A DNA stretch of 64,000 nucleotides from assembly GCA_016285515.1 (NCBI GenBank), contig JAEEQW010000012.1:1-64000 (forward strand). Reading direction: 5' to 3'. The translations under genes were made by a program, and so were the position numbers. Under the pieces are notes generated by a model, which saw only the letters and a program-made list of their open reading frames with translations, was not told the origin of the DNA and searched no databases. The stretch is from Bacteroidales bacterium (lineage in GTDB: Bacteria > Bacteroidota > Bacteroidia > Bacteroidales > BM520). Below are positions 1 through 64,000 of this stretch, one piece after another. Position 1 is the stretch's first letter; each line of letters opens with the position of its first letter.

Positions 1-1
1 C

Positions 2-1819
2 GATGTGGGTAGGGACGATTGGAGCCAATGGGGCTGGAATTATTTCATAAAACTCGCAAAAGGCACTGACCCAAAAGAGTTTGAGGAGACTGCACATAAT
101 GTCGCTTTTGACCTATTTATGAAAGCATTCGACATTGACGACAGCAATATGACCGAAAAAAAAGCAGCGGATATTGAGGAATATAAAAAAATGATGTCGC
201 CTCATCTTATGTTGTTGACCGACAACTACTTTGCCGAAAATGTCGGGCATCCAGGCAAGTCGGGTGACCGTACCACAACCATCACCCTTTTGGTTATTGC
301 CGTTTTTGTGATGCTCATCGCCTTCATCAACTACATCAACTTCTTCTTTGCCATGGTACCGCTGCGCCTGAAGAGCATCAACACCCGCAAGATATTGGGC
401 AGCAGCCGCTTCCAGTTGGTGATGTCATCGATGGGCGAGTCACTGCTGATGGTGGTCATTGCCTTGGGTCTGGCGGTGGCTGTGGTTACTTTGTTCAGGC
501 AATCCACCTTGGCTGCGCTAATAGACACTCCATTGAATTTCGACAAAAACATGGGTATTGTGGCTTTGACCATCGGTATCGCATTGCTCATTTCGGTGCT
601 GGCCAGCCTTTATCCAGCTTTGTTCTCCACCTCTTTCAATCCCGCTTTTGCCTTGAAAGGTACCCTTGGCACAACTCAAAAGGGCAAAGCTTTCCGCGTT
701 GGCTTGATTGGCTTGCAGTTCACCGTTTCCATCGTGCTGATTATCTGCTCGATTTTTGTCCATCAGCAACGCAGTTTTATGATGGAGCACGATTTGGGCT
801 TCAATCAGGAAAACCTGCTTCAGTCGCACGTGACATGGGACATTGCCAACAACCGTGAGACTGTCGAGAGTCGGCTGAAATCCGATGCTGCCATTAAGGA
901 CATTGCCTGGGGCGATGGACCGTTTGTGGCCAACAACCGCCATATGGCATGGAATCGTCCGTTCAAAGATGGAGATGTGTCATGGCAGGTCTATCCCGTC
1001 TCGTGGAATTTCTTGCGTTTCATGGGCATCGACATTGTGGAGGGCCGCGACTTTACTCCTGCCGACGAACAATCGGAAAACGGGGTATATATCATCAACG
1101 AGACGGCGCAGAAAACGTACGGCATCACCACTGAAGACGAAATCAAGGGTCATAAAGCCGGCCTAGCCGAGATTGCGGGTGTTTGTAAGGACTTCAATTT
1201 CTCTCCTTTGCGCGAAAAGATTGAGCCATTCGCCTTTTATGTGTATGGTAAGGATCCGTGGAACCCGTGCATGAGGCTGTTCATCCGCACTGAAGCTGGC
1301 GTTGATACCCAAGCATTGATGGACCGTACAATAAAAACCATCAATGACCTTGACCCAACACTGGGCGATGGTTTTTCGGTTTGGATGAGACCGTTTGAAC
1401 AATCCATTGAGAACCAGTACAAAAAGGAAAACAACCTCTCGAAGTTAGTCACTTTGTTCACGGTGTTGGCCATTGTCATCTCGCTCATGGGAGTGTTCGG
1501 CTTGGTGATGTTCGAGACGGAGCATCGGCGCAAGGAAATCGGCATCCGCCGTGTGCATGGTGCCACGGTGGAGCAGATTCTGGCGATGTTCAACTCGCGT
1601 TTCGTGAAGATTGTGGTAGTGTGCTTTGTCATAGCAGTGCCCGTCAGTATCGTCATCATGCGACGCTATCTGGAGGGCTTCGCTTACCAGGTGTCGCTGC
1701 ACATCTGGGTGTTCGCCTTGGCATTAGTTGCCGTGCTGGGAGTCACCGTTGCGGTGGTCACTTTGCGGAGTCTGCGGGCGGCTACGGTGAATCCGGTGAA
1801 GTCGCTGCGGACGGAATAA
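2..1819 (+). CDS. FtsX/MacB-type ABC transporter permease (5' end outside window)
   Basis: Inner-membrane permease of the FtsX/MacB superfamily, the type that works with a separate ATPase in mechanotransmission or export of peptides and lipids. The visible 605 codons start inside the first periplasmic (MacB_PCD-like) domain. They then show membrane segments near residues 93-113, 147-167 and 186-207, a further one near 236-252 that opens the second half, a second periplasmic domain (about 255-475), and three C-terminal segments (about 480-503, 533-553, 568-588) ending in the family tail NPVKSL. The two paralogues downstream have 797 and 773 residues, so about 180 residues lie upstream of the window. 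An ATG at base 3 is in another frame and the in-frame GTG at base 5 is not a convincing start. No ATPase subunit is encoded nearby. The substrate cannot be told from sequence. Confidence 0.88.
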   Translation, partial: DVGRDDWSQWGWNYFIKLAKGTDPKEFEETAHNVAFDLFMKAFDIDDSNMTEKKAADIEEYKKMMSPHLMLLTDNYFAENVGHPGKSGDRTTTITLLVIAVFVMLIAFINYINFFFAMVPLRLKSINTRKILGSSRFQLVMSSMGESLLMVVIALGLAVAVVTLFRQSTLAALIDTPLNFDKNMGIVALTIGIALLISVLASLYPALFSTSFNPAFALKGTLGTTQKGKAFRVGLIGLQFTVSIVLIICSIFVHQQRSFMMEHDLGFNQENLLQSHVTWDIANNRETVESRLKSDAAIKDIAWGDGPFVANNRHMAWNRPFKDGDVSWQVYPVSWNFLRFMGIDIVEGRDFTPADEQSENGVYIINETAQKTYGITTEDEIKGHKAGLAEIAGVCKDFNFSPLREKIEPFAFYVYGKDPWNPCMRLFIRTEAGVDTQALMDRTIKTINDLDPTLGDGFSVWMRPFEQSIENQYKKENNLSKLVTLFTVLAIVISLMGVFGLVMFETEHRRKEIGIRRVHGATVEQILAMFNSRFVKIVVVCFVIAVPVSIVIMRRYLEGFAYQVSLHIWVFALALVAVLGVTVAVVTLRSLRAATVNPVKSLRTE

Positions 1820-1843
1820 AAAGCATAAAAAACATCGTTTTCC

Positions 1844-1914
1844 TTGTTATGCGACGATTTATTTGTATTTTTGCCGCAAAATATGCGACGATATGGAATA
1901 AATAACGTCGCAAA
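1844..1914 (+). promoter_or_regulatory. Fic gene promoter with repeated GCGACG operator-like sites
   Basis: A Bacteroidetes-type promoter is visible: TTG at 1844-1846, then 19 bases, then TATTTTTG at 1866-1873. TATGCGACGAT occurs at 1848-1858, inside the promoter spacer, and again identically at 1882-1892, just after the expected start of transcription. An inverted half-copy (CGTCGC) lies at 1906-1911. Sites overlapping the promoter on both sides suggest autorepression, perhaps by the winged-helix part of the Fic protein itself. That link is inference. Confidence 0.6.
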
Positions 1915-1925
1915 AACATGAGAGT

Positions 1926-3215
1926 ATGTATATACATGAACATGAAAATTGGACGGATTTCCGTTGGTCGGCTGAAGCGGTGGCTTTGCCTTTGGACGAG
2001 GTCTGTCGTGAACAAGGAAAACTGCTGGGTAGGTTGAGTGGCCTTGGCTTCGACAGCCAACTGAGAGCTGTGGCCGAGAACTTGACTCGCGATGTGGTCT
2101 ATTCCTCAGAGATAGAAGGCATAAGGCTCAATGCTGATGAAGTACGCTCGTCCATTGCTCGCCGTTTGGGGATTGAGGGTATGAAGTACACGCATTCGTC
2201 GCATTATGTGGAAGGCGTGGTGGCCGTGATGCTCGACGCGATGGAGCACTTTGACCAGCCTCTGACGAAGGAAAAACTCTGCGGATGGCAGTCGGCTTTT
2301 TTTCCGTCGGGCTTCAGTGAGGGTGCTTATATCGAAGTGGGGCAATACCGTACCTACGAGGAGCATATTGTCTCAGGATTTTTGGGGCGTGAGCGTGTGC
2401 ATTATATGGCCCCTTCACCTGACCGAGTGGAAGAAGAAATGCGTAAGTTCATCGACTGGTTCAATTCGGATAAGCCCATTTCTCCTGTGATACGCTCGGC
2501 CATCGTGCATCTGTGGTTCGTGTCCATACACCCCTTTGAGGACGGCAACGGTAGGTTGGCACGTATTCTTGGCGACATGTACTTGGCACGAGGCGACAAC
2601 AGCCGTCTCCGTTTCTACAACATCTCCTCCGAGATCAACCGCGATAAGAACCACTATTACGACATCCTGGAACGGGTGCAACACGGCGATGGTGACATCA
2701 CGGAGTGGGTGGTATGGTACCTGCAAACTTTGCTGGCGGCCCTCCGTGAGGCCTCGGCCACGGTGAGCATGGTGTTAAACAAGAGTTTCTTCTGGATGCG
2801 TTTCGGCAGCGTCCCGTTGACCGAACGTCAGACTAACACGCTGAACCTCTTCCTTGATGGTTACGAAGCCAAGATTACCTCCAAGACCTGGGCGAACCTA
2901 AGCAAATGCTCGAAAGACACAGCGATTCGCGATATTCAGGACTTGGTTGAGAAGCATATCCTTGTGGAGGATATTCCAGGTGCCAAACGTCCCAGCTATT
3001 CCATCAATTATGGTGGCGAGACGGATGACATCGTGAAACGTTTCAGTGATGTGGCTATCCAAGAGGAGGCAGGAGGCTTTTATCTCACTGCGGTTCTCGA
3101 CGGGAAGGCCAAGGTCAGGGAACACCTGCTCGCTTTGGATGCTGAGCGCTATCGGAAAGGTGACTTGCCTTTGGGGAATCTGTTGGCGAAGTACTGCACA
3201 TATTTGGTGGAGTGA
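1926..3215 (+). CDS. Fic-domain protein with N-terminal inhibitory helix (class II type)
   Basis: Fic enzymes transfer a nucleotide part, usually AMP, onto protein hydroxyl groups. The 429-residue protein has an N-terminal DUF4172-like region, the inhibitory-helix motif SSEIEG at 60-65 (pattern [S/T]xxxE[G/N]), and the catalytic motif HPFEDGNGRL from residue 202, with His202 as base. The part after about residue 290 looks like a winged helix-turn-helix. The active-site motif is complete, so the protein is probably active and autoinhibited in cis, as known for class II Fic proteins. The start ATG at 1926 follows a well-placed promoter with repeated operator sites. It sits between two permease genes with no partner antitoxin, consistent with a self-contained accessory cassette. 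The target is unknown. Confidence 0.9.
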   Translation: MYIHEHENWTDFRWSAEAVALPLDEVCREQGKLLGRLSGLGFDSQLRAVAENLTRDVVYSSEIEGIRLNADEVRSSIARRLGIEGMKYTHSSHYVEGVVAVMLDAMEHFDQPLTKEKLCGWQSAFFPSGFSEGAYIEVGQYRTYEEHIVSGFLGRERVHYMAPSPDRVEEEMRKFIDWFNSDKPISPVIRSAIVHLWFVSIHPFEDGNGRLARILGDMYLARGDNSRLRFYNISSEINRDKNHYYDILERVQHGDGDITEWVVWYLQTLLAALREASATVSMVLNKSFFWMRFGSVPLTERQTNTLNLFLDGYEAKITSKTWANLSKCSKDTAIRDIQDLVEKHILVEDIPGAKRPSYSINYGGETDDIVKRFSDVAIQEEAGGFYLTAVLDGKAKVREHLLALDAERYRKGDLPLGNLLAKYCTYLVE

Positions 3216-3247
3216 AGTTGGGAGTTTTTCCACAAGCAGTACAGTAA

Positions 3248-3328
3248 TCTTGGAAAAGTGTCGTAAAATGGCCTGAAAGTTCTTGGAAAAGTGTCAAAAA
3301 GATATGTTTTTTGTCTTGGATAATGACT
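3248..3328 (+). repeat. Orphan operator/promoter array, 33-bp period
   Basis: The sequence TCTTGGAAAAGTGTC occurs at 3248-3262 and identically at 3281-3295. A third, degenerate copy (TCTTGGATAATGAC) begins at 3314, so the three start exactly 33 bp apart. A weak -7-like element (GTTTTTTG, 3306-3313) lies between copies 2 and 3, the same layout as the array before the ATPase gene at 4733. No open reading frame follows on the plus strand, so this looks like the control region of a lost gene. The rest of the 180-base gap holds nothing else recognisable. Confidence 0.6.
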
Positions 3329-3395
3329 TGACGGGGCTGAAATAAGAACTGAACTCTGTTGAGACGTTGAAGAAGGAGTAAAGACACCAGAAAAA

Positions 3396-4733
3396 CTACA
3401 TTGGCCTGAACACAATCTTTTTGTTTGGAAGCTCTCTTTCACGGAGATACATCAACAGATACACAGGGAGATATATGGTTCTGTCGAGGATTTCAATGTT
3501 TTTTGTCGTATATACAAAAGCCTCTTTTATCGCATATTCCTCGTTTTTCATCACATTGCAAAGGGCGTTATGCCGTTTGTAATCCTTCCCAGATTTGATT
3601 TCTATCGGGAGAGCCTGATTGTCGTGTTCAATGACGAAATCGAGTTCTCCCTGCTTTTTACTGTTGAAATAGTATAGGTCGTAACCATGTGAACGTAGTT
3701 CTTGTGCGGCAAAATTCTCAAAAACGGCACCAAAGTTCGCATTGATTTCACCAATTATAACATTGAGTTGAAAACCGGATGAGTACATGCAGGATAGCAG
3801 GCCAACATCATTAAGAAACAATTTGAACAAGTTGCGTTGTTCATTGAGTTTCAACGGCACACAAGGTTTGTCGACATTATATGTGGGTATGGCCACCCCT
3901 GCATCGGTCAGCCAAAGGAAGCTGTTCTCGTATTTTTCGAATTTTGCTCTATCGTTCAGTGATTTTAATATAAATCTCTTGTTTTGGGCATTGAGTTCCG
4001 ACGGAATCCTGTCAAAAATCTCTTTGATTAATAGCTTCTTGTCGGCATATTTGGCAATGTCCTTTTTGTATAGTTTCAGGATGTTCTCCTGCTCGCGCCG
4101 GACATCCTGCATATTGTTGGTGTCCAGATACTTCTCCACAACAGCTGGCATTCCTCCAATCACTAGATATAGACGAAGCAACTCCATCATCTTCTCATGA
4201 ACGACAGAATCGATGGGGGTTCTCTTATCGTAGCATTCATGAAGATGCGTCATCACCTCATCGCTCATGCCCAAAGCCAATGCGAACTCTTCGAAGTCGA
4301 GCGGAAACATTTCTTTTTCAGCCATATAACCGACAGGGACGCTTCGCAAGTCTTTCAATTCGACACCTAAAAGAGAGCCGCTCATGACATAACGATAGCT
4401 TCCTTCATCGACGAGAAACTTAATCGCAGTGACGATTTCTGGACATTCCTGCACCTCGTCGAAGAAAATCAAGGTGCTGCCTGGTTCCAATTTTGTGTCG
4501 GTCAATGCAGAAATGCGCAACAGGATATCGTTTGTGTCGAGCGGATTGGCAAAGATGGTTTTGAGTTTCGGATCTTTGATGAAATTGAATTCCACAAAAT
4601 GCTTGAATGTTTCTTCGCCCACCTTGCGTATGGCATAGGTTTTTCCTACTTGTCGTGCACCTGTTACAAGAAGCGATTTCTTGTCATTCAAAAAGAAATC
4701 TTTTAAATAGTTGTAAATCTTTCTATTAATCAT
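3396..4733 (-). CDS. AAA ATPase (AAA_14) with DUF4143 PD-(D/E)XK-like domain
   Basis: A 445-residue member of the multi-copy ATPase family common in Bacteroidetes. Walker A is GARQVGKT at about 25-32 and Walker B is LIFFDEVQE at about 88-96. The C-terminal DUF4143 region keeps a nuclease-like signature, GELDF followed by PIEIKSG (about 360-382), which fits the D...ExK pattern of PD-(D/E)XK folds. The biological role of the family is not established; defence, selfish-element or toxin roles have been suggested by context only. The gene is alone, convergent with the Fic gene, and is preceded by a three-copy operator array that overlaps its promoter. Motifs appear intact, so it is probably functional. 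Confidence 0.85.
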   Translation of the reverse strand: MINRKIYNYLKDFFLNDKKSLLVTGARQVGKTYAIRKVGEETFKHFVEFNFIKDPKLKTIFANPLDTNDILLRISALTDTKLEPGSTLIFFDEVQECPEIVTAIKFLVDEGSYRYVMSGSLLGVELKDLRSVPVGYMAEKEMFPLDFEEFALALGMSDEVMTHLHECYDKRTPIDSVVHEKMMELLRLYLVIGGMPAVVEKYLDTNNMQDVRREQENILKLYKKDIAKYADKKLLIKEIFDRIPSELNAQNKRFILKSLNDRAKFEKYENSFLWLTDAGVAIPTYNVDKPCVPLKLNEQRNLFKLFLNDVGLLSCMYSSGFQLNVIIGEINANFGAVFENFAAQELRSHGYDLYYFNSKKQGELDFVIEHDNQALPIEIKSGKDYKRHNALCNVMKNEEYAIKEAFVYTTKNIEILDRTIYLPVYLLMYLRERELPNKKIVFRPM

Positions 4734-4740
4734 TTTAAAA

Positions 4741-4820
4741 TGCTTTTTTCCAACTGCAAAAATACAACTATTTTGCTTTTTTCCAACCTAAATTAGGTTA
4801 AGTTTATGCTTTTTTCCAAC
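4741..4820 (-). promoter_or_regulatory. Promoter of the ATPase gene with three operator copies at exact 33-bp period
   Basis: On the minus strand GTTGGAAAAAAGCA occurs three times, at plus coordinates 4807-4820, 4774-4787 and 4741-4754, each start exactly 33 bp from the next (about three helical turns). The TTG within the middle copy is 19 bases from a TATTTTTG -7 box (minus strand, about 4758-4765). The copies therefore lie upstream of the promoter, on its -33 element and at the transcription start. This geometry suggests cooperative repression. The core TTGGAAAA is shared with the orphan array at 3248-3328. Confidence 0.7.
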
Positions 4821-4868
4821 TTTTTCATAAAAGTAAGGAAATAGCCTGCATCTGGTTTACACGACGAT

Positions 4869-4906
4869 TGTAAAGAATCTTTACACCACTGTAAAGATTC
4901 TTTACA
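4869..4906. promoter_or_regulatory. Double palindromic enhancer (TGTAAA-N5-TTTACA x2)
   Basis: Two 17-bp palindromes, 4869-4885 (TGTAAAGAATCTTTACA) and 4890-4906 (its reverse complement), are separated by CCAC, giving 21 bp (two turns) from centre to centre. The same double element occurs at 8928-8965 before the next paralogous permease. The centre is about 74 bases upstream of a -24/-12 promoter, a normal position for an NtrC-type activator. The sigma-54 regulator encoded at 14247 is the obvious candidate to bind it (inference). Confidence 0.75.
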
Positions 4907-4960
4907 CTTTTCTTTGAATCTTAAATCTTTAAATCTTTGAATTTTAAGTAATTACATTTT

Positions 4961-4976
4961 TGGCACAATTAATGCT
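4961..4976 (+). promoter_or_regulatory. Sigma-54 (-24/-12) promoter
   Basis: TGGCACAATTAATGCT matches the sigma-54 consensus TGGCAC-N5-TTGCW with one mismatch. GG (4962-4963) and GC (4974-4975) are exactly 10 bases apart, as required. Transcription would start near 4987, giving a leader of about 30 bases before the permease start at 5017. Confidence 0.75.
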
Positions 4977-5016
4977 ATGGGATAATTAATTGTTTTAATT
5001 GTAACCTTGTAGCATT

Positions 5017-7410
5017 ATGAGCAGCTATTTGAAGTTTTTAAGCCGAAACAAACTTTACACCACCATAGAAGCCATTGGCCTCATCGTTTCCATTGCCTTC
5101 GTCATCCTGATTGGCAATTATGTGTATCAGCAGTATTCTGTCGCCTACGGCAACCCTTACCGAAACAGGGTGTATGCCGTTGGAAACCAAGATTATATGT
5201 CGCTATCGTGGTGGGACAAGGCCGTCTTTGAGGACAAGCTTCCCGAGGCCGAAGCCGTGGCCCGCATCTCTGGCTCCGACTATGACGGCTACATCACCTT
5301 CGGCGACGAGCAGCCTGTCAGAGCCTTCATCACCGAGGCCGACCCGGAGCTTTTTGAACTCTTCCCAAGCCTCATTTTGATTGACGGCAATCTCGACGTG
5401 TTCCGCCTCAAAGGGCATTGTCTCGTGTCTGAGTCACTTGCCAACCGCGCCTTCAATGGCGATGCTATTGGTAAACCGCTCAAAGTCAGTTATTTCGATG
5501 AAAAAATTGAAGGTGTGGTTTGTGGCGTGTTTAAGGATGCCGCCAACTCGATGATACCTTACACTGATGTGCTTTTCAATCCCGAATTTGAAGAGCTGTA
5601 TGCCTCGGGTAACCAAAAGCCTTTCAGTAGCATTGGGCAGTATGTGACCTTGATAAAAGTCCATGAAGGCACTGACCGTGAGCAGCTTGCGAAAAAAGTC
5701 GAGGCAGTCGGACTTCCCAATTATTCCGACGGTTTCGTGAGTGCTATGCCAATCTATAACTTGCCAGAGGTTTTTTTCAATGATAGCCAGTGGGTGTTCA
5801 AGAAAGGCAACAAGTCGGTGCTGCAAATGCTTACGGTGGTGGTTTTGTTGCTCTTGCTTTCGGCCATTTTCAACTATGTCAACCTCAACATGGCGCTTTC
5901 TGGAAAACGCGCCAAGGAGATGGCCACACGCCGGCTTCACGGTGCCACGAAAGGCCGTATTGTGATGAAGTACATCGCTGAGTCTGTGACGTTTACGGCG
6001 GTTTGTTTCATGCTGGCCTTGCTGCTGGCTGTCGCCTTGCTCCCGATGATAAACGACTTGCTAAGAGCCGTTTCGGGTGGCGAAACGGGTATCGATGCTG
6101 AGGCATTTGAGCAGTTTGTTCCTGTCCGTTTTGATTGGTCGATGGTCATTGTGGCAGCTTATCTTGTGGCGGTTGTGCTGTTGGGCACTTTGGCGGGCAT
6201 CGCGCCTGCCGCCATCGCTTCGCGTTTCGAGCCGATCGACGTGGTGCGTGGCACCTATCGGCTTCAAACCAAAAGGGTGTTCAGCAAGGTGTTCATCGTG
6301 TTCCAAAACACCATCACCATCGTCCTGATTGCCATGGCACTCCTGATGGAAGTGCAGATGCGCCACATGATGAACCGTCCCACTAACATGCGTTCAGAGG
6401 GCTTGTATTCGTTGCAATGCTGGGTGCAGGACTATTCCGATATAGTGCCGCTCATCGACCGTTTGGAGAAGATTCCGAACGTGAAAGCAGTAGGCTACGG
6501 TCGTGGTTTCGCGGGGCAGATGAACATGGGCACCAGCGTCAAAACGCCCGACGGCGAAATGGTGAACATGCAACTTATCCTGTGCGACGAGACGTATTTC
6601 GATATGCTTGGTTTGCAGGTTGTTGAGGATTTCGGCGTGCCAAAAACCAATTCGGTCTGGATGTCGAAGACTTTGGCTGAAAAACTCGCTTTGAACGACT
6701 CAACGGTGAATTATTACGCCCGACACATGCGCATCAATGGCTCTCGACCCGAGACCGTGGGCGGCGTTTATGAAGACATCCCGACACGCTCGGCTGCGTC
6801 GTCTGAACCCAACCAGTTTTCGGCGGTCATCATCGCGCGTGACGAGGACTTGATATGGGGTAACGGCGTAATGATTGATGTTTCAAACGATTATAAAGAG
6901 ACCGAAAAAGCTATTATGCAAGCCTACACCGACTATTCCGAGGAAAAGAACGGCATGTTCGTTGAACCCGCCCAAAACGGCTTTGTGAAAGACCTGATTA
7001 ATGTGCTACTCCAACCTGCGAAGATGGCTATGCGCCTGCTTGAACTCTTCATGGTGCTTTCGGTGCTGATTTCCCTGCTCGGCCTCGTTGCCATGAGCAC
7101 CTATTACAGCGAGCAAAGCACCAAGAGCATTGCCGTGCGCAAGGTGTTTGGCAGCAATGTCCACCGCGAGTTGTGGCGCACGGTGAAGGATTACATGATT
7201 CTCGTCGGCATCGCCGCACTCATCGGGATTCCGCTTGCCGTTTGGTTCTGCGGTAAATATTTGGATCGCTTTGCCTACCGCATCGAGCATTATGGTTGGA
7301 TTATCATCGTGGCGGTTATCCTTGGTGTGCTGATGGCCTTCCTGTCGGTGCTTTGGCAGACCTTGAAGGCGGCGCGGACTAATCCTGCGGAGGCGTTGAA
7401 AAAAGAATAG
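5017..7410 (+). CDS. FtsX/MacB-type ABC transporter permease
   Basis: A 797-residue inner-membrane permease. One N-terminal membrane segment (about 15-38) is followed by a periplasmic MacB_PCD domain. The first FtsX block has segments near 269-292, 323-343 and 375-398, then a segment near 425-445 opens the second periplasmic domain. The last FtsX block has segments near 672-692, 725-744 and 760-780, with the tail NPAEALKKE. The start (MSSYLKFLSRNKLYT) is nearly identical in the paralogue at 9183, so both starts are secure. The gene has its own sigma-54 promoter and upstream double palindrome, suggesting stress-responsive activation by the local NtrC-type regulator. A role in antimicrobial-peptide or envelope-stress export is inference; the ATPase partner is not in the window. 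Confidence 0.92.
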   Translation: MSSYLKFLSRNKLYTTIEAIGLIVSIAFVILIGNYVYQQYSVAYGNPYRNRVYAVGNQDYMSLSWWDKAVFEDKLPEAEAVARISGSDYDGYITFGDEQPVRAFITEADPELFELFPSLILIDGNLDVFRLKGHCLVSESLANRAFNGDAIGKPLKVSYFDEKIEGVVCGVFKDAANSMIPYTDVLFNPEFEELYASGNQKPFSSIGQYVTLIKVHEGTDREQLAKKVEAVGLPNYSDGFVSAMPIYNLPEVFFNDSQWVFKKGNKSVLQMLTVVVLLLLLSAIFNYVNLNMALSGKRAKEMATRRLHGATKGRIVMKYIAESVTFTAVCFMLALLLAVALLPMINDLLRAVSGGETGIDAEAFEQFVPVRFDWSMVIVAAYLVAVVLLGTLAGIAPAAIASRFEPIDVVRGTYRLQTKRVFSKVFIVFQNTITIVLIAMALLMEVQMRHMMNRPTNMRSEGLYSLQCWVQDYSDIVPLIDRLEKIPNVKAVGYGRGFAGQMNMGTSVKTPDGEMVNMQLILCDETYFDMLGLQVVEDFGVPKTNSVWMSKTLAEKLALNDSTVNYYARHMRINGSRPETVGGVYEDIPTRSAASSEPNQFSAVIIARDEDLIWGNGVMIDVSNDYKETEKAIMQAYTDYSEEKNGMFVEPAQNGFVKDLINVLLQPAKMAMRLLELFMVLSVLISLLGLVAMSTYYSEQSTKSIAVRKVFGSNVHRELWRTVKDYMILVGIAALIGIPLAVWFCGKYLDRFAYRIEHYGWIIIVAVILGVLMAFLSVLWQTLKAARTNPAEALKKE

Positions 7411-7451
7411 ATTTTGAAAGATTTCTTGCCGCAGGCAATAAAAAAAAGTAT

Positions 7452-7494
7452 TATCCTTGCAAAATAATATGTTCGCAATTCGCGAACAGCGAAC
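7452..7494 (+). promoter_or_regulatory. Promoter with GTTCGC/GCGAAC operator-like repeats
   Basis: A near-consensus -7 element TATCCTTG lies at 7452-7459. Just downstream are GTTCGC (7471-7476), then AATTC, then GCGAAC (7482-7487), which together form an inverted repeat. A further GCGAAC follows at 7489-7494. The position at the likely transcription start, ahead of a helix-turn-helix gene, fits autorepression. Confidence 0.5.
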
Positions 7495-7527
7495 AATTAG
7501 ATATAAATAACTAATAAATAATGTGTT

Positions 7528-8043
7528 ATGAAGCCACAAGATATTCTTATTTTGTTAAAAGAACTAACATCTAAAGGACAAAATTTGTCGTGTAGGAAAT
7601 TGGCGGAGGCTTTGGGAATGAGTGCTTCAAGCGTTAGCGAAAGTCTTGAACGATGCCGACAAGTGCAGCTTGTTGATCGTAACAAAAAACGTGTGAATAC
7701 GATAGCTCTACAAGAGTTTCTTATACATGGTCTTCAATATGTGTTCCCTGCTGTAACAGGGCGTGTCGTCCGTGGTGTACCCACATATATAAGTGCTTCT
7801 CCTTTACAAGATAAAATAGCTAATAGTAATGAGAGTTATGTATGGCATTATGCCAAAGGAAACGCACGTGGGCAACAAATCGAACCGTTATATTCATCGG
7901 TGCCGGAAGCTGCGCTTCAGGATAACGATTTATATCAGTTGCTGGTCATCGCAGATACACTGCGAGTCGGTCGTGCACGCGAAAAAGAGATAGCTATTGA
8001 AGAACTCACAAAACACATCAACCGCTATGTCCAAAACCAATAA
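7528..8043 (+). CDS. Winged-helix/HTH transcriptional regulator
   Basis: A 171-residue protein with an N-terminal helix-turn-helix (about residues 4-50, including the recognition-like stretch NLSCRKLAEALGMSASSVSE). The C-terminal half carries a conserved-looking motif (RGVPTYISASPL, then YAKGNARGQQIEPLY) that I recall from regulators paired with small nucleotidyltransferase genes; I cannot name the Pfam family. The downstream start codon (8027) overlaps its last 17 bases, so the two genes are translationally coupled. Its original partner appears to be largely replaced (see the next gene). A base-composition shift toward A/T relative to the flanking permeases suggests it arrived by transfer. 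Upstream GTTCGC repeats probably are its operator. Confidence 0.7.
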   Translation: MKPQDILILLKELTSKGQNLSCRKLAEALGMSASSVSESLERCRQVQLVDRNKKRVNTIALQEFLIHGLQYVFPAVTGRVVRGVPTYISASPLQDKIANSNESYVWHYAKGNARGQQIEPLYSSVPEAALQDNDLYQLLVIADTLRVGRAREKEIAIEELTKHINRYVQNQ

Positions 8044-8932
8044 CGAACGACTGCAAGAAATTGCAGAAGGGATGCAAAACCTTAACGAAAGATTGGTGTA
8101 TGTCGGTGGCGCAATGGCTGGGGCGTATAGTCTGCGCATCCAGCTTGTCAGCGACCTTCATCTGGAGTTTCCACAAAACAGGCAATGGCTGGCACAGCAT
8201 CCATTACAAATAACAGGCGATATATTGCTTGTTGCCGGTGATACAGCATATCTTGATCTGCCGGAATCAGGAAAGAACACTTATCCTGCATACAAGTTTT
8301 GGGACTGGGCAAGTGAGAACTACAGGGAGGTTGTTGTATGTTTGGGAAATCATGACTTTTATGGATATTACGACCTCGCTTTAATACCCGATGGTTATTG
8401 TAAACAAATTCGCAACAATGTGCATGCATATTACAATTCTGTTGTACATTTGGATGATGTTGATATCATTGTTTCCACATTGTGGTCAAAAATCGAGCCA
8501 TATAACGCTTACCTGACAGAACATAATGTCAGTGATTTCGATCGTATTATGTATAATGGTCATCGATTGACTTCGGATGATTTTAATCGTGAACATGAAC
8601 GGTGCATTGCATTTGTTAAGCAAGCGGTGAAAACCAGCAAAGCAAATACCAAAATTGTGCTCACTCATCATGTCCCTACGCAGCTATGTACAGCGAAAGA
8701 GTTCCAAGGTAGTACAATAAATGGTGCTTTTACGGTTGAGTTGGGTGACTATATTGTTGATTCGGGCATTGACTATTGGGTTTATGGTCATTCTCACCGT
8801 AATATTGATGCGCAAATTGGCAAAACCAAAGTTTTGTCAAATCAACTGGGCTATGTATCACAAGACGAATATCTGTCCAACGGATTCACACCTTCCCGCC
8901 ATATTGTTATAAACCTCAACAAGGAATTGTAA
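8027..8932 (+). CDS. Chimeric metallophosphoesterase with nucleotidyltransferase-like N-terminus
   Basis: From about residue 36 this 301-residue protein is a calcineurin-like phosphoesterase with all metal motifs: SDLHLEF (about 42-48), GD (about 66), GNHDFYG, LTHH and GHSHRN. The first 35 residues (MSKTNNERLQEIAEG...LVYVGGAMAGAY) do not belong to that family. They resemble the start of AbiEii-type nucleotidyltransferases, where VYVGGA precedes the catalytic region. Phosphoesterases of this type usually begin directly at the MKIQLVSDLHLEF-like strand, here LRIQLVSDLHLEF. The simplest reading is an in-frame fusion at about base 8130 after loss of the nucleotidyltransferase body. I chose the ATG at 8027, which overlaps the HTH gene, over an in-frame ATG at 7997 deeper inside it. 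The substrate is unknown. Confidence 0.75.
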   Translation: MSKTNNERLQEIAEGMQNLNERLVYVGGAMAGAYSLRIQLVSDLHLEFPQNRQWLAQHPLQITGDILLVAGDTAYLDLPESGKNTYPAYKFWDWASENYREVVVCLGNHDFYGYYDLALIPDGYCKQIRNNVHAYYNSVVHLDDVDIIVSTLWSKIEPYNAYLTEHNVSDFDRIMYNGHRLTSDDFNREHERCIAFVKQAVKTSKANTKIVLTHHVPTQLCTAKEFQGSTINGAFTVELGDYIVDSGIDYWVYGHSHRNIDAQIGKTKVLSNQLGYVSQDEYLSNGFTPSRHIVINLNKEL

Positions 8933-8965
8933 AATTTCTTTACACCACTGTAAAAAATCTTTACA
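8928..8965. promoter_or_regulatory. Double palindromic enhancer, second copy
   Basis: TGTAAA-N5-TTTACA occurs at 8928-8944 and 8949-8965, separated by CCAC, exactly as at 4869-4906. It overlaps the stop codon of the phosphoesterase gene. Its centre is about 74 bases before the -24/-12-like element at 9019, the same geometry as the first copy. Confidence 0.72.
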
Positions 8966-9018
8966 CTTTTAAAAATACGTGTTTTTACAAACCATTGAAT
9001 GTCAAATAATTAAAAGTT

Positions 9019-9033
9019 TAGCACAATAATTGT
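9019..9033 (+). promoter_or_regulatory. Degenerate sigma-54-like promoter
   Basis: TAGCACAATAATTGT lines up with the good promoter at 4961 but has AG instead of GG at -24 and GT instead of GC at -12. The spacing to the upstream double palindrome matches within one base. It is either a weak or a decayed sigma-54 promoter. Confidence 0.5.
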
Positions 9034-9038
9034 TTCCT

Positions 9039-9152
9039 GTCATTTCGACCGAAGCGTAATAAAATGTAGCGAAGTGGAGAAATCCTCACTTCTCCAATGC
9101 AATTGAATAAAAAGGATTTCTCGATTCCGGTTCCGCCTTCTCTCGAAATGAC
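9039..9152. repeat. REP/MITE-like 114-bp element with terminal inverted repeats
   Basis: The element begins GTCATTTCGA (9039-9048) and ends TCGAAATGAC (9143-9152), perfect inverted ends. An inner inverted pair, GAGAAATCC near 9078 and GGATTTCTC at 9114-9122, adds more foldback. It has no coding content and sits between the promoter-like element and the start of the permease at 9183, so it would lie in the mRNA leader. Confidence 0.7.
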
Positions 9153-9182
9153 AAAAAAAAAGCAACAAATAATAAACAAGAA

Positions 9183-11504
9183 ATGAGCAGTTACCTGAAA
9201 TTCCTCTCCCGAAACAAACTCTACACCGTCATCGAGGCGGTGGGCTTGGCCGTGAGCCTCGCTTTTGTCATCATCATTGGGAGTTATGCGTGGCAGCAAT
9301 ACAGCATCACGCGCGAAAGCCCCGACCGAAAGAACATCTATTGCTTCGGCATGCCTGGTTATCTTGGATTGACCTACGCTTTTGTTGATGAGGTGACCGA
9401 CCGTGTGCCCGAAGTGGAACTTGCCGTTCGGTATTGCAACGAGGCCAACCCGCCATCAATGCTGGTCGAGGGCGAAGAGGTTGAAGTCTCATACGCCGCT
9501 GTCAGCAAAGAGTTTTTCACGATGTTTCCTTACTTCAAATTCGTCGAAGGCGGACCGGAAGGCCTCGAAGTGCCTTTGAATATTATCGTGAGCGAGCGTT
9601 TTGCCAGAAAATACGACCTCAAGGTCGGTCAAACTATGGATTTGATTCTTGACAAATATGTCATCATCGGCATCCTTGAGGATTTCCCCAACACGGTGTT
9701 TCCTTCTGCGGATGTGATTGTCAACGAGCGCGACCGGTTCAACAAGGTTGCATGGGATACGCCTTACGACCGCTACGGATCGACCATTTCTTTCGTCAAG
9801 TTCGCCGAAGGCACCGACCCGCAGGTGATTTACGACAAAGTGGAGCTGGTCTGCAAGGAGATTTATCCCGACATGTACGGTCAGGCCTTCTTCGAACGCT
9901 TGGACATGACCCGCTTCGACCAATTGTTTTTTAAGGACTTCGGTGGGGCTAATAAGCAATTGAAGCATGGCGACCTGAAAACGCTGAAAATGCTTGCAAT
10001 CGTAGGGCTATTGCTGTTACTCTCTGCGGTGTTCAATTACATCAATCTTTCGTTTGCCCTCACAGGAAAACGCGCCAAGGAGATGGCTACGCGCCGCTTG
10101 CTTGGAGCGCAGAAGGGTGAGATTGTTTGGAAGTATATCGCTGAATCATTAGCGTTTACGGCGGTTTGTTTTGGCCTTGGATTGCTTTTGGCCTATATGT
10201 TTGCGCCTTCGGTCAATGCCTTGCTCAACAATCCCGATATCCCGATAAAGGTGCAGGTCCCCCCGATGTATTTCCTGGTTTATCTTGTGATTATTGTGGT
10301 GGTGGGTGTGCTCAACGGTATCATTCCGGCCTTCTTTGCGAGCCGTGTGGAGCCTATCGATGTGGTGAAAGGCACGTTCCGCCGCAACACGAAAATGGTG
10401 TTCAACAAGGTGTTTATCGTCATCCAGAGTGCTTTGGCGGTCTTCCTCATCGCTATGTCCATCGTAATGGAGGCGCAGTATCGCACCTCATTGAACCGCC
10501 CGATGCACTGTAATACGAAGGACTTGTATTATCTGGCCGTGTTTGGTTCGTCACCGCAGTCCGACTTGTATGAAAGACTTGAAAAATTGCCTTGCGTGAA
10601 AAAGATTGGCCGAAGCAGATGCGTTCCAGGATGCTTGTTTGGTGGACAATACAGTTTGACTCGTGACGGGCAGAATATCGGGTATTACCATTTGCAGATG
10701 GATACTGTTGCTTTTCAAATGTTTGACTTTGAAATCCTTAAAGACTACCAGACGCCACTTTATAATACGGTTTGGTTCGGCGAGCGGGCTTTTACTGCCA
10801 CCGGGCTTACCGAGGAGGATCACGACATCCCGACTTTAAGAGAAAGGACGAACAACTGCGAGCAGGTGGCTGGCGTGATTCGTGACTTTCCCGTCGCTTC
10901 GAGCAATATGGGGGAGGAAGAGTACCAGATTATCAGCATCACGAAGGCAGAAGACATCAGATATGGTGGATTCGTGATGGAAATCGTTGGTGACCATGCC
11001 GAAGCCAAAAAAGCCATTCATGAGGTAGTTGATGAATGGCGTGACGGCGAGTTGCTGCAACAAGTCGCTGATGGTTTCATTGATGATTTCTACCGCGACG
11101 CGCTGAAGCCTGCCAAAAACAATATGCGCCTGATGGAAATCTTCATGTTGCTTGCCGTGCTGATTTCGCTGCTCGGCCTTGTCGCCATGAGTACCTATTA
11201 TGCGGAAGAGAACGCCAAAGGCATCGCCGTCCGCAAGGTGTTTGGAGGCACCGTCTCGAGCGAGACCTGGCGCACCGTCAAGGAATACATGATTTTGGTC
11301 GCAGTGGCCTGTGTCATCGGTGTCCCGCTCGCAATCTGGGCGGCGCAGCGTTATCTTGAAGGTTTTATAGTCAAACTCGAAAACTATGGTTGGGTCTTTG
11401 TCCTCGCTGTGGTCATTTCCCTGCTGATGGCCTTCGGCTCGGTGCTCTGGCAGACGTTGAGGGCGGCCAAGACGAATCCGGTGGATGTATTGCAGAAAGA
11501 GTGA
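9183..11504 (+). CDS. FtsX/MacB-type ABC transporter permease
   Basis: A 773-residue paralogue of the gene at 5017, sharing the N-terminus MSSYLKFLSRNKLYT and the block KRAKEMATRRL in the first FtsX domain. The same plan is visible: an N-terminal membrane segment, a periplasmic domain, FtsX segments near 270-292, 318-340 and 362-384, a segment near 418-438, a second periplasmic domain and three C-terminal segments, ending NPVDVLQKE. It has the same upstream double palindrome as its paralogue, but a degenerate -24/-12 element and a REP-like insertion in the leader, so its expression may differ. Substrate unknown. Confidence 0.92.
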   Translation: MSSYLKFLSRNKLYTVIEAVGLAVSLAFVIIIGSYAWQQYSITRESPDRKNIYCFGMPGYLGLTYAFVDEVTDRVPEVELAVRYCNEANPPSMLVEGEEVEVSYAAVSKEFFTMFPYFKFVEGGPEGLEVPLNIIVSERFARKYDLKVGQTMDLILDKYVIIGILEDFPNTVFPSADVIVNERDRFNKVAWDTPYDRYGSTISFVKFAEGTDPQVIYDKVELVCKEIYPDMYGQAFFERLDMTRFDQLFFKDFGGANKQLKHGDLKTLKMLAIVGLLLLLSAVFNYINLSFALTGKRAKEMATRRLLGAQKGEIVWKYIAESLAFTAVCFGLGLLLAYMFAPSVNALLNNPDIPIKVQVPPMYFLVYLVIIVVVGVLNGIIPAFFASRVEPIDVVKGTFRRNTKMVFNKVFIVIQSALAVFLIAMSIVMEAQYRTSLNRPMHCNTKDLYYLAVFGSSPQSDLYERLEKLPCVKKIGRSRCVPGCLFGGQYSLTRDGQNIGYYHLQMDTVAFQMFDFEILKDYQTPLYNTVWFGERAFTATGLTEEDHDIPTLRERTNNCEQVAGVIRDFPVASSNMGEEEYQIISITKAEDIRYGGFVMEIVGDHAEAKKAIHEVVDEWRDGELLQQVADGFIDDFYRDALKPAKNNMRLMEIFMLLAVLISLLGLVAMSTYYAEENAKGIAVRKVFGGTVSSETWRTVKEYMILVAVACVIGVPLAIWAAQRYLEGFIVKLENYGWVFVLAVVISLLMAFGSVLWQTLRAAKTNPVDVLQKE

Positions 11505-11510
11505 ATTATG

Positions 11511-11539
11511 TTTTTTCGGTAATTTTTTTTCGGTAATTT
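11511..11539. repeat. Tandem TTTTTTCGGTAATTT direct repeat
   Basis: TTTTTTCGGTAATTT is present at 11511-11525 and 11525-11539, directly before the ATPase pseudogene. It could be what is left of that gene's operator array, by analogy with the arrays around the intact ATPase genes. Confidence 0.4.
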
Positions 11540-11550
11540 GTGAAAAAACG

Positions 11551-11966
11551 GCGGTTTTCGACAGCGTGGCCACCCGAAGCGTGAAATTGCGCAAGCAGTT
11601 CGTCACGTTCCTGAAGTCGCTAAGTGCGGGTTTCGGCTACGACACCATCCAAAACATACCTACTTTTGATGTCAAGTTGGGCGATGTGCAGAACCCTGAA
11701 TACACTTTGGCGGAAATTTTTGGTTACCTTTAAAAAGTCGATAAGCGCTGTATCATTGTCATCGACGAGTTTCAGCAAATCACGCGTTATCCTGAAAAGA
11801 ATGTAGAGGCTTTGTTAAGGACTCATATTCAGAAACTTTCCAACGCTAATTTTGTATTTTCGGGCAGTCAGCGGAGGCTCATGGAAGAGATGTTTTTCTC
11901 GTCGAAAAAACCTATTCCATTTCCGACCCATTGATGAAACTATGGTTGGATAGAAGAAAAGTTTGA
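11551..11966 (+). pseudogene. Decayed AAA ATPase (COG1672/PF01637-like)
   Basis: The reading frame gives a family-typical stretch: SVKLRKQFVTFLKSLSAGFG, then PTFDVKLGDVQNPEYTLAEI. An in-frame TAA follows at 11731. The same frame continues as KRCIIVIDEFQQITRYPEKN (Walker B region) and ANFVFSGSQRRLMEEMFFSS, before a frameshift and a stop at 11964. The Walker A region is missing upstream and the C-terminal domain is gone. It is therefore an inactive remnant. Together with the remnant at 22984 and the two intact relatives, it shows repeated gain and loss of this ATPase class here. Confidence 0.8.
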
Positions 11967-11996
11967 ATTATAGGGGCTCTGTCATAAATCATATCT

Positions 11997-12143
11997 GGTC
12001 AATATGACCGGTACGTCATATCATAATATCATATTAAAAAAACAAAAAAATATCAGCAAAAAGTAATGTATAACAAACTTTTTGTACCTTTGCACCACTA
12101 AGTCGAAGTGGTATACTTTTGAATTATTTTTGGTATACTTTTG
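11997..12143 (+). promoter_or_regulatory. Upstream region of the M28 peptidase gene: palindrome and three possible -7 boxes
   Basis: An inverted repeat GGTCA-ATA-TGACC lies at 11997-12009. Three -7-type boxes follow: TACCTTTG at 12085-12092, and TACTTTTG at 12114-12121 and 12136-12143, the last two within a direct repeat TGGTATACTTTTG 22 bases apart. The start at 12179 has a 35- to 85-base leader depending on which is used. No sigma-54 signature is present here. Confidence 0.45.
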
Positions 12144-12178
12144 TGTTAACATTTACATAATTAAAAATTAAAAACATT

Positions 12179-13996
12179 ATGAAAAAACTACTTTCAACGC
12201 TATTTGCGCTGGCCTTGTCCGCAGTGATGATGGCCGGCAATTTCGTGATGCTTCCTTATTCGGGACGTACCGAACTAGAGAAGCATTTTTCTGACCCGAA
12301 CCTAACGGTGCATTTCTACACCAATTCAGAAATCTTCGCCACGGCAGAACACTTCGATGCCGCAACTATGGTGATGCTTGACGAGAATGCCTTTTCAACC
12401 AACGACACTTACACGTTGGTATATTGTCCGAAAGAACAACAGCAGAGTTACGATGCGCTGTATGCCACACAAGATTATATCATAGTGAGTGGGGCTGCTA
12501 TGCCACATAAGAACGACGGCACAGTGGCAATCTTCAACAAAAAAGCGAGCCTGCCTCACCTCAACCGCGATTTTCCTGTGGTGACCGAAGAAAACCCAAC
12601 CATCCTCGAGATGTTGAGCCAAGTGAACTGTGATTCGATTGAGGCCACCGTGCAGCACCTTCAAAACTATGGCCACCGTTTGTGGAACTCCGACAATGCC
12701 TTTGCAGCTTCTGACTGGATTGCGGGTCGCATGCTGGCCCTCGGATTAGAGGTGGAGCAACAGCCTTTCTATGCCAGCACATGGTTTGGCAGTGGTGAGG
12801 CGGCACCCAATGTCATTGGTATCCAGCGCGGTACGCTCTATCCCGACATCTATGTGGTGTGCGGTAGCCATTTCGATTCATTCTCCTGGGAGGCCTATAG
12901 TGGTGGCCAGGCACCTGGTGCCGACGACAATGCCACGGGCGTGGCCAGTGTGCTGGAGAGCGCAAGAATCATGACACAGTATGAGTTTGAATACAGCATC
13001 ATCTATTGCGCTTTCGGCTGCGAGGAAATGGGCCTCTATGGCAGCGAGGCCTACGCTTCACGTTGCCAACAGCAAGGTATGGACATCATCGGTTACTTCA
13101 ACAACGACATGAATGGCTACCTCTATGGTAACCAAATCCACATCGACTGCATCTATCCTAATTCGGTACAGCCAATAGGCACTTATTACATGAATGTCGG
13201 CAGCGTTTATTATCCTGAGTTGCCCATCCGTCACGTCAACTTCAACGAAGGCGACAGCGACCACACTTCTTTTAATAATCACGGCTACATGGGCATCTAT
13301 CCTTTCGAGGATTATCAACACTACAGCCCATACATCCACACGACTAACGACTTGATTGGCCCCAGCGTGACTAGTTTCGCAATGTCGCAGCAGTATTGTC
13401 AGATGAACATCGCCTGCCTTGCCGAGATTGCCAATCCTGTGGAAGAAATACCGCATGTGTATTGTAATCCGGTGACTAATTTTTTTGTTGAACTTCCTGT
13501 GGGAAAAGAATTAAGTGCAGTTGTTTTGTGGTGGGAAGCTCCCGAAGAGGGCTCGACTGGCGAATTGGAGCATTTTGACGTTTATCGCGACAGTGTAATG
13601 ATTGCCACTGTTGAAATAAATCCTGACCCCACGTATCAATATAGTTATTTGGATACCATCACAGTTGGTGATTCGGCGGAGTACTTTATCATGGCAGTAT
13701 ATAGCGACGGTTGCGAGGCTCCTTCGCAAACCGAAATAGGCTATGGTATTGATGGAATTGAGGAGTCGGTGTCTCATGTTTTTGTCCATCCCAATCCTTC
13801 CAACGGCACTTTCAACATCAATCTCGGCAAAAGCCAATGGAACGTGGAAGTTTACGACATAATGGGCAGAAAGGTCTATGAAAGCCGCATGGAAGGCAAC
13901 TCCATCATCGACCTTGGACTATACCCAAAGGGATTGTATTTCCTGAAAGCCAATAACGAAAGCAGGACGCTGACGGCGAAGATGGTGCTTCGCTAA
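12179..13996 (+). CDS. Secreted M28-family zinc aminopeptidase with T9SS sorting domain
   Basis: A 605-residue protein with a signal peptide (about 1-20), an N-terminal inhibitor-like region, and a peptidase M28 domain (about 150-430). Expected metal/catalytic residues are visible: His231 (SHFDS), Asp249 (GADDNATG), Glu282-Glu283 (GCEEMG), Asp310 (NND) and His387 (YIHTTND). A fibronectin-like region follows, and the last 80 residues have the type IX secretion sorting pattern (HPNPSNGTFNI ... DIMGRKVYE ... GLYFLKA). It is therefore likely exported to the cell surface or medium to release amino acids from peptides, feeding the amino-acid fermentation suggested elsewhere in the window. Confidence 0.92.
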   Translation: MKKLLSTLFALALSAVMMAGNFVMLPYSGRTELEKHFSDPNLTVHFYTNSEIFATAEHFDAATMVMLDENAFSTNDTYTLVYCPKEQQQSYDALYATQDYIIVSGAAMPHKNDGTVAIFNKKASLPHLNRDFPVVTEENPTILEMLSQVNCDSIEATVQHLQNYGHRLWNSDNAFAASDWIAGRMLALGLEVEQQPFYASTWFGSGEAAPNVIGIQRGTLYPDIYVVCGSHFDSFSWEAYSGGQAPGADDNATGVASVLESARIMTQYEFEYSIIYCAFGCEEMGLYGSEAYASRCQQQGMDIIGYFNNDMNGYLYGNQIHIDCIYPNSVQPIGTYYMNVGSVYYPELPIRHVNFNEGDSDHTSFNNHGYMGIYPFEDYQHYSPYIHTTNDLIGPSVTSFAMSQQYCQMNIACLAEIANPVEEIPHVYCNPVTNFFVELPVGKELSAVVLWWEAPEEGSTGELEHFDVYRDSVMIATVEINPDPTYQYSYLDTITVGDSAEYFIMAVYSDGCEAPSQTEIGYGIDGIEESVSHVFVHPNPSNGTFNINLGKSQWNVEVYDIMGRKVYESRMEGNSIIDLGLYPKGLYFLKANNESRTLTAKMVLR

Positions 13997-14047
13997 GCCC
14001 TCTTTGATGTTTGCGAAACGATTACAGACGGCTGCCGTGGTACGACA

Positions 14048-14075
14048 GTAGGGGCGAATAATTGTTCGCTCCTAC
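14048..14075. repeat. 28-bp palindrome (GTAGGGGCGAATAA half)
   Basis: Bases 14048-14075 form a near-perfect palindrome whose left half is GTAGGGGCGAATAA. Its outline (GTAG...CTAC, AATT centre, 28 bp) matches the palindromes at 22748 and 23921, so these may be one repeat family. Confidence 0.6.
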
Positions 14076-14080
14076 AAAAC

Positions 14081-14144
14081 CCATGGAATAACGTTTACCG
14101 TTGGGCCGGTAGGGCTGTCACATCGTGGCAGCCGCACGCGGTGC
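14081..14144 (+). repeat. 64-bp repeat, left copy of an exact inverted pair
   Basis: Bases 14081-14144 are identical, over all 64 bases, to the reverse complement of 22812-22875. The core GGCTGTCAC-ATC-GTGGCAGCC folds into a hairpin. A partial third copy is at 51326-51362. With the neighbouring palindrome it fills most of the 250-base gap between the M28 peptidase and the response regulator. Confidence 0.9.
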
Positions 14145-14213
14145 ATCCCTACTGTGGCAGTCGCTGTTTGCTAAATTTTAGCGGGCAGCAATAGTTTTCT
14201 CAAGAAAATAGAC

Positions 14214-14221
14214 TATCTTTG
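14214..14221 (+). promoter_or_regulatory. -7 box of the response regulator-kinase operon
   Basis: TATCTTTG matches the Bacteroidetes housekeeping -7 consensus TAnnTTTG and lies 25 bases before the start codon at 14247. I see no clear -33 element. Confidence 0.55.
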
Positions 14222-14246
14222 TCAAAAAAGTTAGAGTTTAATCACA

Positions 14247-15563
14247 ATGTCCAAAATTAAATCAAGAATATTAGTCGTTGACGATAACCAAGGCATCCGC
14301 GCAGCGCTGAAACTACTGTTAGAGATGCACTTCGCTGAGGTGGAGCTTATCGCCTCACCCAATATACTTATGGAAACTATGCATCGCTTCAAACCCGACT
14401 GCGTGCTGCTTGACATGAACTTTTCATCCGAACGCAACACTGGCAACGAAGGACTGTTATGGATAAGTGAACTTCGCAAGAACTGTCCTGACACCAATGT
14501 TGTGCTTTTCACTGCCTATGCCGATGTACAACTGGCCGTTGAAGGCATGAAACGCGGTGCTTTCGATTTCATTGTGAAACCTTGGAACAACGACAAACTT
14601 GTGTCCACTCTTAAAGATGCCTGCTCCAAAAACAGAATCAAGTCCACAATCCATGAGAAAATGTTCTGGGGCGATTCCATCCAGATGACAAACATTCGTA
14701 ACATGGTGTCAAAAATCGCTCCTACCGATGCCACAGTACTGATAACAGGTGAAAACGGTACCGGCAAGGATATGATGGCACGGGAAATCCATGACATGAG
14801 CCTTCGCAACGGAAAAGATATGGTTGCAGTAGATGCTGGAGCAATCCCCGAGAACCTGTTTGAAAGTGAACTCTTCGGACATGTCAAAGGTGCTTTCACC
14901 GATGCTGTGACTGACCATACAGGCAAGTTCGAACAGGCTGACGGCAGCACACTGTTTCTTGATGAAATCGGCAATATTCCCCTTCAAGCTCAAGCCAAAC
15001 TACTGCGTGTGCTGCAAAATCGAACTGTCACACGCCTCGGCAGCAACAAGGAAATACCAGTGAACATTCGACTGCTATGCGCCACAAATATGAATTTGCT
15101 TCAAAAAGTTAAGGAAGGACTCTTCCGCGAAGACTTATATTACAGGCTCAACACCATCAGTATTCACATTCCTGCCCTCAGAGAACGGCAAGAAGACATC
15201 GTACCTCTTGCCAATATTTTTTTAAAGCGATATGCCGAAAAATATCACCGCAGTCTCAACAGTCTGTCATTATCAGCTGAAAATGCCTTGAAAAAAGGCG
15301 TCTGGAAAGGAAATATCAGAGAACTTCAGAACTGTATCGAGAAAGCTGTCATTCTTTCCGAAGGAGACCAGTTGACGTCAGATGACTTCAGCATAAAAAA
15401 CGACTATGAGATGTCATCGCATTTAAATACACTCGATGAAGTGGAAGAGAGGACCATACTCAATGCTATGGATGAATTTCATGGCAACTTGTCATTAGTT
15501 GCCAAGTCTTTGGGCATCAGCCGACCGACTCTATACAACAAACTCAAGAAATATGGAATTTAA
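14247..15563 (+). CDS. Sigma-54-dependent NtrC-family response regulator
   Basis: A 438-residue activator. The receiver domain (1-125) has the acidic pair Asp12-Asp13, phospho-acceptor Asp56 (VLLDMNF) and Lys111. The AAA+ domain (about 140-375) has Walker A GENGTGKD (168-175), the sigma-54 contact loop GAFTDA (215-220; the GAFTGA loop with Gly replaced by Asp, a variant I recall as common in Bacteroidetes) and Walker B LFLDEIG. A Fis-type helix-turn-helix ends the protein (LVAKSLGISRPTLYNKLKKY). It is followed after 12 bases by its kinase. Likely targets in this window are the permease promoters with double TGTAAA-N5-TTTACA elements; control of the RND operon is possible, but I found no such site before it. 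Confidence 0.95.
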   Translation: MSKIKSRILVVDDNQGIRAALKLLLEMHFAEVELIASPNILMETMHRFKPDCVLLDMNFSSERNTGNEGLLWISELRKNCPDTNVVLFTAYADVQLAVEGMKRGAFDFIVKPWNNDKLVSTLKDACSKNRIKSTIHEKMFWGDSIQMTNIRNMVSKIAPTDATVLITGENGTGKDMMAREIHDMSLRNGKDMVAVDAGAIPENLFESELFGHVKGAFTDAVTDHTGKFEQADGSTLFLDEIGNIPLQAQAKLLRVLQNRTVTRLGSNKEIPVNIRLLCATNMNLLQKVKEGLFREDLYYRLNTISIHIPALRERQEDIVPLANIFLKRYAEKYHRSLNSLSLSAENALKKGVWKGNIRELQNCIEKAVILSEGDQLTSDDFSIKNDYEMSSHLNTLDEVEERTILNAMDEFHGNLSLVAKSLGISRPTLYNKLKKYGI

Positions 15564-15575
15564 TGAGGTATCACT

Positions 15576-16376
15576 ATGAACGTTAACGACAAGATTAACT
15601 TTCTGCTTGATGCACTTGAGGACGGTGAAACCAATTTTCAATTTGACGAAAACAAATTCGGTCAGAGGAAAATAAACCGTACCCTAAACCGCATCAAGAA
15701 CATATATGCAAAGAGCAATGATGCTGTACGCAAGGAAATGGAGGAGAATGAAAGCACTACTTGGCAACGCATGATACGTGTTCTCTCACATGAAATCCTA
15801 AACACCGTTGCTCCAATAGCCTCTTTAAGCCAAACTCTCAAGAATGTTCAGGGTGCCGAACTAAACATCGGTCTTGACACCATCTCAGCTTCAGCGGAAG
15901 GACTTATCAAATTCGTTAATTCATACCACAGTCTAACCCATTCAGCGCAGCCCATACGCAAATCTTTCTATGTCAAGGATATGGCTGCAAAAGTGATCGA
16001 ACTCACCAAATTCCATGGTATTCCTGTCAACTTTCAGGAACGCAGTGACGATGTTCTCCTTTACGCCGATGAAGAACAGATTTCTCAAATTATGCTTAAT
16101 CTCGTGAAGAATGCTGTAGAGGCTGATGCAACACGAATTAACATATATACCCAGATAGACCCTCAAGACAATGTCATCATTCACGTTTCGAACAACGGAA
16201 AACCGATAAGCAACGCCAACCAGGATGCAATCTTCGACCCCTTCTTCACCACCAAGCCATCAGGTTCAGGAATCGGACTCAGTTTATCGCGTCAGATTAT
16301 GAGGCGTCACGGCGGCTCGCTGACGCTCACATCTTCCGACAACTATGCCACGATTTTCACGTTGACATTTCCGTAA
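15576..16376 (+). CDS. Short soluble sensor histidine kinase
   Basis: A 266-residue kinase, probably phosphorylating the regulator encoded just upstream. The H-box is LSHEILNTVAPI with His72, the N-box is QIMLNLVKNAVEA with Asn179, and the G-boxes include DPFFTTKPSGSGIGL. The residues before His72 resemble only the linker that normally follows the membrane part in related kinases. There is no membrane segment, PAS or other sensor domain, and an in-frame stop at 15564 rules out an upstream start. Signal input must therefore come from another protein or from the cytoplasm. Confidence 0.92.
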   Translation: MNVNDKINFLLDALEDGETNFQFDENKFGQRKINRTLNRIKNIYAKSNDAVRKEMEENESTTWQRMIRVLSHEILNTVAPIASLSQTLKNVQGAELNIGLDTISASAEGLIKFVNSYHSLTHSAQPIRKSFYVKDMAAKVIELTKFHGIPVNFQERSDDVLLYADEEQISQIMLNLVKNAVEADATRINIYTQIDPQDNVIIHVSNNGKPISNANQDAIFDPFFTTKPSGSGIGLSLSRQIMRRHGGSLTLTSSDNYATIFTLTFP

Positions 16377-16432
16377 AGATATAATCAGAGGCTTTGCCGA
16401 ATTTATCGCTTTGAATGAAACCACTATCGGAA

Positions 16433-17794
16433 CTACCGATACGCTTCACATTTGTTTTGGTAAGCCATTACCGCCTTCCTGTATTCCATGCGTTTGTCTA
16501 TCAGTTCTTCGCGGGCAGTACGTGTGGCGCTTTCCGCCTGAAGCAAAGAAGTGAGGGTATCACGACCCGCCTCGTAGTCTGCTCGGATGTTCTTTTCGTT
16601 TTCTTCAGCAACTTTAACAGATTCCTCGCTTACAGCAATGGCATCCCAGGCATTTTCCACATCCACAAACAGTTTTCGGCTCAAAAGCACGAGTTGTTCA
16701 TCCAGATATTCCCTTTCATTAGCGGCCTTTTGAACAGCATATTCATAACGTTTTGCCCTAACCGTAGCTTTGCCGATATCAGTAATAGGTATCTGAACCA
16801 TACCGAAAATGACACCGTTAAAACCGTCACTGACATTACCTAACATATTATTATAGCCATAGTCGGCACCAATGAGGACCTGCGGGAGCAGTTCACCTAC
16901 AGACATTGCCTTTTCGAGTTTTTTGGCTTCTTCCTGGATTTCCAACAGACGACTTTCTTGAAGAGGTTTCATCGAATCCTGAGGAACATATATTTCAAGC
17001 GGTTCAGGAAACGCTTCAAGAGAAGAGACAAGCATTATAGAGTCGAGTTCAAAGTAATCGTAAGCTATGCCGGCAGCATTAAAAAGGTCCATTTTTGCAA
17101 GTTTGAGACCGCTGCGGAGTTGCAAAAATCCATTTGAGAGCTCCTTTTGCTTTTCCTGAACCTGTATCAACTGCGAACGGGCTATGATCCCTGCATTCAC
17201 GGCACTTGTGACATCTTTCTCAATGGCATCAAGCATTGCCTGCATTTTTTCCAATGTCTTCATCTTTTCCTGAAGGGCAACCGAAAACCAGTATTTTTCC
17301 TCTATTTCATAAGACGTTTTTTTCTGCTGAATGTCGTATTGGATTTTTGAAGCTTCAACACCGAGACCGGCAAGTTTGTTGCCATTGCGAATACGCCCGC
17401 CAGCATAGACGGGCTGCAAGGCTGTCAGCGATGACCCATAGCCATATTGTGCAGTTTCGAAATAAGGTTTGAAACCGTTCATATAAGCCAGGTTACTGAG
17501 AAAATTAGCCAAATTATTTGCGGCATCGCTACCTTTTATGACATCATGTATGTCAATGCGAAAAAACGGGTCTATTGCTCTGTATCCGTATGACAGCAAC
17601 GACACTTTCGGAAAATATTCCCAGCGTGCCTCATTACGCTGTGCCTGTGCTGACAGGACATCCAACTGAGCATTCTTCAGATAGACGTTATTGGAATTTG
17701 CAGCATCCAAACATTCTTCAAGAGAAAGTCCCCTCACTTGTGCATGAAGAACGAAAGGCACTAAAAAAGCTATAGTCAGAATCATTTTTTTCAT
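16433..17794 (-). CDS. TolC-family outer-membrane efflux protein
   Basis: A 453-residue outer-membrane channel of tripartite pumps, with a signal peptide (residues 1-18, ending in LHAQ) and two long alpha-helical repeats typical of the OEP family (N-terminal LSLEECLDAANSNNVYLKNA; C-terminal DYEAGRDTLTSLLQAES). It is the last gene of the efflux operon. Its start overlaps the stop of the RND gene by 4 bases (ATGA type), so translation is coupled. It converges on the kinase gene with a 56-base gap in which I see no strong terminator. Confidence 0.93.
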   Translation of the reverse strand: MKKMILTIAFLVPFVLHAQVRGLSLEECLDAANSNNVYLKNAQLDVLSAQAQRNEARWEYFPKVSLLSYGYRAIDPFFRIDIHDVIKGSDAANNLANFLSNLAYMNGFKPYFETAQYGYGSSLTALQPVYAGGRIRNGNKLAGLGVEASKIQYDIQQKKTSYEIEEKYWFSVALQEKMKTLEKMQAMLDAIEKDVTSAVNAGIIARSQLIQVQEKQKELSNGFLQLRSGLKLAKMDLFNAAGIAYDYFELDSIMLVSSLEAFPEPLEIYVPQDSMKPLQESRLLEIQEEAKKLEKAMSVGELLPQVLIGADYGYNNMLGNVSDGFNGVIFGMVQIPITDIGKATVRAKRYEYAVQKAANEREYLDEQLVLLSRKLFVDVENAWDAIAVSEESVKVAEENEKNIRADYEAGRDTLTSLLQAESATRTAREELIDKRMEYRKAVMAYQNKCEAYR

Positions 17795-20700
17795 ACTGCT
17801 ACCTCCTTTTTATTATCAGCATTTTTGAAAACCTGCCAATACGAGACTGGCATTACCAATGTTATGAGGAAAATGCTCAGCATGGTTCCAAAGCAGATAA
17901 CCACACCCATCGGCTGCCAAAGAGCATCTCCTCTGATTATCATGGGCAGAACACCCAGTGCAGTGGTCGATGATGTGAGGAAAATCGGACGCATTCTTCT
18001 TTTTCCTGCTTCCATAGCGGCTGTCTTCACATCCTGGCCGCCATTGAAACGGGCATCTTCAGCATATTCATACATCAGAATTCCGTTTCTGACAATGATA
18101 CCAACAAGACTAATCAAGCCCAACACCGCCGTGATACTGAAATCCATTTTGAATATCCACAATCCGAATGAGGCACCGAAAAGGCACAGCAGGCTCATGC
18201 TCATGGTAAGAATAGCGATGCTGGTTTTCTTGAAATGGATAAGCAGGAAAACAAAGAGGATACCCACGGCAGCAAGAAAACTCCATATCACTTGTGGAAG
18301 CACGTAGGCATTCATAGCGTCAAGGCCTCCGAATTCAATTCTCACATCTTCAGGCACTTCCACATTATTTTTAATGAATTTCTTAATCTTTTTGACAGTT
18401 TTAGGCTGACTTTGATTTGTTTTCAGGTCAGCATAAATATTCACAACATTTTCGCCATCGGCGCGACAAAGTTGATAAGGGCGCCATTCAGGTTTTATGT
18501 CCGCCACCTGTCGTAATGGCACGCTCACACCAGGAATGGTAGTTGGCACCATTTGTCCGTAAATGTTTGAATACGACATGCTGTCGGAAATATTGGTACT
18601 GTATATATTAACAGGTATCTTACGTCCATTATCCCAAAGAGTGGCGATGTTCTGAGAGCCGTATGTTACTGCCAATGAAAGAGATACCAGAGTCTTGTTG
18701 ACACCCATACGAGCCGACTCATCAGGTTCAAGTTCAACCTCTATCCAAGGAGCAACGTTATCCATGTCACTGTGTACCCATTTCAACTCTTTAGTCAGAG
18801 AGCACATATAGCCTTTTATCTGATCATTGATTTCAGTAAGTTTCTCTCTGTCATCGCAATATATATTTACTAAAACAGGTGATGCAACTATCTGGTAGTC
18901 CATTTGTTTGAAACGGATAAGGGCATTAGGAAAAATGTGCTCGTATTTGTTTTCATATTCACGAATAATTTCCTCGGTGGCCTTTATGGACTTTGTATGA
19001 ACCACGAGCTGTGCAGTCTGCGGAGAAGGAAGGATAGGTGCGTATGCGACGTTGAATCGAGGAGCACCTGTCCCCACAAAAGCCGTTACATGTTTCACCC
19101 TATCATCATTCAGAAAAATTGAAGTGAGGGAATCGGCGTATTCCTTTGTTTTTTCAATTCCATTGCCACCATCGAGGTACATTTCCACCACAAAGTGGTC
19201 ACGTCCCGACTTCGGCATCATCTGTAAACTAAGGGTTGAAGCCATCAGCAGTCCCAGACCTATAGCCAAGACCCCCATCCCTATGGTGGCAATCGGATGT
19301 TTGAAACACCACTTTTCAGTGACATCATAGATTTTCTGAATGAAGTTGAAGAAAGAGTCCTGAATACGAGTAAAACGGTTCTTAGGATTAGACGGATCAT
19401 TAATCCGGATATATTTGATTTCCAAGGAAGGGACCACACTCACTGCATAGAACAGTGACGTCATCAGAGCTGTGAGGATTATGAATGGGAAATTGCGCAC
19501 AAAGTCACCTATATAGCCGTCAACTATCAGCATTATCGGGAAGAACATAAGTGAAATTGCCAACGTGGCAGTGAAAGTTGGGAAAAACAGTTCCTGTGCA
19601 CTTTGGCTGGCAGCCTCAATTCCATGAAAACCTTTTGAAGTCTTGTCCATATATCCATCCATAGTTATGATGGAATCATCGACTATCATGCCCAATACGA
19701 CTATAAGTGCTGCGAGTGTGACTGTATCCATTGGCATTCCGGTAACAGCCATCACTGCTATAGTTATGGCAGTACATATTGGAACGCCACTGCTGGCAAT
19801 CAGGGCCGAGCGCAATGGGAAAAGCATAAGCATCACGAATATAACCACCAGCATACTCATCAGCAGGTCCCTCAGGAAAGACCAAACCGAGTTGCCGACG
19901 ACCTTAGGCATATCGCTCACACGACTTATGTTCACGCTATCCGGAAGCTTTTCCTGAAATTCAGCAAGCACTTTGTCAATCTTGCGTCCGTACGCCACAA
20001 TATCATGTTTGTCGGCCATAGACACATCTACGATAAGGCATTGGTTACCATTGTATGAAACGAAATCCGACGGTTTCTTATAACGTCTCTCTATCGTAGC
20101 AATATCTTTTAACCTTACAATATTCCCCAAAGGGTCGGAATATACGATACGGTCTGACACCTCCTGTTCACTGCTGACAGTATTCTTCACATGAATGGCA
20201 GCATTGACATAATCGGTTTTGAATGTGCCTGCCGGAATCGACAATGACGATGTTTGATACTCATACATTATCATTGTAGGGTCGATGCCATATGAGGACA
20301 GTTTTTCACGATCCAGGATAACGGCGATTTCCTCTTCCTGTTCACCGACAATGGCGACTCTTGATGTTTCAGGAATTTTGCGTAACGATTTGGCAAGGCT
20401 CTCAGCGTAGTCCTGGAGTTCAAAATAGCTCTTATCATAAGATTCAATGGCGATAAGCATTGAAGACGCATTGGAAAAATCGTCCAATGTGACCACCGCT
20501 ATCACACCTGCCGGGAGCATCATCTTCTGTTGCTGCAGGCCTAATTTTATCTTGTTCCAGACCTGATCCTTCTCATTTTGTGCACATCGCACATCAACAT
20601 AAATGTACCCCATACCGTCACGCGTCACAGTAGTAGTAGTTGCTCTTTTAACTTCCTTCAACGAATAAAGATAAGCCTCCAAAGGTTTTGTCGCATGTTC

Positions 20701-20937
20701 CTCCACCTCTTTGGCAGTAGCACCTGGGTAAACAGCAACAACCAATCCCTGAGTAAGCTGAAAATCAGGCATTTCATTCTTCCTCATGGTAACAATACCC
20801 ACAATGCCAATTGTCACGAGAGCAAGAATGACGATATAAATAAGCTTCTTTTCGGAAACAGTCCAATTTACCCACTGAGCGATTAAGCCCTTGGGCTGTA
20901 TTTGTCTCTTAGGATTTGTAGAATTCACAGTTCCCAT
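17791..20937 (-). CDS. RND-family efflux permease (AcrB-like)
   Basis: A 1048-residue inner-membrane proton-driven pump. Twelve membrane segments in two halves can be followed, with large periplasmic loops after segments 1 and 7. The N-terminal porter signature VAVYPGATAKEVEEHATKPLE and the membrane motif VLGMIVDDSIITMDGYMD (acidic pair in TM4, proton relay) are present. Length is normal for the hydrophobe/amphiphile class. It lies between the adaptor gene (6-base gap upstream) and the TolC gene (4-base overlap). Substrates (drugs, bile salts or peptides) cannot be told from sequence. Confidence 0.95.
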   Translation of the reverse strand: MGTVNSTNPKRQIQPKGLIAQWVNWTVSEKKLIYIVILALVTIGIVGIVTMRKNEMPDFQLTQGLVVAVYPGATAKEVEEHATKPLEAYLYSLKEVKRATTTTVTRDGMGYIYVDVRCAQNEKDQVWNKIKLGLQQQKMMLPAGVIAVVTLDDFSNASSMLIAIESYDKSYFELQDYAESLAKSLRKIPETSRVAIVGEQEEEIAVILDREKLSSYGIDPTMIMYEYQTSSLSIPAGTFKTDYVNAAIHVKNTVSSEQEVSDRIVYSDPLGNIVRLKDIATIERRYKKPSDFVSYNGNQCLIVDVSMADKHDIVAYGRKIDKVLAEFQEKLPDSVNISRVSDMPKVVGNSVWSFLRDLLMSMLVVIFVMLMLFPLRSALIASSGVPICTAITIAVMAVTGMPMDTVTLAALIVVLGMIVDDSIITMDGYMDKTSKGFHGIEAASQSAQELFFPTFTATLAISLMFFPIMLIVDGYIGDFVRNFPFIILTALMTSLFYAVSVVPSLEIKYIRINDPSNPKNRFTRIQDSFFNFIQKIYDVTEKWCFKHPIATIGMGVLAIGLGLLMASTLSLQMMPKSGRDHFVVEMYLDGGNGIEKTKEYADSLTSIFLNDDRVKHVTAFVGTGAPRFNVAYAPILPSPQTAQLVVHTKSIKATEEIIREYENKYEHIFPNALIRFKQMDYQIVASPVLVNIYCDDREKLTEINDQIKGYMCSLTKELKWVHSDMDNVAPWIEVELEPDESARMGVNKTLVSLSLAVTYGSQNIATLWDNGRKIPVNIYSTNISDSMSYSNIYGQMVPTTIPGVSVPLRQVADIKPEWRPYQLCRADGENVVNIYADLKTNQSQPKTVKKIKKFIKNNVEVPEDVRIEFGGLDAMNAYVLPQVIWSFLAAVGILFVFLLIHFKKTSIAILTMSMSLLCLFGASFGLWIFKMDFSITAVLGLISLVGIIVRNGILMYEYAEDARFNGGQDVKTAAMEAGKRRMRPIFLTSSTTALGVLPMIIRGDALWQPMGVVICFGTMLSIFLITLVMPVSYWQVFKNADNKKEVAV

Positions 20938-20943
20938 GTTTCT

Positions 20944-22023
20944 CTACTCTATTGTCTTTACCTTCATTCCGGTTGAAACCTTGCTTGCGCCTTCAACAAT
21001 CACCAAATCACCATCTTCAAGTCCTTCACCTATTAAAATGCCCTTACCACTATAACCTTCCACCGTCACATGTTTCTTGCCGACAACATCGTTGGTAACA
21101 GTCCACACACAACGTCCCTCCATATCAGTGCTTACGGCAGATGAGGGGATTACAATGCCACCGCCTGACGATTTGTTTATATAAATCTTGGATACCATTC
21201 CCGGCATCAGTCCAGGAATCGGTCTCTGTGTCCTGACCTGACAGTCATAACTGTGGGAAACACTTGAAGCGACAAGTCCCTTGACAGATATATACCCCTT
21301 GTCAGTGACATTCAGAGCAGGGATTTCAACTCGCACTGAATCACCAATTTTAATTGTATGGTATTCATTTTCCGGAAGAGAAAAGTGAATTTCAGGGTTA
21401 TCAATGTCAATTATGCTTGCAATACGTTCGGCAATAGTCACCTCGATGCCTGTTCCAACAGGATACACATCCTGAACAATACCATCCATCGGGGATTTTA
21501 TCGTGCAGTTGTCCAATGCGTTTTTAGCAGACATTTCCATGGACTTGGCTTGAGAAAGTTTGGTTTCCATTTCCACCATCTGCACCTCACTGACGCTTCC
21601 GGTTTCATAAACCATCCTAAGTCGTGCCATTCCGTCTTCTGCCTGTCGCAATGTGGCAGCTGCTGCTTCATAAGCACTCTTAACCTGTTGAGACTCTATC
21701 TTCGCCACCACTTGCCCTTTGCGTATTCTCTGTCCTTCTCTCACGTAAATATCAGTAAGAGTCCCCGAAGCCGGGGATATAACCAAAGAACTGTGTGAAG
21801 TTTTTACCGAACCCACAAAGCAATCAGAACTGACCATATCAGACTTGCCGACTTCAATCACCTTAACGGTAACCGGCTCGGAAGTCCTGCCTCTGAACAG
21901 CATTTCGCTGATTTTCTGCCGCTGCTGTGAAAGCTCGTTTTCATTTCTTGTATCACTATTATTGCTGCAAGAGATAAAAAAAACAGAAATAAGAAGAACT
22001 ATAATTATGCCGTACTTATTCAT
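20944..22023 (-). CDS. RND membrane-fusion (periplasmic adaptor) lipoprotein
   Basis: A 359-residue adaptor linking the pump to the outer-membrane channel. The signal peptide ends in a lipobox (FFISC), so it is probably a lipoprotein. The biotinyl-lipoyl-like hairpin (GTLTDIYVREGQRIRKGQVV), a coiled-coil arm and the return strand (CTIKSPMDGIVQDVYPVGTG) are clear. I choose the ATG at 22023, which overlaps the stop of the preceding gene as ATGAATAA, over an ATG at 22047 that would add eight residues before the signal peptide. Confidence 0.92.
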   Translation of the reverse strand: MNKYGIIIVLLISVFFISCSNNSDTRNENELSQQRQKISEMLFRGRTSEPVTVKVIEVGKSDMVSSDCFVGSVKTSHSSLVISPASGTLTDIYVREGQRIRKGQVVAKIESQQVKSAYEAAAATLRQAEDGMARLRMVYETGSVSEVQMVEMETKLSQAKSMEMSAKNALDNCTIKSPMDGIVQDVYPVGTGIEVTIAERIASIIDIDNPEIHFSLPENEYHTIKIGDSVRVEIPALNVTDKGYISVKGLVASSVSHSYDCQVRTQRPIPGLMPGMVSKIYINKSSGGGIVIPSSAVSTDMEGRCVWTVTNDVVGKKHVTVEGYSGKGILIGEGLEDGDLVIVEGASKVSTGMKVKTIE

Positions 22024-22576
22024 TTGGAATTGCAACTGTTTGAACATCTGAATCCGTTATTTCAAAATTTACGCCTAATCTTTTCCAGCTTCCACTGTAG
22101 TTCATCTCAAATATCAGTATGTCAACATAACGTTTTCCTACAGCATCCACTGTAATAACTTGACTTAATTGATCTCCAAAAGGATTTAAATCATCAATCA
22201 GTTCCAGCCCATTGAAACGGACAATCCTTTCCGTAGGTTGCAATGTCAGGATTTTTTTTGATGTAACCCCATCCATTACGACAACATCGCCGAACAATGC
22301 ATTCATAGTCAGCACCACTGCATCTTTACCCGTTTCGGCTATATGCATCTGTCCGCTTTCGGTAATGACCTCACAGGTATAGGTGTCATCAATTGTAAAA
22401 GTATGTTCCACGCCAACGCTGTCGGTTATCGTAATACTGCCGTTTACATAAATATCAATGGTTCCACTCGTCTTGTAGGAGTAGTTGCCTTCGAAACGTT
22501 TCACTCCGGTTTTCTCACATCCGGTCAGTACTGTCAGCAAAGCCACAGCACATAATAAAATGCCATATTTCTTCAT
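22016..22576 (-). CDS. Putative lipoprotein heading the efflux operon
   Basis: A 186-residue protein of unknown function. The signal peptide ends in a lipobox (LLTVLTGC), then a beta-rich sequence follows with little homology that I recognise. As first gene of a translationally coupled operon with adaptor, pump and channel, it may be a periplasmic accessory or sensor of the pump; that is inference from position only. No sigma-54 site or TGTAAA palindrome was found in the roughly 180 bases upstream. Confidence 0.7.
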   Translation of the reverse strand: MKKYGILLCAVALLTVLTGCEKTGVKRFEGNYSYKTSGTIDIYVNGSITITDSVGVEHTFTIDDTYTCEVITESGQMHIAETGKDAVVLTMNALFGDVVVMDGVTSKKILTLQPTERIVRFNGLELIDDLNPFGDQLSQVITVDAVGKRYVDILIFEMNYSGSWKRLGVNFEITDSDVQTVAIPNE

Positions 22577-22747
22577 GTTTTATGAGGACTTCTTTTTTTT
22601 TTAATTTTTCACGTCATACTTTCAGACCATGCGAAGTCCGTTAAACAAAATCTGAAAATACGACAGGGCAAACCTTGGATTTGCAGCGTGGTCGTCTGCA
22701 AATAAAGAATGCGAGAGCAAAAATAGTAATTTTGCGTGATATATAAA

Positions 22748-22775
22748 GTAGAGACTCAAAATTTTGCGTCTCTAC
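22748..22775. repeat. 28-bp palindrome (one mismatch)
   Basis: This is a copy of the palindrome at 23921-23948 with one base changed (T for G at the tenth position). It lies in a 710-base stretch without an intact gene, between the efflux operon and the nucleotidase. Confidence 0.8.
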
Positions 22776-22811
22776 CCTCACGAAACAAAGGTTAGTTCTG
22801 ACGCGCGGAGC

Positions 22812-22875
22812 GCACCGCGTGCGGCTGCCACGATGTGACAGCCCTACCGGCCCAACGGTAAACGTTATTCCATGG
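22812..22875 (-). repeat. 64-bp repeat, right copy of an exact inverted pair
   Basis: This is the exact reverse complement of 14081-14144 (64 of 64 bases). The two copies face each other across the response regulator, kinase and efflux operon, about 8.7 kb apart. Confidence 0.9.
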
Positions 22876-22940
22876 TAAAGTTTATTCTCAAAACTCCTTG
22901 CGGTTTAGGATAAAAACACTACTTTTATATCCGATGAATC

Positions 22941-22954
22941 TGTCACATGTGACA
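22941..22954. promoter_or_regulatory. Perfect 14-bp palindrome TGTCACATGTGACA
   Basis: An operator-like perfect palindrome 30 bases upstream of the ATPase remnant at 22984. It may be the old control site of that gene. Confidence 0.4.
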
Positions 22955-22983
22955 CAAAAAACGAATAAATAAAAATCAAACGA

Positions 22984-23225
22984 AATCTATTCTGGCAGAA
23001 GCTGATTGACCATCGGCACAATGGATTGATTAAAGTCGTGGCTTGAGTCCGCCGATACGGAAAATCATACCTGATGTTCAACCTGTTCACCAAATATTTG
23101 AAATCAATCGGCGTGGACGACAATCATATTATCTAAAGTGAATCTGCTGCAGAAACAAGAAGTTCCGCAATCCTGCTGCACTCCTTGAATATCTTGACGG
23201 AAAGTTTGTCGAGGCGATGTCTTAA
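22984..23225 (+). pseudogene. Remnant of an AAA ATPase (AAA_14, Walker A region)
   Basis: The plus strand reads FWQKLIDHRHNGLIKVV, then A, a stop, and VRRYGKSYLMFNLFTKYLKS, followed by GVDDNHII and another stop. This matches the start of AAA_14 ATPases, in which GVRRxGKS is the Walker A motif; here TGA stands in place of the Gly codon. In a shifted frame KKFRNPAALLEYLDGKFVEAMS follows. Only the N-terminal tenth to fifth of the gene remains, so it is dead. Confidence 0.7.
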
Positions 23226-23286
23226 TCAATTCCAAAATTTTCCGCATACTTTCCTGCGAACATTTCTCTGTTGGGTTCGCAGAAAT

Positions 23287-23751
23287 CTAAGGTAAGAGAT
23301 ACGCCAAAACAGTTTTCCAATCAGGAAACCGCTCAGAGCCAAACTGGATCCACTCGCCTTTGAACTCGCTGGTGACGTTCTTGCCACGGTCGTCAATCAG
23401 AAAGTCACCATCTATCAAGTCTTTCCGATGGGTAATAATCATGCGCTTATGGAATACGTCATCAAAGTATTTGGTTACCCAAGTCACCTTGTCAGACCAT
23501 GCAGACGGATTCTTCCAAGGGGCAGTAGAAAGAATGAAAACATCATACACTTCTGCCAATTTGTGAACAGCCTCTACAGCTCCAGGCATAGGCTCCATCT
23601 TACCGAACAGACCAGGGATTTCATCCAATCGGTCTTTGTCACCAGGTCCCTGTGCCCTGTATTTCTGCTTGGTTTCCTCATCAATCTTGTCAAGTCCTGA
23701 CTGGAAATCAACCAGCACATTGTCCATATCAAAAAATAGTCGTTTCTTCAT
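23287..23751 (-). CDS. 5'(3')-deoxyribonucleotidase-like HAD phosphatase
   Basis: A 154-residue HAD-superfamily enzyme of the NT5C type, which removes phosphate from deoxynucleoside monophosphates. The catalytic pair is in FFDMDNVLVDF (nucleophile Asp8, Asp10). Motif II is ILSTAPWKN, and the downstream acidic motif is FLIDDRGKN. Length is normal. The gene stands alone between degraded regions. Substrate assignment rests on the similarity to NT5C proteins only. Confidence 0.85.
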   Translation of the reverse strand: MKKRLFFDMDNVLVDFQSGLDKIDEETKQKYRAQGPGDKDRLDEIPGLFGKMEPMPGAVEAVHKLAEVYDVFILSTAPWKNPSAWSDKVTWVTKYFDDVFHKRMIITHRKDLIDGDFLIDDRGKNVTSEFKGEWIQFGSERFPDWKTVLAYLLP

Positions 23752-23780
23752 ATTATATTTTTATATTTCAAAAAACAAAA

Positions 23781-23917
23781 ATGTTCAGTATGCAAAACAT
23801 TTTCGAGTAAAATCTGTTTTACAGGCTGAACATTTCAGGAAAAACCACACGAAATATCCTCTAAATGTTTAGTATGTTAAACAAATCACCATGAAATATG
23901 TTCAGTATATAAAACAT
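23781..23917. repeat. Array of three ATGTTYAGTAT...AAACA near-palindromes
   Basis: ATGTTCAGTATGCAAAACAT lies at 23781-23800, a variant at 23865-23886 and ATGTTCAGTATATAAAACAT at 23898-23917. The last two start 33 bp apart, the same period as the arrays at 3248 and 4741. Each copy begins ATGTT and ends AAACA(T), giving dyad symmetry. The array lies just beyond the 3' end of the ATPase gene and upstream of the nucleotidase gene (minus strand), which it might control; it could also be the orphan control region of a lost ATPase gene. Confidence 0.55.
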
Positions 23918-23920
23918 TTA

Positions 23921-23948
23921 GTAGAGACGCAAAATTTTGCGTCTCTAC
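23921..23948. repeat. Perfect 28-bp palindrome
   Basis: Left half GTAGAGACGCAAAA, right half its exact reverse complement. It overlaps the last codons of the ATPase gene ending at 23945. The one-mismatch copy is at 22748-22775. Confidence 0.85.
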
Positions 23949-25384
23949 TTGAACAAATCGTCTGTCGTTATTTTCGAGGTGAAAATGTCAGAATATTTGT
24001 TGGTTTTCAGAGGGGCAGTGCTGACCAAGGTCAGATGGAAGGTTTTATCGGGTTTTGCCTCCTCAAGCGTAGCGATGCGTTCGGTGAGTTTGTCAGCGTA
24101 GACTTTGGTGATGCTGATGGCCGTCTTGTTGAACTTCATCTCGCAAACATTCACCACATCGTCGGCGCGGTCGATGAGAAGGTCTATTTGCATCCCATTG
24201 TTTTCGCCTTTGCCTTTTACGATCAATGCAGATTCGCTTGACGCGACACCTGCAATTTGCAATGCCGTCTTGATTTGCCGGACGTGCTGCAGACACACTT
24301 CCTCGAAGGCAATACCACGCCACGATGCTATTTCCTGTTCTTTCAGGTGGTGCTCCCAGTAGTCAGTTTCGGTGATGTTGGGCTTTTCTTTGAAGTGAAG
24401 CCAAAACCAACAAAAGCAGTCTGTGAGCTTGTAATGCAGTTCACGCTTGCTGGTTCCGTATGGAACGTATTTCTTTACGAAATCGCTGGCAATAAGTGCT
24501 TTCAAAAGTGCTGTGAAATCACCGTTGGGATTGATACCTGTCTTCTCCGCGATTTCTTCTCTGGTATATCCAGAGTGCCGTTGTCCAAGAACTCTCACAA
24601 TTTCCATACAGGCTTGGGCGTGGTCGAATACCGAGCTGAACAGACGGCCAAACTCGTCGCCGAGCTTCGCTTTGGGGTTGAAAAACAGCCGGTCGATGTT
24701 TTGCGCGAGGCTGAGCGACGGGTCGAAGCAATCGAGATAGTAAGGTATGCCCCCCAGAATCATGTAGGCTTGGATGATGTTGTAGCGCGACAACTTGATT
24801 CCCCTGCTTACAAAGAACCGTTCGCATTCGTTCAGCGTGAAAGGCGCAAGGTGTATTTCACAGGTGAGACGGCCGTATAGCCCTCCCTTGTTGTTGATGA
24901 GATTGTCGAACATCCAAGAGGCAGCGGAACCGCACACGACGAGGCAGAAGTTGTGGCGGGTATTGCCCCAACCGTTCCAAAATGCTTCCAGCGCGGTAAG
25001 GAATCCCGATTTCGGTGTGTCCATCCAGGGAAGCTCGTCAATGAACACCACCTGTCTTGTGCCGTTGTCACGATGTTCAAGCAGTTGCTCCAGCATGAAG
25101 AAGGCCTCCAACCACGACTTTGGCGGGTTGCTGCCTTCCATGCCATGACGAATCAGCGAGAAATAGAAGTTCTGCAATTGGTCCTTCAGCGTGACTTTCC
25201 GTTTGCGATCGTAGGGTGACAGTCCGGTATGATGGAAGACCATATTGTCGCGCATAACCTCATTGATGAGGAACGTTTTGCCTACACGCCGACGACCATA
25301 CACCGCGACAAACTCAGGGCGGTTACTGCGGCAACGACGCTCCAGTTCTTCGATTTCCTTTTCTCTCCCAATAATGATGCACAT
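23945..25384 (-). CDS. AAA ATPase (PF01637-type) with C-terminal DUF234 nuclease-like domain
   Basis: A 479-residue ATPase. Walker A is GRRRVGKT at about 30-37, Walker B VVFIDELPW near 112-120, and the following conserved CGSAASWM is typical of the family. The C-terminal part keeps IDLLIDRADDVVNVCEMKF (about 400-420), which fits a PD-(D/E)XK core. Family function is unknown. The start at 25384 is set by a Bacteroidetes promoter (-7 at 25412-25419), which lies between this ATG and an in-frame ATG at 25441. The stop codon lies inside a 28-bp palindrome. The gene is single and flanked by remnants of relatives, suggesting turnover of mobile accessory genes. Confidence 0.87.
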   Translation of the reverse strand: MCIIIGREKEIEELERRCRSNRPEFVAVYGRRRVGKTFLINEVMRDNMVFHHTGLSPYDRKRKVTLKDQLQNFYFSLIRHGMEGSNPPKSWLEAFFMLEQLLEHRDNGTRQVVFIDELPWMDTPKSGFLTALEAFWNGWGNTRHNFCLVVCGSAASWMFDNLINNKGGLYGRLTCEIHLAPFTLNECERFFVSRGIKLSRYNIIQAYMILGGIPYYLDCFDPSLSLAQNIDRLFFNPKAKLGDEFGRLFSSVFDHAQACMEIVRVLGQRHSGYTREEIAEKTGINPNGDFTALLKALIASDFVKKYVPYGTSKRELHYKLTDCFCWFWLHFKEKPNITETDYWEHHLKEQEIASWRGIAFEEVCLQHVRQIKTALQIAGVASSESALIVKGKGENNGMQIDLLIDRADDVVNVCEMKFNKTAISITKVYADKLTERIATLEEAKPDKTFHLTLVSTAPLKTNKYSDIFTSKITTDDLFK

Positions 25385-25411
25385 ACAATTCGTTTTGTTT
25401 GATTCTGGCAG

Positions 25412-25501
25412 CAAAGATACTATTTTTTTGAATAAAATCAATTATAATTCGCTACGAAATATATTTTTTTTGTTTTATAGCGGATTATGGTCGATTTTAT
25501 T
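25412..25501 (-). promoter_or_regulatory. ATPase promoter overlapped by a long inverted repeat
   Basis: On the minus strand TTG (25439-25441) and TATCTTTG (25412-25419) are 19 bases apart. Bases 25431-25454 and 25478-25501 form an imperfect inverted repeat (20 of 24 positions), one arm covering the -33 element. This looks like an operator of different sequence but similar logic to the array at 4741. Confidence 0.55.
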
Positions 25502-25561
25502 TAGGATAAATATTTTCCTTGGAAATTGACCTTGATGAAGATTTCGTTGCTTACATTTTCC

Positions 25562-26887
25562 TTACTCGATAATTTTGCCCAAAAGTGTTGCCGCCGTACA
25601 TTCTTTAACCATTACATTGACATACTCTCCAGGATGAATATTACCGCCAGGGAATATAATAACCTTATTTTGGGAATTACGGCCATAAAGTTCATCGGCA
25701 CTTCGTTTGGACCTGCCTTCGACAAGGACTTCAAAAGTCTTTCCAATATCGTGACGATTGCTCTCCAAAGACAATTCTTGTTGAAGAGCGATAATTTCCG
25801 AAAGTCTTCTTCCTTTCACTTCATCAAGCACATCATCATCCATTTTCCGTGCGGCCAGCGTACCGGGTCGAACAGAATATTTGAACATATAAGCATAATC
25901 GTACTTGGCAATACGCATAAGCGACAAAGTCTCCTGATGATCCTCTTCCGTCTCGCCACAGAAACCGGCAATGATATCAGTTCCGATGCATATTCCGGGT
26001 ATATTGTCGCGGATGGCCTTAATCCTGTCAATATACCATTCACGGGTATATTTCCTGTTCATCCTCTTAAGGACTTCAGTGCTACCCGACTGCAGTGGAA
26101 GATGGATGAACTTGCAAATATTATCATATTTTGCAATCGTCATTATCAGTTCGTCTGACAAATCCTTAGGGTGCGAAGTGGCGAATCTGACCCTCAAAAG
26201 CGGACTGATTTCAGCCACCATAGCCATTAATTTACTGAAATTCACCGTATTGCCTTCTTCATCAGTCCACTTGTATGAATTGACATTTTGTCCAAGCAGA
26301 GTCACATCGCGATAACCTCTGTCGAACAGGTCCTTAGCCTCAGCAATAATAGTCCCTGCATCTCTGCTGCGCTCCCTGCCTCTTGTATAAGGGACAACGC
26401 AATAAGAGCAGAAATTGTCACAGCCGCGCATAATTGAAATGAAAGCGGTCACGCCATTACTCGAAATTCTTACAGGATTTATTTCAGCGTATGTCTCATT
26501 TGTTGACAGCACTGTCTGCACAGCCTTCTGTTTGTCATTGACCACTTCATCAATCATTCTTGGAAGAGACCTGTATGCGTCAGGACCGGCAATGATATCC
26601 ACCACTGGTGCCTTTTCAAGTAGTTCTTCTTTCATCCTTTCAGCCATGCACCCCACTATACCGACCACAAGTTCCTTCTTCTTTTTATAATAATTGATTT
26701 CTCTCAGTCGGTTAAAGATCCTGTTTTCGGCATTTTCCCTGATGGAACAGGTGTTTATGAAGATGACATCAGCACTGTCAATGTTATCAGTCAGGCTGTA
26801 GCCATTATTAGTCAATATTGCCCCAATTACCTCACTGTCAGCGAAATTCATCTGGCACCCATAAGTTTCTATATATACCTGCTTCAT
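25562..26887 (-). CDS. miaB: tRNA-2-methylthio-N6-isopentenyladenosine37 synthase
   Basis: A radical-SAM/iron-sulfur methylthiotransferase that modifies A37 of tRNAs reading UNN codons. The N-terminal UPF0004 domain carries cluster ligands Cys11, Cys47 and Cys80; the radical-SAM triad is Cys156, Cys160 and Cys163 (RGCDNFCSYCVVPYTRGRERS, a MiaB hallmark); a TRAM domain ends the protein. Length (441) is standard. The gene is monocistronic and divergent from topA. Confidence 0.97.
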   Translation of the reverse strand: MKQVYIETYGCQMNFADSEVIGAILTNNGYSLTDNIDSADVIFINTCSIRENAENRIFNRLREINYYKKKKELVVGIVGCMAERMKEELLEKAPVVDIIAGPDAYRSLPRMIDEVVNDKQKAVQTVLSTNETYAEINPVRISSNGVTAFISIMRGCDNFCSYCVVPYTRGRERSRDAGTIIAEAKDLFDRGYRDVTLLGQNVNSYKWTDEEGNTVNFSKLMAMVAEISPLLRVRFATSHPKDLSDELIMTIAKYDNICKFIHLPLQSGSTEVLKRMNRKYTREWYIDRIKAIRDNIPGICIGTDIIAGFCGETEEDHQETLSLMRIAKYDYAYMFKYSVRPGTLAARKMDDDVLDEVKGRRLSEIIALQQELSLESNRHDIGKTFEVLVEGRSKRSADELYGRNSQNKVIIFPGGNIHPGEYVNVMVKECTAATLLGKIIE

Positions 26888-26903
26888 CTTTTAAATATTT
26901 CCG

Positions 26904-26911
26904 CAAAAATA
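26904..26911 (-). promoter_or_regulatory. -7 box for miaB
   Basis: On the minus strand TATTTTTG lies 16 bases upstream of the miaB start, matching the Bacteroidetes -7 consensus. A weaker plus-strand candidate for topA (TTATTTTG, 26934-26941) is nearby. Confidence 0.5.
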
Positions 26912-26984
26912 CTCATATTAAAAAAAAAAGCATTTATTTTGCACCGTTTTTTTCAATCCCATTAGATTTCAAACCCTATAAGAT

Positions 26985-29294
26985 ATGTCAAAAAATTTAG
27001 TTATAGTCGAGTCTCCTGCAAAAGCGAAAACGATAGAAGGATTCTTAGGAAAAGATTATAAAGTTAAACCTTGTTTCGGTCACGTTCGTGACTTATCCAA
27101 GAAAGGGCTTGGAATAGATGTTGAAGACAATTTCAACCCTATATACGAAATCAGCGACGACAAGAAAAAAGTTGTTGCTGACCTTACAAAACTTTCAAAC
27201 GATGCAGAAGTCGTATGGCTCGCATCCGATGAAGACCGCGAAGGAGAAGCAATATCATGGCATCTGTCTGAGACTCTGCATCTGCCAGAAGACAAGACAA
27301 AACGTATCGTATTCAGTGAAATCACAAAGATGGCAATTCTGAATGCCATTGAAAATCCGCGCGGCATCAACTACAACCTCGTTCATGCCCAGCAGGCACG
27401 CCGTGTCCTTGACCGCTTAGTCGGATTTGAGCTTTCACCTCTTCTCTGGAAGAAAGTCAAACCTGCTCTCTCCGCAGGACGAGTCCAGTCGGTAGTAGTA
27501 AGACTTATCGTTGAAAGAGAAGAAGCCATCAAGAATTTCATTCCTGAATATGCTTATAAGGTATCTGCAATATTCACGCAGGCTGACAGCAAGTCAACAG
27601 CAGGTCTGAAGACAACTCTGGTTGACAAACTAAATACCAAGGAGGAAGTCATAGACTTCATCAACACGATAAAGGACGGTGATTTTGTAATCGATGCCAT
27701 CGAGACCAAGCCGGCGACCAAGAGTCCTGCTCCACCATTCACCACTTCAACACTGCAGCAGGAAGCATCCCGCAAACTTGGTCTGTCGGTCACAAGAACA
27801 ATGTCGATTGCACAACAGTTGTACGAATCCGGTAAGATTACCTACATGAGAACTGACTCCGTTAATTTGTCAACTTTGGCTCTTGGCACTATAAAGAATG
27901 AAATCATAAAAGAATATGGCAAGGAATATTCCCGTCCGCGCAAATATTCCGTCAAGTCAAAGGGTGCACAAGAAGCTCACGAAGCCATTCGTCCGACATA
28001 CGTTGAAAACGTTTCCATCGAAGGTGACACCTATCAGCAACGCCTGTATTCCCTCATTTGGAAACGTGCCGTCGCCTCACAAATGAGTGATGCAAAACTG
28101 GAATACACCACAATAACCATTAAATCCAACAAAACCGACAAGATATTCACTGCAAAGACCGAAGTACTCCTGTTCGACGGTTTTCTCAAGGTTTACAATG
28201 AATCGACCGACAACGCCGAAACTGACGAAGAAATAACCGTTCTTCCATTCAAGATTGAGAAAGGACAACATCTTAAGCTGAAAGAACTCAATGCTGCTGA
28301 AAAAGCGACAAAACCTCCTTACAGATATTCTGAAGCAAGTCTTGTCAAAAAGATGGAAGAACTTGGAATAGGCCGTCCTTCAACATACGCGCCTACCATC
28401 TATACCATTCAAAAACGCGGATATGTCGAAAAGATAACCAAATCTGGCGAAAACAAGGAATACAACCTCATATATTTCAAAAACAACGCAATCACCGAAT
28501 CGAAATACAAGGAAAAGGAAGGCGTATCCAAAGGGAAATTGGCTCCCACCGACATGGGGTACGTTGTCAATAAATTCCTCGTCAACAATTTCAGTGACAT
28601 CATGGACTACAATTTCACCGCAAAAATTGAAAAAGACTTCGATGAAATAGCCAAGGGAAAGATTGAATGGCAGAAGATGCTCGCAAATTTCTATCCTGAT
28701 TTTCATGAGGAAATCCAGAAAGCCGACAATAACAAAAGCGATAAGGTCAGAGGAGAAAAGCTCCTCGGCGTTGACCCGGCAACAGGCAAGAATGTTTATG
28801 TGAAACTCGGAAGATATGGTCTGATGGCACAGATAGGCGAATCGGAAGATGAGGAAAAGCCGCGTTTTACAGGGCTGAAGAAAGGCCAGACTCTCGAAAA
28901 CGTCACATTCGAAGATGTTATGGAACTTTTCAAATATCCTAAAAACATAGGCAAATATGAAGATAACGATGTCATTATAGGGCAAGGCCGTTTCGGACCT
29001 TATATCCGCCACAACAGCTCCTTCTACTCCATCCCTTCATCTCTCGACCCGCTGTCAATGACCCTGGAGAATGCTGTAGAAATCATAAACAACAAACGTG
29101 AGCAAGACAAGAACAAGACGATAAAGGCCTTCACCGAAGATCCTAAGATGCTGGTACTCAACGGAAGATTCGGCCCCTACATATCATTCGAGAAGAAAAA
29201 CTACAAAATCCCCAAAACCATCAAGCCGGAGGAGATCACCTATTCCGAATGTCTGACCCTAATAGAGAAAGCAAAAAACAAAGCACACAAATAA
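26985..29294 (+). CDS. topA: DNA topoisomerase I (type IA)
   Basis: A 769-residue relaxase of negatively supercoiled DNA. The Toprim domain has VIVESPAKAKTIEG and SDEDREGEA; the active-site tyrosine is Tyr287 in GKITYMRTDSVNLS. After residue about 590 come TopA_C-type repeats (LLGVDPATGKNVYVKLGRYG; GQGRFGPYIRHN; NGRFGPYISFEKK) instead of cysteine zinc fingers, as usual in Bacteroidetes. It starts an apparent operon with the next two genes, which follow at 12 and 0 bases. Confidence 0.97.
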   Translation: MSKNLVIVESPAKAKTIEGFLGKDYKVKPCFGHVRDLSKKGLGIDVEDNFNPIYEISDDKKKVVADLTKLSNDAEVVWLASDEDREGEAISWHLSETLHLPEDKTKRIVFSEITKMAILNAIENPRGINYNLVHAQQARRVLDRLVGFELSPLLWKKVKPALSAGRVQSVVVRLIVEREEAIKNFIPEYAYKVSAIFTQADSKSTAGLKTTLVDKLNTKEEVIDFINTIKDGDFVIDAIETKPATKSPAPPFTTSTLQQEASRKLGLSVTRTMSIAQQLYESGKITYMRTDSVNLSTLALGTIKNEIIKEYGKEYSRPRKYSVKSKGAQEAHEAIRPTYVENVSIEGDTYQQRLYSLIWKRAVASQMSDAKLEYTTITIKSNKTDKIFTAKTEVLLFDGFLKVYNESTDNAETDEEITVLPFKIEKGQHLKLKELNAAEKATKPPYRYSEASLVKKMEELGIGRPSTYAPTIYTIQKRGYVEKITKSGENKEYNLIYFKNNAITESKYKEKEGVSKGKLAPTDMGYVVNKFLVNNFSDIMDYNFTAKIEKDFDEIAKGKIEWQKMLANFYPDFHEEIQKADNNKSDKVRGEKLLGVDPATGKNVYVKLGRYGLMAQIGESEDEEKPRFTGLKKGQTLENVTFEDVMELFKYPKNIGKYEDNDVIIGQGRFGPYIRHNSSFYSIPSSLDPLSMTLENAVEIINNKREQDKNKTIKAFTEDPKMLVLNGRFGPYISFEKKNYKIPKTIKPEEITYSECLTLIEKAKNKAHK

Positions 29295-29306
29295 ATCTTC
29301 CAAAAA

Positions 29307-30479
29307 ATGCTTACAGACATACTTGCATACCTGTCGCCAATTGTTATACAGGACATTCCTCTCACAGGCAATTCCATTGGCAACAACACTCTTTTCTACA
29401 CCAAGGAGAATGAATTTCCGCCCATCAACAAGGCAAACATAGCAATCATAGGCATTCCCGAAGGAAGATGTGCCGTGGGCAATGAAGGATGTGCCAATGC
29501 TCCGGATGTGATAAGAAGGTATTTCTACCCTTTATTCAATCATATCGACAACCTGAAAATGGTAGATGTAGGCAACATAAAACAAGGTAAAGAGCCTTCT
29601 GACACTATGGCTGCTGCCACTGCGGTAATAAGCCGGCTACTCGCCGAAAAGTTGTTCGTCATCATTCTTGGCGGCGGAAACAACATTGTCCATTCAAATT
29701 ATCTTGCATACGAAAACATGAAACAGCTCATCAACCTGACATGTATCGACTCAAGGTTTGATATCGGAGAGACCGAAAATGATGCCGACACTTCCACATC
29801 TTACCTCAGCAAAATAATTCTCCATCGTCCGAATTACCTTTTCAATTATACAAACATAGGCTTTCAGTCGTACTATGTTGACAAGAAAGCCATGGAACTA
29901 ATTGATTCACTATATTTTGATTCGTTTCGCTTAGGTGTTGCGAGAGAAGACATCGCTGAAGTTGAACCTGCGATACGCAATTCAAACATTGTCAGCCTTG
30001 ACATGTCATCAGTAAAAGCTGCTGATGCCCCTGGCAACCCTTTTTCATCACCAAACGGTTTCACTGGGGATGAAATCTGTGTTTTATGCCGTTATGCAGG
30101 ATGTAGCGACAAGGTGTCATCCTTCGGAATATATGAGTATAATCCCGCTCTTGACATCGAATTCAGAACCGCAAAACTGATAGGACAAATTCTATGGTAT
30201 CTCATTGACGGATATTATGTCCGCACTGACGAAATGCCTTACAAGGACATCAACAAATTCATAAAATACCACGTAAACTCAGCAATTTTCCAGCACGAAG
30301 TCGTATTCTACAAAAGCAAACAGACCAACCGCTGGTGGATGGAAGTCGAGTGTCCTGACTATCTGAAGACAAAATATGCACCTCATTATCTTGTGTCCTG
30401 TTCCTACAAGGATTATCTTTCAGCAAGCAACAATGAAGTGCCCGAAAGATGGCTTCAAGTATATAAAAAGCTAATGTAA
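29307..30479 (+). CDS. Ureohydrolase (arginase/formimidoylglutamase)-like protein with incomplete metal site
   Basis: A 390-residue member of the arginase fold, recognised from IIGIPEGR, the GGG strand motif, CIDSRFDIGE and SLDMSSVKAADAPG...PNGFTGDEIC. In true arginases the manganese ligands lie in GG(D/x)H, DAHxD and SxDxDxxDP. Here the positions read GGGNN (122-126), DSRFD (148-152) and SLDMSS (231-235), so about three of six ligands are missing. Either it has lost hydrolase activity or it uses another metal arrangement; I recall similar divergent copies in other Bacteroidetes. It follows topA by 12 bases and abuts the M20 gene, suggesting co-transcription. Confidence 0.75.
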   Translation: MLTDILAYLSPIVIQDIPLTGNSIGNNTLFYTKENEFPPINKANIAIIGIPEGRCAVGNEGCANAPDVIRRYFYPLFNHIDNLKMVDVGNIKQGKEPSDTMAAATAVISRLLAEKLFVIILGGGNNIVHSNYLAYENMKQLINLTCIDSRFDIGETENDADTSTSYLSKIILHRPNYLFNYTNIGFQSYYVDKKAMELIDSLYFDSFRLGVAREDIAEVEPAIRNSNIVSLDMSSVKAADAPGNPFSSPNGFTGDEICVLCRYAGCSDKVSSFGIYEYNPALDIEFRTAKLIGQILWYLIDGYYVRTDEMPYKDINKFIKYHVNSAIFQHEVVFYKSKQTNRWWMEVECPDYLKTKYAPHYLVSCSYKDYLSASNNEVPERWLQVYKKLM

Positions 30480-31601
30480 ATGAGTAACATACGTCATTTC
30501 CTTCATGCTCATCCAGAACTTTCCGGCAATGAACATGACACTCATGATTTTATCGTAAAATATCTATCAGCGCTGAATCCCGACAAACTTTTCCAGCATA
30601 TCGGCGGTTATGGGGTGATTGCAGTATTCAATGGCAGGGAGAAAGGCCGCAATGTGGCATTCCGCTCCGACATTGACGCCCTACCTATTCAGGAAAACAA
30701 CGACCTACCCTACAAATCAACAGTCTGCAACGTTTCCCATAAATGCGGACACGACGGTCATACCACCATCCTACTGTCACTTGCAGAAAAGATTTCTCAC
30801 AACCGTCCGCAAAAAGGCAACATAATACTTGTTTTCCAACCGGAAGAAGAAACCGGCTATGGAGCACAAAAAATAGTAGATTCGGGAGTGCTTGACGAAC
30901 TGAACACCGATGTCATCTTCGGAATTCACAATTTGCCCAACTTCCCGGAGAAATCCATAGTTGTCAAATACGGCACGTTTGCAGCCGCCTCCTGCGGTCT
31001 TGCAGTTAATCTTACAGGCCGCCAGACTCATGCTGCACACCCCGAAAACGGAATCAATCCCGGATTGGCTGTTGCAGAAATGATTAATTTCCTAAACAGT
31101 ATCAACAATGGTGACTTGTCACCCGAGAAGTTTCAGCAGGCAACTCTGATATACACCCGCATTGGTGAAGTTGCATTCGGCACATCTGCAGGAGACGCAC
31201 AAATTATGACGACGCTTAGGGCATTTTCCAACAGCAAAATGCAGAATCTTGTCGATAATGTGATAAATACATTCAAAGAAATCAGTTCCCGCCACCATCT
31301 CGACTTCGACTATCACTTTCAGGATAATTTTGCCGCCGTGGAGAACCACACTGAATTTGTTGACAAAATAAAGGAAACTTCACAGAATGGAAATTTCAAC
31401 ATCGTGGAAATAGACGAACCTTTCCGTTGGTCTGAAGATTTCTCCAACTATCTGAAACACTATCCCGGAGCTTTCTTCGGTATCGGTGACGGTCTCAACC
31501 ATCCTGAACTGCACAGTCCGATTTACGACTTCCCTGATTCCATCATCGACACCGCATCCGACTTCGAAATGGCTTTATTCAAAACGTTGAATGACAATTA
31601 A
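30480..31601 (+). CDS. M20D-family amidohydrolase (N-acyl amino acid / hippurate hydrolase type)
   Basis: A 373-residue cytoplasmic metalloamidase that cleaves N-acyl amino acids or related amides. Motifs: FRSDIDALPI (59-68), CGHDGH (89-94, His91 and His94 as metal-site residues), QPEEETG (120-126, catalytic glutamate) and the dimerisation-domain signature GRQTHAAHPENGINP. No signal peptide. Its ATG follows directly after the stop of the upstream gene, so it is in the topA operon; it is convergent with the methyltransferase gene. Confidence 0.88.
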   Translation: MSNIRHFLHAHPELSGNEHDTHDFIVKYLSALNPDKLFQHIGGYGVIAVFNGREKGRNVAFRSDIDALPIQENNDLPYKSTVCNVSHKCGHDGHTTILLSLAEKISHNRPQKGNIILVFQPEEETGYGAQKIVDSGVLDELNTDVIFGIHNLPNFPEKSIVVKYGTFAAASCGLAVNLTGRQTHAAHPENGINPGLAVAEMINFLNSINNGDLSPEKFQQATLIYTRIGEVAFGTSAGDAQIMTTLRAFSNSKMQNLVDNVINTFKEISSRHHLDFDYHFQDNFAAVENHTEFVDKIKETSQNGNFNIVEIDEPFRWSEDFSNYLKHYPGAFFGIGDGLNHPELHSPIYDFPDSIIDTASDFEMALFKTLNDN

Positions 31602-31627
31602 TGCTATTAAGTCTCGGTAATATAATA

Positions 31628-32428
31628 TTATCGCCGCTGCCGTAAAACCTCATAAACAAGTATCGCCGCCGAGACAGAGACATTCAGCGAATCGGCAATT
31701 CCGTTCATGGGGATAAGTATGTGTGAATCAGCAGCATAACGCCACTTGTCAGAAAGACCTGTAGCCTCAGTACCGAAAACTATTGCCGTGGCACCCACAA
31801 AATCACAGTCGTAATACACCTGCGAATCCTGCAGTTGTGCAGTAAATATCTTTACCTTCCTTTCTTTCAGAAATGCTATGGTTTTATCAGTCGCCGCAGC
31901 AATAACAGGAACTGTAAAGACTGTCCCCACGCTGGAACGTATCACATTCGGATTATAAATATCAGTCAATGAGTCACATATAATAACACCATCCACACAT
32001 CCGGCACCATCGCAGGTTCTCAATATGGCACCGAGATTTCCAGGTTTCTCCACACTTTCAACAACCACATAAAACGGATTTTCCGACACTGGAAGCGAGT
32101 CAAGCTTGTTCTCTTTATAATAAAATTCAGCAATAACACCTTCGGTGGAACCTCTGTAAGCCACTTTTTCATATAGCTCTCCGGAAATGGAAAAACATCC
32201 GCAGCCAACTGGAATTTCAATTTCAGACTCCAATCTGTCCAATGACATTATCTCCTCGGAAAAGAACAAACTTCTCAGTACAAATCCACTGACAAGAGCG
32301 CGTTTGATTTCGCGCAGGCCTTCAACGACTATCAGACCGTCTGCTCTGCGGACTTTTGAACTTCCCTGCAGTTCAAGGAGCTTCCTAATCTTGGTATTTG
32401 ACGCCGATGTTATATATTCCAATTTCAT
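31628..32428 (-). CDS. TrmH/SpoU-family RNA 2'-O-methyltransferase
   Basis: A 266-residue SPOUT enzyme with an N-terminal substrate-binding domain (ASNTKIRKLLELQGSSKVRR) and the three SpoU motifs: NLGAILRTCDGAG (with the catalytic Arg), IVFGTEATGLSD and IPMNGIADSLNVSVSAAIL. It methylates a ribose of rRNA or tRNA; the exact nucleotide is not predictable from sequence. Monocistronic, divergent from the CoA-transferase gene. Confidence 0.92.
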   Translation of the reverse strand: MKLEYITSASNTKIRKLLELQGSSKVRRADGLIVVEGLREIKRALVSGFVLRSLFFSEEIMSLDRLESEIEIPVGCGCFSISGELYEKVAYRGSTEGVIAEFYYKENKLDSLPVSENPFYVVVESVEKPGNLGAILRTCDGAGCVDGVIICDSLTDIYNPNVIRSSVGTVFTVPVIAAATDKTIAFLKERKVKIFTAQLQDSQVYYDCDFVGATAIVFGTEATGLSDKWRYAADSHILIPMNGIADSLNVSVSAAILVYEVLRQRR

Positions 32429-32449
32429 TTATCTGCCAAGTTGAAAAAA

Positions 32450-32457
32450 CAAAGATA
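32450..32457 (-). promoter_or_regulatory. -7 box for the RNA methyltransferase gene
   Basis: TATCTTTG on the minus strand, 21 bases before the start at 32428. Confidence 0.5.
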
Positions 32458-32501
32458 ATACATTTTTTCATAAACTCATCTAAGGATTCAAGTAAAAAGA
32501 T

Positions 32502-32509
32502 TATCTTTG
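32502..32509 (+). promoter_or_regulatory. -7 box of the lysine-fermentation operon
   Basis: TATCTTTG on the plus strand, 31 bases before the CoA-transferase start. It is the only clear promoter before the atoD-kal-kce block. Confidence 0.55.
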
Positions 32510-32540
32510 CAAGTTAGAATTTTAATAAAAATATAATATC

Positions 32541-33191
32541 ATGGCAAAACTTATCACAGCAGAAGATGCAGCTGCAATGGTAAAAGACGGCATGACCCTT
32601 ATGTTCGGCGGTTTTTTAGCATGCGGCACACCATTAAACATTGTAGATGCAATCGTTAAATCAGGTGCCAAAAACCTTACTATCATTGGCAATGACACAG
32701 GTTATCCTGATAAAGGCGTGGGCAAACTTGTAGCCAACAAACAGGTAAAGAAAGTCATCGCTTCCCACATCGGCACCAATCAATGTACCATTGATCTCAT
32801 GAATGCCAAGGAAATGGAAGTTGAGATTTGTCCTCAGGGCACACTTGCAGAACGTATCCGTTGCGGCGGTGCCGGTCTCGGAGGCGTTCTCACACCAACA
32901 GGTCTCGGCACTATCGTTGCTGAAGGCAAACCGGTCATCAACATCGACGGCAAGGACTTCCTCCTTGAGAAGCCGCTCCATGCCGACATAGCATTCCTCA
33001 GTGCTTCCATAGGTGACAAATCAGGCAACCTGGTTTATCGCGGAACCACTCAGAACTTCAACCCAATGATGGCTACAGCTGCTGACGTGGTTGTCGCTGA
33101 AATTGACAATCTTGTGGAGGTTGGTGAAATAGCTCCTGAAAATGTCAAGACACAGAATATTCTCGTTGACTATATTGTAAAACATTCATAA
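32541..33191 (+). CDS. atoD: Acetoacetate/butyrate CoA-transferase, alpha subunit
   Basis: A 216-residue protein closely matching AtoD-type alpha subunits: [41 protein letters not shown] and TPTGLGT. The enzyme moves CoA between acetoacetate and butyrate/acetate at the end of lysine fermentation. The catalytic glutamate belongs to the beta subunit (AtoA), which is not encoded beside it or anywhere in the window, so this subunit must pair with one encoded elsewhere. It leads a cluster with kal, starting 11 bases later. Confidence 0.92.
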
Positions 33192-33202
33192 AAACACTAA
33201 CA

Positions 33203-33592
33203 ATGGCTTATAAGACTACGCTTAGAGTCCGTATGAGTGCAAAAGACGCACATTACGGAGGAAGTTTGGTTGACGGCGCACACATGCTTCACCTGTTCGG
33301 TGATGTTGCAACCGAATTGCTGATTATGCGTGACGGTGACGAAGGTCTGTTCAGAGCATACGACAATGTTGAATTTCTTGCACCGGTTCATGCCGGCGAC
33401 TTCATTGAGGCTACCGGTGAGATAGTCTCCGAAGGCAACACATCACGCAAAATGGTCTTTGAGGCAAGAAAGGTCGTGACTCCAAGACCCGACATCAACG
33501 ATTCCGCAGCTGACGTTCTCGAAGAACCGGTTGTAGTATGCCGTGCTTCAGGCACATGTGTAACTCTGAAAGACCGCCAAAGAAGAGGTTAA
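33203..33592 (+). CDS. kal: 3-aminobutyryl-CoA ammonia-lyase
   Basis: A 129-residue hotdog-fold protein. It matches the small Kal enzymes that remove ammonia from L-3-aminobutyryl-CoA to give crotonyl-CoA ([37 protein letters not shown]). Length is as expected. The identification is strengthened by the kce gene 20 bases downstream and kdd further on. Confidence 0.88.
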
Positions 33593-33612
33593 ACATCAAC
33601 AAAGACATCAAT

Positions 33613-34446
33613 ATGGAAAAATTAATAATCACTGCTGCCATCTGTGGCGCGGAAGTCACCAAGGAACAAAATCCCAACGTGCCTTATACCGTTGAGGAAA
33701 TCGTGCGCGAGGCCAAGTCGGCCGTCGATGCCGGTGCTGCTATCGTGCACCTGCACGTCCGCTGGGACGATGGCACGCCTACCCAAGACCGTTGCCGTTT
33801 CCAAGAGTGCGAAGAGGCTATCCTGAAGGTGTGTCCCAATGTCATCCTCATCCCGTCCACCGGCGGTGCCGTGGGCATGACTCCCGACGAGCGTCTCCAA
33901 TCGACAGACACCAACCCGTTGCCCGAAATGGCTACCCTCGACTGCGGTACCTGCAACTTCGGTGACGAAATCTTCGACAACACCATGCCGACCATGCGCG
34001 CCTTCGGCAAACGCATGATGGAACGTGGCATCAAACCAGAATACGAATGCTTCGAGATGGGTCACCTCGACACCATCCTCAACATGGCCAAGAAGGGTCA
34101 GGCCCCTGGCGCTCCCATGCAGTTCAACTTCGTGTTAGGAGTGCCTGGCTGCACTCCTGCCACCGTTGCTAACCTCTGCTGGCTCGTTAACGGCATCCCC
34201 GCTGGCTCCACTTGGACCGTCACCGGTGTAGGTCGTCATGCCTTCCCGATGGCTGCCGCTGCAATAGCAATGGGTGGAAATGTGAGAGTAGGCTTCGAGG
34301 ACAACCTCTACCTCTCGAAGGGTGTGCTGGCACAGTCCAACGGCGAACTCGTCTCCAAAGTTGTACGCATCGCCAACGAACTCGGTCGCCCGATTGCCAC
34401 CTCCGATGAGGCTCGCGAGATTCTTGGACTGAAACCGCGTAAATAA
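33613..34446 (+). CDS. kce: 3-keto-5-aminohexanoate cleavage enzyme
   Basis: A 277-residue zinc enzyme of the BKACE/DUF849 family. It condenses 3-keto-5-aminohexanoate with acetyl-CoA, giving acetoacetate and 3-aminobutyryl-CoA. Visible: MEKLIITAAICGAE start, zinc ligands His46 and His48 in IVHLHVR, STGG, and RVGFEDNLYL with the third ligand Glu. An ATG at 33538 would overlap kal out of frame; 33613 gives the normal family start. The codons are richer in C and G at third positions than in kal and atoD, hinting at a different history. Confidence 0.93.
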   Translation: MEKLIITAAICGAEVTKEQNPNVPYTVEEIVREAKSAVDAGAAIVHLHVRWDDGTPTQDRCRFQECEEAILKVCPNVILIPSTGGAVGMTPDERLQSTDTNPLPEMATLDCGTCNFGDEIFDNTMPTMRAFGKRMMERGIKPEYECFEMGHLDTILNMAKKGQAPGAPMQFNFVLGVPGCTPATVANLCWLVNGIPAGSTWTVTGVGRHAFPMAAAAIAMGGNVRVGFEDNLYLSKGVLAQSNGELVSKVVRIANELGRPIATSDEAREILGLKPRK

Positions 34447-34480
34447 GAAATAGGAAGAAGATAACATTTTCTATAAAACT

Positions 34481-34858
34481 ATGAAAAACAGGCTATTGTT
34501 CATATTTGCGATTGTATCCATGATTACGGGTTGTTCCGTTTCTAGGTATTCTGGAACAGCGAAGCCTGAGAATAATACTGGAGAAACAGCAACTTTGAAT
34601 GGTAGCGTTTGGATAGATGATACTGGAGAACCGGTAGTATTTGCTAATGTAATTCTTCTTGATGGGAAAGACAAAATGAGATATGGTACTTCTACTAATG
34701 AGAAAGGCGAGTATCAGATAGAAGGTGTATCATATGGAAAATATACTGTAAGATTTGTCGCAATTGGGTATGATGAGAAAACAATTCTTATTGACATCAA
34801 GAAAAACGAAGAACAATTGTCTACTGGTTTGAAAGAAAATCACATCATGTTTGATTAA
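34481..34858 (+). CDS. Small lipoprotein with carboxypeptidase-regulatory-like (CarboxypepD_reg) domain
   Basis: A 125-residue protein. The signal peptide ends with lipobox SMITGC, and residues about 38-110 form one CarboxypepD_reg-like beta-sandwich (LNGSVWIDDTGEPVVFANV ... GEYQIEGVSYGKYTVRFVAIGY). Such domains are common in Bacteroidetes outer-membrane proteins and have no metabolic role in lysine breakdown. It is A/T-rich and interrupts the order kce-kdd, so it looks inserted. Specific function unknown. Confidence 0.8.
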   Translation: MKNRLLFIFAIVSMITGCSVSRYSGTAKPENNTGETATLNGSVWIDDTGEPVVFANVILLDGKDKMRYGTSTNEKGEYQIEGVSYGKYTVRFVAIGYDEKTILIDIKKNEEQLSTGLKENHIMFD

Positions 34859-34910
34859 GTCAACTAATAACAATAATCATTAAATTTTAAAACATTAAAT
34901 TAACAACGCA

Positions 34911-35984
34911 ATGCAAAAACATGGTAACAAATACGGTACTCACCGTGTAATCGAACCTAAAGGCGTGCTTCCACAGCCTGCTAACAAAATCGACAACAAC
35001 ATGGACGAAATATACGACAATGAAATCCTCATTGACGTACAGACATTAAACATTGACTCAGCATCATTCACAGATATCCACAACTATGCCAAAAAACAGG
35101 CAGGAGAAGGTGCTTCACAGGAAAAGATAATGGAAGAAATCAAGAAGGAAATGCTTCTGAATGTTGAACTTCAGGGCAAACACCGCAACCGTCGTACCGG
35201 TTCGGGCGGCATGCTTCTTGGAAAAGTTGAAAAGATAGGCGATGCCCTCAAAGGCAAAATCGATCTCAAAGAAGGCGACCGCATCGCAACACTGGTTTCC
35301 CTTTCTCTTACCCCATTGCGCATCGACGAGATCCTCGCTATCCGTCCTGATGTTGACCAAGTTGACATCAAAGGTAAGGCTATCCTGTTTGAAAGCGGCA
35401 TATACGCTAAGATTCCAAGCGACATGCCAGAGAAACTTGCATTGTCAGCATTGGACGTGGCTGGTGCTCCAGCACAGACAGCAAAACTTTGCCAATATGG
35501 CCAAACTGTCGTCATCCTCGGCGCTGGTGGAAAGAGCGGTATGCTCTGCGCCTACGAAGCTAAGAAGCGCGTCGGTGTCACCGGTAAGGTGATTGGTATC
35601 GCCAACAGCCCTAAGTCAACACAGCGTATCAAGGACCTCGGTTTCTGCGACATCGTCGAGAGTGCCGCTGGCATGACACCTGTGCAGGTTTACGAAATGA
35701 TTGAGAGACTGACCAACGGCAAGATGGCTGACGTGACCATCAACTGCGTCAATGTGCCGGATCAGGAAATGACCGCTGTGCTCTGCACAAAGGACGATGG
35801 TATCGTCTATTTCTTCAGCATGGCCACCAGTTTCACCAAGGCTTCCCTCGGTGCAGAAGGCATCGGCGCCGATGTGAACATGATCATGGGCAACGGCTAC
35901 ACCAAAGGTCATGCGGAATTCACACTTCAGGAACTCCGCGAATGCCCGAAGTTGAGAAAGATTTTTGAAGAGCTTTACGCTTAA
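34911..35984 (+). CDS. kdd: L-erythro-3,5-diaminohexanoate dehydrogenase
   Basis: A 357-residue NAD(P)-dependent oxidoreductase of the Kdd family: start KHGNKYGTHRVIEPKGVLPQPA, and the Rossmann motif VVILGAGGKSGMLCAYEAKK near 199-218. It converts 3,5-diaminohexanoate to 3-keto-5-aminohexanoate, the Kce substrate. A strong terminator follows. The preceding steps (KamA, KamD, KamE) are not in the window. Confidence 0.94.
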   Translation: MQKHGNKYGTHRVIEPKGVLPQPANKIDNNMDEIYDNEILIDVQTLNIDSASFTDIHNYAKKQAGEGASQEKIMEEIKKEMLLNVELQGKHRNRRTGSGGMLLGKVEKIGDALKGKIDLKEGDRIATLVSLSLTPLRIDEILAIRPDVDQVDIKGKAILFESGIYAKIPSDMPEKLALSALDVAGAPAQTAKLCQYGQTVVILGAGGKSGMLCAYEAKKRVGVTGKVIGIANSPKSTQRIKDLGFCDIVESAAGMTPVQVYEMIERLTNGKMADVTINCVNVPDQEMTAVLCTKDDGIVYFFSMATSFTKASLGAEGIGADVNMIMGNGYTKGHAEFTLQELRECPKLRKIFEELYA

Positions 35985-36001
35985 TCATTCCAAAATTACA
36001 G

Positions 36002-36040
36002 AAAAAAAACAGGTATGAGTCATACCTGTTTTTTTTTTTA
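36002..36040. terminator. Rho-independent terminator after kdd
   Basis: An inverted repeat (ACAGGTATG-AGT-CATACCTGT) flanked by runs of A and T, so it can work for kdd and for the convergent hydrolase gene ending at 36059. Confidence 0.85.
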
Positions 36041-36058
36041 CGAATATCTCGCATGCCT

Positions 36059-36691
36059 CTAAAAATACGGATTGCTCCGCTTCTCATAACCAACCTCGGT
36101 CACATCACCATGACCAGAGTAAACCTTCACATCATCAGGCAAGACAAAAATCTTATCCCTTATTGAATTTATAAGTGTGTCAAAATCTCCAGTCGGCATG
36201 TCAGTCCTGCCAATACCATTCCTAAACAAAACATCGCCTGAAAAAAGTGCCTTCTCCTTTTCACAGTAAAAACAGACACTACCATCCGCATGACCTGGCG
36301 TGTAAAGAACTGTCATGCTGGAATTTCCGAAACTGATGACACTATCCTCGGTGATGTTATATTGCGGAACGAATGACTGATAATGCATGAATCCCATCGG
36401 AGCCATATAAACCTCAAAAATATGGAACAGCCTTCCAGCAGTATAATATATCTCTGGCGTGACACCGTATTTGTCGATAATATATTTGCCTCCCAGGAAA
36501 TGGTCGGGATGCGGATGAGTTATGACGCATCTTGCAATCTTTATATTATTCTTTTCCACATGGTCATCTAAAACTTTCCTTTCTTCTTCGGTATTAAATC
36601 CGGGATCTATCAGAAGAGCCTGTCCGGTCTCATCATAAACAATGTAAGTGTTTTCCTGAAATATGTTAAAAGTTAAAGTATCTATCTTCAT
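36059..36691 (-). CDS. Metallo-beta-lactamase-fold hydrolase (glyoxalase II-like)
   Basis: A 210-residue cytoplasmic hydrolase with THPHPDHFLGG (HxHxDH), the metal histidine in YTPGHADGSVCFY, the bridging Asp in FSGDVLFRNGIGRTDMP, and the final His in YSGHGDVTEVGYEKRSNPYF. This matches the YcbL-like group related to glyoxalase II; the substrate is not certain. The ATG at 36691 lies 5 bases after the RNase H stop; a longer in-frame start at 36748 would overlap that gene by 50 bases and is unlikely. Confidence 0.88.
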   Translation of the reverse strand: MKIDTLTFNIFQENTYIVYDETGQALLIDPGFNTEEERKVLDDHVEKNNIKIARCVITHPHPDHFLGGKYIIDKYGVTPEIYYTAGRLFHIFEVYMAPMGFMHYQSFVPQYNITEDSVISFGNSSMTVLYTPGHADGSVCFYCEKEKALFSGDVLFRNGIGRTDMPTGDFDTLINSIRDKIFVLPDDVKVYSGHGDVTEVGYEKRSNPYF

Positions 36692-36696
36692 ATCAA

Positions 36697-37323
36697 TTAC
36701 TTTCTGCCGAAATCGGCTGGAATTTCGCCCCATGCCTCCGTATCCCATTTCACGATAGGATTAGGGCAGTTGTTATTTTTCAACCATTCCACCGCCTTGT
36801 CAACGATGTAGAAAAGGTCTTTGTTTTTTTCGCTGCGTTGTAATTTGGTATTACACGATTTTTGCCTTATCCACGATATGGCGGTCATGGAATCAGAGTA
36901 AATTGTGAGGTTCACGCCAGCCTTCCTTAGAATTGCCAGCCCAAAGGCTATTGCAAGAAATTCACCTATATTCTGAGTGCCTTCCTCGAAAGGACCTCTA
37001 TGGAAGATTTCGGCACCTGTAGCAGTCTCGACTCCCCTGAACTCCAATTTGCCAGGATTGCCGGAACATGCAGCATCTACACAGATACTTGGAATCAAAG
37101 GACGATGTGAAGGATCCAACCTGCTAAAGTTAAACATCTTGGCTTCATTTTTGCCGACATAATCCCTATAGTCACCATTGAATGCTTCAACAGCCTCTTC
37201 GCGTGTGGCAAAAGACTTGTATATTGCCTTGCATCCTGTCACAGCCTCCCTGCATTCATCCCAATTGTCGAACACCCCTATAGTCTTCCCTTCCCAGACT
37301 GTATAATATTTCTTATTACTCAT
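36697..37323 (-). CDS. Ribonuclease HI with N-terminal viroplasmin-like domain
   Basis: A 208-residue protein: an N-terminal caulimovirus-viroplasmin domain (KKYYTVWEGKTIGVFDNWDECREAVTGC...YKSFATREEAVEAF), which binds RNA/DNA hybrids, and a C-terminal RNase H fold with acidic residues in ICVDAACSGNPG, NIGEFLAIAFGL and IYSDSMTAISWI. It removes RNA from hybrids. Its start overlaps the stop of the IPExxxVDY gene by 4 bases. Confidence 0.92.
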   Translation of the reverse strand: MSNKKYYTVWEGKTIGVFDNWDECREAVTGCKAIYKSFATREEAVEAFNGDYRDYVGKNEAKMFNFSRLDPSHRPLIPSICVDAACSGNPGKLEFRGVETATGAEIFHRGPFEEGTQNIGEFLAIAFGLAILRKAGVNLTIYSDSMTAISWIRQKSCNTKLQRSEKNKDLFYIVDKAVEWLKNNNCPNPIVKWDTEAWGEIPADFGRK

Positions 37324-37847
37324 TTTTTTCTGTTTTGTTCTATGATGTAAGTATCCAAATCATCGAAAATGTCGCGCAGATTGGGAATTTTCTTCTCATC
37401 AAGCAGAATTGTGGCATTGATGCAGTTTATTTCCGACAATGCGGTGATATATTTCGATATATCATCTCCAATTACATTATTAAGAATAAAAAGATAATCC
37501 CACCCTTTGGCTTTCCCAATGAGCGAATTGCCATTAACCGTATTCTGAATCAGCAATATTCCCATCTTTCTTTCATCATCCTCATAAAAATACAAAGGAT
37601 GGGCTATTTCATTCTGAGCCATGTCGTCCTGAGAAGTTGAAGAAAAGAGATTAACTTGTGTCGAACTGTTTCCACCACCAGAATAAGCAGAATAAGACTG
37701 GATGACATCATCCCTTCTGGCCAAACTGATACCAAGTTTTTTGTTGATGTGATGGGCTAGTTCGTAAAACGCTTTAACACAGGCAATTCCGACAACAGCG
37801 GTAGGACAGGAAAAGTCCAAAGATAACTTATTGCTTTTTTTTGCCAT
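37320..37847 (-). CDS. IPExxxVDY-family protein
   Basis: A 175-residue protein of a Bacteroidetes-specific family without known function (start MAKKSNKLSLDFSCP; late ATILLDEKKIPNLRDIF). The longer in-frame start at 37916 lies inside the tRNA-Gln gene, so the ATG at 37847 is chosen. It is first of a coupled group with RNase H and the hydrolase, and may be co-transcribed with the tRNA 12 bases upstream. Confidence 0.75.
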   Translation of the reverse strand: MAKKSNKLSLDFSCPTAVVGIACVKAFYELAHHINKKLGISLARRDDVIQSYSAYSGGGNSSTQVNLFSSTSQDDMAQNEIAHPLYFYEDDERKMGILLIQNTVNGNSLIGKAKGWDYLFILNNVIGDDISKYITALSEINCINATILLDEKKIPNLRDIFDDLDTYIIEQNRKK

Positions 37848-37858
37848 ATTAATTATGG

Positions 37859-37931
37859 TTGTCCGACCAGGTTTCGAACCTGGAGTCTTCAGAACCAAAA
37901 TCTGACGTGTTGCCAATTACACCATCGGACA
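37859..37931 (-). tRNA. tRNA-Gln (anticodon TTG)
   Basis: A 73-base cloverleaf can be drawn by hand: acceptor TGTCCGA/TCGGACA, anticodon arm TCAGA-TTTTGGT-TCTGA with TTG, T arm CCAGG-TTCGAAA-CCTGG, discriminator A, and no encoded CCA. A TACTTTTG promoter box lies 16 bases upstream. Confidence 0.95.
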
Positions 37932-37946
37932 ATTGATTTCGGTTTG

Positions 37947-37954
37947 CAAAAGTA
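37947..37954 (-). promoter_or_regulatory. -7 box for tRNA-Gln and following genes
   Basis: TACTTTTG on the minus strand, a match to TAnnTTTG, ends 16 bases before the tRNA 5' end. Confidence 0.5.
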
Positions 37955-38032
37955 ATACATTTTTTCCATTCAGTTATATTTGCCAACAAAAAAATTATTA
38001 TTTTTTTTCGGTTTTAAATCAAGGGCTTTTTA

Positions 38033-38040
38033 TACCTTTG
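38033..38040 (+). promoter_or_regulatory. -7 box for the DUF2723 gene
   Basis: TACCTTTG, 30 bases before the ATG at 38070. It places transcription start after the in-frame ATG at 37980 and so decides the start codon. Confidence 0.6.
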
Positions 38041-38069
38041 CACAATTAAACATATCAAAATTTTCGAAC

Positions 38070-41000
38070 ATGAGAAAATTCAAAATCTGTAACAATACTT
38101 TAGGATGGATATGTTTTGCTATTGCCACCCTAACCTATCTGCTTACACTTGAGCCCACAACAAGTTGGTGGGATTGTGGAGAGTATATTTCAACGGCAGT
38201 AAAACTTCAAGTCGGGCATCCGCCAGGAGCACCCACATTCCAACTTCTCGGCAGATTTTTCTCTCTGTTTGCATTTGGTGATATTACCAAAAAAGCTATG
38301 ATGGTCAACACTATGTCGGCTGTATGCAGCGGACTGACCATCATGTTTCTGTTCTGGACCATCACTTTGTTTGGAAGAAAACTGTTCAATGCCAGTTGTT
38401 CCGACAAGACATATAAGAAAGAAGACGGCACGATAGCATACGGTTGTGACTTCAGTGCAAAGGAAAACCAATGGAAAATGTGGACGGTACTTGCTGCAGG
38501 GTTCATTGGCGCCATGGCATATACGTTCAGCGACACCTTCTGGTTTTCGGCGGTTGAAGGTGAGGTCTATGCCATGTCATCGTTCTGTACGGCTATAGTT
38601 TTCTGGGCCATTCTGAAATGGGAACAGGAGGACAATGAAAAAGATGCAAGCCGATGGATTCTGCTTATAGCACTCGTCATTGGACTGTCGGTAGGTGTAC
38701 ACCTGCTGAACCTGCTTACAATTCCTTCAATTGCACTGATTTACTATTACAAGAAATACAAGAAACCCACAGTTGGAGGCGTCCTCCTCGCTCTACTGAT
38801 TTCCTTCGTGTTGGTTGCAATAGTGCTGTATGGAATAGTACCTCTCGTCGTTAAGCTTGCTGGCTCATTCGAACTGTTCTTCGTCAACAGGCTGAATATG
38901 CCAATTAATTCAGGCACATGGATTTACTTCATCCTGCTTACGGCTCTGCTTATATTCCTATGGATGTGGTCATTGAAGAGAAAGACAATATTATGGAACA
39001 CGATAGTGATTGCACTGGTACTGTTCCTGACAGGTTATTCAACCTTCTTTATACTGGCAATCCGTGCCAACACCAACACTCCTATCAATGAAGGCTCACC
39101 TTCCGACCCGATTACGATGGTATCATACCTCAACCGTGAACAATACGGCTCGGCACCTATTATTTACGGTCAATATTACAATGCTCCTATAGATCATTAC
39201 AAAGACGGCAAGCCCATCTATGTAAAGGACAAAGAATCAGGAAAATACGTAATGACTGACGATGGTAAGGAAAGCATTGCGGTTTATGACAAGCGTTTCT
39301 GCACCATTCTTCCGAGAATGTATGCAAACCAGGATGACAACAAGATTGAAGGATACAAATCATGGGGCAAGGTAAAAGGTGTCCGCATACCAGTCAGACG
39401 TAGTGACGGCAACACTGATATACTTTACAAGCCTACCTTTGGCGAGAACATGAGGTTCATGTTCAGATACCAATTTGGTCACATGTATATGAGATATTTC
39501 ATGTGGAATTTCGTTGGACGTCAGAACAACATCGAAGGGCATGGCGGTATTGACAACGGAAACTGGAAATCCGGCATCAAATTCCTTGATGAAGCCCGTC
39601 TCGGAAATCAAGATTTGCCCGACAGCATGAAGAATCCTGCCAACAACAGTTTCTACTTCCTGCCACTGATTCTGGGTCTGGTAGGTCTGTTCTACCAAAT
39701 AAAGAAAGATCCGAAAGACTCTCTCGTGGTACTCATGCTGTTCTTCATGACAGGTCTCGCCATCACCATTTATCTCAACCAAAAGACATTCGAACCGCGT
39801 GAACGTGACTACGCTTACGCAGGCTCCTTCTACGCGTTCGCTATCTGGATAGGACTCGGTCTGATGGGTGTTGTCAATGGTATCGACAAACTGCTCAAAG
39901 GCAAAAACGAGAAACTCGCACTCATAATATCATTCATACTATGTCTGTCAGTGCCTGTCATCATGGCTCAGCAGGGCTGGGATGACCACGACAGATCCGG
40001 CAAATATGCCGCCCGCGATATCGGTAAAAATTACTTTGCAGGACTTCTTCCGAATTCGGTGCTTATCACCAATGGTGACAACGACACCTTCCCGCTTTGG
40101 TATGTCCAGGAAGTCGAGGAATGTCGTACTGACTGCCGTGTGATGAACTACATGCTCTCAGCCAGCGAATGGTATGCACCTCAGATGATGCGCAAAGTCT
40201 ATGATTCCGAACCGGTTCCTTTCACCCTCAAGGAAAAGGATTATTGGAAAAACGTCAACGACGTCGTAGTATATTCCGACAAATCCAATATTTCCTCCAT
40301 CGATGTCAAGGATTTCATAAAACTGATCGCAGCCGGCAAACTCAAAGCAAGATTCGGTGACGGAAAATACCGCAACACCTTCCCTTGCAAGACTTTCCGC
40401 CTGAAAGTCAACAAAGAGAAAGTTCTCGCCAACCATATAGTTCCTCCAGAACTTGCCGACAAGATAGTTGATGAGATAGTTTGGACCGTCAACACCAACT
40501 ACCTGACAAAGAACGATTTACTCTTCTTTGACTTCCTTGCGACATTCGATTGGGATCGTCCTTTATACATATCCACTCCTAATATAGTCAGAAATGTATT
40601 CGGTGCCGACAGATACTGGTATCTTGACGGTATAGTCTATCGTCTCATGCCTGTTGCATGTAATGATCCAAGCTACATAAAAGGTATCGGAGGCATCGAC
40701 TATAACAATACTTACGACATTCTGCTCAACAAGACTAAATGGGGAAACCTCAACGACCCTTCAGTCACGGTTGATAGAGAGAGTGCAAGAAACTGTCTGA
40801 TGATGCGCCAAGACTACATCCGACTTGCCGATGCACTATACAGGTCCAACAAAGTTGATTCTGCTGCAATAGTGATCGACAAGGCACTTGAGGAATTTCC
40901 AAACCATACCATTCAGGCAGACTATTATCTGTTCCCAGGTATTGACATCTATTTTGCTGCCGATCAGAAAGACAAGGCAATATCCCTTGCGGAAACAATT

Positions 41001-41189
41001 CACAAGAAATACATTGATGAGGTTCAATATTATCTTTCCCTCTCTCCAAGATTCAGCGATTATTATTCCGAAGATATGAAAAATGCCCTGTCAGTTATCG
41101 CACAGCTTTCCAGAATTCTGGAAGACAACGGCGAAAAAGAACTTGCACAGCAATATAAAGATGAATTCTCAGGATTAATTGGAATTTAG
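38070..41189 (+). CDS. DUF2723-family membrane protein (putative protein O-glycosyltransferase)
   Basis: A 1039-residue protein with about ten membrane segments in the N-terminal half, then a large soluble region with TPR-like helices at the C-terminus. The N-terminal signature WWDCGEYISTAVKLQVGHPPGAP and EPRERDYAYAGSFYAFAIWIG are typical of DUF2723 proteins (GT117), which in Bacteroidetes are linked to protein O-mannosylation in the periplasm. The acidic pair in the first loop fits a GT-C catalytic site. Monocistronic, followed by a stem-loop. Confidence 0.9.
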   Translation: MRKFKICNNTLGWICFAIATLTYLLTLEPTTSWWDCGEYISTAVKLQVGHPPGAPTFQLLGRFFSLFAFGDITKKAMMVNTMSAVCSGLTIMFLFWTITLFGRKLFNASCSDKTYKKEDGTIAYGCDFSAKENQWKMWTVLAAGFIGAMAYTFSDTFWFSAVEGEVYAMSSFCTAIVFWAILKWEQEDNEKDASRWILLIALVIGLSVGVHLLNLLTIPSIALIYYYKKYKKPTVGGVLLALLISFVLVAIVLYGIVPLVVKLAGSFELFFVNRLNMPINSGTWIYFILLTALLIFLWMWSLKRKTILWNTIVIALVLFLTGYSTFFILAIRANTNTPINEGSPSDPITMVSYLNREQYGSAPIIYGQYYNAPIDHYKDGKPIYVKDKESGKYVMTDDGKESIAVYDKRFCTILPRMYANQDDNKIEGYKSWGKVKGVRIPVRRSDGNTDILYKPTFGENMRFMFRYQFGHMYMRYFMWNFVGRQNNIEGHGGIDNGNWKSGIKFLDEARLGNQDLPDSMKNPANNSFYFLPLILGLVGLFYQIKKDPKDSLVVLMLFFMTGLAITIYLNQKTFEPRERDYAYAGSFYAFAIWIGLGLMGVVNGIDKLLKGKNEKLALIISFILCLSVPVIMAQQGWDDHDRSGKYAARDIGKNYFAGLLPNSVLITNGDNDTFPLWYVQEVEECRTDCRVMNYMLSASEWYAPQMMRKVYDSEPVPFTLKEKDYWKNVNDVVVYSDKSNISSIDVKDFIKLIAAGKLKARFGDGKYRNTFPCKTFRLKVNKEKVLANHIVPPELADKIVDEIVWTVNTNYLTKNDLLFFDFLATFDWDRPLYISTPNIVRNVFGADRYWYLDGIVYRLMPVACNDPSYIKGIGGIDYNNTYDILLNKTKWGNLNDPSVTVDRESARNCLMMRQDYIRLADALYRSNKVDSAAIVIDKALEEFPNHTIQADYYLFPGIDIYFAADQKDKAISLAETIHKKYIDEVQYYLSLSPRFSDYYSEDMKNALSVIAQLSRILEDNGEKELAQQYKDEFSGLIGI

Positions 41190-41242
41190 CAATTAGACAA
41201 ATGTTGCATATTTCATCACAATATGTTGACTGATTGATTTTA

Positions 41243-41274
41243 GTAAGGGTGTGACTTTTCAGTTACGCCCTTAC
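41243..41274 (+). terminator. Stem-loop terminator after the DUF2723 gene
   Basis: GTAAGGGTGTGAC and GTTACGCCCTTAC pair with two imperfections around TTTTCA, followed by TTTTAC. Confidence 0.6.
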
Positions 41275-41304
41275 TTTTACAAAATATTTTTAAACCATTT
41301 CATT

Positions 41305-44058
41305 ATGAAAAAAACACTATTCCTTGCGATAATGTTGTTTGCATTCAACATCCTAAATGCTCAAATATTAATCAATGAAGATTTTGAAACCGGCAACATT
41401 GATGGAGAGACACCAACCGGATGGATATGCGAAGACGGAGGCTGGTTATGCAACGAAGGCGACAAGACATACAACCGCAAAGCCCATTCCGGCTCCTGGT
41501 ACGTCACCGCCCAATATAACGACAACACCTGGATGTACAAAGAGATGAATGTCACCGAAGGACAGCTTTACAGAGTCTCCTTCTGGCATCTCACCAACGG
41601 CAACGACCATTTCACTTTCGAAATCAAGGCTGGGGAAATGCCCTACTCCGGAGCCATGGAATATCCTATACTTCCCCCCATGGAAATATCCAATACCGAA
41701 TATGAAAACACCGCAGCCGTATTCAATGCTCCCATTACCGGGACCATCTATATAGGATTTCATAGCACAGCGACATATTCACCGTGGTATCTGTGTATTG
41801 ATGACATAATCATCGAACAGACAGAGAGTTACAATTTCCGTACAGAAAATCTGACTCCAGACTCCATCCTATATATGAGTGAAACCGGAACTTTCCGTTT
41901 TAGCATACTCAACAACGGTGTCTTATCCGAAACTGTCAGTCTGACGAGTGAACCCAACATTCTACAGCCACAGTTTTACATTGGCAACCAGCAGGTCTCT
42001 TCAGTCACATTAGACCCTGATGCGACCGCATACGTTAATGCAGTGGTCACAATGCCGACTGAAGGCGTTTCACACAATGAGAATATTCTTCTTCAAATCA
42101 TAGCATCATCAACAAATACAGGTCATACCGAAAATATAGACTTCAATGTCACGGCAAAGGCACCTTATTTCGATTATCCTCTGACAGAAGGCTTTGAAGA
42201 CGAATCATTTCCTCCTGAAGGCTGGCGTGCCATCATCCTTGACGGCAGCTACAATTTCATCAGAGCCACCTCCGGCGCGCAGCCGACATGCGTTCCACAC
42301 GACGGAAGCAACGCAATGGCCATGTACAATTCGTTCTACGCTCATGCAGGGCAGGGAGCCATTCTGGTTTCCCCGAAACTGTCAACCAATTCAACCGACA
42401 ACATCGTTAGATTCTGGATATATCGAACAAACAACATTTACTATCGTGCCGACAAAATAAATGTTTACTTCAACGACACCCCGGACTTGGAGTCAGCCTC
42501 ACTGCTTGGTTCTGTTCACAGAGTTATCTCATTGGAACCTGTCGAGGATCACGATGACTGGTTTGAATATTCATATTCATTTGACAGTGAATACGATAAT
42601 GGTTATATCATTTTCGAAGCGTACAGCGACTATGGATGGAATATGTACCTTGACGACATCTTCATCAGCAATTCAAGTTCCGATAACAATCCTCCGGAAG
42701 TGATTTCATTATCAGGCAATCATACATACGCCGATGTTGACATGAACCTTGTATTGTGTGCCCGCGATGCATCAGACATGCCTGAAGAGCTGACAGCAAC
42801 ATATAACATAAACGGTACTGCCTACAACTTGGCTTTTGTCAGCAGCAAGAACAATCGCGGCGATCACTACTATACCGCTACAATTCCTGCCCAACCCAAC
42901 CATACATCCGGCACTATGACTGTAAACTTGGTGGATATAAACGGCAACAGCGCAGTTTCCGACCCGATGGATTTATCATGGGACTGGCAGGCACCCCTAT
43001 TGGAAGAAGGCTTTGAGGGCGAGACATTCCCACCTGAAGGATGGACACGCGAGGGTATGCCACTGACATGGATGCAATGGTCACGCTGGGGCACTATCAT
43101 ATATGACGACAGCGATGAAAACGAATTCATAGTAACTCCTCCTGAAGGCACAAAACAGGCTTGTCTCGAATGGGATTTTCAGGAAAACCCACAAGACGAA
43201 CATCTAATCACCCCACTGATACCAATCACACGTCCTACTGAACTGCAGTTTGAAACATTCGTACAACTCGGCACAATATACTACGACCATTTTGAAGTAC
43301 GGGTTTTCAACAGCAATGACAACTCATGGACAGTTCTTTGGGATGCATATTACCTTCCTGAAGGAATCAATATGTATGAGGAAACAGTACACATTAACCT
43401 GTCGCAGTTCATCGGCAGTTCCGTCAAAATCGACTGGCGCGGCTACAATTCATTGGGTACAAACCTTTGGTATTCATGGTTTATCGATAATGTCAAAGTC
43501 ATTCCTACCGACACCATTCAAAGTGGAACACCTGTTCTGAATCTGGCAAGTCTTACCGCTGACACAACCGTCAACATGAATTCCGATGCAGCACTTCGCT
43601 TCATGGTTTCCAACACCGGCGATGGTGATGACCAAATTGTATTCGCTCAAACAGAAAGCGAAATATCAGGTACGTTCTTCATTGATGGAACTCCGACCAA
43701 TACTCTTAATCTTCCTGCCGGACAGACAAAGGAAGGCTATCTTCTCGTCGCCATCCCCGCCGAAGGTTTCGACAACCAACAAACCCTATCCTTCACAGTA
43801 TCAGCCACTTCTCAAATCACTCAAGATGTCAAGAATGTGAATTTCAATGTAACTGTGATTAATCCAGCATTCCTTATCGGCGATGCCAACGGTGACGGTG
43901 CTGTTGATATAAGCGACATTACAACAGTTATATATTACATTTTCAATGGTTCCGCCCCGCAGTTCATTTTCGACAATGCAGATGCCAACCATGACGGCAT
44001 AATAAATGTGACAGATGTCATGGCGATAATAACTATTATAATGGGAAACAAAAGCTAA
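41305..44058 (+). CDS. Secreted multidomain protein: three choice-of-anchor J (adhesin) domains plus dockerin
   Basis: A 917-residue exported protein with signal peptide 1-19 (ILNAQ). Three jelly-roll choice-of-anchor J/cleaved-adhesin domains lie near 20-175 (NEDFETGNI), 286-460 (EGFEDESFPPEGW) and 562-735 (EGFEGETFPPEGW). A beta-sandwich module with the pattern DxTxxxxxxxxLRFxVSNxG occurs at about 178-285 and again at 745-855. The end (about 857-917) has two dockerin-type calcium loops, DANGDGAVDISD and DANHDGIINVTD. There is no type IX sorting domain, so the dockerin may serve for attachment. I chose the ATG at 41305 for its signal peptide. Probably surface adhesion or glycan/peptide handling; exact role unknown. 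Confidence 0.85.
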   Translation: MKKTLFLAIMLFAFNILNAQILINEDFETGNIDGETPTGWICEDGGWLCNEGDKTYNRKAHSGSWYVTAQYNDNTWMYKEMNVTEGQLYRVSFWHLTNGNDHFTFEIKAGEMPYSGAMEYPILPPMEISNTEYENTAAVFNAPITGTIYIGFHSTATYSPWYLCIDDIIIEQTESYNFRTENLTPDSILYMSETGTFRFSILNNGVLSETVSLTSEPNILQPQFYIGNQQVSSVTLDPDATAYVNAVVTMPTEGVSHNENILLQIIASSTNTGHTENIDFNVTAKAPYFDYPLTEGFEDESFPPEGWRAIILDGSYNFIRATSGAQPTCVPHDGSNAMAMYNSFYAHAGQGAILVSPKLSTNSTDNIVRFWIYRTNNIYYRADKINVYFNDTPDLESASLLGSVHRVISLEPVEDHDDWFEYSYSFDSEYDNGYIIFEAYSDYGWNMYLDDIFISNSSSDNNPPEVISLSGNHTYADVDMNLVLCARDASDMPEELTATYNINGTAYNLAFVSSKNNRGDHYYTATIPAQPNHTSGTMTVNLVDINGNSAVSDPMDLSWDWQAPLLEEGFEGETFPPEGWTREGMPLTWMQWSRWGTIIYDDSDENEFIVTPPEGTKQACLEWDFQENPQDEHLITPLIPITRPTELQFETFVQLGTIYYDHFEVRVFNSNDNSWTVLWDAYYLPEGINMYEETVHINLSQFIGSSVKIDWRGYNSLGTNLWYSWFIDNVKVIPTDTIQSGTPVLNLASLTADTTVNMNSDAALRFMVSNTGDGDDQIVFAQTESEISGTFFIDGTPTNTLNLPAGQTKEGYLLVAIPAEGFDNQQTLSFTVSATSQITQDVKNVNFNVTVINPAFLIGDANGDGAVDISDITTVIYYIFNGSAPQFIFDNADANHDGIINVTDVMAIITIIMGNKS

Positions 44059-44852
44059 ATTTGTTCTTTTGCAGGTTTTGGTTTGTAAAAGAACAAGAAG
44101 TAAACTCCGAGAAGAATAAACGGAATCGACAGCAACTGACCCATATTCAGGACCATATTGGTTTCAAAGTCAACCTGTGGATTCTTTATGAACTCAATGA
44201 AGAATCTGAAGACAAACACCAACACCAGGAACAATCCGGCAAGGAATCCTGTACGCAATTTTGTGCCTTTTTTCTGATAGAGACAAAAGAGAAGCACAAA
44301 TATAAGCAGATATGCCAACGATTCGTACAACTGTGTCGGATGCTTAGGCACAGTTTCACCGTTTCTTACAAATATCACGCCCCACGGCAATGTGGTCTCA
44401 ATACCGTAAATCTCTGAATTAAAGAAATTTCCGAGTCGAATAAAAGAACCGGCAAGTGCAACTCCTATAGCAAGTCTGTCAAGAAACCACACCCAATTGA
44501 AATCGTACTTTCTGGAAAGGATATAAACAGTAATCGGCAAAGCAACAGCTGCTCCATGACTTGCAAGACCGCCCTTCCACGTTTTGAGTATTTCCAAAGG
44601 ATTACTCAAATAATAATCGGGTTCATAAAACAGGCAATGGCCTAATCTTGCTCCCACTATCAGGGCAACTAATAACCATATAACCACCTTATTTAAGACA
44701 TCTTCGGCTCTGCCCTCTTTTTTCCAGGCATAACTTACAATAAGATAGCAAAGATATACGCCCAATGCAAAGCACACACCGTACCATGCAATATATAAGT
44801 TTGAATTAGGAAATATCCTCGGTTCAAAATTCCATACTATGTAATTCAACAT
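44055..44852 (-). CDS. lgt: Prolipoprotein diacylglyceryl transferase
   Basis: A 265-residue membrane enzyme that adds diacylglycerol to lipobox cysteines, needed for the several lipoproteins in this window. Seven membrane segments can be followed; signature residues are ARLGHCLFYEP, HGAAVALPI and RLGNFFNSEIYGIETTLPWGV. The start at 44852 is set by a promoter box at 44869-44876; an in-frame ATG at 44921 lies upstream of it. The stop codon overlaps that of the convergent adhesin gene by 4 bases. Confidence 0.95.
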   Translation of the reverse strand: MLNYIVWNFEPRIFPNSNLYIAWYGVCFALGVYLCYLIVSYAWKKEGRAEDVLNKVVIWLLVALIVGARLGHCLFYEPDYYLSNPLEILKTWKGGLASHGAAVALPITVYILSRKYDFNWVWFLDRLAIGVALAGSFIRLGNFFNSEIYGIETTLPWGVIFVRNGETVPKHPTQLYESLAYLLIFVLLFCLYQKKGTKLRTGFLAGLFLVLVFVFRFFIEFIKNPQVDFETNMVLNMGQLLSIPFILLGVYFLFFYKPKPAKEQI

Positions 44853-44868
44853 ACAAACAATTTTTTCA

Positions 44869-44876
44869 CAAAGATA
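44869..44876 (-). promoter_or_regulatory. -7 box for lgt
   Basis: TATCTTTG on the minus strand, 16 bases upstream of the lgt ATG. Confidence 0.5.
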
Positions 44877-44929
44877 TATTTTTTTCAAGAAATGATATGG
44901 ACATTTCATGTTTTTTGGCATTAATGGAT

Positions 44930-46021
44930 ATGAACGAAGAAATATTATACATGATTGCGTTAACGCAAGTGCCGAATATCGGCATCGTAAACGCTAAAAA
45001 GCTCATAGAATACTGCGGCAGTGCAAGAAACGTATTCCTTGAGAAAAAGAAGATATTGTCGAAAATTCACGGAATCGGTGACAGTATTATCGACTCTCTC
45101 AATTCCAAGAAGCCTTTGGAAGTAGCTGAAAAAGAAATCGAATATGCCACTAACAATTCCATCAGAATAGTTTCGTATATGGACACCAACTACCCTAAAA
45201 GGTTAAAATCGTGCCACGACTCACCTATAGTACTGTACATCAAGGGAAACGTACTTCCGCGGAAAGAGAAGATGCTGGCAGTGGTAGGCACACGCAATGC
45301 AACGGAGTATGGTCGCAAGGCATGCAACAAAATCATAAGTGAGTTGAAAGACCTTGATGCCGGCATAGTCAGTGGACTCGCATACGGCATAGACACTTGC
45401 GCACATACCGCAGCGTTGTCGGAAGGTCTGTCAACCTTTGCAGTACTTGGAACGGGATTCAAGACGATTTATCCATATACCAACCTTCATCTGGCTCAAG
45501 AAATAGCGGATACCGGCAGCCTCATCACTGAATTCCTGTCCGACACAAAACCTGACCGCGAAAACTTCCCTAAAAGAAACCGAATCATCGCTGGAATTTC
45601 AGACGCCGTACTTGTAATTGAAGCGTCTGACAAAGGAGGTGCACTGATTACCGCAAATATCGCAAATTCCTATAACAGGGAAGTCTTTGCAATTCCAGGC
45701 AGAATAAATGACCTTTTTTCTGTTGGATGCAACAATCTTATTTACAGCAATAAAGCATTAATTACAACTTCCGCATCAGACATTATCAACAGTCTGAACT
45801 GGGACACAGACACAAAAACAAAAAAGGCAACAAATATTTCTAACCTCAACCCCACCCAGCAGGCAATCTATTCTCTAATATCGGAAAACGGAACCTGCAA
45901 TGTGGATTTCATAGCAAAAAAAATCAACATAGCCATCAATAAACTTTCATTTGAACTCCTTGATATGGAACTCAACGGACTGATAAGCTGTCTTCCAGGC
46001 AAAAATTATGACTGTATTTGA
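44930..46021 (+). CDS. dprA: DNA-processing protein DprA
   Basis: A 363-residue protein that binds incoming single-stranded DNA and loads RecA. An N-terminal helix-hairpin-helix/SAM-like region (IALTQVPNIGIVNAKKLIEYCG), the Rossmann DprA core (VVGTRNATEYG; GLAYGIDTCAHTAAL; LGTGFKTIYP; FPKRNRIIAGIS; AFAIPG-like VFAIPGRI) and a C-terminal winged helix (TCNVDFIAKKINIAINKLSFEL) are all present. ATGs at 44924 and 44930 are both possible; 44930 is chosen. The promoter must lie within the start region of the divergent lgt gene. Confidence 0.95.
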   Translation: MNEEILYMIALTQVPNIGIVNAKKLIEYCGSARNVFLEKKKILSKIHGIGDSIIDSLNSKKPLEVAEKEIEYATNNSIRIVSYMDTNYPKRLKSCHDSPIVLYIKGNVLPRKEKMLAVVGTRNATEYGRKACNKIISELKDLDAGIVSGLAYGIDTCAHTAALSEGLSTFAVLGTGFKTIYPYTNLHLAQEIADTGSLITEFLSDTKPDRENFPKRNRIIAGISDAVLVIEASDKGGALITANIANSYNREVFAIPGRINDLFSVGCNNLIYSNKALITTSASDIINSLNWDTDTKTKKATNISNLNPTQQAIYSLISENGTCNVDFIAKKINIAINKLSFELLDMELNGLISCLPGKNYDCI

Positions 46022-46039
46022 TAAATCAACTCATTTTGC

Positions 46040-46047
46040 TACCTTTG
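46040..46047 (+). promoter_or_regulatory. -7 box for the nitrilase-family gene
   Basis: TACCTTTG, 25 bases before the start at 46073. Confidence 0.5.
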
Positions 46048-46072
46048 CAATTGTTATTATTCTTTACATATC

Positions 46073-46891
46073 ATGAAGCATATTTGTTCTGTCGCAACAG
46101 TCCAGTTCGCACCTGTTTACGATGAAATAGCCCAAAATTTCCAGCAAATTGAATCACTTGTCAAAGACCTTGATGATGACATAGTCGTTTTGCCTGAACT
46201 GTGTACGACAGGCTACTCTTTTCTCAACACAAAAGAGGTCGAGGGTTTGGCGCTTACAGCAGAAGAATTTGCAGATTTTCTGGGCGACTACTCAGTGAAA
46301 AACAATAATGTGATTATTGCCGGATTTGCTGAAAAAGATGAAGACAGATTTTACAACTCCGCTATTGCATTAATGCCTGACAAGTCATACATTGTTTATC
46401 GCAAAACACATCTGTTCTATAAGGAAAAAATTTGCTTTTCGTATGGTGATACAGGATTTTTCGTTTTCAACCATCCGAACCTGAACTGCAGAATAGGTAT
46501 GATGATATGTTACGACTGGCGGTTTCCTGAAAGCGCAAGGACACTGGCTTTGAAAGGAGCCGACATAATAACATGTTCAGCCAATCTGGTCACGCCATAT
46601 TGGGAAACGGGCCTGAAATCGCGTGCACTGGAAAACAATGTCTTTGTTGCCGTTTCAAACAGATATGGCAGTGAATCACGCCAACTTCCTGACGGAACCA
46701 TGCAAACTCTCACATTCACAGGCAAATCAGTCATTTACGACAATCATGGTATAACATTGCAACAAGCTGCAATCAACGGCGATGCCATAATAAGAGCCAC
46801 CTTTGACACCAACATCACCAGAAACAAATCATTTGACGAGCTTGATGACATATTCAATGACCGCAGACCAACATTCTACATGAATGAATAA
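46073..46891 (+). CDS. Carbon-nitrogen hydrolase (nitrilase superfamily)
   Basis: A 272-residue cytoplasmic enzyme with the catalytic triad Glu42 (VLPELCTTGYS), Lys111 (YRKTHLF) and Cys146 (GMMICYDWRFPE). The superfamily includes omega-amidases, carbamoylputrescine amidases and Nit proteins; which amide is cleaved cannot be decided. Monocistronic. The 184-base gap after it holds only the promoter of the next gene. Confidence 0.9.
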   Translation: MKHICSVATVQFAPVYDEIAQNFQQIESLVKDLDDDIVVLPELCTTGYSFLNTKEVEGLALTAEEFADFLGDYSVKNNNVIIAGFAEKDEDRFYNSAIALMPDKSYIVYRKTHLFYKEKICFSYGDTGFFVFNHPNLNCRIGMMICYDWRFPESARTLALKGADIITCSANLVTPYWETGLKSRALENNVFVAVSNRYGSESRQLPDGTMQTLTFTGKSVIYDNHGITLQQAAINGDAIIRATFDTNITRNKSFDELDDIFNDRRPTFYMNE

Positions 46892-47014
46892 CCGCTTCTG
46901 TTGAACTGACCGTCACAACAGTCGGGACCATAAGATAAACCTAAAACTCGCATTAATTAGCGCAATCATATAATATTTTAAAAGTCGTTTTAACAGTTAT
47001 TTTTGAAATATTAT

Positions 47015-47022
47015 TAAATTTG
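47015..47022 (+). promoter_or_regulatory. -7 box for the secreted hydrolase cluster
   Basis: TAAATTTG, 53 bases before the ATG at 47076. Confidence 0.45.
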
Positions 47023-47075
47023 CATTTTAAGTATTTCTTTAACAAATAAATCAAATAAAATATAATTAGGGCAAA

Positions 47076-47996
47076 ATGAGAAAAGGCATACTCCAACTCA
47101 TATTGTTGTTATTGCTATGTATATCAGCATCAGCACAAGACAAGACGTTTACATTCGTCACACGTGACACACTTGACTTGAAACTTGACATCTACGTACC
47201 TGACACACCACGCAATGATTCTGCATGTCTTGTATATATTTTCGGAGGCGGTTTTGTCACCGGCGCACGCAATGACAAATATGCCATAGATTTCTGTTCT
47301 CAACTTGCAGACGAAGGATTCGTTGTTGCTGCGATAGAATATCGGTTAGGATTCAAAGGACATAAAGTAAAAGGGTATTTGGAGGCTGCCAATGTTTTTG
47401 AAAAAGTCATCAACGATGCTTCCGAAGACTGTGCGGCGGCAGTCGCTTTTCTCATAAGACATTCCGATGATTTGCGCATCAACCCTGACAACATTTTTCT
47501 TATAGGCTCCAGTGCCGGTGCCATCACCGCTCTCGAAACCGATTATCTGCACGCCAATCACAGCAGCATAACTTCTGACCTGCCGGATGACTTCAGTTTT
47601 GCAGGGATAATATCCTTTGCAGGAGGCATATTCACGAGTGATGCACCTGTAGTTTATAAGTATCGTGAGCCGTCACCCACAATGTTTTTACATGGAACAG
47701 ATGATAAAGTGGTCAATTACAACAAGATACAATTTTTCAAAAAAGGTCTTTTTGGGTCAAACCAACTGGTGAAACGCTTTAAGAAATTCAATTATCAGTA
47801 TGTATTTCTGCGTTTCGAAGGTAATGCCCACGATGTGGCAATGCTTCCGATAAAATCAGTACCGGAAATCGTATTGTTTGCAGAGCTCTGTCTTAACAAA
47901 GACACCAGGAAAAATTTCGATCTCGATGCCACAATTACCATAAAAAACTACAGCAGCGATAAGTGGAAAAAAATTAATTTGAAAAATTTATATTAA
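47076..47996 (+). CDS. Secreted alpha/beta-hydrolase (esterase/lipase-like)
   Basis: A 306-residue exported hydrolase: signal peptide 1-20, oxyanion motif FGGGFVTG (His of the usual HGGGF replaced by Phe57), nucleophile Ser146 in IGSSAGAI, an acid in HGTDDKVV and a histidine in EGNAHDVAM. The fold matches the BD-FAE/carboxylesterase group that removes ester side groups from polysaccharides or peptides. The dockerin protein gene follows after 30 bases and may be co-transcribed. The substrate is not known, and the missing first His may alter oxyanion binding. Confidence 0.82.
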   Translation: MRKGILQLILLLLLCISASAQDKTFTFVTRDTLDLKLDIYVPDTPRNDSACLVYIFGGGFVTGARNDKYAIDFCSQLADEGFVVAAIEYRLGFKGHKVKGYLEAANVFEKVINDASEDCAAAVAFLIRHSDDLRINPDNIFLIGSSAGAITALETDYLHANHSSITSDLPDDFSFAGIISFAGGIFTSDAPVVYKYREPSPTMFLHGTDDKVVNYNKIQFFKKGLFGSNQLVKRFKKFNYQYVFLRFEGNAHDVAMLPIKSVPEIVLFAELCLNKDTRKNFDLDATITIKNYSSDKWKKINLKNLY

Positions 47997-48026
47997 AAAT
48001 TATAATAAATCACATAAATAAAAATC

Positions 48027-48803
48027 ATGAAAAGGTTAAGTCTGATAATTGCTTTAATGTTCTTGACAATCAGTGCTTTTGCACAGTCAGTTACAGTAGC
48101 TACTACCGTTTATTACGTCAGTGGGGAGACGGCTGTATTCACTCTCACTGAGGGAAACGATAGTATTTATTTCGATGGTGACAACACTATCATCATCAAT
48201 GCTGCCAATATGGTCACTGAGATTCCTATTGATGATATCAGAAAAATTCTATTCGAGGAAATCGAACTGAACCCTGTTTTCCAATTAGAAGCTCTTACTC
48301 CAGACACTACAGCTTATCTGGGAAGTGACATCACCCTGCGATTCAAGGTCTCTAACGATGGTCTTGTAGAAGATGAAATATCATTAACACAAACTGCCGG
48401 AGAAATCATCGGTACTTTCTATGTTGACGATGTTCAAACCACCACACTGACATTGGGTGCAAATCAATCAGTGGAAGGCTATCTGCTCGTTTCCATTCCT
48501 GAATCGGGCTATGAAATCGATGAAGCCCTAACATTCGCAATTACTGCAACTTCAGAAGTCACTGGTAACTCTGAAGAAGCTGATTTTGAAATCACTATTA
48601 TCAATTCTGAATTTCTTCTCGGCGACGCCAATAATGATGGCATTGTCAATATCTCTGATATAGTTGTTGTTATCAACTACATTATGAATGGTTCCGCTTC
48701 CCCGTTTGTATTCGAAAAAGCAGACGTCAATGGCGATAGCATCATTAACGTATTGGATATAACAGGTATCGTAAACATTATCTATTCGAGTAAAAGCAAT
48801 TAA
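48027..48803 (+). CDS. Secreted protein with beta-sandwich module and dockerin-type repeat
   Basis: A 258-residue exported protein with signal peptide 1-19 (ISAFAQ), then an N-terminal segment ending IPIDDIRKILFEE. A beta-sandwich module follows at about 90-190 (DTTAYLGSDITLRFKVSNDG), the same module seen twice in the protein at 41305. The C-terminal dockerin-like pair is DANNDGIVNISD and DVNGDSIINVLD. No catalytic domain is visible. It may be a small scaffold or cell-surface component working with its neighbours (inference). Confidence 0.8.
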   Translation: MKRLSLIIALMFLTISAFAQSVTVATTVYYVSGETAVFTLTEGNDSIYFDGDNTIIINAANMVTEIPIDDIRKILFEEIELNPVFQLEALTPDTTAYLGSDITLRFKVSNDGLVEDEISLTQTAGEIIGTFYVDDVQTTTLTLGANQSVEGYLLVSIPESGYEIDEALTFAITATSEVTGNSEEADFEITIINSEFLLGDANNDGIVNISDIVVVINYIMNGSASPFVFEKADVNGDSIINVLDITGIVNIIYSSKSN

Positions 48804-48850
48804 TAAAAATGCAGAAAAACAGACAATACAATTCAAAAACTTTTGAAACT

Positions 48851-51253
48851 ATGAGAAGATTATTATTTTCGCTGAGTTGCATTTTTCTCTTCCTTTTTGC
48901 GAATGCACAGGATGAAGTCAGATACATATACTTACACAATTCAGGAGACACGCTTGCCAATCAGGCTGTTTCAAATATCAACAGCATAAAATTCGCGAAC
49001 AAGCCGGCAAGTGCGATATTCACTTTAACCAGTGGGCAATTATCCTACTTGCTGACACAAATCGACAGTCTGACATTCGGTATGGCTAACGTAAGTTCTG
49101 ATGCCGTCACAATTGATTTTTCAAACAGCAGTGTGACCGTCAACAACCCATATTCCAATGATGGCATTATCATCACAACCGATGGCACTGACGTCACAAT
49201 CGAAAACAACAGACCCAACACGACATTCTCCCTCAGCGGCAGTTGTTCCAACGGTTCACTTGATTTTACAGGTACAGAGAACATATATCTGATTCTCAAT
49301 TCGCTTGAATTAACCCATACTTCAGGTCCTGTACTCAAAATTGAAGAAAATGCCGATGCATACATCACTCTTAATGGCACATCAGTGCTGTCAGACGGTT
49401 CAAGCGGCAAAAATGCTGCCATTACGGCCGAAGGTTCCCTCTATTTCTACGCAGGTACCGGTGAGGTACAGATTTCCGGTTTAAAGAAACATGCTGTCAA
49501 AGTAACTGGTGATATCGCCATTTCATCAGGCACTGTACAGATTACAGAAGCATCAAGCGATGGTCTGCACTTGGACGGCGATTTCACACTGTCGGGAAAC
49601 GGCAATCTCGTTATTCTTGAAACTTCGGGAGACGGCGTGGACTGCGGAAGCAACATTTACATCAACGGCGGCAATCTCAATCTGACGACATCCGCAGAAG
49701 ATGTGAAAGGACTGAAAGCAGCTTATAACATCTATTTCAATGGCGGTGAATCGGTCATCACCACTTCCGGTGCTGAAACCAAAGCCATCAAATGCGACAG
49801 CGCGATTTACATCAACAACAGCAGTACCGTCCTCACCCTCATTCTCAGCAATACGGGCGTTAACGGCATTTCCTGCGACAGTATCGTTAGCATCACTGGC
49901 GGAGACATCACCATCAATTCGACATCTGAAGATGGTAAAGGAATCAAGGCTGACATAGGTGTTATCATTTCAGGCGGTAACATCGAAATCAACCATTCTG
50001 GAGACATGTCAAAGGGTATTTCCACAAATGGCTACACCAATATTTCCGGTGGTGTCTTTACCATAACCGCATCTGGGGGGACAGTTCTTGAAGCCTCAGG
50101 TTCAGGATACGAGCCTTCATACTGCAGCGGTATCAAAAGTGATGGCGACATAACCATCAGCGGCGGTACTTTCAACATTACACTTCCAACATCAAATAAC
50201 GGCGGGAAGGCTATCAGTTCCGATGCCAATATCACCATCAGCGATGGTACTTTCACATTGACAACAAACGGTGCAGGCGCCGTATATACCAATCCTAATG
50301 GAATTACAGACTCATACACCTGTTCATGTATAAAATGCGACGGCAACTTGACCATCACAGGCGGTAATATTACCTGTACAAGTACGGGATCAGGCGGTAA
50401 GGGTATCAAACTCGATGGTGTGGCGACTTTCGGCACTATAGGCGGAAATGATGACGACTTCATCTTAACAATCACCACATCAGGTGAAAGATTTTATGTG
50501 TCAGGCAGCGGCTGGAACATGGACTATGCTAATCCAAAAGCCCTGAAATCCGACGGTACTATGACAATTAATAGCGGACACATCTCAAGCAACTGCCTCC
50601 AAACACAAAACGAAGGAGGTGAAGCCATTGAATGTGAATCTGTTATGACTATCAATGGCGGCATTATTGAGGCCTTTTCAAACAAGGACGATGGTATGAA
50701 TCCTAACCAGTTGATTGTCAACGATGGTAAAATTTACACCTGTAGCAACAACGGTGACGGTATAGATGTCAACGGTCCTATGACATATAACGGCGGCATG
50801 GTTATAGCTACTGGCTCTGCAATGCCTGAATGCGGTCTTGACTGCGATCAAAACACATTTACGATTACCGGTGGTATAATAATTGGTGCAGGAGGCAGCA
50901 CCAGTAACCCTACAACAAGCGTATGCACACAACCCACTCTAAAAATTAACACCAGATCAGGCTATGCTATCCAGGTTCTTTCAGGAAGCGATGTAATCTG
51001 TACCTACCAATGTCCGACCATCAGCGGCGGCGGCCCAGGCGGTGGCAGAAATTTAGTTTTACTCTTGAGCCATCCTTCCTTCTCAGTAGGTTCTTCCTAT
51101 ACCGTCAAATATGGTGGCACCATCAGTGGTGGCACTTATTGGCACGGATATTACACCGACGCCACCTACTCAGGTGGCCAATCAACCACAGTCACAATAT
51201 CATCAATGTTAACCAACGTCAACGCAGGCGGTGGCGGCTGGCCGCCATTCTAA
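48851..51253 (+). CDS. Secreted carbohydrate-binding beta-helix protein (Cthe_2159/DUF4353-like)
   Basis: An 800-residue exported protein with signal peptide 1-20 (LFANAQ). An N-terminal part ending IDSLTF is followed by a long run of beta-helix turns with repeats such as DGDITISGGTFNI, SDANITISDGTFTL and CDGNLTITGGNI, and a glycine-rich end (GGGPGGG; GGGGWPPF). This matches the Cthe_2159 family, whose clostridial member binds polygalacturonic acid with calcium. It follows two exported proteins in the same direction, so a polysaccharide-related surface role is likely. ATG 48851 is chosen because the upstream in-frame ATG (48809) would put 14 polar residues before the signal peptide. Confidence 0.85.
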   Translation: MRRLLFSLSCIFLFLFANAQDEVRYIYLHNSGDTLANQAVSNINSIKFANKPASAIFTLTSGQLSYLLTQIDSLTFGMANVSSDAVTIDFSNSSVTVNNPYSNDGIIITTDGTDVTIENNRPNTTFSLSGSCSNGSLDFTGTENIYLILNSLELTHTSGPVLKIEENADAYITLNGTSVLSDGSSGKNAAITAEGSLYFYAGTGEVQISGLKKHAVKVTGDIAISSGTVQITEASSDGLHLDGDFTLSGNGNLVILETSGDGVDCGSNIYINGGNLNLTTSAEDVKGLKAAYNIYFNGGESVITTSGAETKAIKCDSAIYINNSSTVLTLILSNTGVNGISCDSIVSITGGDITINSTSEDGKGIKADIGVIISGGNIEINHSGDMSKGISTNGYTNISGGVFTITASGGTVLEASGSGYEPSYCSGIKSDGDITISGGTFNITLPTSNNGGKAISSDANITISDGTFTLTTNGAGAVYTNPNGITDSYTCSCIKCDGNLTITGGNITCTSTGSGGKGIKLDGVATFGTIGGNDDDFILTITTSGERFYVSGSGWNMDYANPKALKSDGTMTINSGHISSNCLQTQNEGGEAIECESVMTINGGIIEAFSNKDDGMNPNQLIVNDGKIYTCSNNGDGIDVNGPMTYNGGMVIATGSAMPECGLDCDQNTFTITGGIIIGAGGSTSNPTTSVCTQPTLKINTRSGYAIQVLSGSDVICTYQCPTISGGGPGGGRNLVLLLSHPSFSVGSSYTVKYGGTISGGTYWHGYYTDATYSGGQSTTVTISSMLTNVNAGGGGWPPF

Positions 51254-51275
51254 CCCGTAAATTATTTATATACAG

Positions 51276-51317
51276 AAAAGCCATAACACTGAATATCAAT
51301 GTTATGGCTTTTTTATT
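51276..51317 (+). terminator. Rho-independent terminator
   Basis: AAAAGCCATAACA and TGTTATGGCTTTT form a perfect stem around an 11-base loop, followed by a T run. It ends the exported-protein cluster. Confidence 0.85.
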
Positions 51318-51325
51318 ATTGCTGT

Positions 51326-51362
51326 CCGTTGGATCGGTAGGGCTGTCACATTGTGGCAGCCG
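51326..51362 (+). repeat. Partial third copy of the 64-bp repeat family
   Basis: Bases 51326-51362 match the core of the repeats at 14081 and 22812 (CCGTTGG, CGGTAGGGCTGTCACAT, GTGGCAGCCG) with about three differences, and keep the hairpin. It lies between a terminator and the end of dtd. Confidence 0.75.
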
Positions 51363-51382
51363 ATGTTTGCGAAAATATAGCG

Positions 51383-51835
51383 TTAATATCTGTTTTTGGA
51401 ATCAATTAAAATAGTCACTGGGCCATCATTAATCAAGGCGACCTTCATATCAGCACCGAAAATACCTGATTGAACCGTATGCGGCAGAAGCTCGTCCATC
51501 TTCTTGAGAAAAGCTTCATATAAAGGAATTGAAATTTCGGGCGGGGCAGCATGTATGTATGACGGTCTGTTACCTTTCTTTGTCGATGCCATCAGGGTGA
51601 ACTGACTGATAATCAGCACTTCTCCATCAGCATCCAAAATAGAAACATTCATAACCCCATTAGCATCTGGAAAGATTCTAAGATTTACTATCTTATAACT
51701 AATCCAATCGATATCCTCTTGAGTGTCAGTCGCTTCAAAGCCAACCAAAATCATCAGGCCCTTGCCTATTTTTCCTTTGACATTTCCATCAATAGTCACG
51801 CTGGATTCAATCACCCTCTGTATTACAACTCTCAT
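51383..51835 (-). CDS. dtd: D-aminoacyl-tRNA deacylase
   Basis: A 150-residue enzyme that hydrolyses D-amino acids from tRNA. Conserved elements SQFTLMASTKKGNRPSY and the C-terminal NDGPVTI are present. Start overlaps the rsgA stop by 4 bases, so the two are translated together. Confidence 0.95.
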   Translation of the reverse strand: MRVVIQRVIESSVTIDGNVKGKIGKGLMILVGFEATDTQEDIDWISYKIVNLRIFPDANGVMNVSILDADGEVLIISQFTLMASTKKGNRPSYIHAAPPEISIPLYEAFLKKMDELLPHTVQSGIFGADMKVALINDGPVTILIDSKNRY

Positions 51836-52794
51836 AATAATTTCTTTTTATCTCTATAATCGACGACATCAAAATATTCATCCTGAAGGATATCAAGATA
51901 GTTATTATAGCGTTCCTCCGAGATGAGTCCGTCTTCAACTGCTTGAATCACAGCACATCCTGGTTCATTAATATGCATGCAGTTATTAAACCTGCATCCG
52001 GTCTGGAATTTGCGCATTTCAGGAAACCGTTCAGCCACCTCGCTTCTTTCAAATCCGGTAAGTCCGAATTCCTTAATGCCCGGAGTATCTATGATAAATC
52101 CGCCGAACGACAAAGCATACATAGTCGCATAAGTCGTAGTATGCATACCCTTTTCATGGACCTGGGAGATATCGCCTATTTTCAGGTTCAGTTCAGGCTG
52201 TATGGCATGAATGAATGCTGACTTGCCCACACCGGAATGTCCGGAGACAAGGCAGGTTTTGCCCTTCATTTCATTAATAACGTCATCAAGTCCGATATTT
52301 TCCACAACAGAAGTCCTGAAGGTCTTGTACCCTGCATTTTCGTAGATATTCTGCAATTCCTCAAGACGTTGCATATCATCGTCATTGTACAAATCAATCT
52401 TGTTGAAGACAAGAGCCGAAGGAATATGATATGCCTCATTACATGTCAGGTATCTGTCGATGAAACCCGATGACGTTCTCGGACGATTGATAGTAACCAT
52501 TAGAATGCATATATCTATATTTGAAGCAATTATCTGTTCAACTTTAGATAGTTTTGTGGATTTTCTGACAATATAGTTTGAACGTGGAAGTATTTTTGTA
52601 ATCAATCCGACATTTGCATCTTCAGTATCAACAAACAGCACCCTGTCACCCACTGCTATTGGGTTTGTGGCTTTGATTCCGGAGATTTTAAATTTGCCCT
52701 TGAATTTGCAATTTATCTTGCTGCCTGCATCATCAAGAACAGTGTACCAACTGCCCGTTGACTGAATAACCAATCCGGAGTGTTCCAAAGACAT
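51832..52794 (-). CDS. rsgA: Ribosome small-subunit-dependent GTPase A
   Basis: A 320-residue circularly permuted GTPase that checks maturation of the 30S subunit. An N-terminal OB fold is followed by motifs in permuted order: NKID (131-134), GHSGVGKS (185-192) and DTPG (236-239). The zinc site is Cys267, Cys272, His274 and Cys280. It lies 3 bases after the TonB receptor stop and overlaps dtd. Confidence 0.97.
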   Translation of the reverse strand: MSLEHSGLVIQSTGSWYTVLDDAGSKINCKFKGKFKISGIKATNPIAVGDRVLFVDTEDANVGLITKILPRSNYIVRKSTKLSKVEQIIASNIDICILMVTINRPRTSSGFIDRYLTCNEAYHIPSALVFNKIDLYNDDDMQRLEELQNIYENAGYKTFRTSVVENIGLDDVINEMKGKTCLVSGHSGVGKSAFIHAIQPELNLKIGDISQVHEKGMHTTTYATMYALSFGGFIIDTPGIKEFGLTGFERSEVAERFPEMRKFQTGCRFNNCMHINEPGCAVIQAVEDGLISEERYNNYLDILQDEYFDVVDYRDKKKLL

Positions 52795-52797
52795 ATT

Positions 52798-55074
52798 TTA
52801 GAAATCAAAACGTAATCCCAAACTTGGAAGTATCGGCAACTGGTTGGCTCTTTCACCTGTAAAACGGTCAACATAGAAAATGTTGGCTCTGTTATAGACA
52901 TTGGTGACACCTAATGACACAGACAATTTAGTGTATTTGCCTAAAACGAATGATTTCTTCACATCAAAGTCAAGACGGTGATACTGAGGTAATTTGCCTG
53001 AGTTAAGGATATCGGAATAGATAATGCCGAGTTCACCGTTTTCATCGATATAATCATCGTTGATATGGTTGAAGAAAAGTTCTTCGTAAAAGCCTGCCTG
53101 TAATGTGAATGGGAATCCGCTGCCGTAATTCCATCTCAAACTCACATCCAAATCATGTTTACTGCCACCGGTCCATGTTACAAGAATATTGATGTTATGA
53201 CGTCTGTCGAAGTGTGTGGGATAAGTTTGTTCCCCATCGTATCTGTTGACAAACCCCAAAGAATATACAGCCCACACATACCATTGTTTGAATTCATACT
53301 TGGCAGTGAAATCAACACCTTTAGCCAAGCCAGTCTCATAGATATAGGTAGGATCAGTTTCATACACCTTATTTCTGTTGAAATTTGTAAGCAATGAGAA
53401 ATTCTTAAAATATCCTTCAACGTTCAATGTCAGATGTTTAATAGGATCATATTCTATACCTGCAATAACATGCTGGCTCTTCTGAAGCCGGCTTGTAATC
53501 AGTCTCCCGTCAAAATACTTTGGAAGTGAGCTTGGACTTGAGAGGAAACCGTAGAAGAGGTTGACGACATCACGATCGGAAGTGGCACTCATAAGGTTCT
53601 GGGAATAGATACCTGCTGAAGCTTTAACTCTAACATGGTCGGTAACATTGTATTTAACAGCAATACGTGGTTCGGGACTGAATTCGGCCAAAGAAGCATA
53701 ATATTGAATTCTCACTCCTACATCAAAGACCCATCTGTTAAGGACATGTTTATAATTCACAAACGCACCAAGTTCCGTTGCAAAGTCATTTTCGCTAATT
53801 GTATAACCAAAAGGACTCTTATAGTTGTAGTCTGTAGCAAATCCAACAGCCTCGAGACCATATTTCACAGTATTTTTCCCAATAAAATACGACATGGCCA
53901 CACATACATTGAAACCATCGATAGAGCTGTTTCTCGGAAGACTGTCGCTGTCGGTCATACCGCTTTTATAGTTTGAATAAGCGACAGTTCCCTCTATCAG
54001 AGCTGGTGCATTGCCCGGGATAATCACGAAATTGAAACCTGCTCCATAAGAATTCCAATTATAATCAGCAATACCCTGATAATTAGTCACTTTATCATCA
54101 AACCTGAATCCAAAAGCATTAATCATGCTACCATTTTCAGTTGACAGAGAGAGTTTACCATATAAATCCGTAAATGAAAAAGGCAGTCCATAACCATTTC
54201 CTGCGTAAGGATAAAAAATTTCAGCAGTTTTATCGAGGTATGAAGTCTTGGCAGACAGCAGATAAGTAAGTGAAGTCGGACTTGTTGACTTAGATTTCTT
54301 TAGAGGTCCTTCGAGGAGGAGGTTAGCTCCGAAGGTACTGGCTTCAATTTTGCCGGAAGTTCTGTTTTTATTTCCGTTCTTGGTTTTGATATCCATAATG
54401 GAAGAGACTCTTCCGCCGAATTCAGCGCCAAAACCGCCTGAATAGACATCAATGCTACGCAGTATATCGGTATCAAAAACTGAGAAAAGACCAATTGAAT
54501 GGAATGGGTTATATATCACCATACCGTCCATAAGCACCTTGTTCTGCACTGGAGAACCGCCGCGAATATAAAGTTGACCGCCCTGATCCCCTGTGAAGAT
54601 GACGCCTGGAAGTACCTGAAGATATTGTGCAATATCGGTCTGTCCGCCCACGGTAGGTATTTTTTCTATCTGCTTTGGGGTGACGGTGACAACAGCAGTC
54701 TTGACTTCCGTCCTATAAGTCTCCTGCTCGGCAGAGACATCGACAGCATCAAGCTGATAGGCCGATTCATGGACATAGAGTTTGAGGTTTTGAAATTCTC
54801 CCGCTTTTACGCTAATGTTTTGTGCGAGTGTATCATATCCGATTGCAGTCACAAGGAGAGTGTAATTTCCTGGTGGAATCTTAGTGATAGTAAAATATCC
54901 ATTCAAATCGGTTGCACATCCGTAAGTGGTTTTTTGCAGATAAACATTGGTGAATATTAATGGTTCACCATTTTTTTCGTCATAGACGAAACCTCTTACT
55001 GTCCCATACTGTGCAAATGAAGTTATGGAACATACCAGAAACAACAAAACTGAGAATATATTTCTTGTCTTCAT
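52798..55074 (-). CDS. TonB-dependent outer-membrane receptor with CarboxypepD_reg domain
   Basis: A 758-residue receptor: signal peptide 1-21 (ITSFAQ), an N-terminal carboxypeptidase-regulatory-like domain (GTVRGFVYDEKNGEPLIFTNV), a plug domain (VTPKQIEKIPTVGGQTDIAQYLQVLPGV ... GDQGGQLYIRGGSPVQNKVLMDG) and a beta-barrel ending in aromatic LGLRFDF. No SusD partner is adjacent, so it is not a classic Sus pair; ligand unknown. The start at 55074 is supported by a promoter box at 55093-55100. Confidence 0.93.
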   Translation of the reverse strand: MKTRNIFSVLLFLVCSITSFAQYGTVRGFVYDEKNGEPLIFTNVYLQKTTYGCATDLNGYFTITKIPPGNYTLLVTAIGYDTLAQNISVKAGEFQNLKLYVHESAYQLDAVDVSAEQETYRTEVKTAVVTVTPKQIEKIPTVGGQTDIAQYLQVLPGVIFTGDQGGQLYIRGGSPVQNKVLMDGMVIYNPFHSIGLFSVFDTDILRSIDVYSGGFGAEFGGRVSSIMDIKTKNGNKNRTSGKIEASTFGANLLLEGPLKKSKSTSPTSLTYLLSAKTSYLDKTAEIFYPYAGNGYGLPFSFTDLYGKLSLSTENGSMINAFGFRFDDKVTNYQGIADYNWNSYGAGFNFVIIPGNAPALIEGTVAYSNYKSGMTDSDSLPRNSSIDGFNVCVAMSYFIGKNTVKYGLEAVGFATDYNYKSPFGYTISENDFATELGAFVNYKHVLNRWVFDVGVRIQYYASLAEFSPEPRIAVKYNVTDHVRVKASAGIYSQNLMSATSDRDVVNLFYGFLSSPSSLPKYFDGRLITSRLQKSQHVIAGIEYDPIKHLTLNVEGYFKNFSLLTNFNRNKVYETDPTYIYETGLAKGVDFTAKYEFKQWYVWAVYSLGFVNRYDGEQTYPTHFDRRHNINILVTWTGGSKHDLDVSLRWNYGSGFPFTLQAGFYEELFFNHINDDYIDENGELGIIYSDILNSGKLPQYHRLDFDVKKSFVLGKYTKLSVSLGVTNVYNRANIFYVDRFTGERANQLPILPSLGLRFDF

Positions 55075-55092
55075 GCTCAAAATTGTAAAATA

Positions 55093-55100
55093 CAAAAATA
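55093..55100 (-). promoter_or_regulatory. -7 box for the TonB receptor-rsgA-dtd operon
   Basis: TATTTTTG on the minus strand, 18 bases before the receptor start. Confidence 0.5.
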
Positions 55101-55178
55101 CACTTTTTTCGTTACTTACGACTTCAATTAATAAGATTTTTTAATCTGAAAAAATTGTAATTATTAAGGTAAAAAGAG

Positions 55179-55186
55179 TACCTTTG
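55179..55186 (+). promoter_or_regulatory. -7 box for rocD
   Basis: TACCTTTG, 18 bases before the ATG at 55205. It overlaps the in-frame ATG at 55184, which is therefore not used. Confidence 0.55.
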
Positions 55187-55204
55187 CAAAAAAATAAAAT
55201 TATT

Positions 55205-56434
55205 ATGGCAAGCAAATTTAATTCAGAAGAATTGATGGCCATGGAAAGCAGATATGGAGCGCACAACTACCATCCGCTTCCAGTAGTATTGGCAAAAGGT
55301 TCCGGCGCAAAGGTCTGGGACGTTGAAGGTAAAGAATATTACGATTTCCTTTCAGCTTATTCAGCTGTAAACCAAGGACATTGTCATCCAAAGATTGTTG
55401 AAGCCATGTGCGAACAGGCTCATAGGCTCACTTTGAGTTCACGTGCATTTTACAACGACTGTCTTGGTCCGTGGGAAAAATATGTGACTGAATATTTCGG
55501 ATACGACAAGGTTTTACCTATGAATTCCGGTGCAGAAGCTGACGAGACAGCTCTTAAGCTCGCACGTCGCTGGGGTACCGTTTGCAAGGGCATACCTAAC
55601 GATGAAGTGCAGATAGTATGCTGCGAAGGCAACTTCCACGGTCGTACCATCACAATCATTACAATGTCAAACGATCCGGATTCATACGCAAACTATGGTC
55701 CTCTGACACCTGGTTTCATCCGTATTCCTTACAACGATGCAGATGCTCTGGAAAAGGTATTGGCTGAAAGAGGTGACAAGATTGCGGGTTTCCTCGTTGA
55801 ACCAATACAGGGTGAAGCCGGCGTTTACGTTCCGGATGACGGTTATCTGAAGAAATGCTATGATATCTGCCACAAATACAACGTTTTGTTCATGGCTGAT
55901 GAAGTACAGTGCGGTATTGCACGTACAGGCAAAATGCTTGCATGCGACCATGAAGGTGTACGTCCTGACATCCTCATTCTCGGCAAAGCATTGGGTGGCG
56001 GCGTAGTTCCTGTTTCAGCAGCACTTGCCGATGACCACATCATGATGAACATCAAACCTGGTGAACACGGCTCAACTTTCGGCGGCAATCCTATAGCAGC
56101 CAAGGTCAGTATGGCTGCACTGCAAGTCATTAAAGACGAAAACCTCGTTGAAAAGGCTGCTTACCTGGGCAACATTTTCCGCACTGAAATCGGTAAGATT
56201 AGTTCTCCTATGATTGAGAAAGTTCGTGGTAAAGGTCTGCTCAATGCAGTCATCATCCGTCCAAAGGACGGCAAGGAAGCATGGGATGTATGTCTGAAGA
56301 TGAAGGAAAACGGCGTGCTTGCAAAACCGACGCATCAGCACATCATTCGCTTTGCACCACCTCTCGTAATCACTGAAGACGAACTGAGAGATGCAATTGA
56401 CAGAATTAAAAAGTCAATTAAATCATTTGAATAA
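55205..56434 (+). CDS. rocD: Ornithine aminotransferase
   Basis: A 409-residue PLP enzyme that turns ornithine and 2-oxoglutarate into glutamate semialdehyde and glutamate. Motifs: RYGAHNYHPLPVVLAKGSGAKVWDVEG (family start), NSGAEADETALKLARRWG, EPIQGEAGV, DEVQCGIARTGK, and the PLP lysine in ILGKALGGG. Monocistronic with a strong terminator. It fits an amino-acid-using lifestyle. Confidence 0.95.
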   Translation: MASKFNSEELMAMESRYGAHNYHPLPVVLAKGSGAKVWDVEGKEYYDFLSAYSAVNQGHCHPKIVEAMCEQAHRLTLSSRAFYNDCLGPWEKYVTEYFGYDKVLPMNSGAEADETALKLARRWGTVCKGIPNDEVQIVCCEGNFHGRTITIITMSNDPDSYANYGPLTPGFIRIPYNDADALEKVLAERGDKIAGFLVEPIQGEAGVYVPDDGYLKKCYDICHKYNVLFMADEVQCGIARTGKMLACDHEGVRPDILILGKALGGGVVPVSAALADDHIMMNIKPGEHGSTFGGNPIAAKVSMAALQVIKDENLVEKAAYLGNIFRTEIGKISSPMIEKVRGKGLLNAVIIRPKDGKEAWDVCLKMKENGVLAKPTHQHIIRFAPPLVITEDELRDAIDRIKKSIKSFE

Positions 56435-56449
56435 AAAACCAAGATAAAA

Positions 56450-56476
56450 AAAAGGCGGGTTAACCCGCCTTTTTTA
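56450..56476. terminator. Bidirectional terminator between rocD and ridA
   Basis: AAAGGCGGGTT and AACCCGCCTTT form a perfect stem with A and T runs on both sides; it serves both convergent genes. Confidence 0.9.
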
Positions 56477-56478
56477 AT

Positions 56479-56853
56479 TTATTTCATAGCAATCGCCTCA
56501 ACTTCCACCATCACTCCCATCGGCAGTTTCACTACGCCGAAGGCAGCTCGTGCAGGTGGTGCGGCAGTGAAGTATTTTGCATAGACTTCGTTGAATGCCT
56601 TGAAATTATCCATATTATCCAACAGACAGTTACACAGTACAACGTTGTCGAAAGTATAACCTGCCTCTGTCAGAATTGCTGAGATGTTTTCCATTACCTG
56701 ACGTGTCTGGTCGGTAATATTGTCGGCCACTTTTCCTGTTGACGGATCAACAGGAATCTGTCCGGAAATGAAAAGTGTACCATTGTTTTCAATGGCCTGG
56801 CTGTAAGGGCCTATTGCCTTTGGAGCCTTTTCGGTATTGATGACCTTTTTCAT
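56479..56853 (-). CDS. ridA: RidA-family 2-iminobutanoate/2-iminopropanoate deaminase
   Basis: A 124-residue Rid protein that removes reactive enamine/imine intermediates. Signature residues: the N-terminal KAPKAIGPYSQAIE, GQIPVDPSTG, and PPARAAFGVVKLPMGVMVEVEAIA with the active-site Arg. Start overlaps the rpmF stop by one base (TAATG). Confidence 0.95.
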   Translation of the reverse strand: MKKVINTEKAPKAIGPYSQAIENNGTLFISGQIPVDPSTGKVADNITDQTRQVMENISAILTEAGYTFDNVVLCNCLLDNMDNFKAFNEVYAKYFTAAPPARAAFGVVKLPMGVMVEVEAIAMK

Positions 56854-57047
56854 TACTTGGATTTCTTATAGCCTTCTATAACCATTTTTCCTCTGTAATA
56901 CAAATCATTGTCAACGAGATAAGCGCGATGATAGCGATGTACTTCGTTTGTTACAGGGCATACTGCCAATGTCGGCATTTCTGCATGATCATGTGATCTT
57001 CTTCTATCTCTTCTTGCTGAAGAAAATTTTCGTCTTGGATGTGCCAT
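56853..57047 (-). CDS. rpmF: 50S ribosomal protein bL32
   Basis: A 64-residue protein with the typical start AHPRRKFSSARRDRRRSH and a central CPVTNEVHRYHRAY. Only one of the usual zinc cysteines is visible, consistent with a zinc-free form. It follows the DUF177 gene as in most bacteria, but is followed by ridA instead of plsX/fabH. Confidence 0.96.
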   Translation of the reverse strand: MAHPRRKFSSARRDRRRSHDHAEMPTLAVCPVTNEVHRYHRAYLVDNDLYYRGKMVIEGYKKSK

Positions 57048-57066
57048 TTTATTTTAAGTTTAATAA

Positions 57067-57570
57067 TTATTCTTCTTTTAAATTTTTCAATGCTTCCCAT
57101 CTCGGATCGATGGTGTCGTGCTTCTTATACTGTTCGAGGAACCTCAACTGTTCCGGTGCACAGGTGGAATTGCCGTTTTCATCATCCGGATGTACTTTTC
57201 TAACAGGTAAACTCATGATAATCAAATCAAAAAGATTCTGCGAGAGGTCTATTGATTCATCATCAGAGATGTACATGATATTTTCTTCTTCGTTTTCACC
57301 CTCTTCGAATTTTACTATGAAAGAATCTGAGGTATTGACATTCAGCTGAAGGTCAGAGAGACATCTGTCGCATTGTGTCACCACAAAACCATTACAGTTC
57401 ATGGTAACCGTCATCAGCGTCTCCTCCTTCTGAAGTGTGACAGCGACATCGATGCTGCAATTGAGAAAATCATCATAATCGAAATCCTTGAAGAAATCGT
57501 TGTTGAGATGAAATTCAAATTCATGCAGACCGAAATCCAATGCTGAATGATGTATTACCGGTTTATTCAT
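57067..57570 (-). CDS. DUF177 (YceD-like) protein
   Basis: A 167-residue protein of the YceD family, linked to 23S rRNA accumulation and almost always upstream of rpmF. It shows the conserved C..C pair in VVTQCDRCLSDL and an acidic middle. Two in-frame ATGs (57579 and 57570) are three codons apart; 57570 gives MNKPVIHHS and is preferred weakly. Confidence 0.88.
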   Translation of the reverse strand: MNKPVIHHSALDFGLHEFEFHLNNDFFKDFDYDDFLNCSIDVAVTLQKEETLMTVTMNCNGFVVTQCDRCLSDLQLNVNTSDSFIVKFEEGENEEENIMYISDDESIDLSQNLFDLIIMSLPVRKVHPDDENGNSTCAPEQLRFLEQYKKHDTIDPRWEALKNLKEE

Positions 57571-57600
57571 AGCATGCAAGCAGGTGAAATATTACAGATA

Positions 57601-58209
57601 TTAAGCGTTTGCAGTTTCACCAGCAGCTTCATCAGCCTCAGGTTCAGCAACTTCTTCAGCAGCCAAGTTACGTGTTGCCTGTATGCAAGCAATAACGGTC
57701 CTGTCGGCGTCTTTATACTTGACATTAGGTATGTTAAGGTCTGCTACTCTGAATGGAGTGGTAACGTCAACATTACTGATATTGACATCAATATGATCAG
57801 GAATATCTTTCATCAGACCTGATACAGAAATCTTACGCATTTTCTTCTGGAGTTTACCTCCGCGCAAAACGCCCTTGGATGTTCCGACATACTTAAGAGG
57901 AATAAGCACTGAGAATGGCTTGTTTTCACTTACTTCATAGAAATCAGCATGTAAAACCTTGTCAGAAACCGGATGGTATTGCAATTCCTGAACGATGGCG
58001 GTATGAGGTTCGCCGTCGACAGTCAGGTTAACAAGATAAGTTTCAGGTGTGAAAATAACCTTCGCAATATCCTTTTCCTTAAGCAAGAAATGGAATTCTT
58101 TTTCTCCACCATACATTACGCATGGAACCAGACCCTGTTTTCTTACAGCTTTTGCATCTTTTTTCCCTACGCCCTTTCTTAAAGAGCCGCTCAACGAGAT
58201 ACTTTTCAT
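57601..58209 (-). CDS. rplY: 50S ribosomal protein bL25 (Ctc form)
   Basis: A 202-residue long form of L25: N-terminal 5S rRNA-binding domain (SGSLRKGVGKKDAKAVRKQGLVPCVMYGG), C-terminal TL5/CTC domain (VGTSKGVLRGGKLQKKMRKISV), and an acidic tail. It follows prs by 38 bases, a common pairing in Bacteroidetes. Confidence 0.95.
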   Translation of the reverse strand: MKSISLSGSLRKGVGKKDAKAVRKQGLVPCVMYGGEKEFHFLLKEKDIAKVIFTPETYLVNLTVDGEPHTAIVQELQYHPVSDKVLHADFYEVSENKPFSVLIPLKYVGTSKGVLRGGKLQKKMRKISVSGLMKDIPDHIDVNISNVDVTTPFRVADLNIPNVKYKDADRTVIACIQATRNLAAEEVAEPEADEAAGETANA

Positions 58210-58247
58210 TTTTTGGTAATTTTAATTAAAATTTATTGATAAATATT

Positions 58248-59180
58248 TTAAAACTCGAACAACGAACTTAACGACTCGTTGTTTTCGATTTTTTTCAAAG
58301 CTTCTGCGAACATTTCCGCAGTTGATATCACCTCAATCTTGTCTGACTGCTGACGCAGAGGAATTGAGTCGGTCACATAGACCTTGGTGAACGCCGATTT
58401 TTCGATTCTATTGTAGGCATCGCCAGACAGCACCGCATGTGTGGCGAAAGCCCTGACGCTGCGTGCCCCCTCATCAAAGATAAGATTGGCTGCTTTGGTT
58501 ATTGTACCCGCAGTGTCAATCATATCGTCAAGGAGGATGACATCTTTGCCTTTAACATCTCCAATTAATGACATGGAAGCAATGACGTTCGGTCTTGAGC
58601 GCTGTTTGTGGCAGATGGCGAAATCAGTACCGAAAGCCTTTGCGTATGCGGCTGCACGTCTCGTACCACCCGCATCAGGCGATGCGAAAATCATATTTTC
58701 AAGGTTCAATGACTTGATAACAGAAACGAAAACCTTGGAAGAATATATGTGATCGACCGGTACATCGAAGAACCCCTGTATCTGGTCGGCATGCAAATCC
58801 ATGGTTATGAGACGATCTATACCGGCAGCGGTAAGTAAATTGGCTACGAGTTTGGATGCGATTGGAACACGAGGACGATCCTTGCGGTCCTGACGGGCAA
58901 AGCCGAAATAAGGGATCACAACAACTATCTTTCCGGCTGAAGCCCTGCGTGCTGCATCAACCATCATCAGCAACTCCATAAGATTGTCTGCCGGTGGCAT
59001 AGTTGACTGAACCAAATAGACAGAATGTCCTCTGATACTCTCTTCAAAGGATGGCTGAAATTCACCGTCGGAGAACACATTGACAATTACATTGCCCAGT
59101 TCCTGCCCGAAGGCCTTTGCAATGCGAGTTCCTATGTCATTGCTCGCTCTTCCTGCGAAAATACTTACTGCATTATTCAT
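58248..59180 (-). CDS. prs: Ribose-phosphate pyrophosphokinase
   Basis: A 310-residue enzyme making PRPP from ribose 5-phosphate and ATP. Motifs: FSDGEFQPSFEESIRG, YFGFARQDRKDRPRVPI, DLHADQIQGFFDVPVDH and the PRPP-binding DVILLDDMIDTAGTI. It heads a minus-strand group with rplY, DUF177, rpmF and ridA. Confidence 0.96.
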   Translation of the reverse strand: MNNAVSIFAGRASNDIGTRIAKAFGQELGNVIVNVFSDGEFQPSFEESIRGHSVYLVQSTMPPADNLMELLMMVDAARRASAGKIVVVIPYFGFARQDRKDRPRVPIASKLVANLLTAAGIDRLITMDLHADQIQGFFDVPVDHIYSSKVFVSVIKSLNLENMIFASPDAGGTRRAAAYAKAFGTDFAICHKQRSRPNVIASMSLIGDVKGKDVILLDDMIDTAGTITKAANLIFDEGARSVRAFATHAVLSGDAYNRIEKSAFTKVYVTDSIPLRQQSDKIEVISTAEMFAEALKKIENNESLSSLFEF

Positions 59181-59217
59181 AAACTCTACGTGAATTTTTA
59201 ATTTTCAAAACAAGTTG

Positions 59218-59225
59218 CAAAAGTA
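59218..59225 (-). promoter_or_regulatory. -7 box for prs
   Basis: TACTTTTG on the minus strand, 37 bases upstream of the prs start. Confidence 0.5.
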
Positions 59226-59248
59226 CACAAATTTCTTCAATTATCAAC

Positions 59249-60361
59249 CTACTTTATCAATTCTTCGAGTTTTAAAGCTAAATCCTTGCCTGTCAGGTTT
59301 TTAGCAATAATAATTCCATTCGGATCAATAAGCACATTCGATGGAATTGCCCTGACAACATACAATGCGGCAGCGGCATTATCCCACCTTAATAGGTCAG
59401 AAACATGATGCCATGTGAGTTTGTCATCTTCTATCGCCTTCACCCATTGGTCTTTAGAACTGTCAAGTGAGACACCGACGATATCGAAACCTTTGTCATG
59501 GTATTTGTCATACATCTTCACCAAATTAGGATTCTCGATGCGGCAGTATGGACACCATGATGCCCAGAAATCAACGAGGAGATATCCCTTACCTGCAAAA
59601 TCCGATAATCTGACAGGATTATCTTCAACATCATTCATGGTGAAATCAACGAATGGCTGTCCTATGTCAACTTTCTTCATTTTTTCTATATATGAATTCA
59701 AATCCTTATAATACGATGTTTTGACAGCATCGTTGCCAAATGAACCGCAATACGACGCCAATTCGTCAGCATTGTAGTAAAACATGTTTGAATAAAGGAG
59801 ATAAGGAGCCACAACACTGTTCGGATTTCCAGACACATACTTGTCAACGAGGTTCTTATACATCTTCTCGGTGAGGGCAAGCTGCTCACTGTACATGTCA
59901 GCCTTGTCAGTATCGCCCGACATTTTGGCCTCCTTAAACTTTGCCATTATCGAATCTTCCTCTTCCTCAACTTTGTTGTACTCATTTTTGTAGCTGACAT
60001 ACAAGTCGTTGATGGGACTTCCTATAACTTTTAGAGTGGATTGTTCCTGTCTGCTACCCTCAATGGTGAGGTCGGCATTTTCTATAAAGAAGGAATAAAA
60101 ACGTAAAGTATCCTTATCGGCAAGGAAAACCTGCTTTGGTTCCGGCACAGAACCGTTAAATTTGAATTTTCCATTGATCACATCAGTTTCCGCAATGGGA
60201 ACATAAGTCTTGTTGATTCTTTCCACAAGAAAGATTTTCCCATCTTCCAAATCTTGGATATTGCCCTTTAAAGAATAAGTATTCTCCGTTTTGTTCCCGC
60301 ATGAGACAAACAATCCCAGACAAACCGACACAAAAACCAATACCAAATTGCACTTTTTCAT
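59249..60361 (-). CDS. TlpA/ResA-like thioredoxin lipoprotein with DUF4369 domain
   Basis: A 370-residue periplasmic lipoprotein: signal peptide with lipobox LFVSC, an N-terminal DUF4369-like beta domain (GNIQDLEDGKIFLVERIN...FNGSVPEPKQVFL) and a C-terminal thioredoxin-fold domain with the redox motif FWASWCPYCRIENPN (CPYC). It probably reduces or rearranges disulfides. ATG 60361 (MKKCNL) gives the normal signal peptide; 60373 is four codons longer. Confidence 0.9.
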   Translation of the reverse strand: MKKCNLVLVFVSVCLGLFVSCGNKTENTYSLKGNIQDLEDGKIFLVERINKTYVPIAETDVINGKFKFNGSVPEPKQVFLADKDTLRFYSFFIENADLTIEGSRQEQSTLKVIGSPINDLYVSYKNEYNKVEEEEDSIMAKFKEAKMSGDTDKADMYSEQLALTEKMYKNLVDKYVSGNPNSVVAPYLLYSNMFYYNADELASYCGSFGNDAVKTSYYKDLNSYIEKMKKVDIGQPFVDFTMNDVEDNPVRLSDFAGKGYLLVDFWASWCPYCRIENPNLVKMYDKYHDKGFDIVGVSLDSSKDQWVKAIEDDKLTWHHVSDLLRWDNAAAALYVVRAIPSNVLIDPNGIIIAKNLTGKDLALKLEELIK

Positions 60362-60379
60362 GTTATTGTTCATTTTAAA

Positions 60380-61117
60380 TTAATCTTCAATATTATCATC
60401 ATTATCGATATCATCTTCAATATCAGATATATCTTTATCATCTTTTGCTTTGTTTCCAGCAACTGAAATCACTATTTCACCCTTGATGTTCTTATTGCTG
60501 AAATATGCATAAAGTTCACCGAGAGTACCACGTTTATGCTCCTCATGAATTTTGCTGATTTCACGTGAAACGCAGGCCATTCTGTCCTTTCCGAGTGTGT
60601 CCTTCAGATTCAGAAGGGTTTTAAGAAGACGGAAAGGTGACTCATAAATCACAAATGTATATTCATGATTTTTCAACTGTTCCATTTTTGATGCTCTGCC
60701 TTTCTTACGTGGCAGGAAACCTTCAAAGATAAACTTCTCACACGACAAGCCAGAACTGACCAAAGCAGGAATTACAGCAGTTGGTCCGGGCAGACATTCC
60801 ACTTCGATTCCAGCCTTTGCGCACTCCCTCACGAGCATGAATCCAGGGTCGGAAATCCCAGGGGTTCCTGCATCGGTAATCAAACACACGGAATCCAAAG
60901 TCGCAATCTTGCACAGGGTGTTGAACAATACCGAATGTTCGTTGAACTGATGATACGGCTGCAGTTTTGTCTCAATGCCGTAATGTCTCAGCAGATTTGA
61001 CGAAGTACGAGTATCCTCGGCAAGTATCAGGTCGGCCTCCTTGAGCAGTCGTACGGCTCTGTAAGTGATATCTTCCAGATTGCCTATTGGTGTAGGAACT
61101 ATAAACAGTTTGGACAT
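60380..61117 (-). CDS. rsmI: 16S rRNA (cytidine1402-2'-O)-methyltransferase
   Basis: A 245-residue tetrapyrrole-methylase-fold enzyme: IVPTPIGNLEDITYRAV, LAEDTRTSSNLLRHYGI, ITDAGTPGISDPGF and ECLPGPTAVIPALVSSGL. The C-terminus carries an extra acidic tail (KDDKDISDIEDDIDNDD). The start overlaps the upstream gene stop by one base (TAATG). Confidence 0.95.
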   Translation of the reverse strand: MSKLFIVPTPIGNLEDITYRAVRLLKEADLILAEDTRTSSNLLRHYGIETKLQPYHQFNEHSVLFNTLCKIATLDSVCLITDAGTPGISDPGFMLVRECAKAGIEVECLPGPTAVIPALVSSGLSCEKFIFEGFLPRKKGRASKMEQLKNHEYTFVIYESPFRLLKTLLNLKDTLGKDRMACVSREISKIHEEHKRGTLGELYAYFSNKNIKGEIVISVAGNKAKDDKDISDIEDDIDNDDNIED

Positions 61118-61950
61118 TATTCAAATCTTCGTTCTATTATCGACACGAATTTGGTACAAATATCGCTATCCTCGTCCCAATTATACTTATGGGCAAGATG
61201 CTGGATGAATATTATCGCGTCATTGTGCGAAGTCATGCTGTTGAATTTTTCGATGGATTCATTGTAAGCGCTGACTTCATTATCAAACAATGCTCTGATA
61301 AACAAAAACTTATCACTTATATCAATTGCGGATTTCAAATCATCAAGCCGGGCATGTGAAATCTTGTCGGCAATTGTTGGCTGTTCTTGAAAGACATTGT
61401 TTTTAGCATCTTCCGGTTCTCCAGTTTCTTCAATTTCAATCTCCTCCACCACATTGGCCTCGACATCTTCAACGGTTTCAGGATTTTCTTCCATTTCATC
61501 ATGTTCGATGACTTCCTGAGCACTTATCTCAACTATCCCTTCGTTCTCATGTATCGGGACATCGACCACTATTTCTTCCATATTCACATCGTTGACAATC
61601 GTAGTAGGATCATCCTTAGGTTCTTCCGGCTCTTGAGTGTCATCAGACTGCTCATGGGTTTCCTCACAAGCCGCTTCTGTTGTGTCACTGACAACATTAT
61701 CGGCAGACTCCTCAGCAGGAGATTCAGGTCCATCACTGACATTGTCTTCATCTTCGGATTCATCCGGAGGGTAATTATAAAAGAGTTCTTTTTCCTCAGC
61801 GACCACTTCATCATAAAGATTCAACAAATGGTCTTTCAAGTTCTGAACATCATTGATAGAAACTTCTGGATCATTTAACACACAGTCTATCAATGTATTA
61901 ACATTTTCAAGATGATATTTAAGTGAACGTCTTCTTTCCATTTTGTTCAA
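61117..61950 (-). CDS. Acidic low-complexity protein of unknown function
   Basis: A 277-residue protein not recognised. The N-terminal helical part (RRSLKYHLENVNTLIDCVLNDPEV) and the C-terminal part (DDLKSAIDISDKFLFIRALFDNEVSAYNESIEKFNSM) look folded, joined by about 120 residues very rich in Glu and Asp. The C-terminal helices resemble those of Bacteroidetes proteins that end in TSHNDAIIFIQ, family name unknown to me. It is translationally coupled to rsmI. Confidence 0.65.
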   Translation of the reverse strand: MNKMERRRSLKYHLENVNTLIDCVLNDPEVSINDVQNLKDHLLNLYDEVVAEEKELFYNYPPDESEDEDNVSDGPESPAEESADNVVSDTTEAACEETHEQSDDTQEPEEPKDDPTTIVNDVNMEEIVVDVPIHENEGIVEISAQEVIEHDEMEENPETVEDVEANVVEEIEIEETGEPEDAKNNVFQEQPTIADKISHARLDDLKSAIDISDKFLFIRALFDNEVSAYNESIEKFNSMTSHNDAIIFIQHLAHKYNWDEDSDICTKFVSIIERRFE

Positions 61951-61993
61951 ATAATTAATTCAAAGTATTTACTTTGCGAAAGTATAAATTTTC

Positions 61994-62001
61994 TAACTTT
62001 G
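61994..62001 (+). promoter_or_regulatory. -7 box for tdk-mutS
   Basis: TAACTTTG, 37 bases before the tdk start at 62039. Confidence 0.5.
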
Positions 62002-62038
62002 CAGAAAATTAAAATATTATAATTTTCACGTTAAATCA

Positions 62039-62635
62039 ATGTTTTACGAAAATCATCATAATAGCAAGTATGGTCACGGTTGGATAGAGGTTATCTGCGG
62101 GTCGATGTTTTCCGGGAAAACTGAAGAGTTGATACGCAGGCTGAAACGCGCGAAGTTTGCCAAACAGCGTGTTGAGATATACAAGCCAAAAGTTGACACG
62201 AGATATGACGAAACCGATGTCGTTTCACACGACTCCAACAGCATCAGATCAATACCTGTTGAGACTGCAAGCGAAATACTTTTTTATGCCAATGAAGTTG
62301 ATGTGATAGGCATCGATGAGGCACAATTCTTCGACATGGAGCTTGTAAATGTTTGCAACACCTTGGCCGACAGAGGTATAAGAGTTATAGCCGCAGGGTT
62401 GGACATGGACTATCAGAGAAATCCCTTCGGGCCTATGCCTGGGCTGATGGCTTCCGCCGAATATGTGGATAAAGTCCATGCAATATGTGTGAGATGCGGT
62501 GACCTTGCACAATATTCACATCGTACAAGTTCCGAGACACGGCAGGTTGTACTCGGAGAGACCAACAATTACGAACCATTATGCAGAGCCTGTTACCTTG
62601 AGGCACAAAAAGAACGGAAAGAAAATGAAAAATAA
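62039..62635 (+). CDS. tdk: Thymidine kinase (type II)
   Basis: A 198-residue enzyme phosphorylating thymidine for nucleotide salvage. P-loop [11 protein letters not shown] (21-31), [27 protein letters not shown] and two cysteine pairs (CVRCGD; CRACYLE) that bind zinc. The start of mutS overlaps its last 11 bases. Confidence 0.96.
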
Positions 62636-64000
62636 AACAGATAAGACTGGCGAAAAGAGCACCAACACCCCGCTGATGAGGCAATATTTCTCGGTAAAGG
62701 CGAAATATCCGAATGCCATGCTGCTTTTCAGGGTAGGCGACTTTTATGAGACTTACAGCGATGATGCCGTCTCAGCCTCGGAAATATTAGGAATCGTACT
62801 TACACACAAATCCAACGGCGGTTCACCTTCAGTGGAAATGGCGGGATTTCCTTATCATGCCCTCGATGTTTATTTGCCGAAACTCGTGAAAGCAGGTTTT
62901 AAAGTCGCAATATGCGATCAACTTGAAGACCCAAAACTAACTAAGACTATCGTCAAACGCGATGTGACCGAACTGGTGACGCCTGGAGTATCATACAACG
63001 ACAAAACTTTTGACCAGAACTCCAACAATTTCCTTGCCTGTGTGCATCTCACCAGCGGCAACTCGCACGGCATAGCACTGCTCGATGTTTCCACAGGCGA
63101 ATTTTTCACATCACAGGGTGACAGGCAATACATCGACAAAATACTCCAAAGCTTCCGTCCAAACGAGGTCATCGTGCAGAAAAAGATGAAGCAGAGCTTT
63201 ACGGAATATTTCGGCAACAAGATATATCTCACGACATTCGATGACTGGGTTTTCACATACGAGTTTGGCTACGAAGAACTTACAAAGCATTTTCAGACAA
63301 ACACTCTTAAAGGGTTCGGCATTGAGGACATGCAAGACGCAATCATTGCAGCCGGAGGAATAATCCATTACCTTTATGAAACCAATCACGACAAAACTGA
63401 CCATATCACATCAATATCGCGCCTCGATGAGGACAAATACGTATGGCTCGACAGATTCACCATAAACAGCCTTGAGCTTATCTCCACTCCAAACGAAAAT
63501 GCGAAGACACTGCTCGACATCATCGACAAGACCGTGTCTCCGCCCGGAAGCCGTCTCATGCGTCGCTGGGTGGTGATGCCACTCAACAATATCGAAAAAA
63601 TCAACGAAAGATTAGACATTGTTGACTATTTCACACATAATGAGGAAAATGAATACGTTTTACGCGACAACATCAAGGCCGTAGGCGACATAGAAAGAAT
63701 TGCCGGCAAGATTGCCACAGGAAGAATAAACCCTCGCGAAATAGTACATCTCAAAGATGCTCTCAACGCCCTGAAACCAATCAAGGACCTTTGTTTCAAT
63801 TCAGGTGTAGTTTCTCTTGTAAAATTGTCGGAGAAAATTGATGTGTGTCAGGAAGTCATCGACATGATTCAAACCCGTGTTAAAGACGACCCGTCAACGC
63901 TCATTGAGAAATGCGGTGTCATAAGAGATGGTTTCAACAGCGACCTTGATGACCTACGCCATCTCACAACCTCAAGCAAAGACTATCTCACTGCCATCCA
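62625..64000 (+). CDS. mutS: DNA mismatch repair protein MutS (3' end outside window)
   Basis: An open frame runs from ATG 62625 to the window end (458 codons) without a stop. It begins with a lysine-rich leader then [30 protein letters not shown], the MutS mismatch-recognition domain with the Phe-x-Glu motif in GDFYE. Later come [16 protein letters not shown] and the core-domain [20 protein letters not shown]. The ATPase domain lies beyond the window. The ATG overlaps the tdk stop, so the two genes are coupled. Confidence 0.95.

What the first reader, a model, noticed from the sequence alone, without database searches (positions are those of the whole stretch)
4741..4820. Three operator copies at an exact 33-bp period over an ATPase promoter
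GTTGGAAAAAAGCA repeats three times on the minus strand with starts exactly 33 bp apart, upstream of, on and after the promoter. A three-turn period puts all sites on one DNA face, as expected for cooperative repression or wrapping. The ATPase encodes no evident DNA-binding domain other than its winged-helix/nuclease parts, so self-regulation by the ATPase is possible and, as far as I know, not described.
Basis: seen in the sequence. Interest (0 to 1): 0.68.

Follow-up and report, generated by a model that had tools for sequence, protein, structure and literature searches.

The report
Self-specific operator arrays of defence ATPases
A very common but untested bacterial ATPase-nuclease, suspected of defending against phages, carries a three-copy DNA tag over its own promoter, and comparison of over 200 related genes indicates that each ATPase recognises its own version of the tag and so controls its own expression.

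Summary
It is neither chance nor a local duplication. The genome has 29 DUF4143 genes, many with promoter arrays of other unit sequences. In 112 DUF4143 genes from 29 genomes of the order, 50 of 59 detectable arrays have a period of 33/32 or 23/22 bp; controls show none at 23, 32 or 33. Period follows the ATPase clade, not the genome: 52 of 52 genes of one clade have 23 (or 46) bp, and 62 of 80 orthologues of the window ATPase, labelled as many phyla, have 32/33 bp. After removing overall protein distance, the variable part of the unit covaries best with ATPase residues 253-276, the recognition region of its predicted winged helix; spacer and upstream decoys give no such signal. A second clade points to the same region, more weakly. 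Most likely each ATPase binds its own array head to tail and represses its own promoter. Recognition is well supported but inferred; repression is inferred from promoter overlap; the role in defence is untested. I found no earlier description.

The parts
4807..4820 (-). operator unit 1 (GTTGGAAAAAAGCA), upstream of the -33 element
   Evidence: unit start -86 from start codon
4774..4787 (-). operator unit 2; its TTGG lies at the -33 promoter position
   Evidence: unit starts 22 bp upstream of the -7 box
4741..4754 (-). operator unit 3, at or just after the presumed transcription start
4756..4764 (-). -7 box TATTTTTGC (Bacteroidota TAnnTTTG type)
   Evidence: sequence; match to a consensus, not a mapped start site
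3396..4733 (-). ATPase gene, 445 aa: AAA_14 (residues 18-150) and DUF4143 (224-382); PADLOC PDC-S01
   Evidence: Pfam; PADLOC E 1.1e-190; AlphaFold mean pLDDT 87.5
3873..4037 (-). winged helix-turn-helix, residues 233-287
   Evidence: AlphaFold secondary structure
3906..3977 (-). residues 253-276: segment that covaries with the operator unit (recognition helix region)
   Evidence: weaker replicate in another clade
3218..3329 (+). second 33-bp array, TTGGAAAAGTGTC at 3250 and 3283, degenerate copies at 3218 and 3316; probably the left-over promoter of a lost ATPase of another specificity
   Evidence: aligns with promoter arrays of ATPases L141 and L143
1926..3215 (+). neighbouring Fic-family gene (DUF4172-Fic, PADLOC SoFic), context only

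Best explanation
The three repeats are an operator array for the ATPase that the gene encodes. The ATPase reads one unit with its winged helix (residues about 233-287, mainly 253-276); neighbouring subunits stack head to tail at a spacing fixed by their AAA+ geometry (about three turns here, about two in another clade), and the assembly covers the -33 element and start site and represses the gene. Each paralogue has drifted to its own unit sequence, so that the many related genes in one genome need not cross-regulate. Shown by comparison: array, clade-specific period, register with the promoter, private sequence, covariation with the winged helix. Inferred: direct binding, stacking, repression. 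Not tested: what relieves repression (perhaps phage infection, since the family is a defence candidate).
For: Array exact and private to this promoter. Periods of 33, 32, 23 or 22 bp at 50 of 59 detectable arrays among 112 DUF4143 genes; 4 of 134 control upstreams and 4 of 560 shuffles reach the same score, none at 23, 32 or 33 bp. Period splits by ATPase clade even inside one genome. 62 of 80 orthologues have 32/33 bp; 52 of 52 genes of another clade have 23 or 46 bp. Unit = core TTGGAAAA plus a variable part; the variable part covaries with residues 253-276 after removal of whole-protein distance (r 0.39, 95% of null maxima below 0.21; 0.42 with near-duplicates removed, spacer and upstream decoys about 0 there, top window in this region in 87 of 100 subsamples). 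The top window falls in the same region in the 23-bp clade (r 0.265 against 0.227). AlphaFold places a winged helix there. In 16 of 23 arrays with a recognisable -7 box a unit lies on the -33 element. The 91%-identical orthologue L139 keeps the same unit.
Against: No binding or expression data. The permutation null does not model the tree; the single strongest residue pairing (K/R264 with unit position 12) holds in 4 of 7 phylogenetically independent contrasts. Using only the variable positions, the 23-bp replicate does not pass its threshold (0.193 against 0.221) although its best window is still the winged helix. A secondary covariation peak lies at 309-330. Many DUF4143 genes, above all the 375-400 aa subfamilies, show no detectable array. 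Some arrays lie wholly upstream of the promoter, which would also suit activation.
Confidence: 0.77

Rival explanations
1. The ATPase binds its own array but activates, rather than represses, its promoter (like MalT on its boxes), or switches between the two with nucleotide state.
For: Some arrays lie upstream of the -7/-33 region (L141, L143, L146, L154, L156), as do many 23-bp arrays by eye. Foldseek relatives include the STAND activator MalT as well as Orc/Cdc6.
Against: In 18 of 23 arrays with a recognisable -7 box a unit overlaps the promoter core, and in several a unit lies downstream of it, which suits occlusion better.
Confidence: 0.12
2. Another, unlinked regulator binds the arrays.
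For: Not excluded for any single array; regulators of mobile genes are often encoded elsewhere.
Against: Each paralogue has its own unit, so dozens of regulators would be needed; exact copies of the window unit occur nowhere else in the genome; period and unit track the ATPase itself, specifically its winged helix.
Confidence: 0.04
3. The array is a mobility or maintenance site of the ATPase gene (a recognised end, iteron or homing target) rather than, or besides, an operator.
For: Homology between the window and its 91%-identical relative covers only the gene plus array (3396-4911); the protein has invariant nuclease-type residues E363, D365, E378, K380; the family is much multiplied (29 in this genome); an array can outlast its gene (3218-3329).
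Against: Register with the promoter is fixed in most arrays; no integrase, replication gene or terminal repeat was identified. Gene plus promoter moving together is also what ordinary transfer gives.
Confidence: 0.06
4. Chance or a recent tandem duplication without function.
For: Only 14 bp per unit in the window.
Against: Same spacing with unrelated unit sequences in dozens of genes, absent from controls.
Confidence: 0.01

Closest known systems
PDC-S01 candidate phage-defence ATPase (PADLOC), Pfam AAA_14 + DUF4143
   Same: The window protein and the 23-bp-clade protein L010 both match PDC-S01 models. PMC12988326 describes the family as an ATPase fused to a PD-(D/E)XK-superfamily domain and the fourth most common defence system in prokaryotes, and says validation is pending for most such candidates.
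   Different: None of the passages found mentions promoter arrays or autoregulation.
MalT and other STAND/AAA+ regulators on direct-repeat boxes
   Same: AAA+/STAND ATPase, directly repeated sites, cooperative assembly (established knowledge); MalT is among the Foldseek hits.
   Different: DNA recognition here points to an internal winged helix next to a nuclease-type domain, not a C-terminal LuxR-type HTH; the sites are at the gene's own promoter.
Orc1/Cdc6 and DnaA initiators on repeated boxes
   Same: AAA+ plus winged helix; Orc/Cdc6 structures are among the best Foldseek hits.
   Different: No origin context seen; single gene; unit specificity differs between paralogues.
Iteron plasmids with Rep autoregulation
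   Same: Direct repeats at roughly two-turn spacing read by a winged-helix protein that controls its own gene (established knowledge; PMC4980987 surfaced and covers iterons).
   Different: Window protein is an AAA+ ATPase-nuclease, not a Rep; copies sit on the promoter; no replication gene in the protein.

Membership tests
PDC-S01 / AAA_14-DUF4143 family | profile match over the full protein | tested here: met
   PDLC04792 E 1.1e-190 over residues 1-436; AAA_14 and DUF4143 above Pfam cut-offs
PDC-S01 / AAA_14-DUF4143 family | intact Walker motifs and nuclease-type residues | tested here: met
   G25, G30, K31, D92, E93 and E363, D365, E378, K380 invariant in 81 sequences
PDC-S01 as a defence system | protects against phage | not testable with these tools
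   candidate status only; validation pending for most such candidates (PMC12988326)
self-regulated operator array | gene's own product recognises the sites | tested here: inconclusive
   strong covariation evidence, no binding assay
self-regulated operator array | sites overlap the gene's promoter | tested here: met
   18 of 23 arrays with recognisable -7 box overlap its core, the window array included
STAND regulators of MalT type | C-terminal LuxR-type HTH effector domain | tested here: not met
   only AAA_14 and DUF4143 found in Pfam; winged helix is internal
iteron-controlled replicon | replication initiator next to iterons | tested here: not met
   no Rep family in the protein
CRISPR array | repeats with unique spacers and adjacent cas genes | tested here: not met
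   13-16 bp units over a promoter with a period kept per ATPase clade; the five neighbouring genes scanned are not cas genes
structured RNA element | match to a known RNA family | tested here: not met
   no Rfam match in window 1-12000

The most novel reading that the evidence does not exclude
The array is the ATPase-nuclease's docking and sensing platform: the enzyme is kept stacked and silent on its own private array, and phage takeover (competition for binding, changed nucleotide pools or DNA loss) frees both the promoter and the enzyme, coupling induction to activation. Diversified units would let dozens of such guards coexist in one cell.
Probability: 0.2. Interest if true: 0.92.

Novelty: new variant of a known kind. 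Interest (0 to 1): 0.77.

Why it matters
PDC-S01 is reported as the fourth most common defence system across prokaryotes (PMC12988326) and the most frequent individual defence locus in rumen genomes (PMC13356809), and the passages found give it no mechanism. The arrays give a readable, per-gene DNA target for these ATPases, point to the residues that set specificity, and make regulation, binding and oligomer geometry directly testable. They also suggest how many paralogues could coexist without cross-talk.

Tried and rejected
Chance or local duplication: rejected by controls and relatives. Known RNA element: no Rfam match. Solved relative by sequence: none. A shared upstream motif TTTTTGCAAGCAGTACA looked like a mobile-element end; it is exact or nearly so at five DUF4143 loci of this genome but rare in other genomes, so no boundary claim is made. 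A search for the second array's double unit in 60 related genomes found only the window. A one-residue code (K264 with G, R264 with T/A at unit position 12) fits 33 of 36 G units and all 16 T/A units, but only 4 of 7 independent contrasts, so it is a hint, not a rule. Literature: one paper mentions DUF4143, three mention PDC-S01; other searches gave nothing on arrays. The library holds only open-licence papers, so an earlier description elsewhere cannot be excluded.

Full report
THE OBSERVATION. The three copies of GTTGGAAAAAAGCA are present exactly as described, on the minus strand, starts 33 bp apart. The gene they precede (3396-4733, minus strand) encodes a 445-aa AAA_14-DUF4143 ATPase. The exact 13-mer TTGGAAAAAAGCA occurs three times in the 2.58-Mb genome, all in this array. 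Relative to the -7 box (TATTTTTGC) the units lie at -55, -22 and +11; the middle one is on the -33 element.

A FAMILY-WIDE RULE. The genome holds 29 DUF4143 genes. Many of them have a promoter array of the same spacing but a different sequence, for example TTTCTTGGATTTC, TGTATCCTACTTT and AAAATTGTGAGATTC, all at 33 bp; one group, with units such as GCCAACTGCCACATC, has 23 bp. In 464 kb of the genome scanned without regard to genes, all five period-33 matches of score 14 or more are at DUF4143 loci. The search was widened to 40 genomes of the order, of which 37 had matches. The sample examined is 112 DUF4143 genes with a usable start from 29 genomes (counted). Of these, 59 have a self-match score of 12 or more within -200 to +45 of the start, and the best period is 33 (23 genes), 32 (9), 23 (15) or 22 (3), against nine with scattered values. 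Of 134 upstream regions of other genes in the same genome only 4 reach that score, with periods 24, 21, 22 and 29, and of 560 shuffles only 4. The window gene itself is among the scattered values in that count, because a palindromic repeat further upstream scores one point more than its 33-bp array.

PERIOD FOLLOWS THE PROTEIN. On a tree of the ATPases the period is a clade character: 33 bp for the window's clade, 23 bp for the L005/L010/L070 clade, 22 bp for a third clade, 32/33 bp for others, and arrays mostly undetected in the 375-400 aa subfamilies. Both 23- and 33-bp arrays occur in the same genome, so the period is not a property of the organism. A targeted collection of the 23-bp clade gave 52 distinct genes: best period 23 in 49 and 46 (twice 23) in 3. 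Eighty orthologues of the window ATPase (44-91% identical, with record titles from Bacteroidota, Bacillota, Spirochaetota, Actinomycetota, Verrucomicrobiota, Desulfovibrio and Fibrobacter; many are metagenome bins) gave 62 with period 32 or 33. Further DUF4143 genes in 11 of those genomes agree, including 23-bp arrays in Sphaerochaeta and Bifidobacterium (at least six of these 30 loci appear to repeat genes).

THE UNIT AND WHO READS IT. In the orthologues the unit is bipartite: a core TTGGAAAA and a variable part (ACGGAC, GTGTC, GTGTA, GTGGA, ACGGC, AAGCA and others), often at -86, -53 and -20 from the start codon. If the ATPase reads its own array, the variable part should follow the residues that touch it. 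Distances between unit pentamers were compared with distances in 15-residue windows of the protein after regression on whole-protein distance. The best windows of the whole protein lie in residues 253-276 (r 0.387; 95% of permuted maxima are below 0.207). With near-duplicates removed the value is 0.424; the spacer between units and the sequence upstream of the array, treated the same way, give about 0 in this region; 87 of 100 subsamples put the top window there. AlphaFold (81 sequences, mean pLDDT 87.5, pTM 0.88) makes residues 233-287 a winged helix-turn-helix with the recognition helix at 265-277; residues 257-267 are low-confidence, as a loop that orders on DNA might be (the last remark is inference). 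In the 23-bp clade, an independent set of proteins and units, the top window is again the winged-helix recognition region (0.265 against a threshold of 0.227 with unit positions 1-16; 0.193 against 0.221 with variable positions only). Limits: the permutation does not model the tree, some units were assigned by eye, and the best single-residue pairing holds in only 4 of 7 independent contrasts.

HOW IT PROBABLY WORKS. In 16 of 23 arrays with a recognisable -7 box one unit lies on the -33 element, and in 18 of 23 the array overlaps the promoter core. Binding there would block RNA polymerase, so repression of its own gene is the simplest outcome; activation remains possible where arrays are wholly upstream. 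Direct repeats without dyad symmetry, at a spacing that differs by one turn between clades (33 and 23, 32 and 22), suggest head-to-tail stacking of AAA+ subunits. Foldseek puts the model nearest to the Pyrococcus Walker ATPase 2qen, then Orc/Cdc6, MalT, CED-4 and Avs proteins, which are mostly DNA-bound or oligomer-forming ATPases (established knowledge).

WHAT THE GENE IS. PADLOC names it PDC-S01 (E 1.1e-190), as it does the 23-bp-clade protein L010. PDC-S01 is described as the fourth most common defence system in prokaryotes, an ATPase fused to a PD-(D/E)XK-superfamily domain, with validation pending for most such candidates (PMC12988326), and as the most frequent individual locus in rumen genomes (PMC13356809). 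In Thermus a gene annotated AAA 14/DUF4143/HTH rose 6.6-fold in RNA when a plasmid was present in Argonaute-bearing cells (PMC4406477); this is a lead only, since other genes rose too and the promoter was not examined here.

THE SECOND ARRAY. Between the Fic gene and the ATPase, on the plus strand, lie TTGGAAAAGTGTC copies at 3250 and 3283 with weaker ones at 3218 and 3316. The stretch 3246-3326 aligns with the promoter arrays of the ATPases in L141 and L143. It is most simply the left-over promoter of another ATPase of different specificity. DNA homology between the window and its 91%-identical relative covers only 3396-4911, gene plus array (apart from a short separate repeat), so the pair seems to travel together.

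VERDICT. Real, systematic and, as far as I could find, not described. Kind: autoregulatory operator array, known in principle; new in being family-wide, with clade-fixed spacing, paralogue-specific sequence, and attached to one of the commonest uncharacterised defence candidates.

Noticed in passing
window 4867-4907 and 8931-8968: Palindromic TGTAAAGAATCTTTACA-type elements (two copies 21 bp apart at the first place) lie upstream of two MacB/FtsX-type permease genes (5017 and 9183); perhaps a shared operator of those genes.
   Followed up: no
L014, L019, L022, L024, and C25:91234 near L009: The motif TTTTTGCAAGCAGTACA lies about 130-170 bp upstream of DUF4143 genes in four cases and near a fifth in this genome, but is rare in other genomes; origin unknown.
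   Followed up: partly
L009 (genome C25:91274-91917): A DUF4143 gene lacking its N-terminal ATPase part still has a 23-bp array (TTTTCCCCGAAAATCTTTTCTAC) directly upstream: a possible array without a working binder.
   Followed up: no
window 1926-3215 and 7997-8932: Neighbouring Fic gene matches PADLOC SoFic and a phosphoesterase weakly matches PDC-S10, so the region may be a small defence cluster.
   Followed up: no
window 12109-12143: Short tandem TGGTATACTTT (period 11) upstream of the gene at 12179; not examined.
   Followed up: no
L028 and L029 promoters: A shorter DUF4143 subfamily has 32-bp spaced units; in L028 they are themselves palindromic (GCACT-N5-AGTGC), hinting at dimers instead of monomers.
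   Followed up: no

What the first reader, a model, noticed from the sequence alone, without database searches (positions are those of the whole stretch)
41305..51253. Shared beta-sandwich plus dockerin modules in a Bacteroidales surface cluster
The same beta-sandwich module occurs twice in the 917-residue adhesin and once in the 258-residue protein. Both proteins end in dockerin-type calcium repeats, and a pectin-binding-type beta-helix protein is nearby. No cohesin is encoded here. Dockerin-bearing proteins without type IX signals suggest an attachment system not well described for Bacteroidales.
Basis: partly seen in the sequence, partly recalled or inferred. Interest (0 to 1): 0.58.

Follow-up and report, generated by a model that had tools for sequence, protein, structure and literature searches.

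The report
Cohesin-dockerin protease complex in Bacteroidales
Two secreted proteins in this gut-bacterium window carry docking tags that fit sockets encoded elsewhere in the same genome, pointing to a cellulosome-like scaffold that gathers protein-digesting enzymes at the cell surface, and leaving open how tagged proteins without the usual export signal cross the outer membrane.

Summary
In detail: a beta-sandwich module occurs twice in the 917-aa protein and once in the 258-aa protein, both end in a two-loop type I dockerin, neither has a type IX (T9SS) tail, and no cohesin lies in the window. The window is a small sample of a larger system. The 2.58-Mb genome encodes 37 dockerin proteins and 24 cohesins in six proteins: three scaffoldins with T9SS tails (8, 5 and 7 cohesins), a C10 peptidase with at least 2, a cohesin-dockerin-T9SS adaptor and a one-cohesin lipoprotein. 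Twelve of the 37 are peptidases, seven of them gingipain-like C25; one is a Porphyromonas-type arginine deiminase; none has a glycosidase domain over cut-off. Of eight secreted C25 proteases, five have a dockerin instead of a T9SS tail, two have both, one has only the T9SS tail. Best reading: a T9SS-anchored, cellulosome-like complex for protein degradation. Precedents are Ca. Stygibacter (Cloacimonadota) and the planctosome. In the order, 57 of 65 dockerin genomes also have cohesins. The beta-sandwich is an ordinary Ig-type spacer found only in these two proteins. How dockerin-only cargo crosses the outer membrane is unresolved; riding on a cohesin partner through T9SS is untested.

The parts
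41305..44058 (+). 917-aa secreted adhesin-like protein: signal peptide, choice-of-anchor J domains, two Ig-like modules, C-terminal dockerin, no T9SS tail
41824..42174 (+). Ig-like beta-sandwich module, copy 1a (aa 174-290), divergent
42181..42666 (+). best of three choice-of-anchor J stretches (NF038128, whole-protein E 3.7e-29)
43522..43875 (+). Ig-like beta-sandwich module, copy 1b (aa 740-857), next to the dockerin
43879..44034 (+). type I dockerin, two intact calcium loops 33 residues apart
47076..47996 (+). secreted alpha/beta-hydrolase (BD-FAE, E 1e-21), first gene of the tandem
48027..48803 (+). 258-aa secreted protein: small N-terminal domain, Ig-like module, C-terminal dockerin, no T9SS tail
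48267..48617 (+). Ig-like beta-sandwich module, copy 2 (aa 81-197); predicted fold mostly pLDDT 80-95
48618..48770 (+). type I dockerin; matches solved cellulosomal dockerins
48809..51253 (+). secreted beta-helix protein of the Cthe_2159 family (PF14262), no dockerin, no T9SS tail; start may be 48848

Best explanation
The dockerin tails of the two window proteins are docking tags for cohesin modules encoded elsewhere in the same genome. SHOWN by sequence: 37 dockerin proteins; 24 cohesins in six proteins; three multi-cohesin scaffoldins with T9SS sorting tails; a T9SS translocon (SprA); peptidases as the largest cargo class; frequent replacement of the T9SS tail by a dockerin on gingipain-like proteases. 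INFERRED: scaffoldins are exported and anchored by T9SS, and calcium-dependent cohesin-dockerin pairing then gathers proteases, adhesins (the 917-aa protein), spacer or adaptor proteins (perhaps the 258-aa protein) and esterases into a cell-surface, cellulosome-like complex that digests protein rather than cellulose. UNRESOLVED: how dockerin-only proteins (29 of 37) cross the outer membrane. The leading guess is co-export with a cohesin partner that bears the T9SS tail.
For: Dockerins: 37 proteins, all over the Pfam cut-off in the genome search (one of them, C52:85312-89250, falls under it in the protein scan, 21.0 against 22.9 bits), all with two intact loops (34 of 37 by script; the other 3 read by eye). 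Loop residues 10-11 and 17-18, the contact positions of type I dockerins (recalled), are similar throughout. Cohesins: 24; their profile hits the solved scaffoldin cohesin 5n5p, E 9.8e-8; the predicted lipoprotein cohesin has solved cohesins as its top Foldseek hits, E about 2e-6. T9SS: SprA 545 bits; 73 T9SS tails over cut-off; tails on ScaA, ScaB, ScaC. Cargo: all 37 scanned: 7 C25, 2 C10, 2 S8, 1 M14 = 12 peptidases; 1 PAD. C25 tally: of 10, two PorU-like, 5 dockerin only, 2 both tails, 1 T9SS tail only. Same organism: contig C25 holds ScaA, ScaB and SprA; a second, named assembly (RGIG7150, water buffalo abomasum) has the lipoprotein cohesin with identical sequence beside the same S8-dockerin gene, and the C10-cohesin protein. 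Co-occurrence in 295 genomes of the order: any cohesin in 57 of 65 genomes with dockerin, against 35 of 230 without (odds ratio about 40).
Against: No binding was tested. No cohesin-dockerin complex could be modelled. Co-occurrence is not corrected for shared ancestry, and in some genomes cohesin and dockerin lie in one open frame. 29 of 37 dockerin proteins have no T9SS tail, so without a further step they should stop in the periplasm. The cohesin lipoprotein lacks the acidic residues after its cysteine that mark surface lipoproteins in Bacteroidota (rule recalled), so it may face the periplasm. Two well-covered genomes of the same genus (G005, G007) have neither dockerin (E <= 1e-5) nor cohesin, so the system is dispensable. 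The named carrier is a draft assembly from a metagenome. Close precedents exist in other phyla.
Confidence: 0.72

Rival explanations
1. Periplasmic or inner-leaflet system: dockerin-only proteins stay in the periplasm, held by the single-cohesin lipoprotein, and the T9SS scaffoldins serve other partners.
For: 29 of 37 dockerin proteins have no T9SS tail; the lipoprotein cohesin is the direct neighbour of a dockerin S8 protease in two genomes and has no acidic surface-export motif after its cysteine (motif rule recalled).
Against: C25, C10 and S8 proteases with propeptides, arginine deiminase, BspA-type LRR and adhesin domains are typical surface proteins (family knowledge); one lipoprotein cohesin would have to serve 29 proteins while 20 scaffoldin cohesins of the same family stand outside.
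Confidence: 0.13
2. Dockerin repeats act only as calcium-stabilised C-terminal caps or are relics, with no partner; the cohesins bind something else.
For: No binding data; 8 of 65 dockerin genomes in the order have no cohesin detected, each with a single dockerin; G027 and G147 have this kind of cohesin without dockerin.
Against: 37 dockerins with intact loops and similar putative contact residues beside 24 cohesins in one genome; 57 of 65 co-occurrence; solved-structure matches on both sides.
Confidence: 0.08
3. Ordinary cellulosome for plant fibre in a rumen bacterium.
For: Named relative from a ruminant stomach; cohesin-dockerin architecture; BD-FAE esterase and Cthe_2159-type protein beside the 258-aa gene.
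Against: No glycoside hydrolase or carbohydrate-binding family over its cut-off in any of the 37 dockerin proteins; no cellulose-binding module in ScaA, ScaB or ScaC; 12 peptidases instead.
Confidence: 0.05

Closest known systems
Cellulosome-like complex of Ca. Stygibacter (Cloacimonadota), PMC8542988 (passages read)
   Same: Scaffoldin-like protein with tandem cohesins and a T9SS-type C-terminal domain; C-terminal dockerins on S8 and C25 gingipain-like peptidases with signal peptides.
   Different: Other phylum; one scaffoldin with CBM2/CBM3; GH18 and GH57 among the cargo; in the passages read, no lipoprotein cohesin, no arginine deiminase and no dockerin proteins that also bear the T9SS tail.
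Planctosome of Nemodlikiaceae (Planctomycetes), PMC6461901 (passages read)
   Same: Non-cellulosomal cohesin-dockerin machinery proposed for polypeptide degradation; includes an M14 peptidase and an adaptor with both dockerin and cohesin.
   Different: Anchor by a lamin tail domain, no T9SS; M12B and M14 cargo; fewer components in the passages read.
Porphyromonas gingivalis surface gingipain complex (recalled; T9SS papers seen only in the search listing)
   Same: C25 proteases, arginine deiminase and adhesin domains held together on the surface of a Bacteroidales cell.
   Different: There the cargo proteins carry the T9SS tail; here 5 of 8 secreted C25 proteases and the deiminase carry a dockerin instead.
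Clostridial cellulosome and single-cohesin anchoring scaffoldins of ruminococci (general knowledge)
   Same: Multi-cohesin scaffoldins, dockerin cargo, a single-cohesin anchor protein.
   Different: No cellulases, no CBM, Gram-negative T9SS anchoring.
Mucinolysome of Limousia (PMC12997984, search listing and start of abstract only)
   Same: Cellulosome-like complex with a non-cellulosic substrate in gut bacteria.
   Different: Mucin as the substrate; nothing on T9SS in what was seen.

Membership tests
Type I dockerin (PF00404) | profile match over cut-off | tested here: met
   both window proteins, 32.9 and 39.7 bits against 22.9
Type I dockerin (PF00404) | duplicated intact calcium-binding loops | tested here: met
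   both window proteins; genome-wide 34 of 37 by script, the other 3 by eye
Type I dockerin (PF00404) | calcium-dependent binding to a cohesin | not testable with these tools
   needs protein chemistry
Cohesin | sequence relation to known cohesins | tested here: met
   Pfam over cut-off for 4 of 9 places; profile to 5n5p, E 9.8e-8
Cohesin | cohesin fold | tested here: met
   model of the identical lipoprotein from L090, pTM 0.63, mean pLDDT 65 (58-87 by ten-residue block in the folded part); top hits are cohesins
Cellulosome | multi-cohesin scaffoldin plus dockerin enzymes | tested here: met
   ScaA 8, ScaB 5, ScaC 7 cohesins
Cellulosome | dockerin-bearing glycoside hydrolases or cellulases | tested here: not met
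   none over cut-off in 37 of 37 dockerin proteins
Cellulosome | cellulose-binding module on the scaffoldin | tested here: not met
   none in ScaA, ScaB, ScaC
T9SS substrate (the two window proteins) | C-terminal T9SS sorting domain | tested here: not met
   the only C50 hit is 13784-13990
T9SS substrate (ScaA, ScaB, ScaC) | signal peptide and T9SS sorting domain, translocon in the genome | tested here: met
   signal peptides judged by eye and hydropathy only
Protease complex of the Stygibacter kind | T9SS-tailed scaffoldin and dockerin peptidases in one genome | tested here: met

The most novel reading that the evidence does not exclude
The dockerin is a second, non-covalent sorting tag of the type IX system: proteins without a T9SS tail bind, in the periplasm, a cohesin-bearing partner that has the tail, and are carried through the translocon with it. 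The dockerin / cohesin-like domain / T9SS tail found at the end of eight proteins here would be the carrier form, and the dockerin-only proteins the passengers.
Probability: 0.22. Interest if true: 0.9.

Novelty: new variant of a known kind. Interest (0 to 1): 0.66.

Why it matters
Two papers read in passages state that Bacteroidetes genomes lack cohesins and dockerins (PMC5831590; PMC7768429), while another reports dockerins, and cohesins in certain species, in rumen Bacteroidetes (PMC6071333). The genome searched here has both in number, and the standard Pfam cohesin model fails on two of its three scaffoldins as whole proteins and on 10 of the 19 order genomes that the genome's own cohesin profile finds, which would help to explain the published statements. 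If the complex is real, Bacteroidales can build protease assemblies on a scaffold rather than exporting each enzyme with its own T9SS tail. It also makes an open question testable: can T9SS export a protein that lacks the sorting domain, by way of a bound partner?

Tried and rejected
Beta-sandwich module as the key: rejected. A three-copy profile finds no fourth copy in the genome, no other dockerin protein has it, and the predicted fold resembles many Ig-like/ASH domains with no specific partner.

Pectin or cellulose theme: rejected for the dockerin set.

Contamination of the assembly: judged unlikely, because one contig holds two scaffoldins and SprA, and a second assembly repeats three of the genes.

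Domain between dockerin and T9SS tail in the eight double-tailed proteins: no Pfam family. Profile comparison with the genome's cohesins gives 83% probability, E 9e-6 for a single pair, against 0.4% for a control module; suggestive only, and my cohesin profile itself finds the region in one of the eight at 0.4 bits and not at all in the others.

Dockerin tree: too few columns to resolve; it shows only that double-tailed proteins are not clustered (7 changes, shuffled mean 7.4, 210 of 500 shuffles as low; at least 3 changes forced by well-supported branches).

The first loop-motif script used a wrong motif and found nothing; corrected.

Other dockerin-rich genomes: 40 stretches were fetched from eight other genomes of the order. 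The strict two-loop motif found 22 dockerin proteins in the first 20 stretches and only 2 in the second 20; the genomes of the second set, G100, G101, G122 and G201 in particular, seem to have a more divergent dockerin that my motif misses, so their cargo was not read. Eight of these proteins and two cohesin proteins were scanned with Pfam, of 24 dockerin proteins found.

Searching genome contigs with all 16 cohesins failed for lack of conserved stretches; a subset of seven worked. Of its six loci I read two (L089, L090); the other four (three Neomarinimicrobiota, one Prevotella, weaker matches) were not examined.

Full report
Observation. The two window proteins are as described. The 917-aa protein (41305-44058) has a signal peptide, three stretches of the choice-of-anchor J family, two copies of a beta-sandwich module and a C-terminal dockerin; the 258-aa protein (48027-48803) has a signal peptide, a small N-terminal domain, one copy of the module and a C-terminal dockerin. 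The modules are alike at 54, 34 and 26 of 117 positions. Both dockerins pass the Pfam cut-off, have two intact loops, and the smaller protein's dockerin matches solved cellulosomal dockerins. The T9SS tail model finds nothing on either. The window's only T9SS-tail hit is on an M28 peptidase at 12179-13996. No cohesin is in the window.

What else the genome holds. The window is contig C50 of a 2.58-Mb, 54-contig genome, 98% complete. Pfam Dockerin_1 rings at 39 places. Two of these are in one protein and one is a partial hit under the cut-off in a 63-aa frame, which I dropped; that leaves 37 proteins. Five are cut at their 5' end by a contig end and one starts inside a truncated frame; the other 31 all begin with a hydrophobic signal-like stretch (hydropathy and eye only, no signal-peptide program). 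Eight of the 37 also end in a T9SS tail, 29 do not. In 28 of the 29 the dockerin is at the C terminus, in one (C38:14471-15604) at the N terminus.

Cohesins. Pfam finds 9 cohesin places, 4 over cut-off. A profile of 16 of the genome's own copies finds 24 in six proteins: ScaA (C25:211476-218873, 2466 aa, 8), ScaB (C25:219021-222737, 1239 aa, 5), ScaC (C18:49621-60933, 3771 aa, 7; found only by this profile), a C10 peptidase running off a contig end (C45:83872-86604, at least 2), C47:32639-37675 (1, together with a dockerin and a T9SS tail, an adaptor by its make-up) and a lipoprotein (C19:29774-30307, 1). ScaA, ScaB and ScaC are chains of cohesins and InlB-type repeats that end in a T9SS tail. 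That these are cohesins rests on the profile match to the solved scaffoldin cohesin 5n5p (E 9.8e-8) and on the predicted fold of the lipoprotein, whose best Foldseek matches are cohesins from Clostridium perfringens, C. acetobutylicum, Bacteroides cellulosolvens and Archaeoglobus fulgidus (E 2e-6 to 6e-6). The model is middling (mean pLDDT 65, pTM 0.63, two-row alignment).

Cargo. All 37 dockerin proteins were scanned against Pfam. Over cut-off: 7 Peptidase_C25, 2 Peptidase_C10, 2 Peptidase_S8, 1 Peptidase_M14, 1 Porphyromonas-type peptidyl-arginine deiminase, 1 alpha/beta-hydrolase, 2 Omp28, 2 BspA-type LRR, 2 with sortilin or BNR repeats, 1 right-handed beta-helix; the rest have only repeats, Ig-like or similar domains, or nothing. 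No glycoside hydrolase or carbohydrate-binding family passes its cut-off. The genome has 10 C25 domains: two PorU-like proteins side by side at C19:16897-24042, just before a PorV-like gene (names by resemblance, not searched), one T9SS-tailed protease (C47:48974-52804), five dockerin-only proteases and two with both tails. On contig C2 four C25 genes stand in tandem; the double-tailed one is identical at 595 of 1270 and 625 of 1285 aligned columns (gaps counted) to two dockerin-only neighbours up to the dockerin, where those stop and it goes on into the T9SS tail.

The double tail. In all eight double-tailed proteins about 120 residues lie between dockerin and T9SS tail. They form one family, have no Pfam name, and may be a shortened relative of the cohesins (hhalign 83%; control 0.4%). 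In another family of the order (G054) two proteins have a full cohesin in that place (101 and 97 bits). Dockerins with and without this tail are mixed on the poorly resolved dockerin tree. So the two endings look like alternatives that are exchanged freely.

How it most likely works. Shown: the parts list and the tails. Inferred: the scaffoldins leave the cell through T9SS and stay on the surface; dockerin proteins attach to them by calcium-dependent pairing; the result is a surface complex of proteases with adhesin domains, of the same general purpose as the gingipain complex of Porphyromonas (recalled) but assembled on scaffolds. In it the 917-aa protein would be an adhesin subunit. The 258-aa protein has no catalytic family and may be a small adaptor or a binding subunit for the neighbouring beta-helix protein; that is a guess. 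Not explained: how 29 proteins without a T9SS tail reach the surface. Work in F. johnsoniae uses a reporter lacking the T9SS domain as its control (PMC10994853, figure-legend passages), so a free ride cannot be assumed. Co-export bound to a cohesin partner is the most economical guess, since eight proteins here carry dockerin, cohesin-like domain and T9SS tail in one chain; the periplasmic alternative is kept as a rival.

Distribution. In the window's family 5 of 8 genomes, this one included, have a Pfam cohesin (E <= 1e-3). In an even draw of 295 genomes of the order, 82 have a Pfam cohesin (E <= 1e-3), 65 a dockerin (E <= 1e-5) and 19 this genome's kind of cohesin (E <= 1e-6). Of those 19, 17 also have dockerins; of the 65 dockerin genomes 57 have a cohesin of either kind, against 35 of 230 without dockerins; the 8 exceptions have one dockerin each. 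These counts ignore shared ancestry. Two same-genus genomes, G005 and G007, have none. In an even draw of 395 genomes of the phylum, 8 have this kind of cohesin at E <= 1e-10, this one included. Dockerin peptidases occur in other families too: a C10 with both tails in G054 (L114), a dockerin-only S8 in G151 (L121), and in G220 an S8 with both tails directly followed by two cohesin genes that Pfam's cohesin model does not recognise (L135). The only named carrier examined is Bacteroidales bacterium RGIG7150 from water buffalo abomasum; its lipoprotein cohesin is identical to this genome's.

Known work. Nine literature searches were run, with terms joining cohesin, dockerin, scaffoldin, gingipain, T9SS or type IX secretion, Bacteroidetes, Bacteroidales, Bacteroidota, cellulosome-like, protease, planctosome. 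They cover open-licence papers only. Passages were read in PMC8542988, PMC10266427, PMC5831590, PMC11557425, PMC8067321, PMC7768429, PMC6071333, PMC10994853, PMC9763041, PMC9177762, PMC12871809 (reference list only) and PMC6461901. In those passages none describes a T9SS-anchored cohesin scaffold with protease cargo in Bacteroidales. The nearest are Ca. Stygibacter and the planctosome. Dockerins in rumen Bacteroidetes bins, and cohesins in certain Bacteroidetes species, are already reported in PMC6071333, there read as cellulosome parts. Hence 'new variant of a known kind'.

Scores. The parts list is solid; function and export are inference. Interest 0.66.

Noticed in passing
L103-L107 (genome G275) and L025:10475-11605 (own genome): Dockerins at the N terminus, straight after the signal peptide, on proteins whose C-terminal part looks like the Fibrobacter major paralogous domain (name recalled, not searched); seems a second dockerin architecture in the order.
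   Followed up: partly
own genome C19:16897-24042 (L144): Two PorU-like C25 proteins in tandem next to a PorV-like gene, about 4-6 kb from the cohesin lipoprotein; a similar order is seen in RGIG7150 (L090).
   Followed up: no
window 48027-48260 and 48848-49050: The N-terminal parts of the 258-aa protein and of the beta-helix protein both end in a short Ile-Asp-rich stretch followed by Leu/Phe and may share a small domain.
   Followed up: no
window 12179-13996: M28 peptidase with a T9SS tail, the only T9SS-tailed protein detected in the window.
   Followed up: partly
genomes G027 and G147: Carry this kind of cohesin (3 and 6 matches) but no dockerin at E <= 1e-5; what their cohesins bind is open.
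   Followed up: no
genomes G100, G101, G122, G201 (L123-L132, L137-L142): Many dockerin matches starting at model position 8 and very long frames (up to about 8,000 aa) with cohesins; a more divergent dockerin type that my strict motif misses.
   Followed up: no
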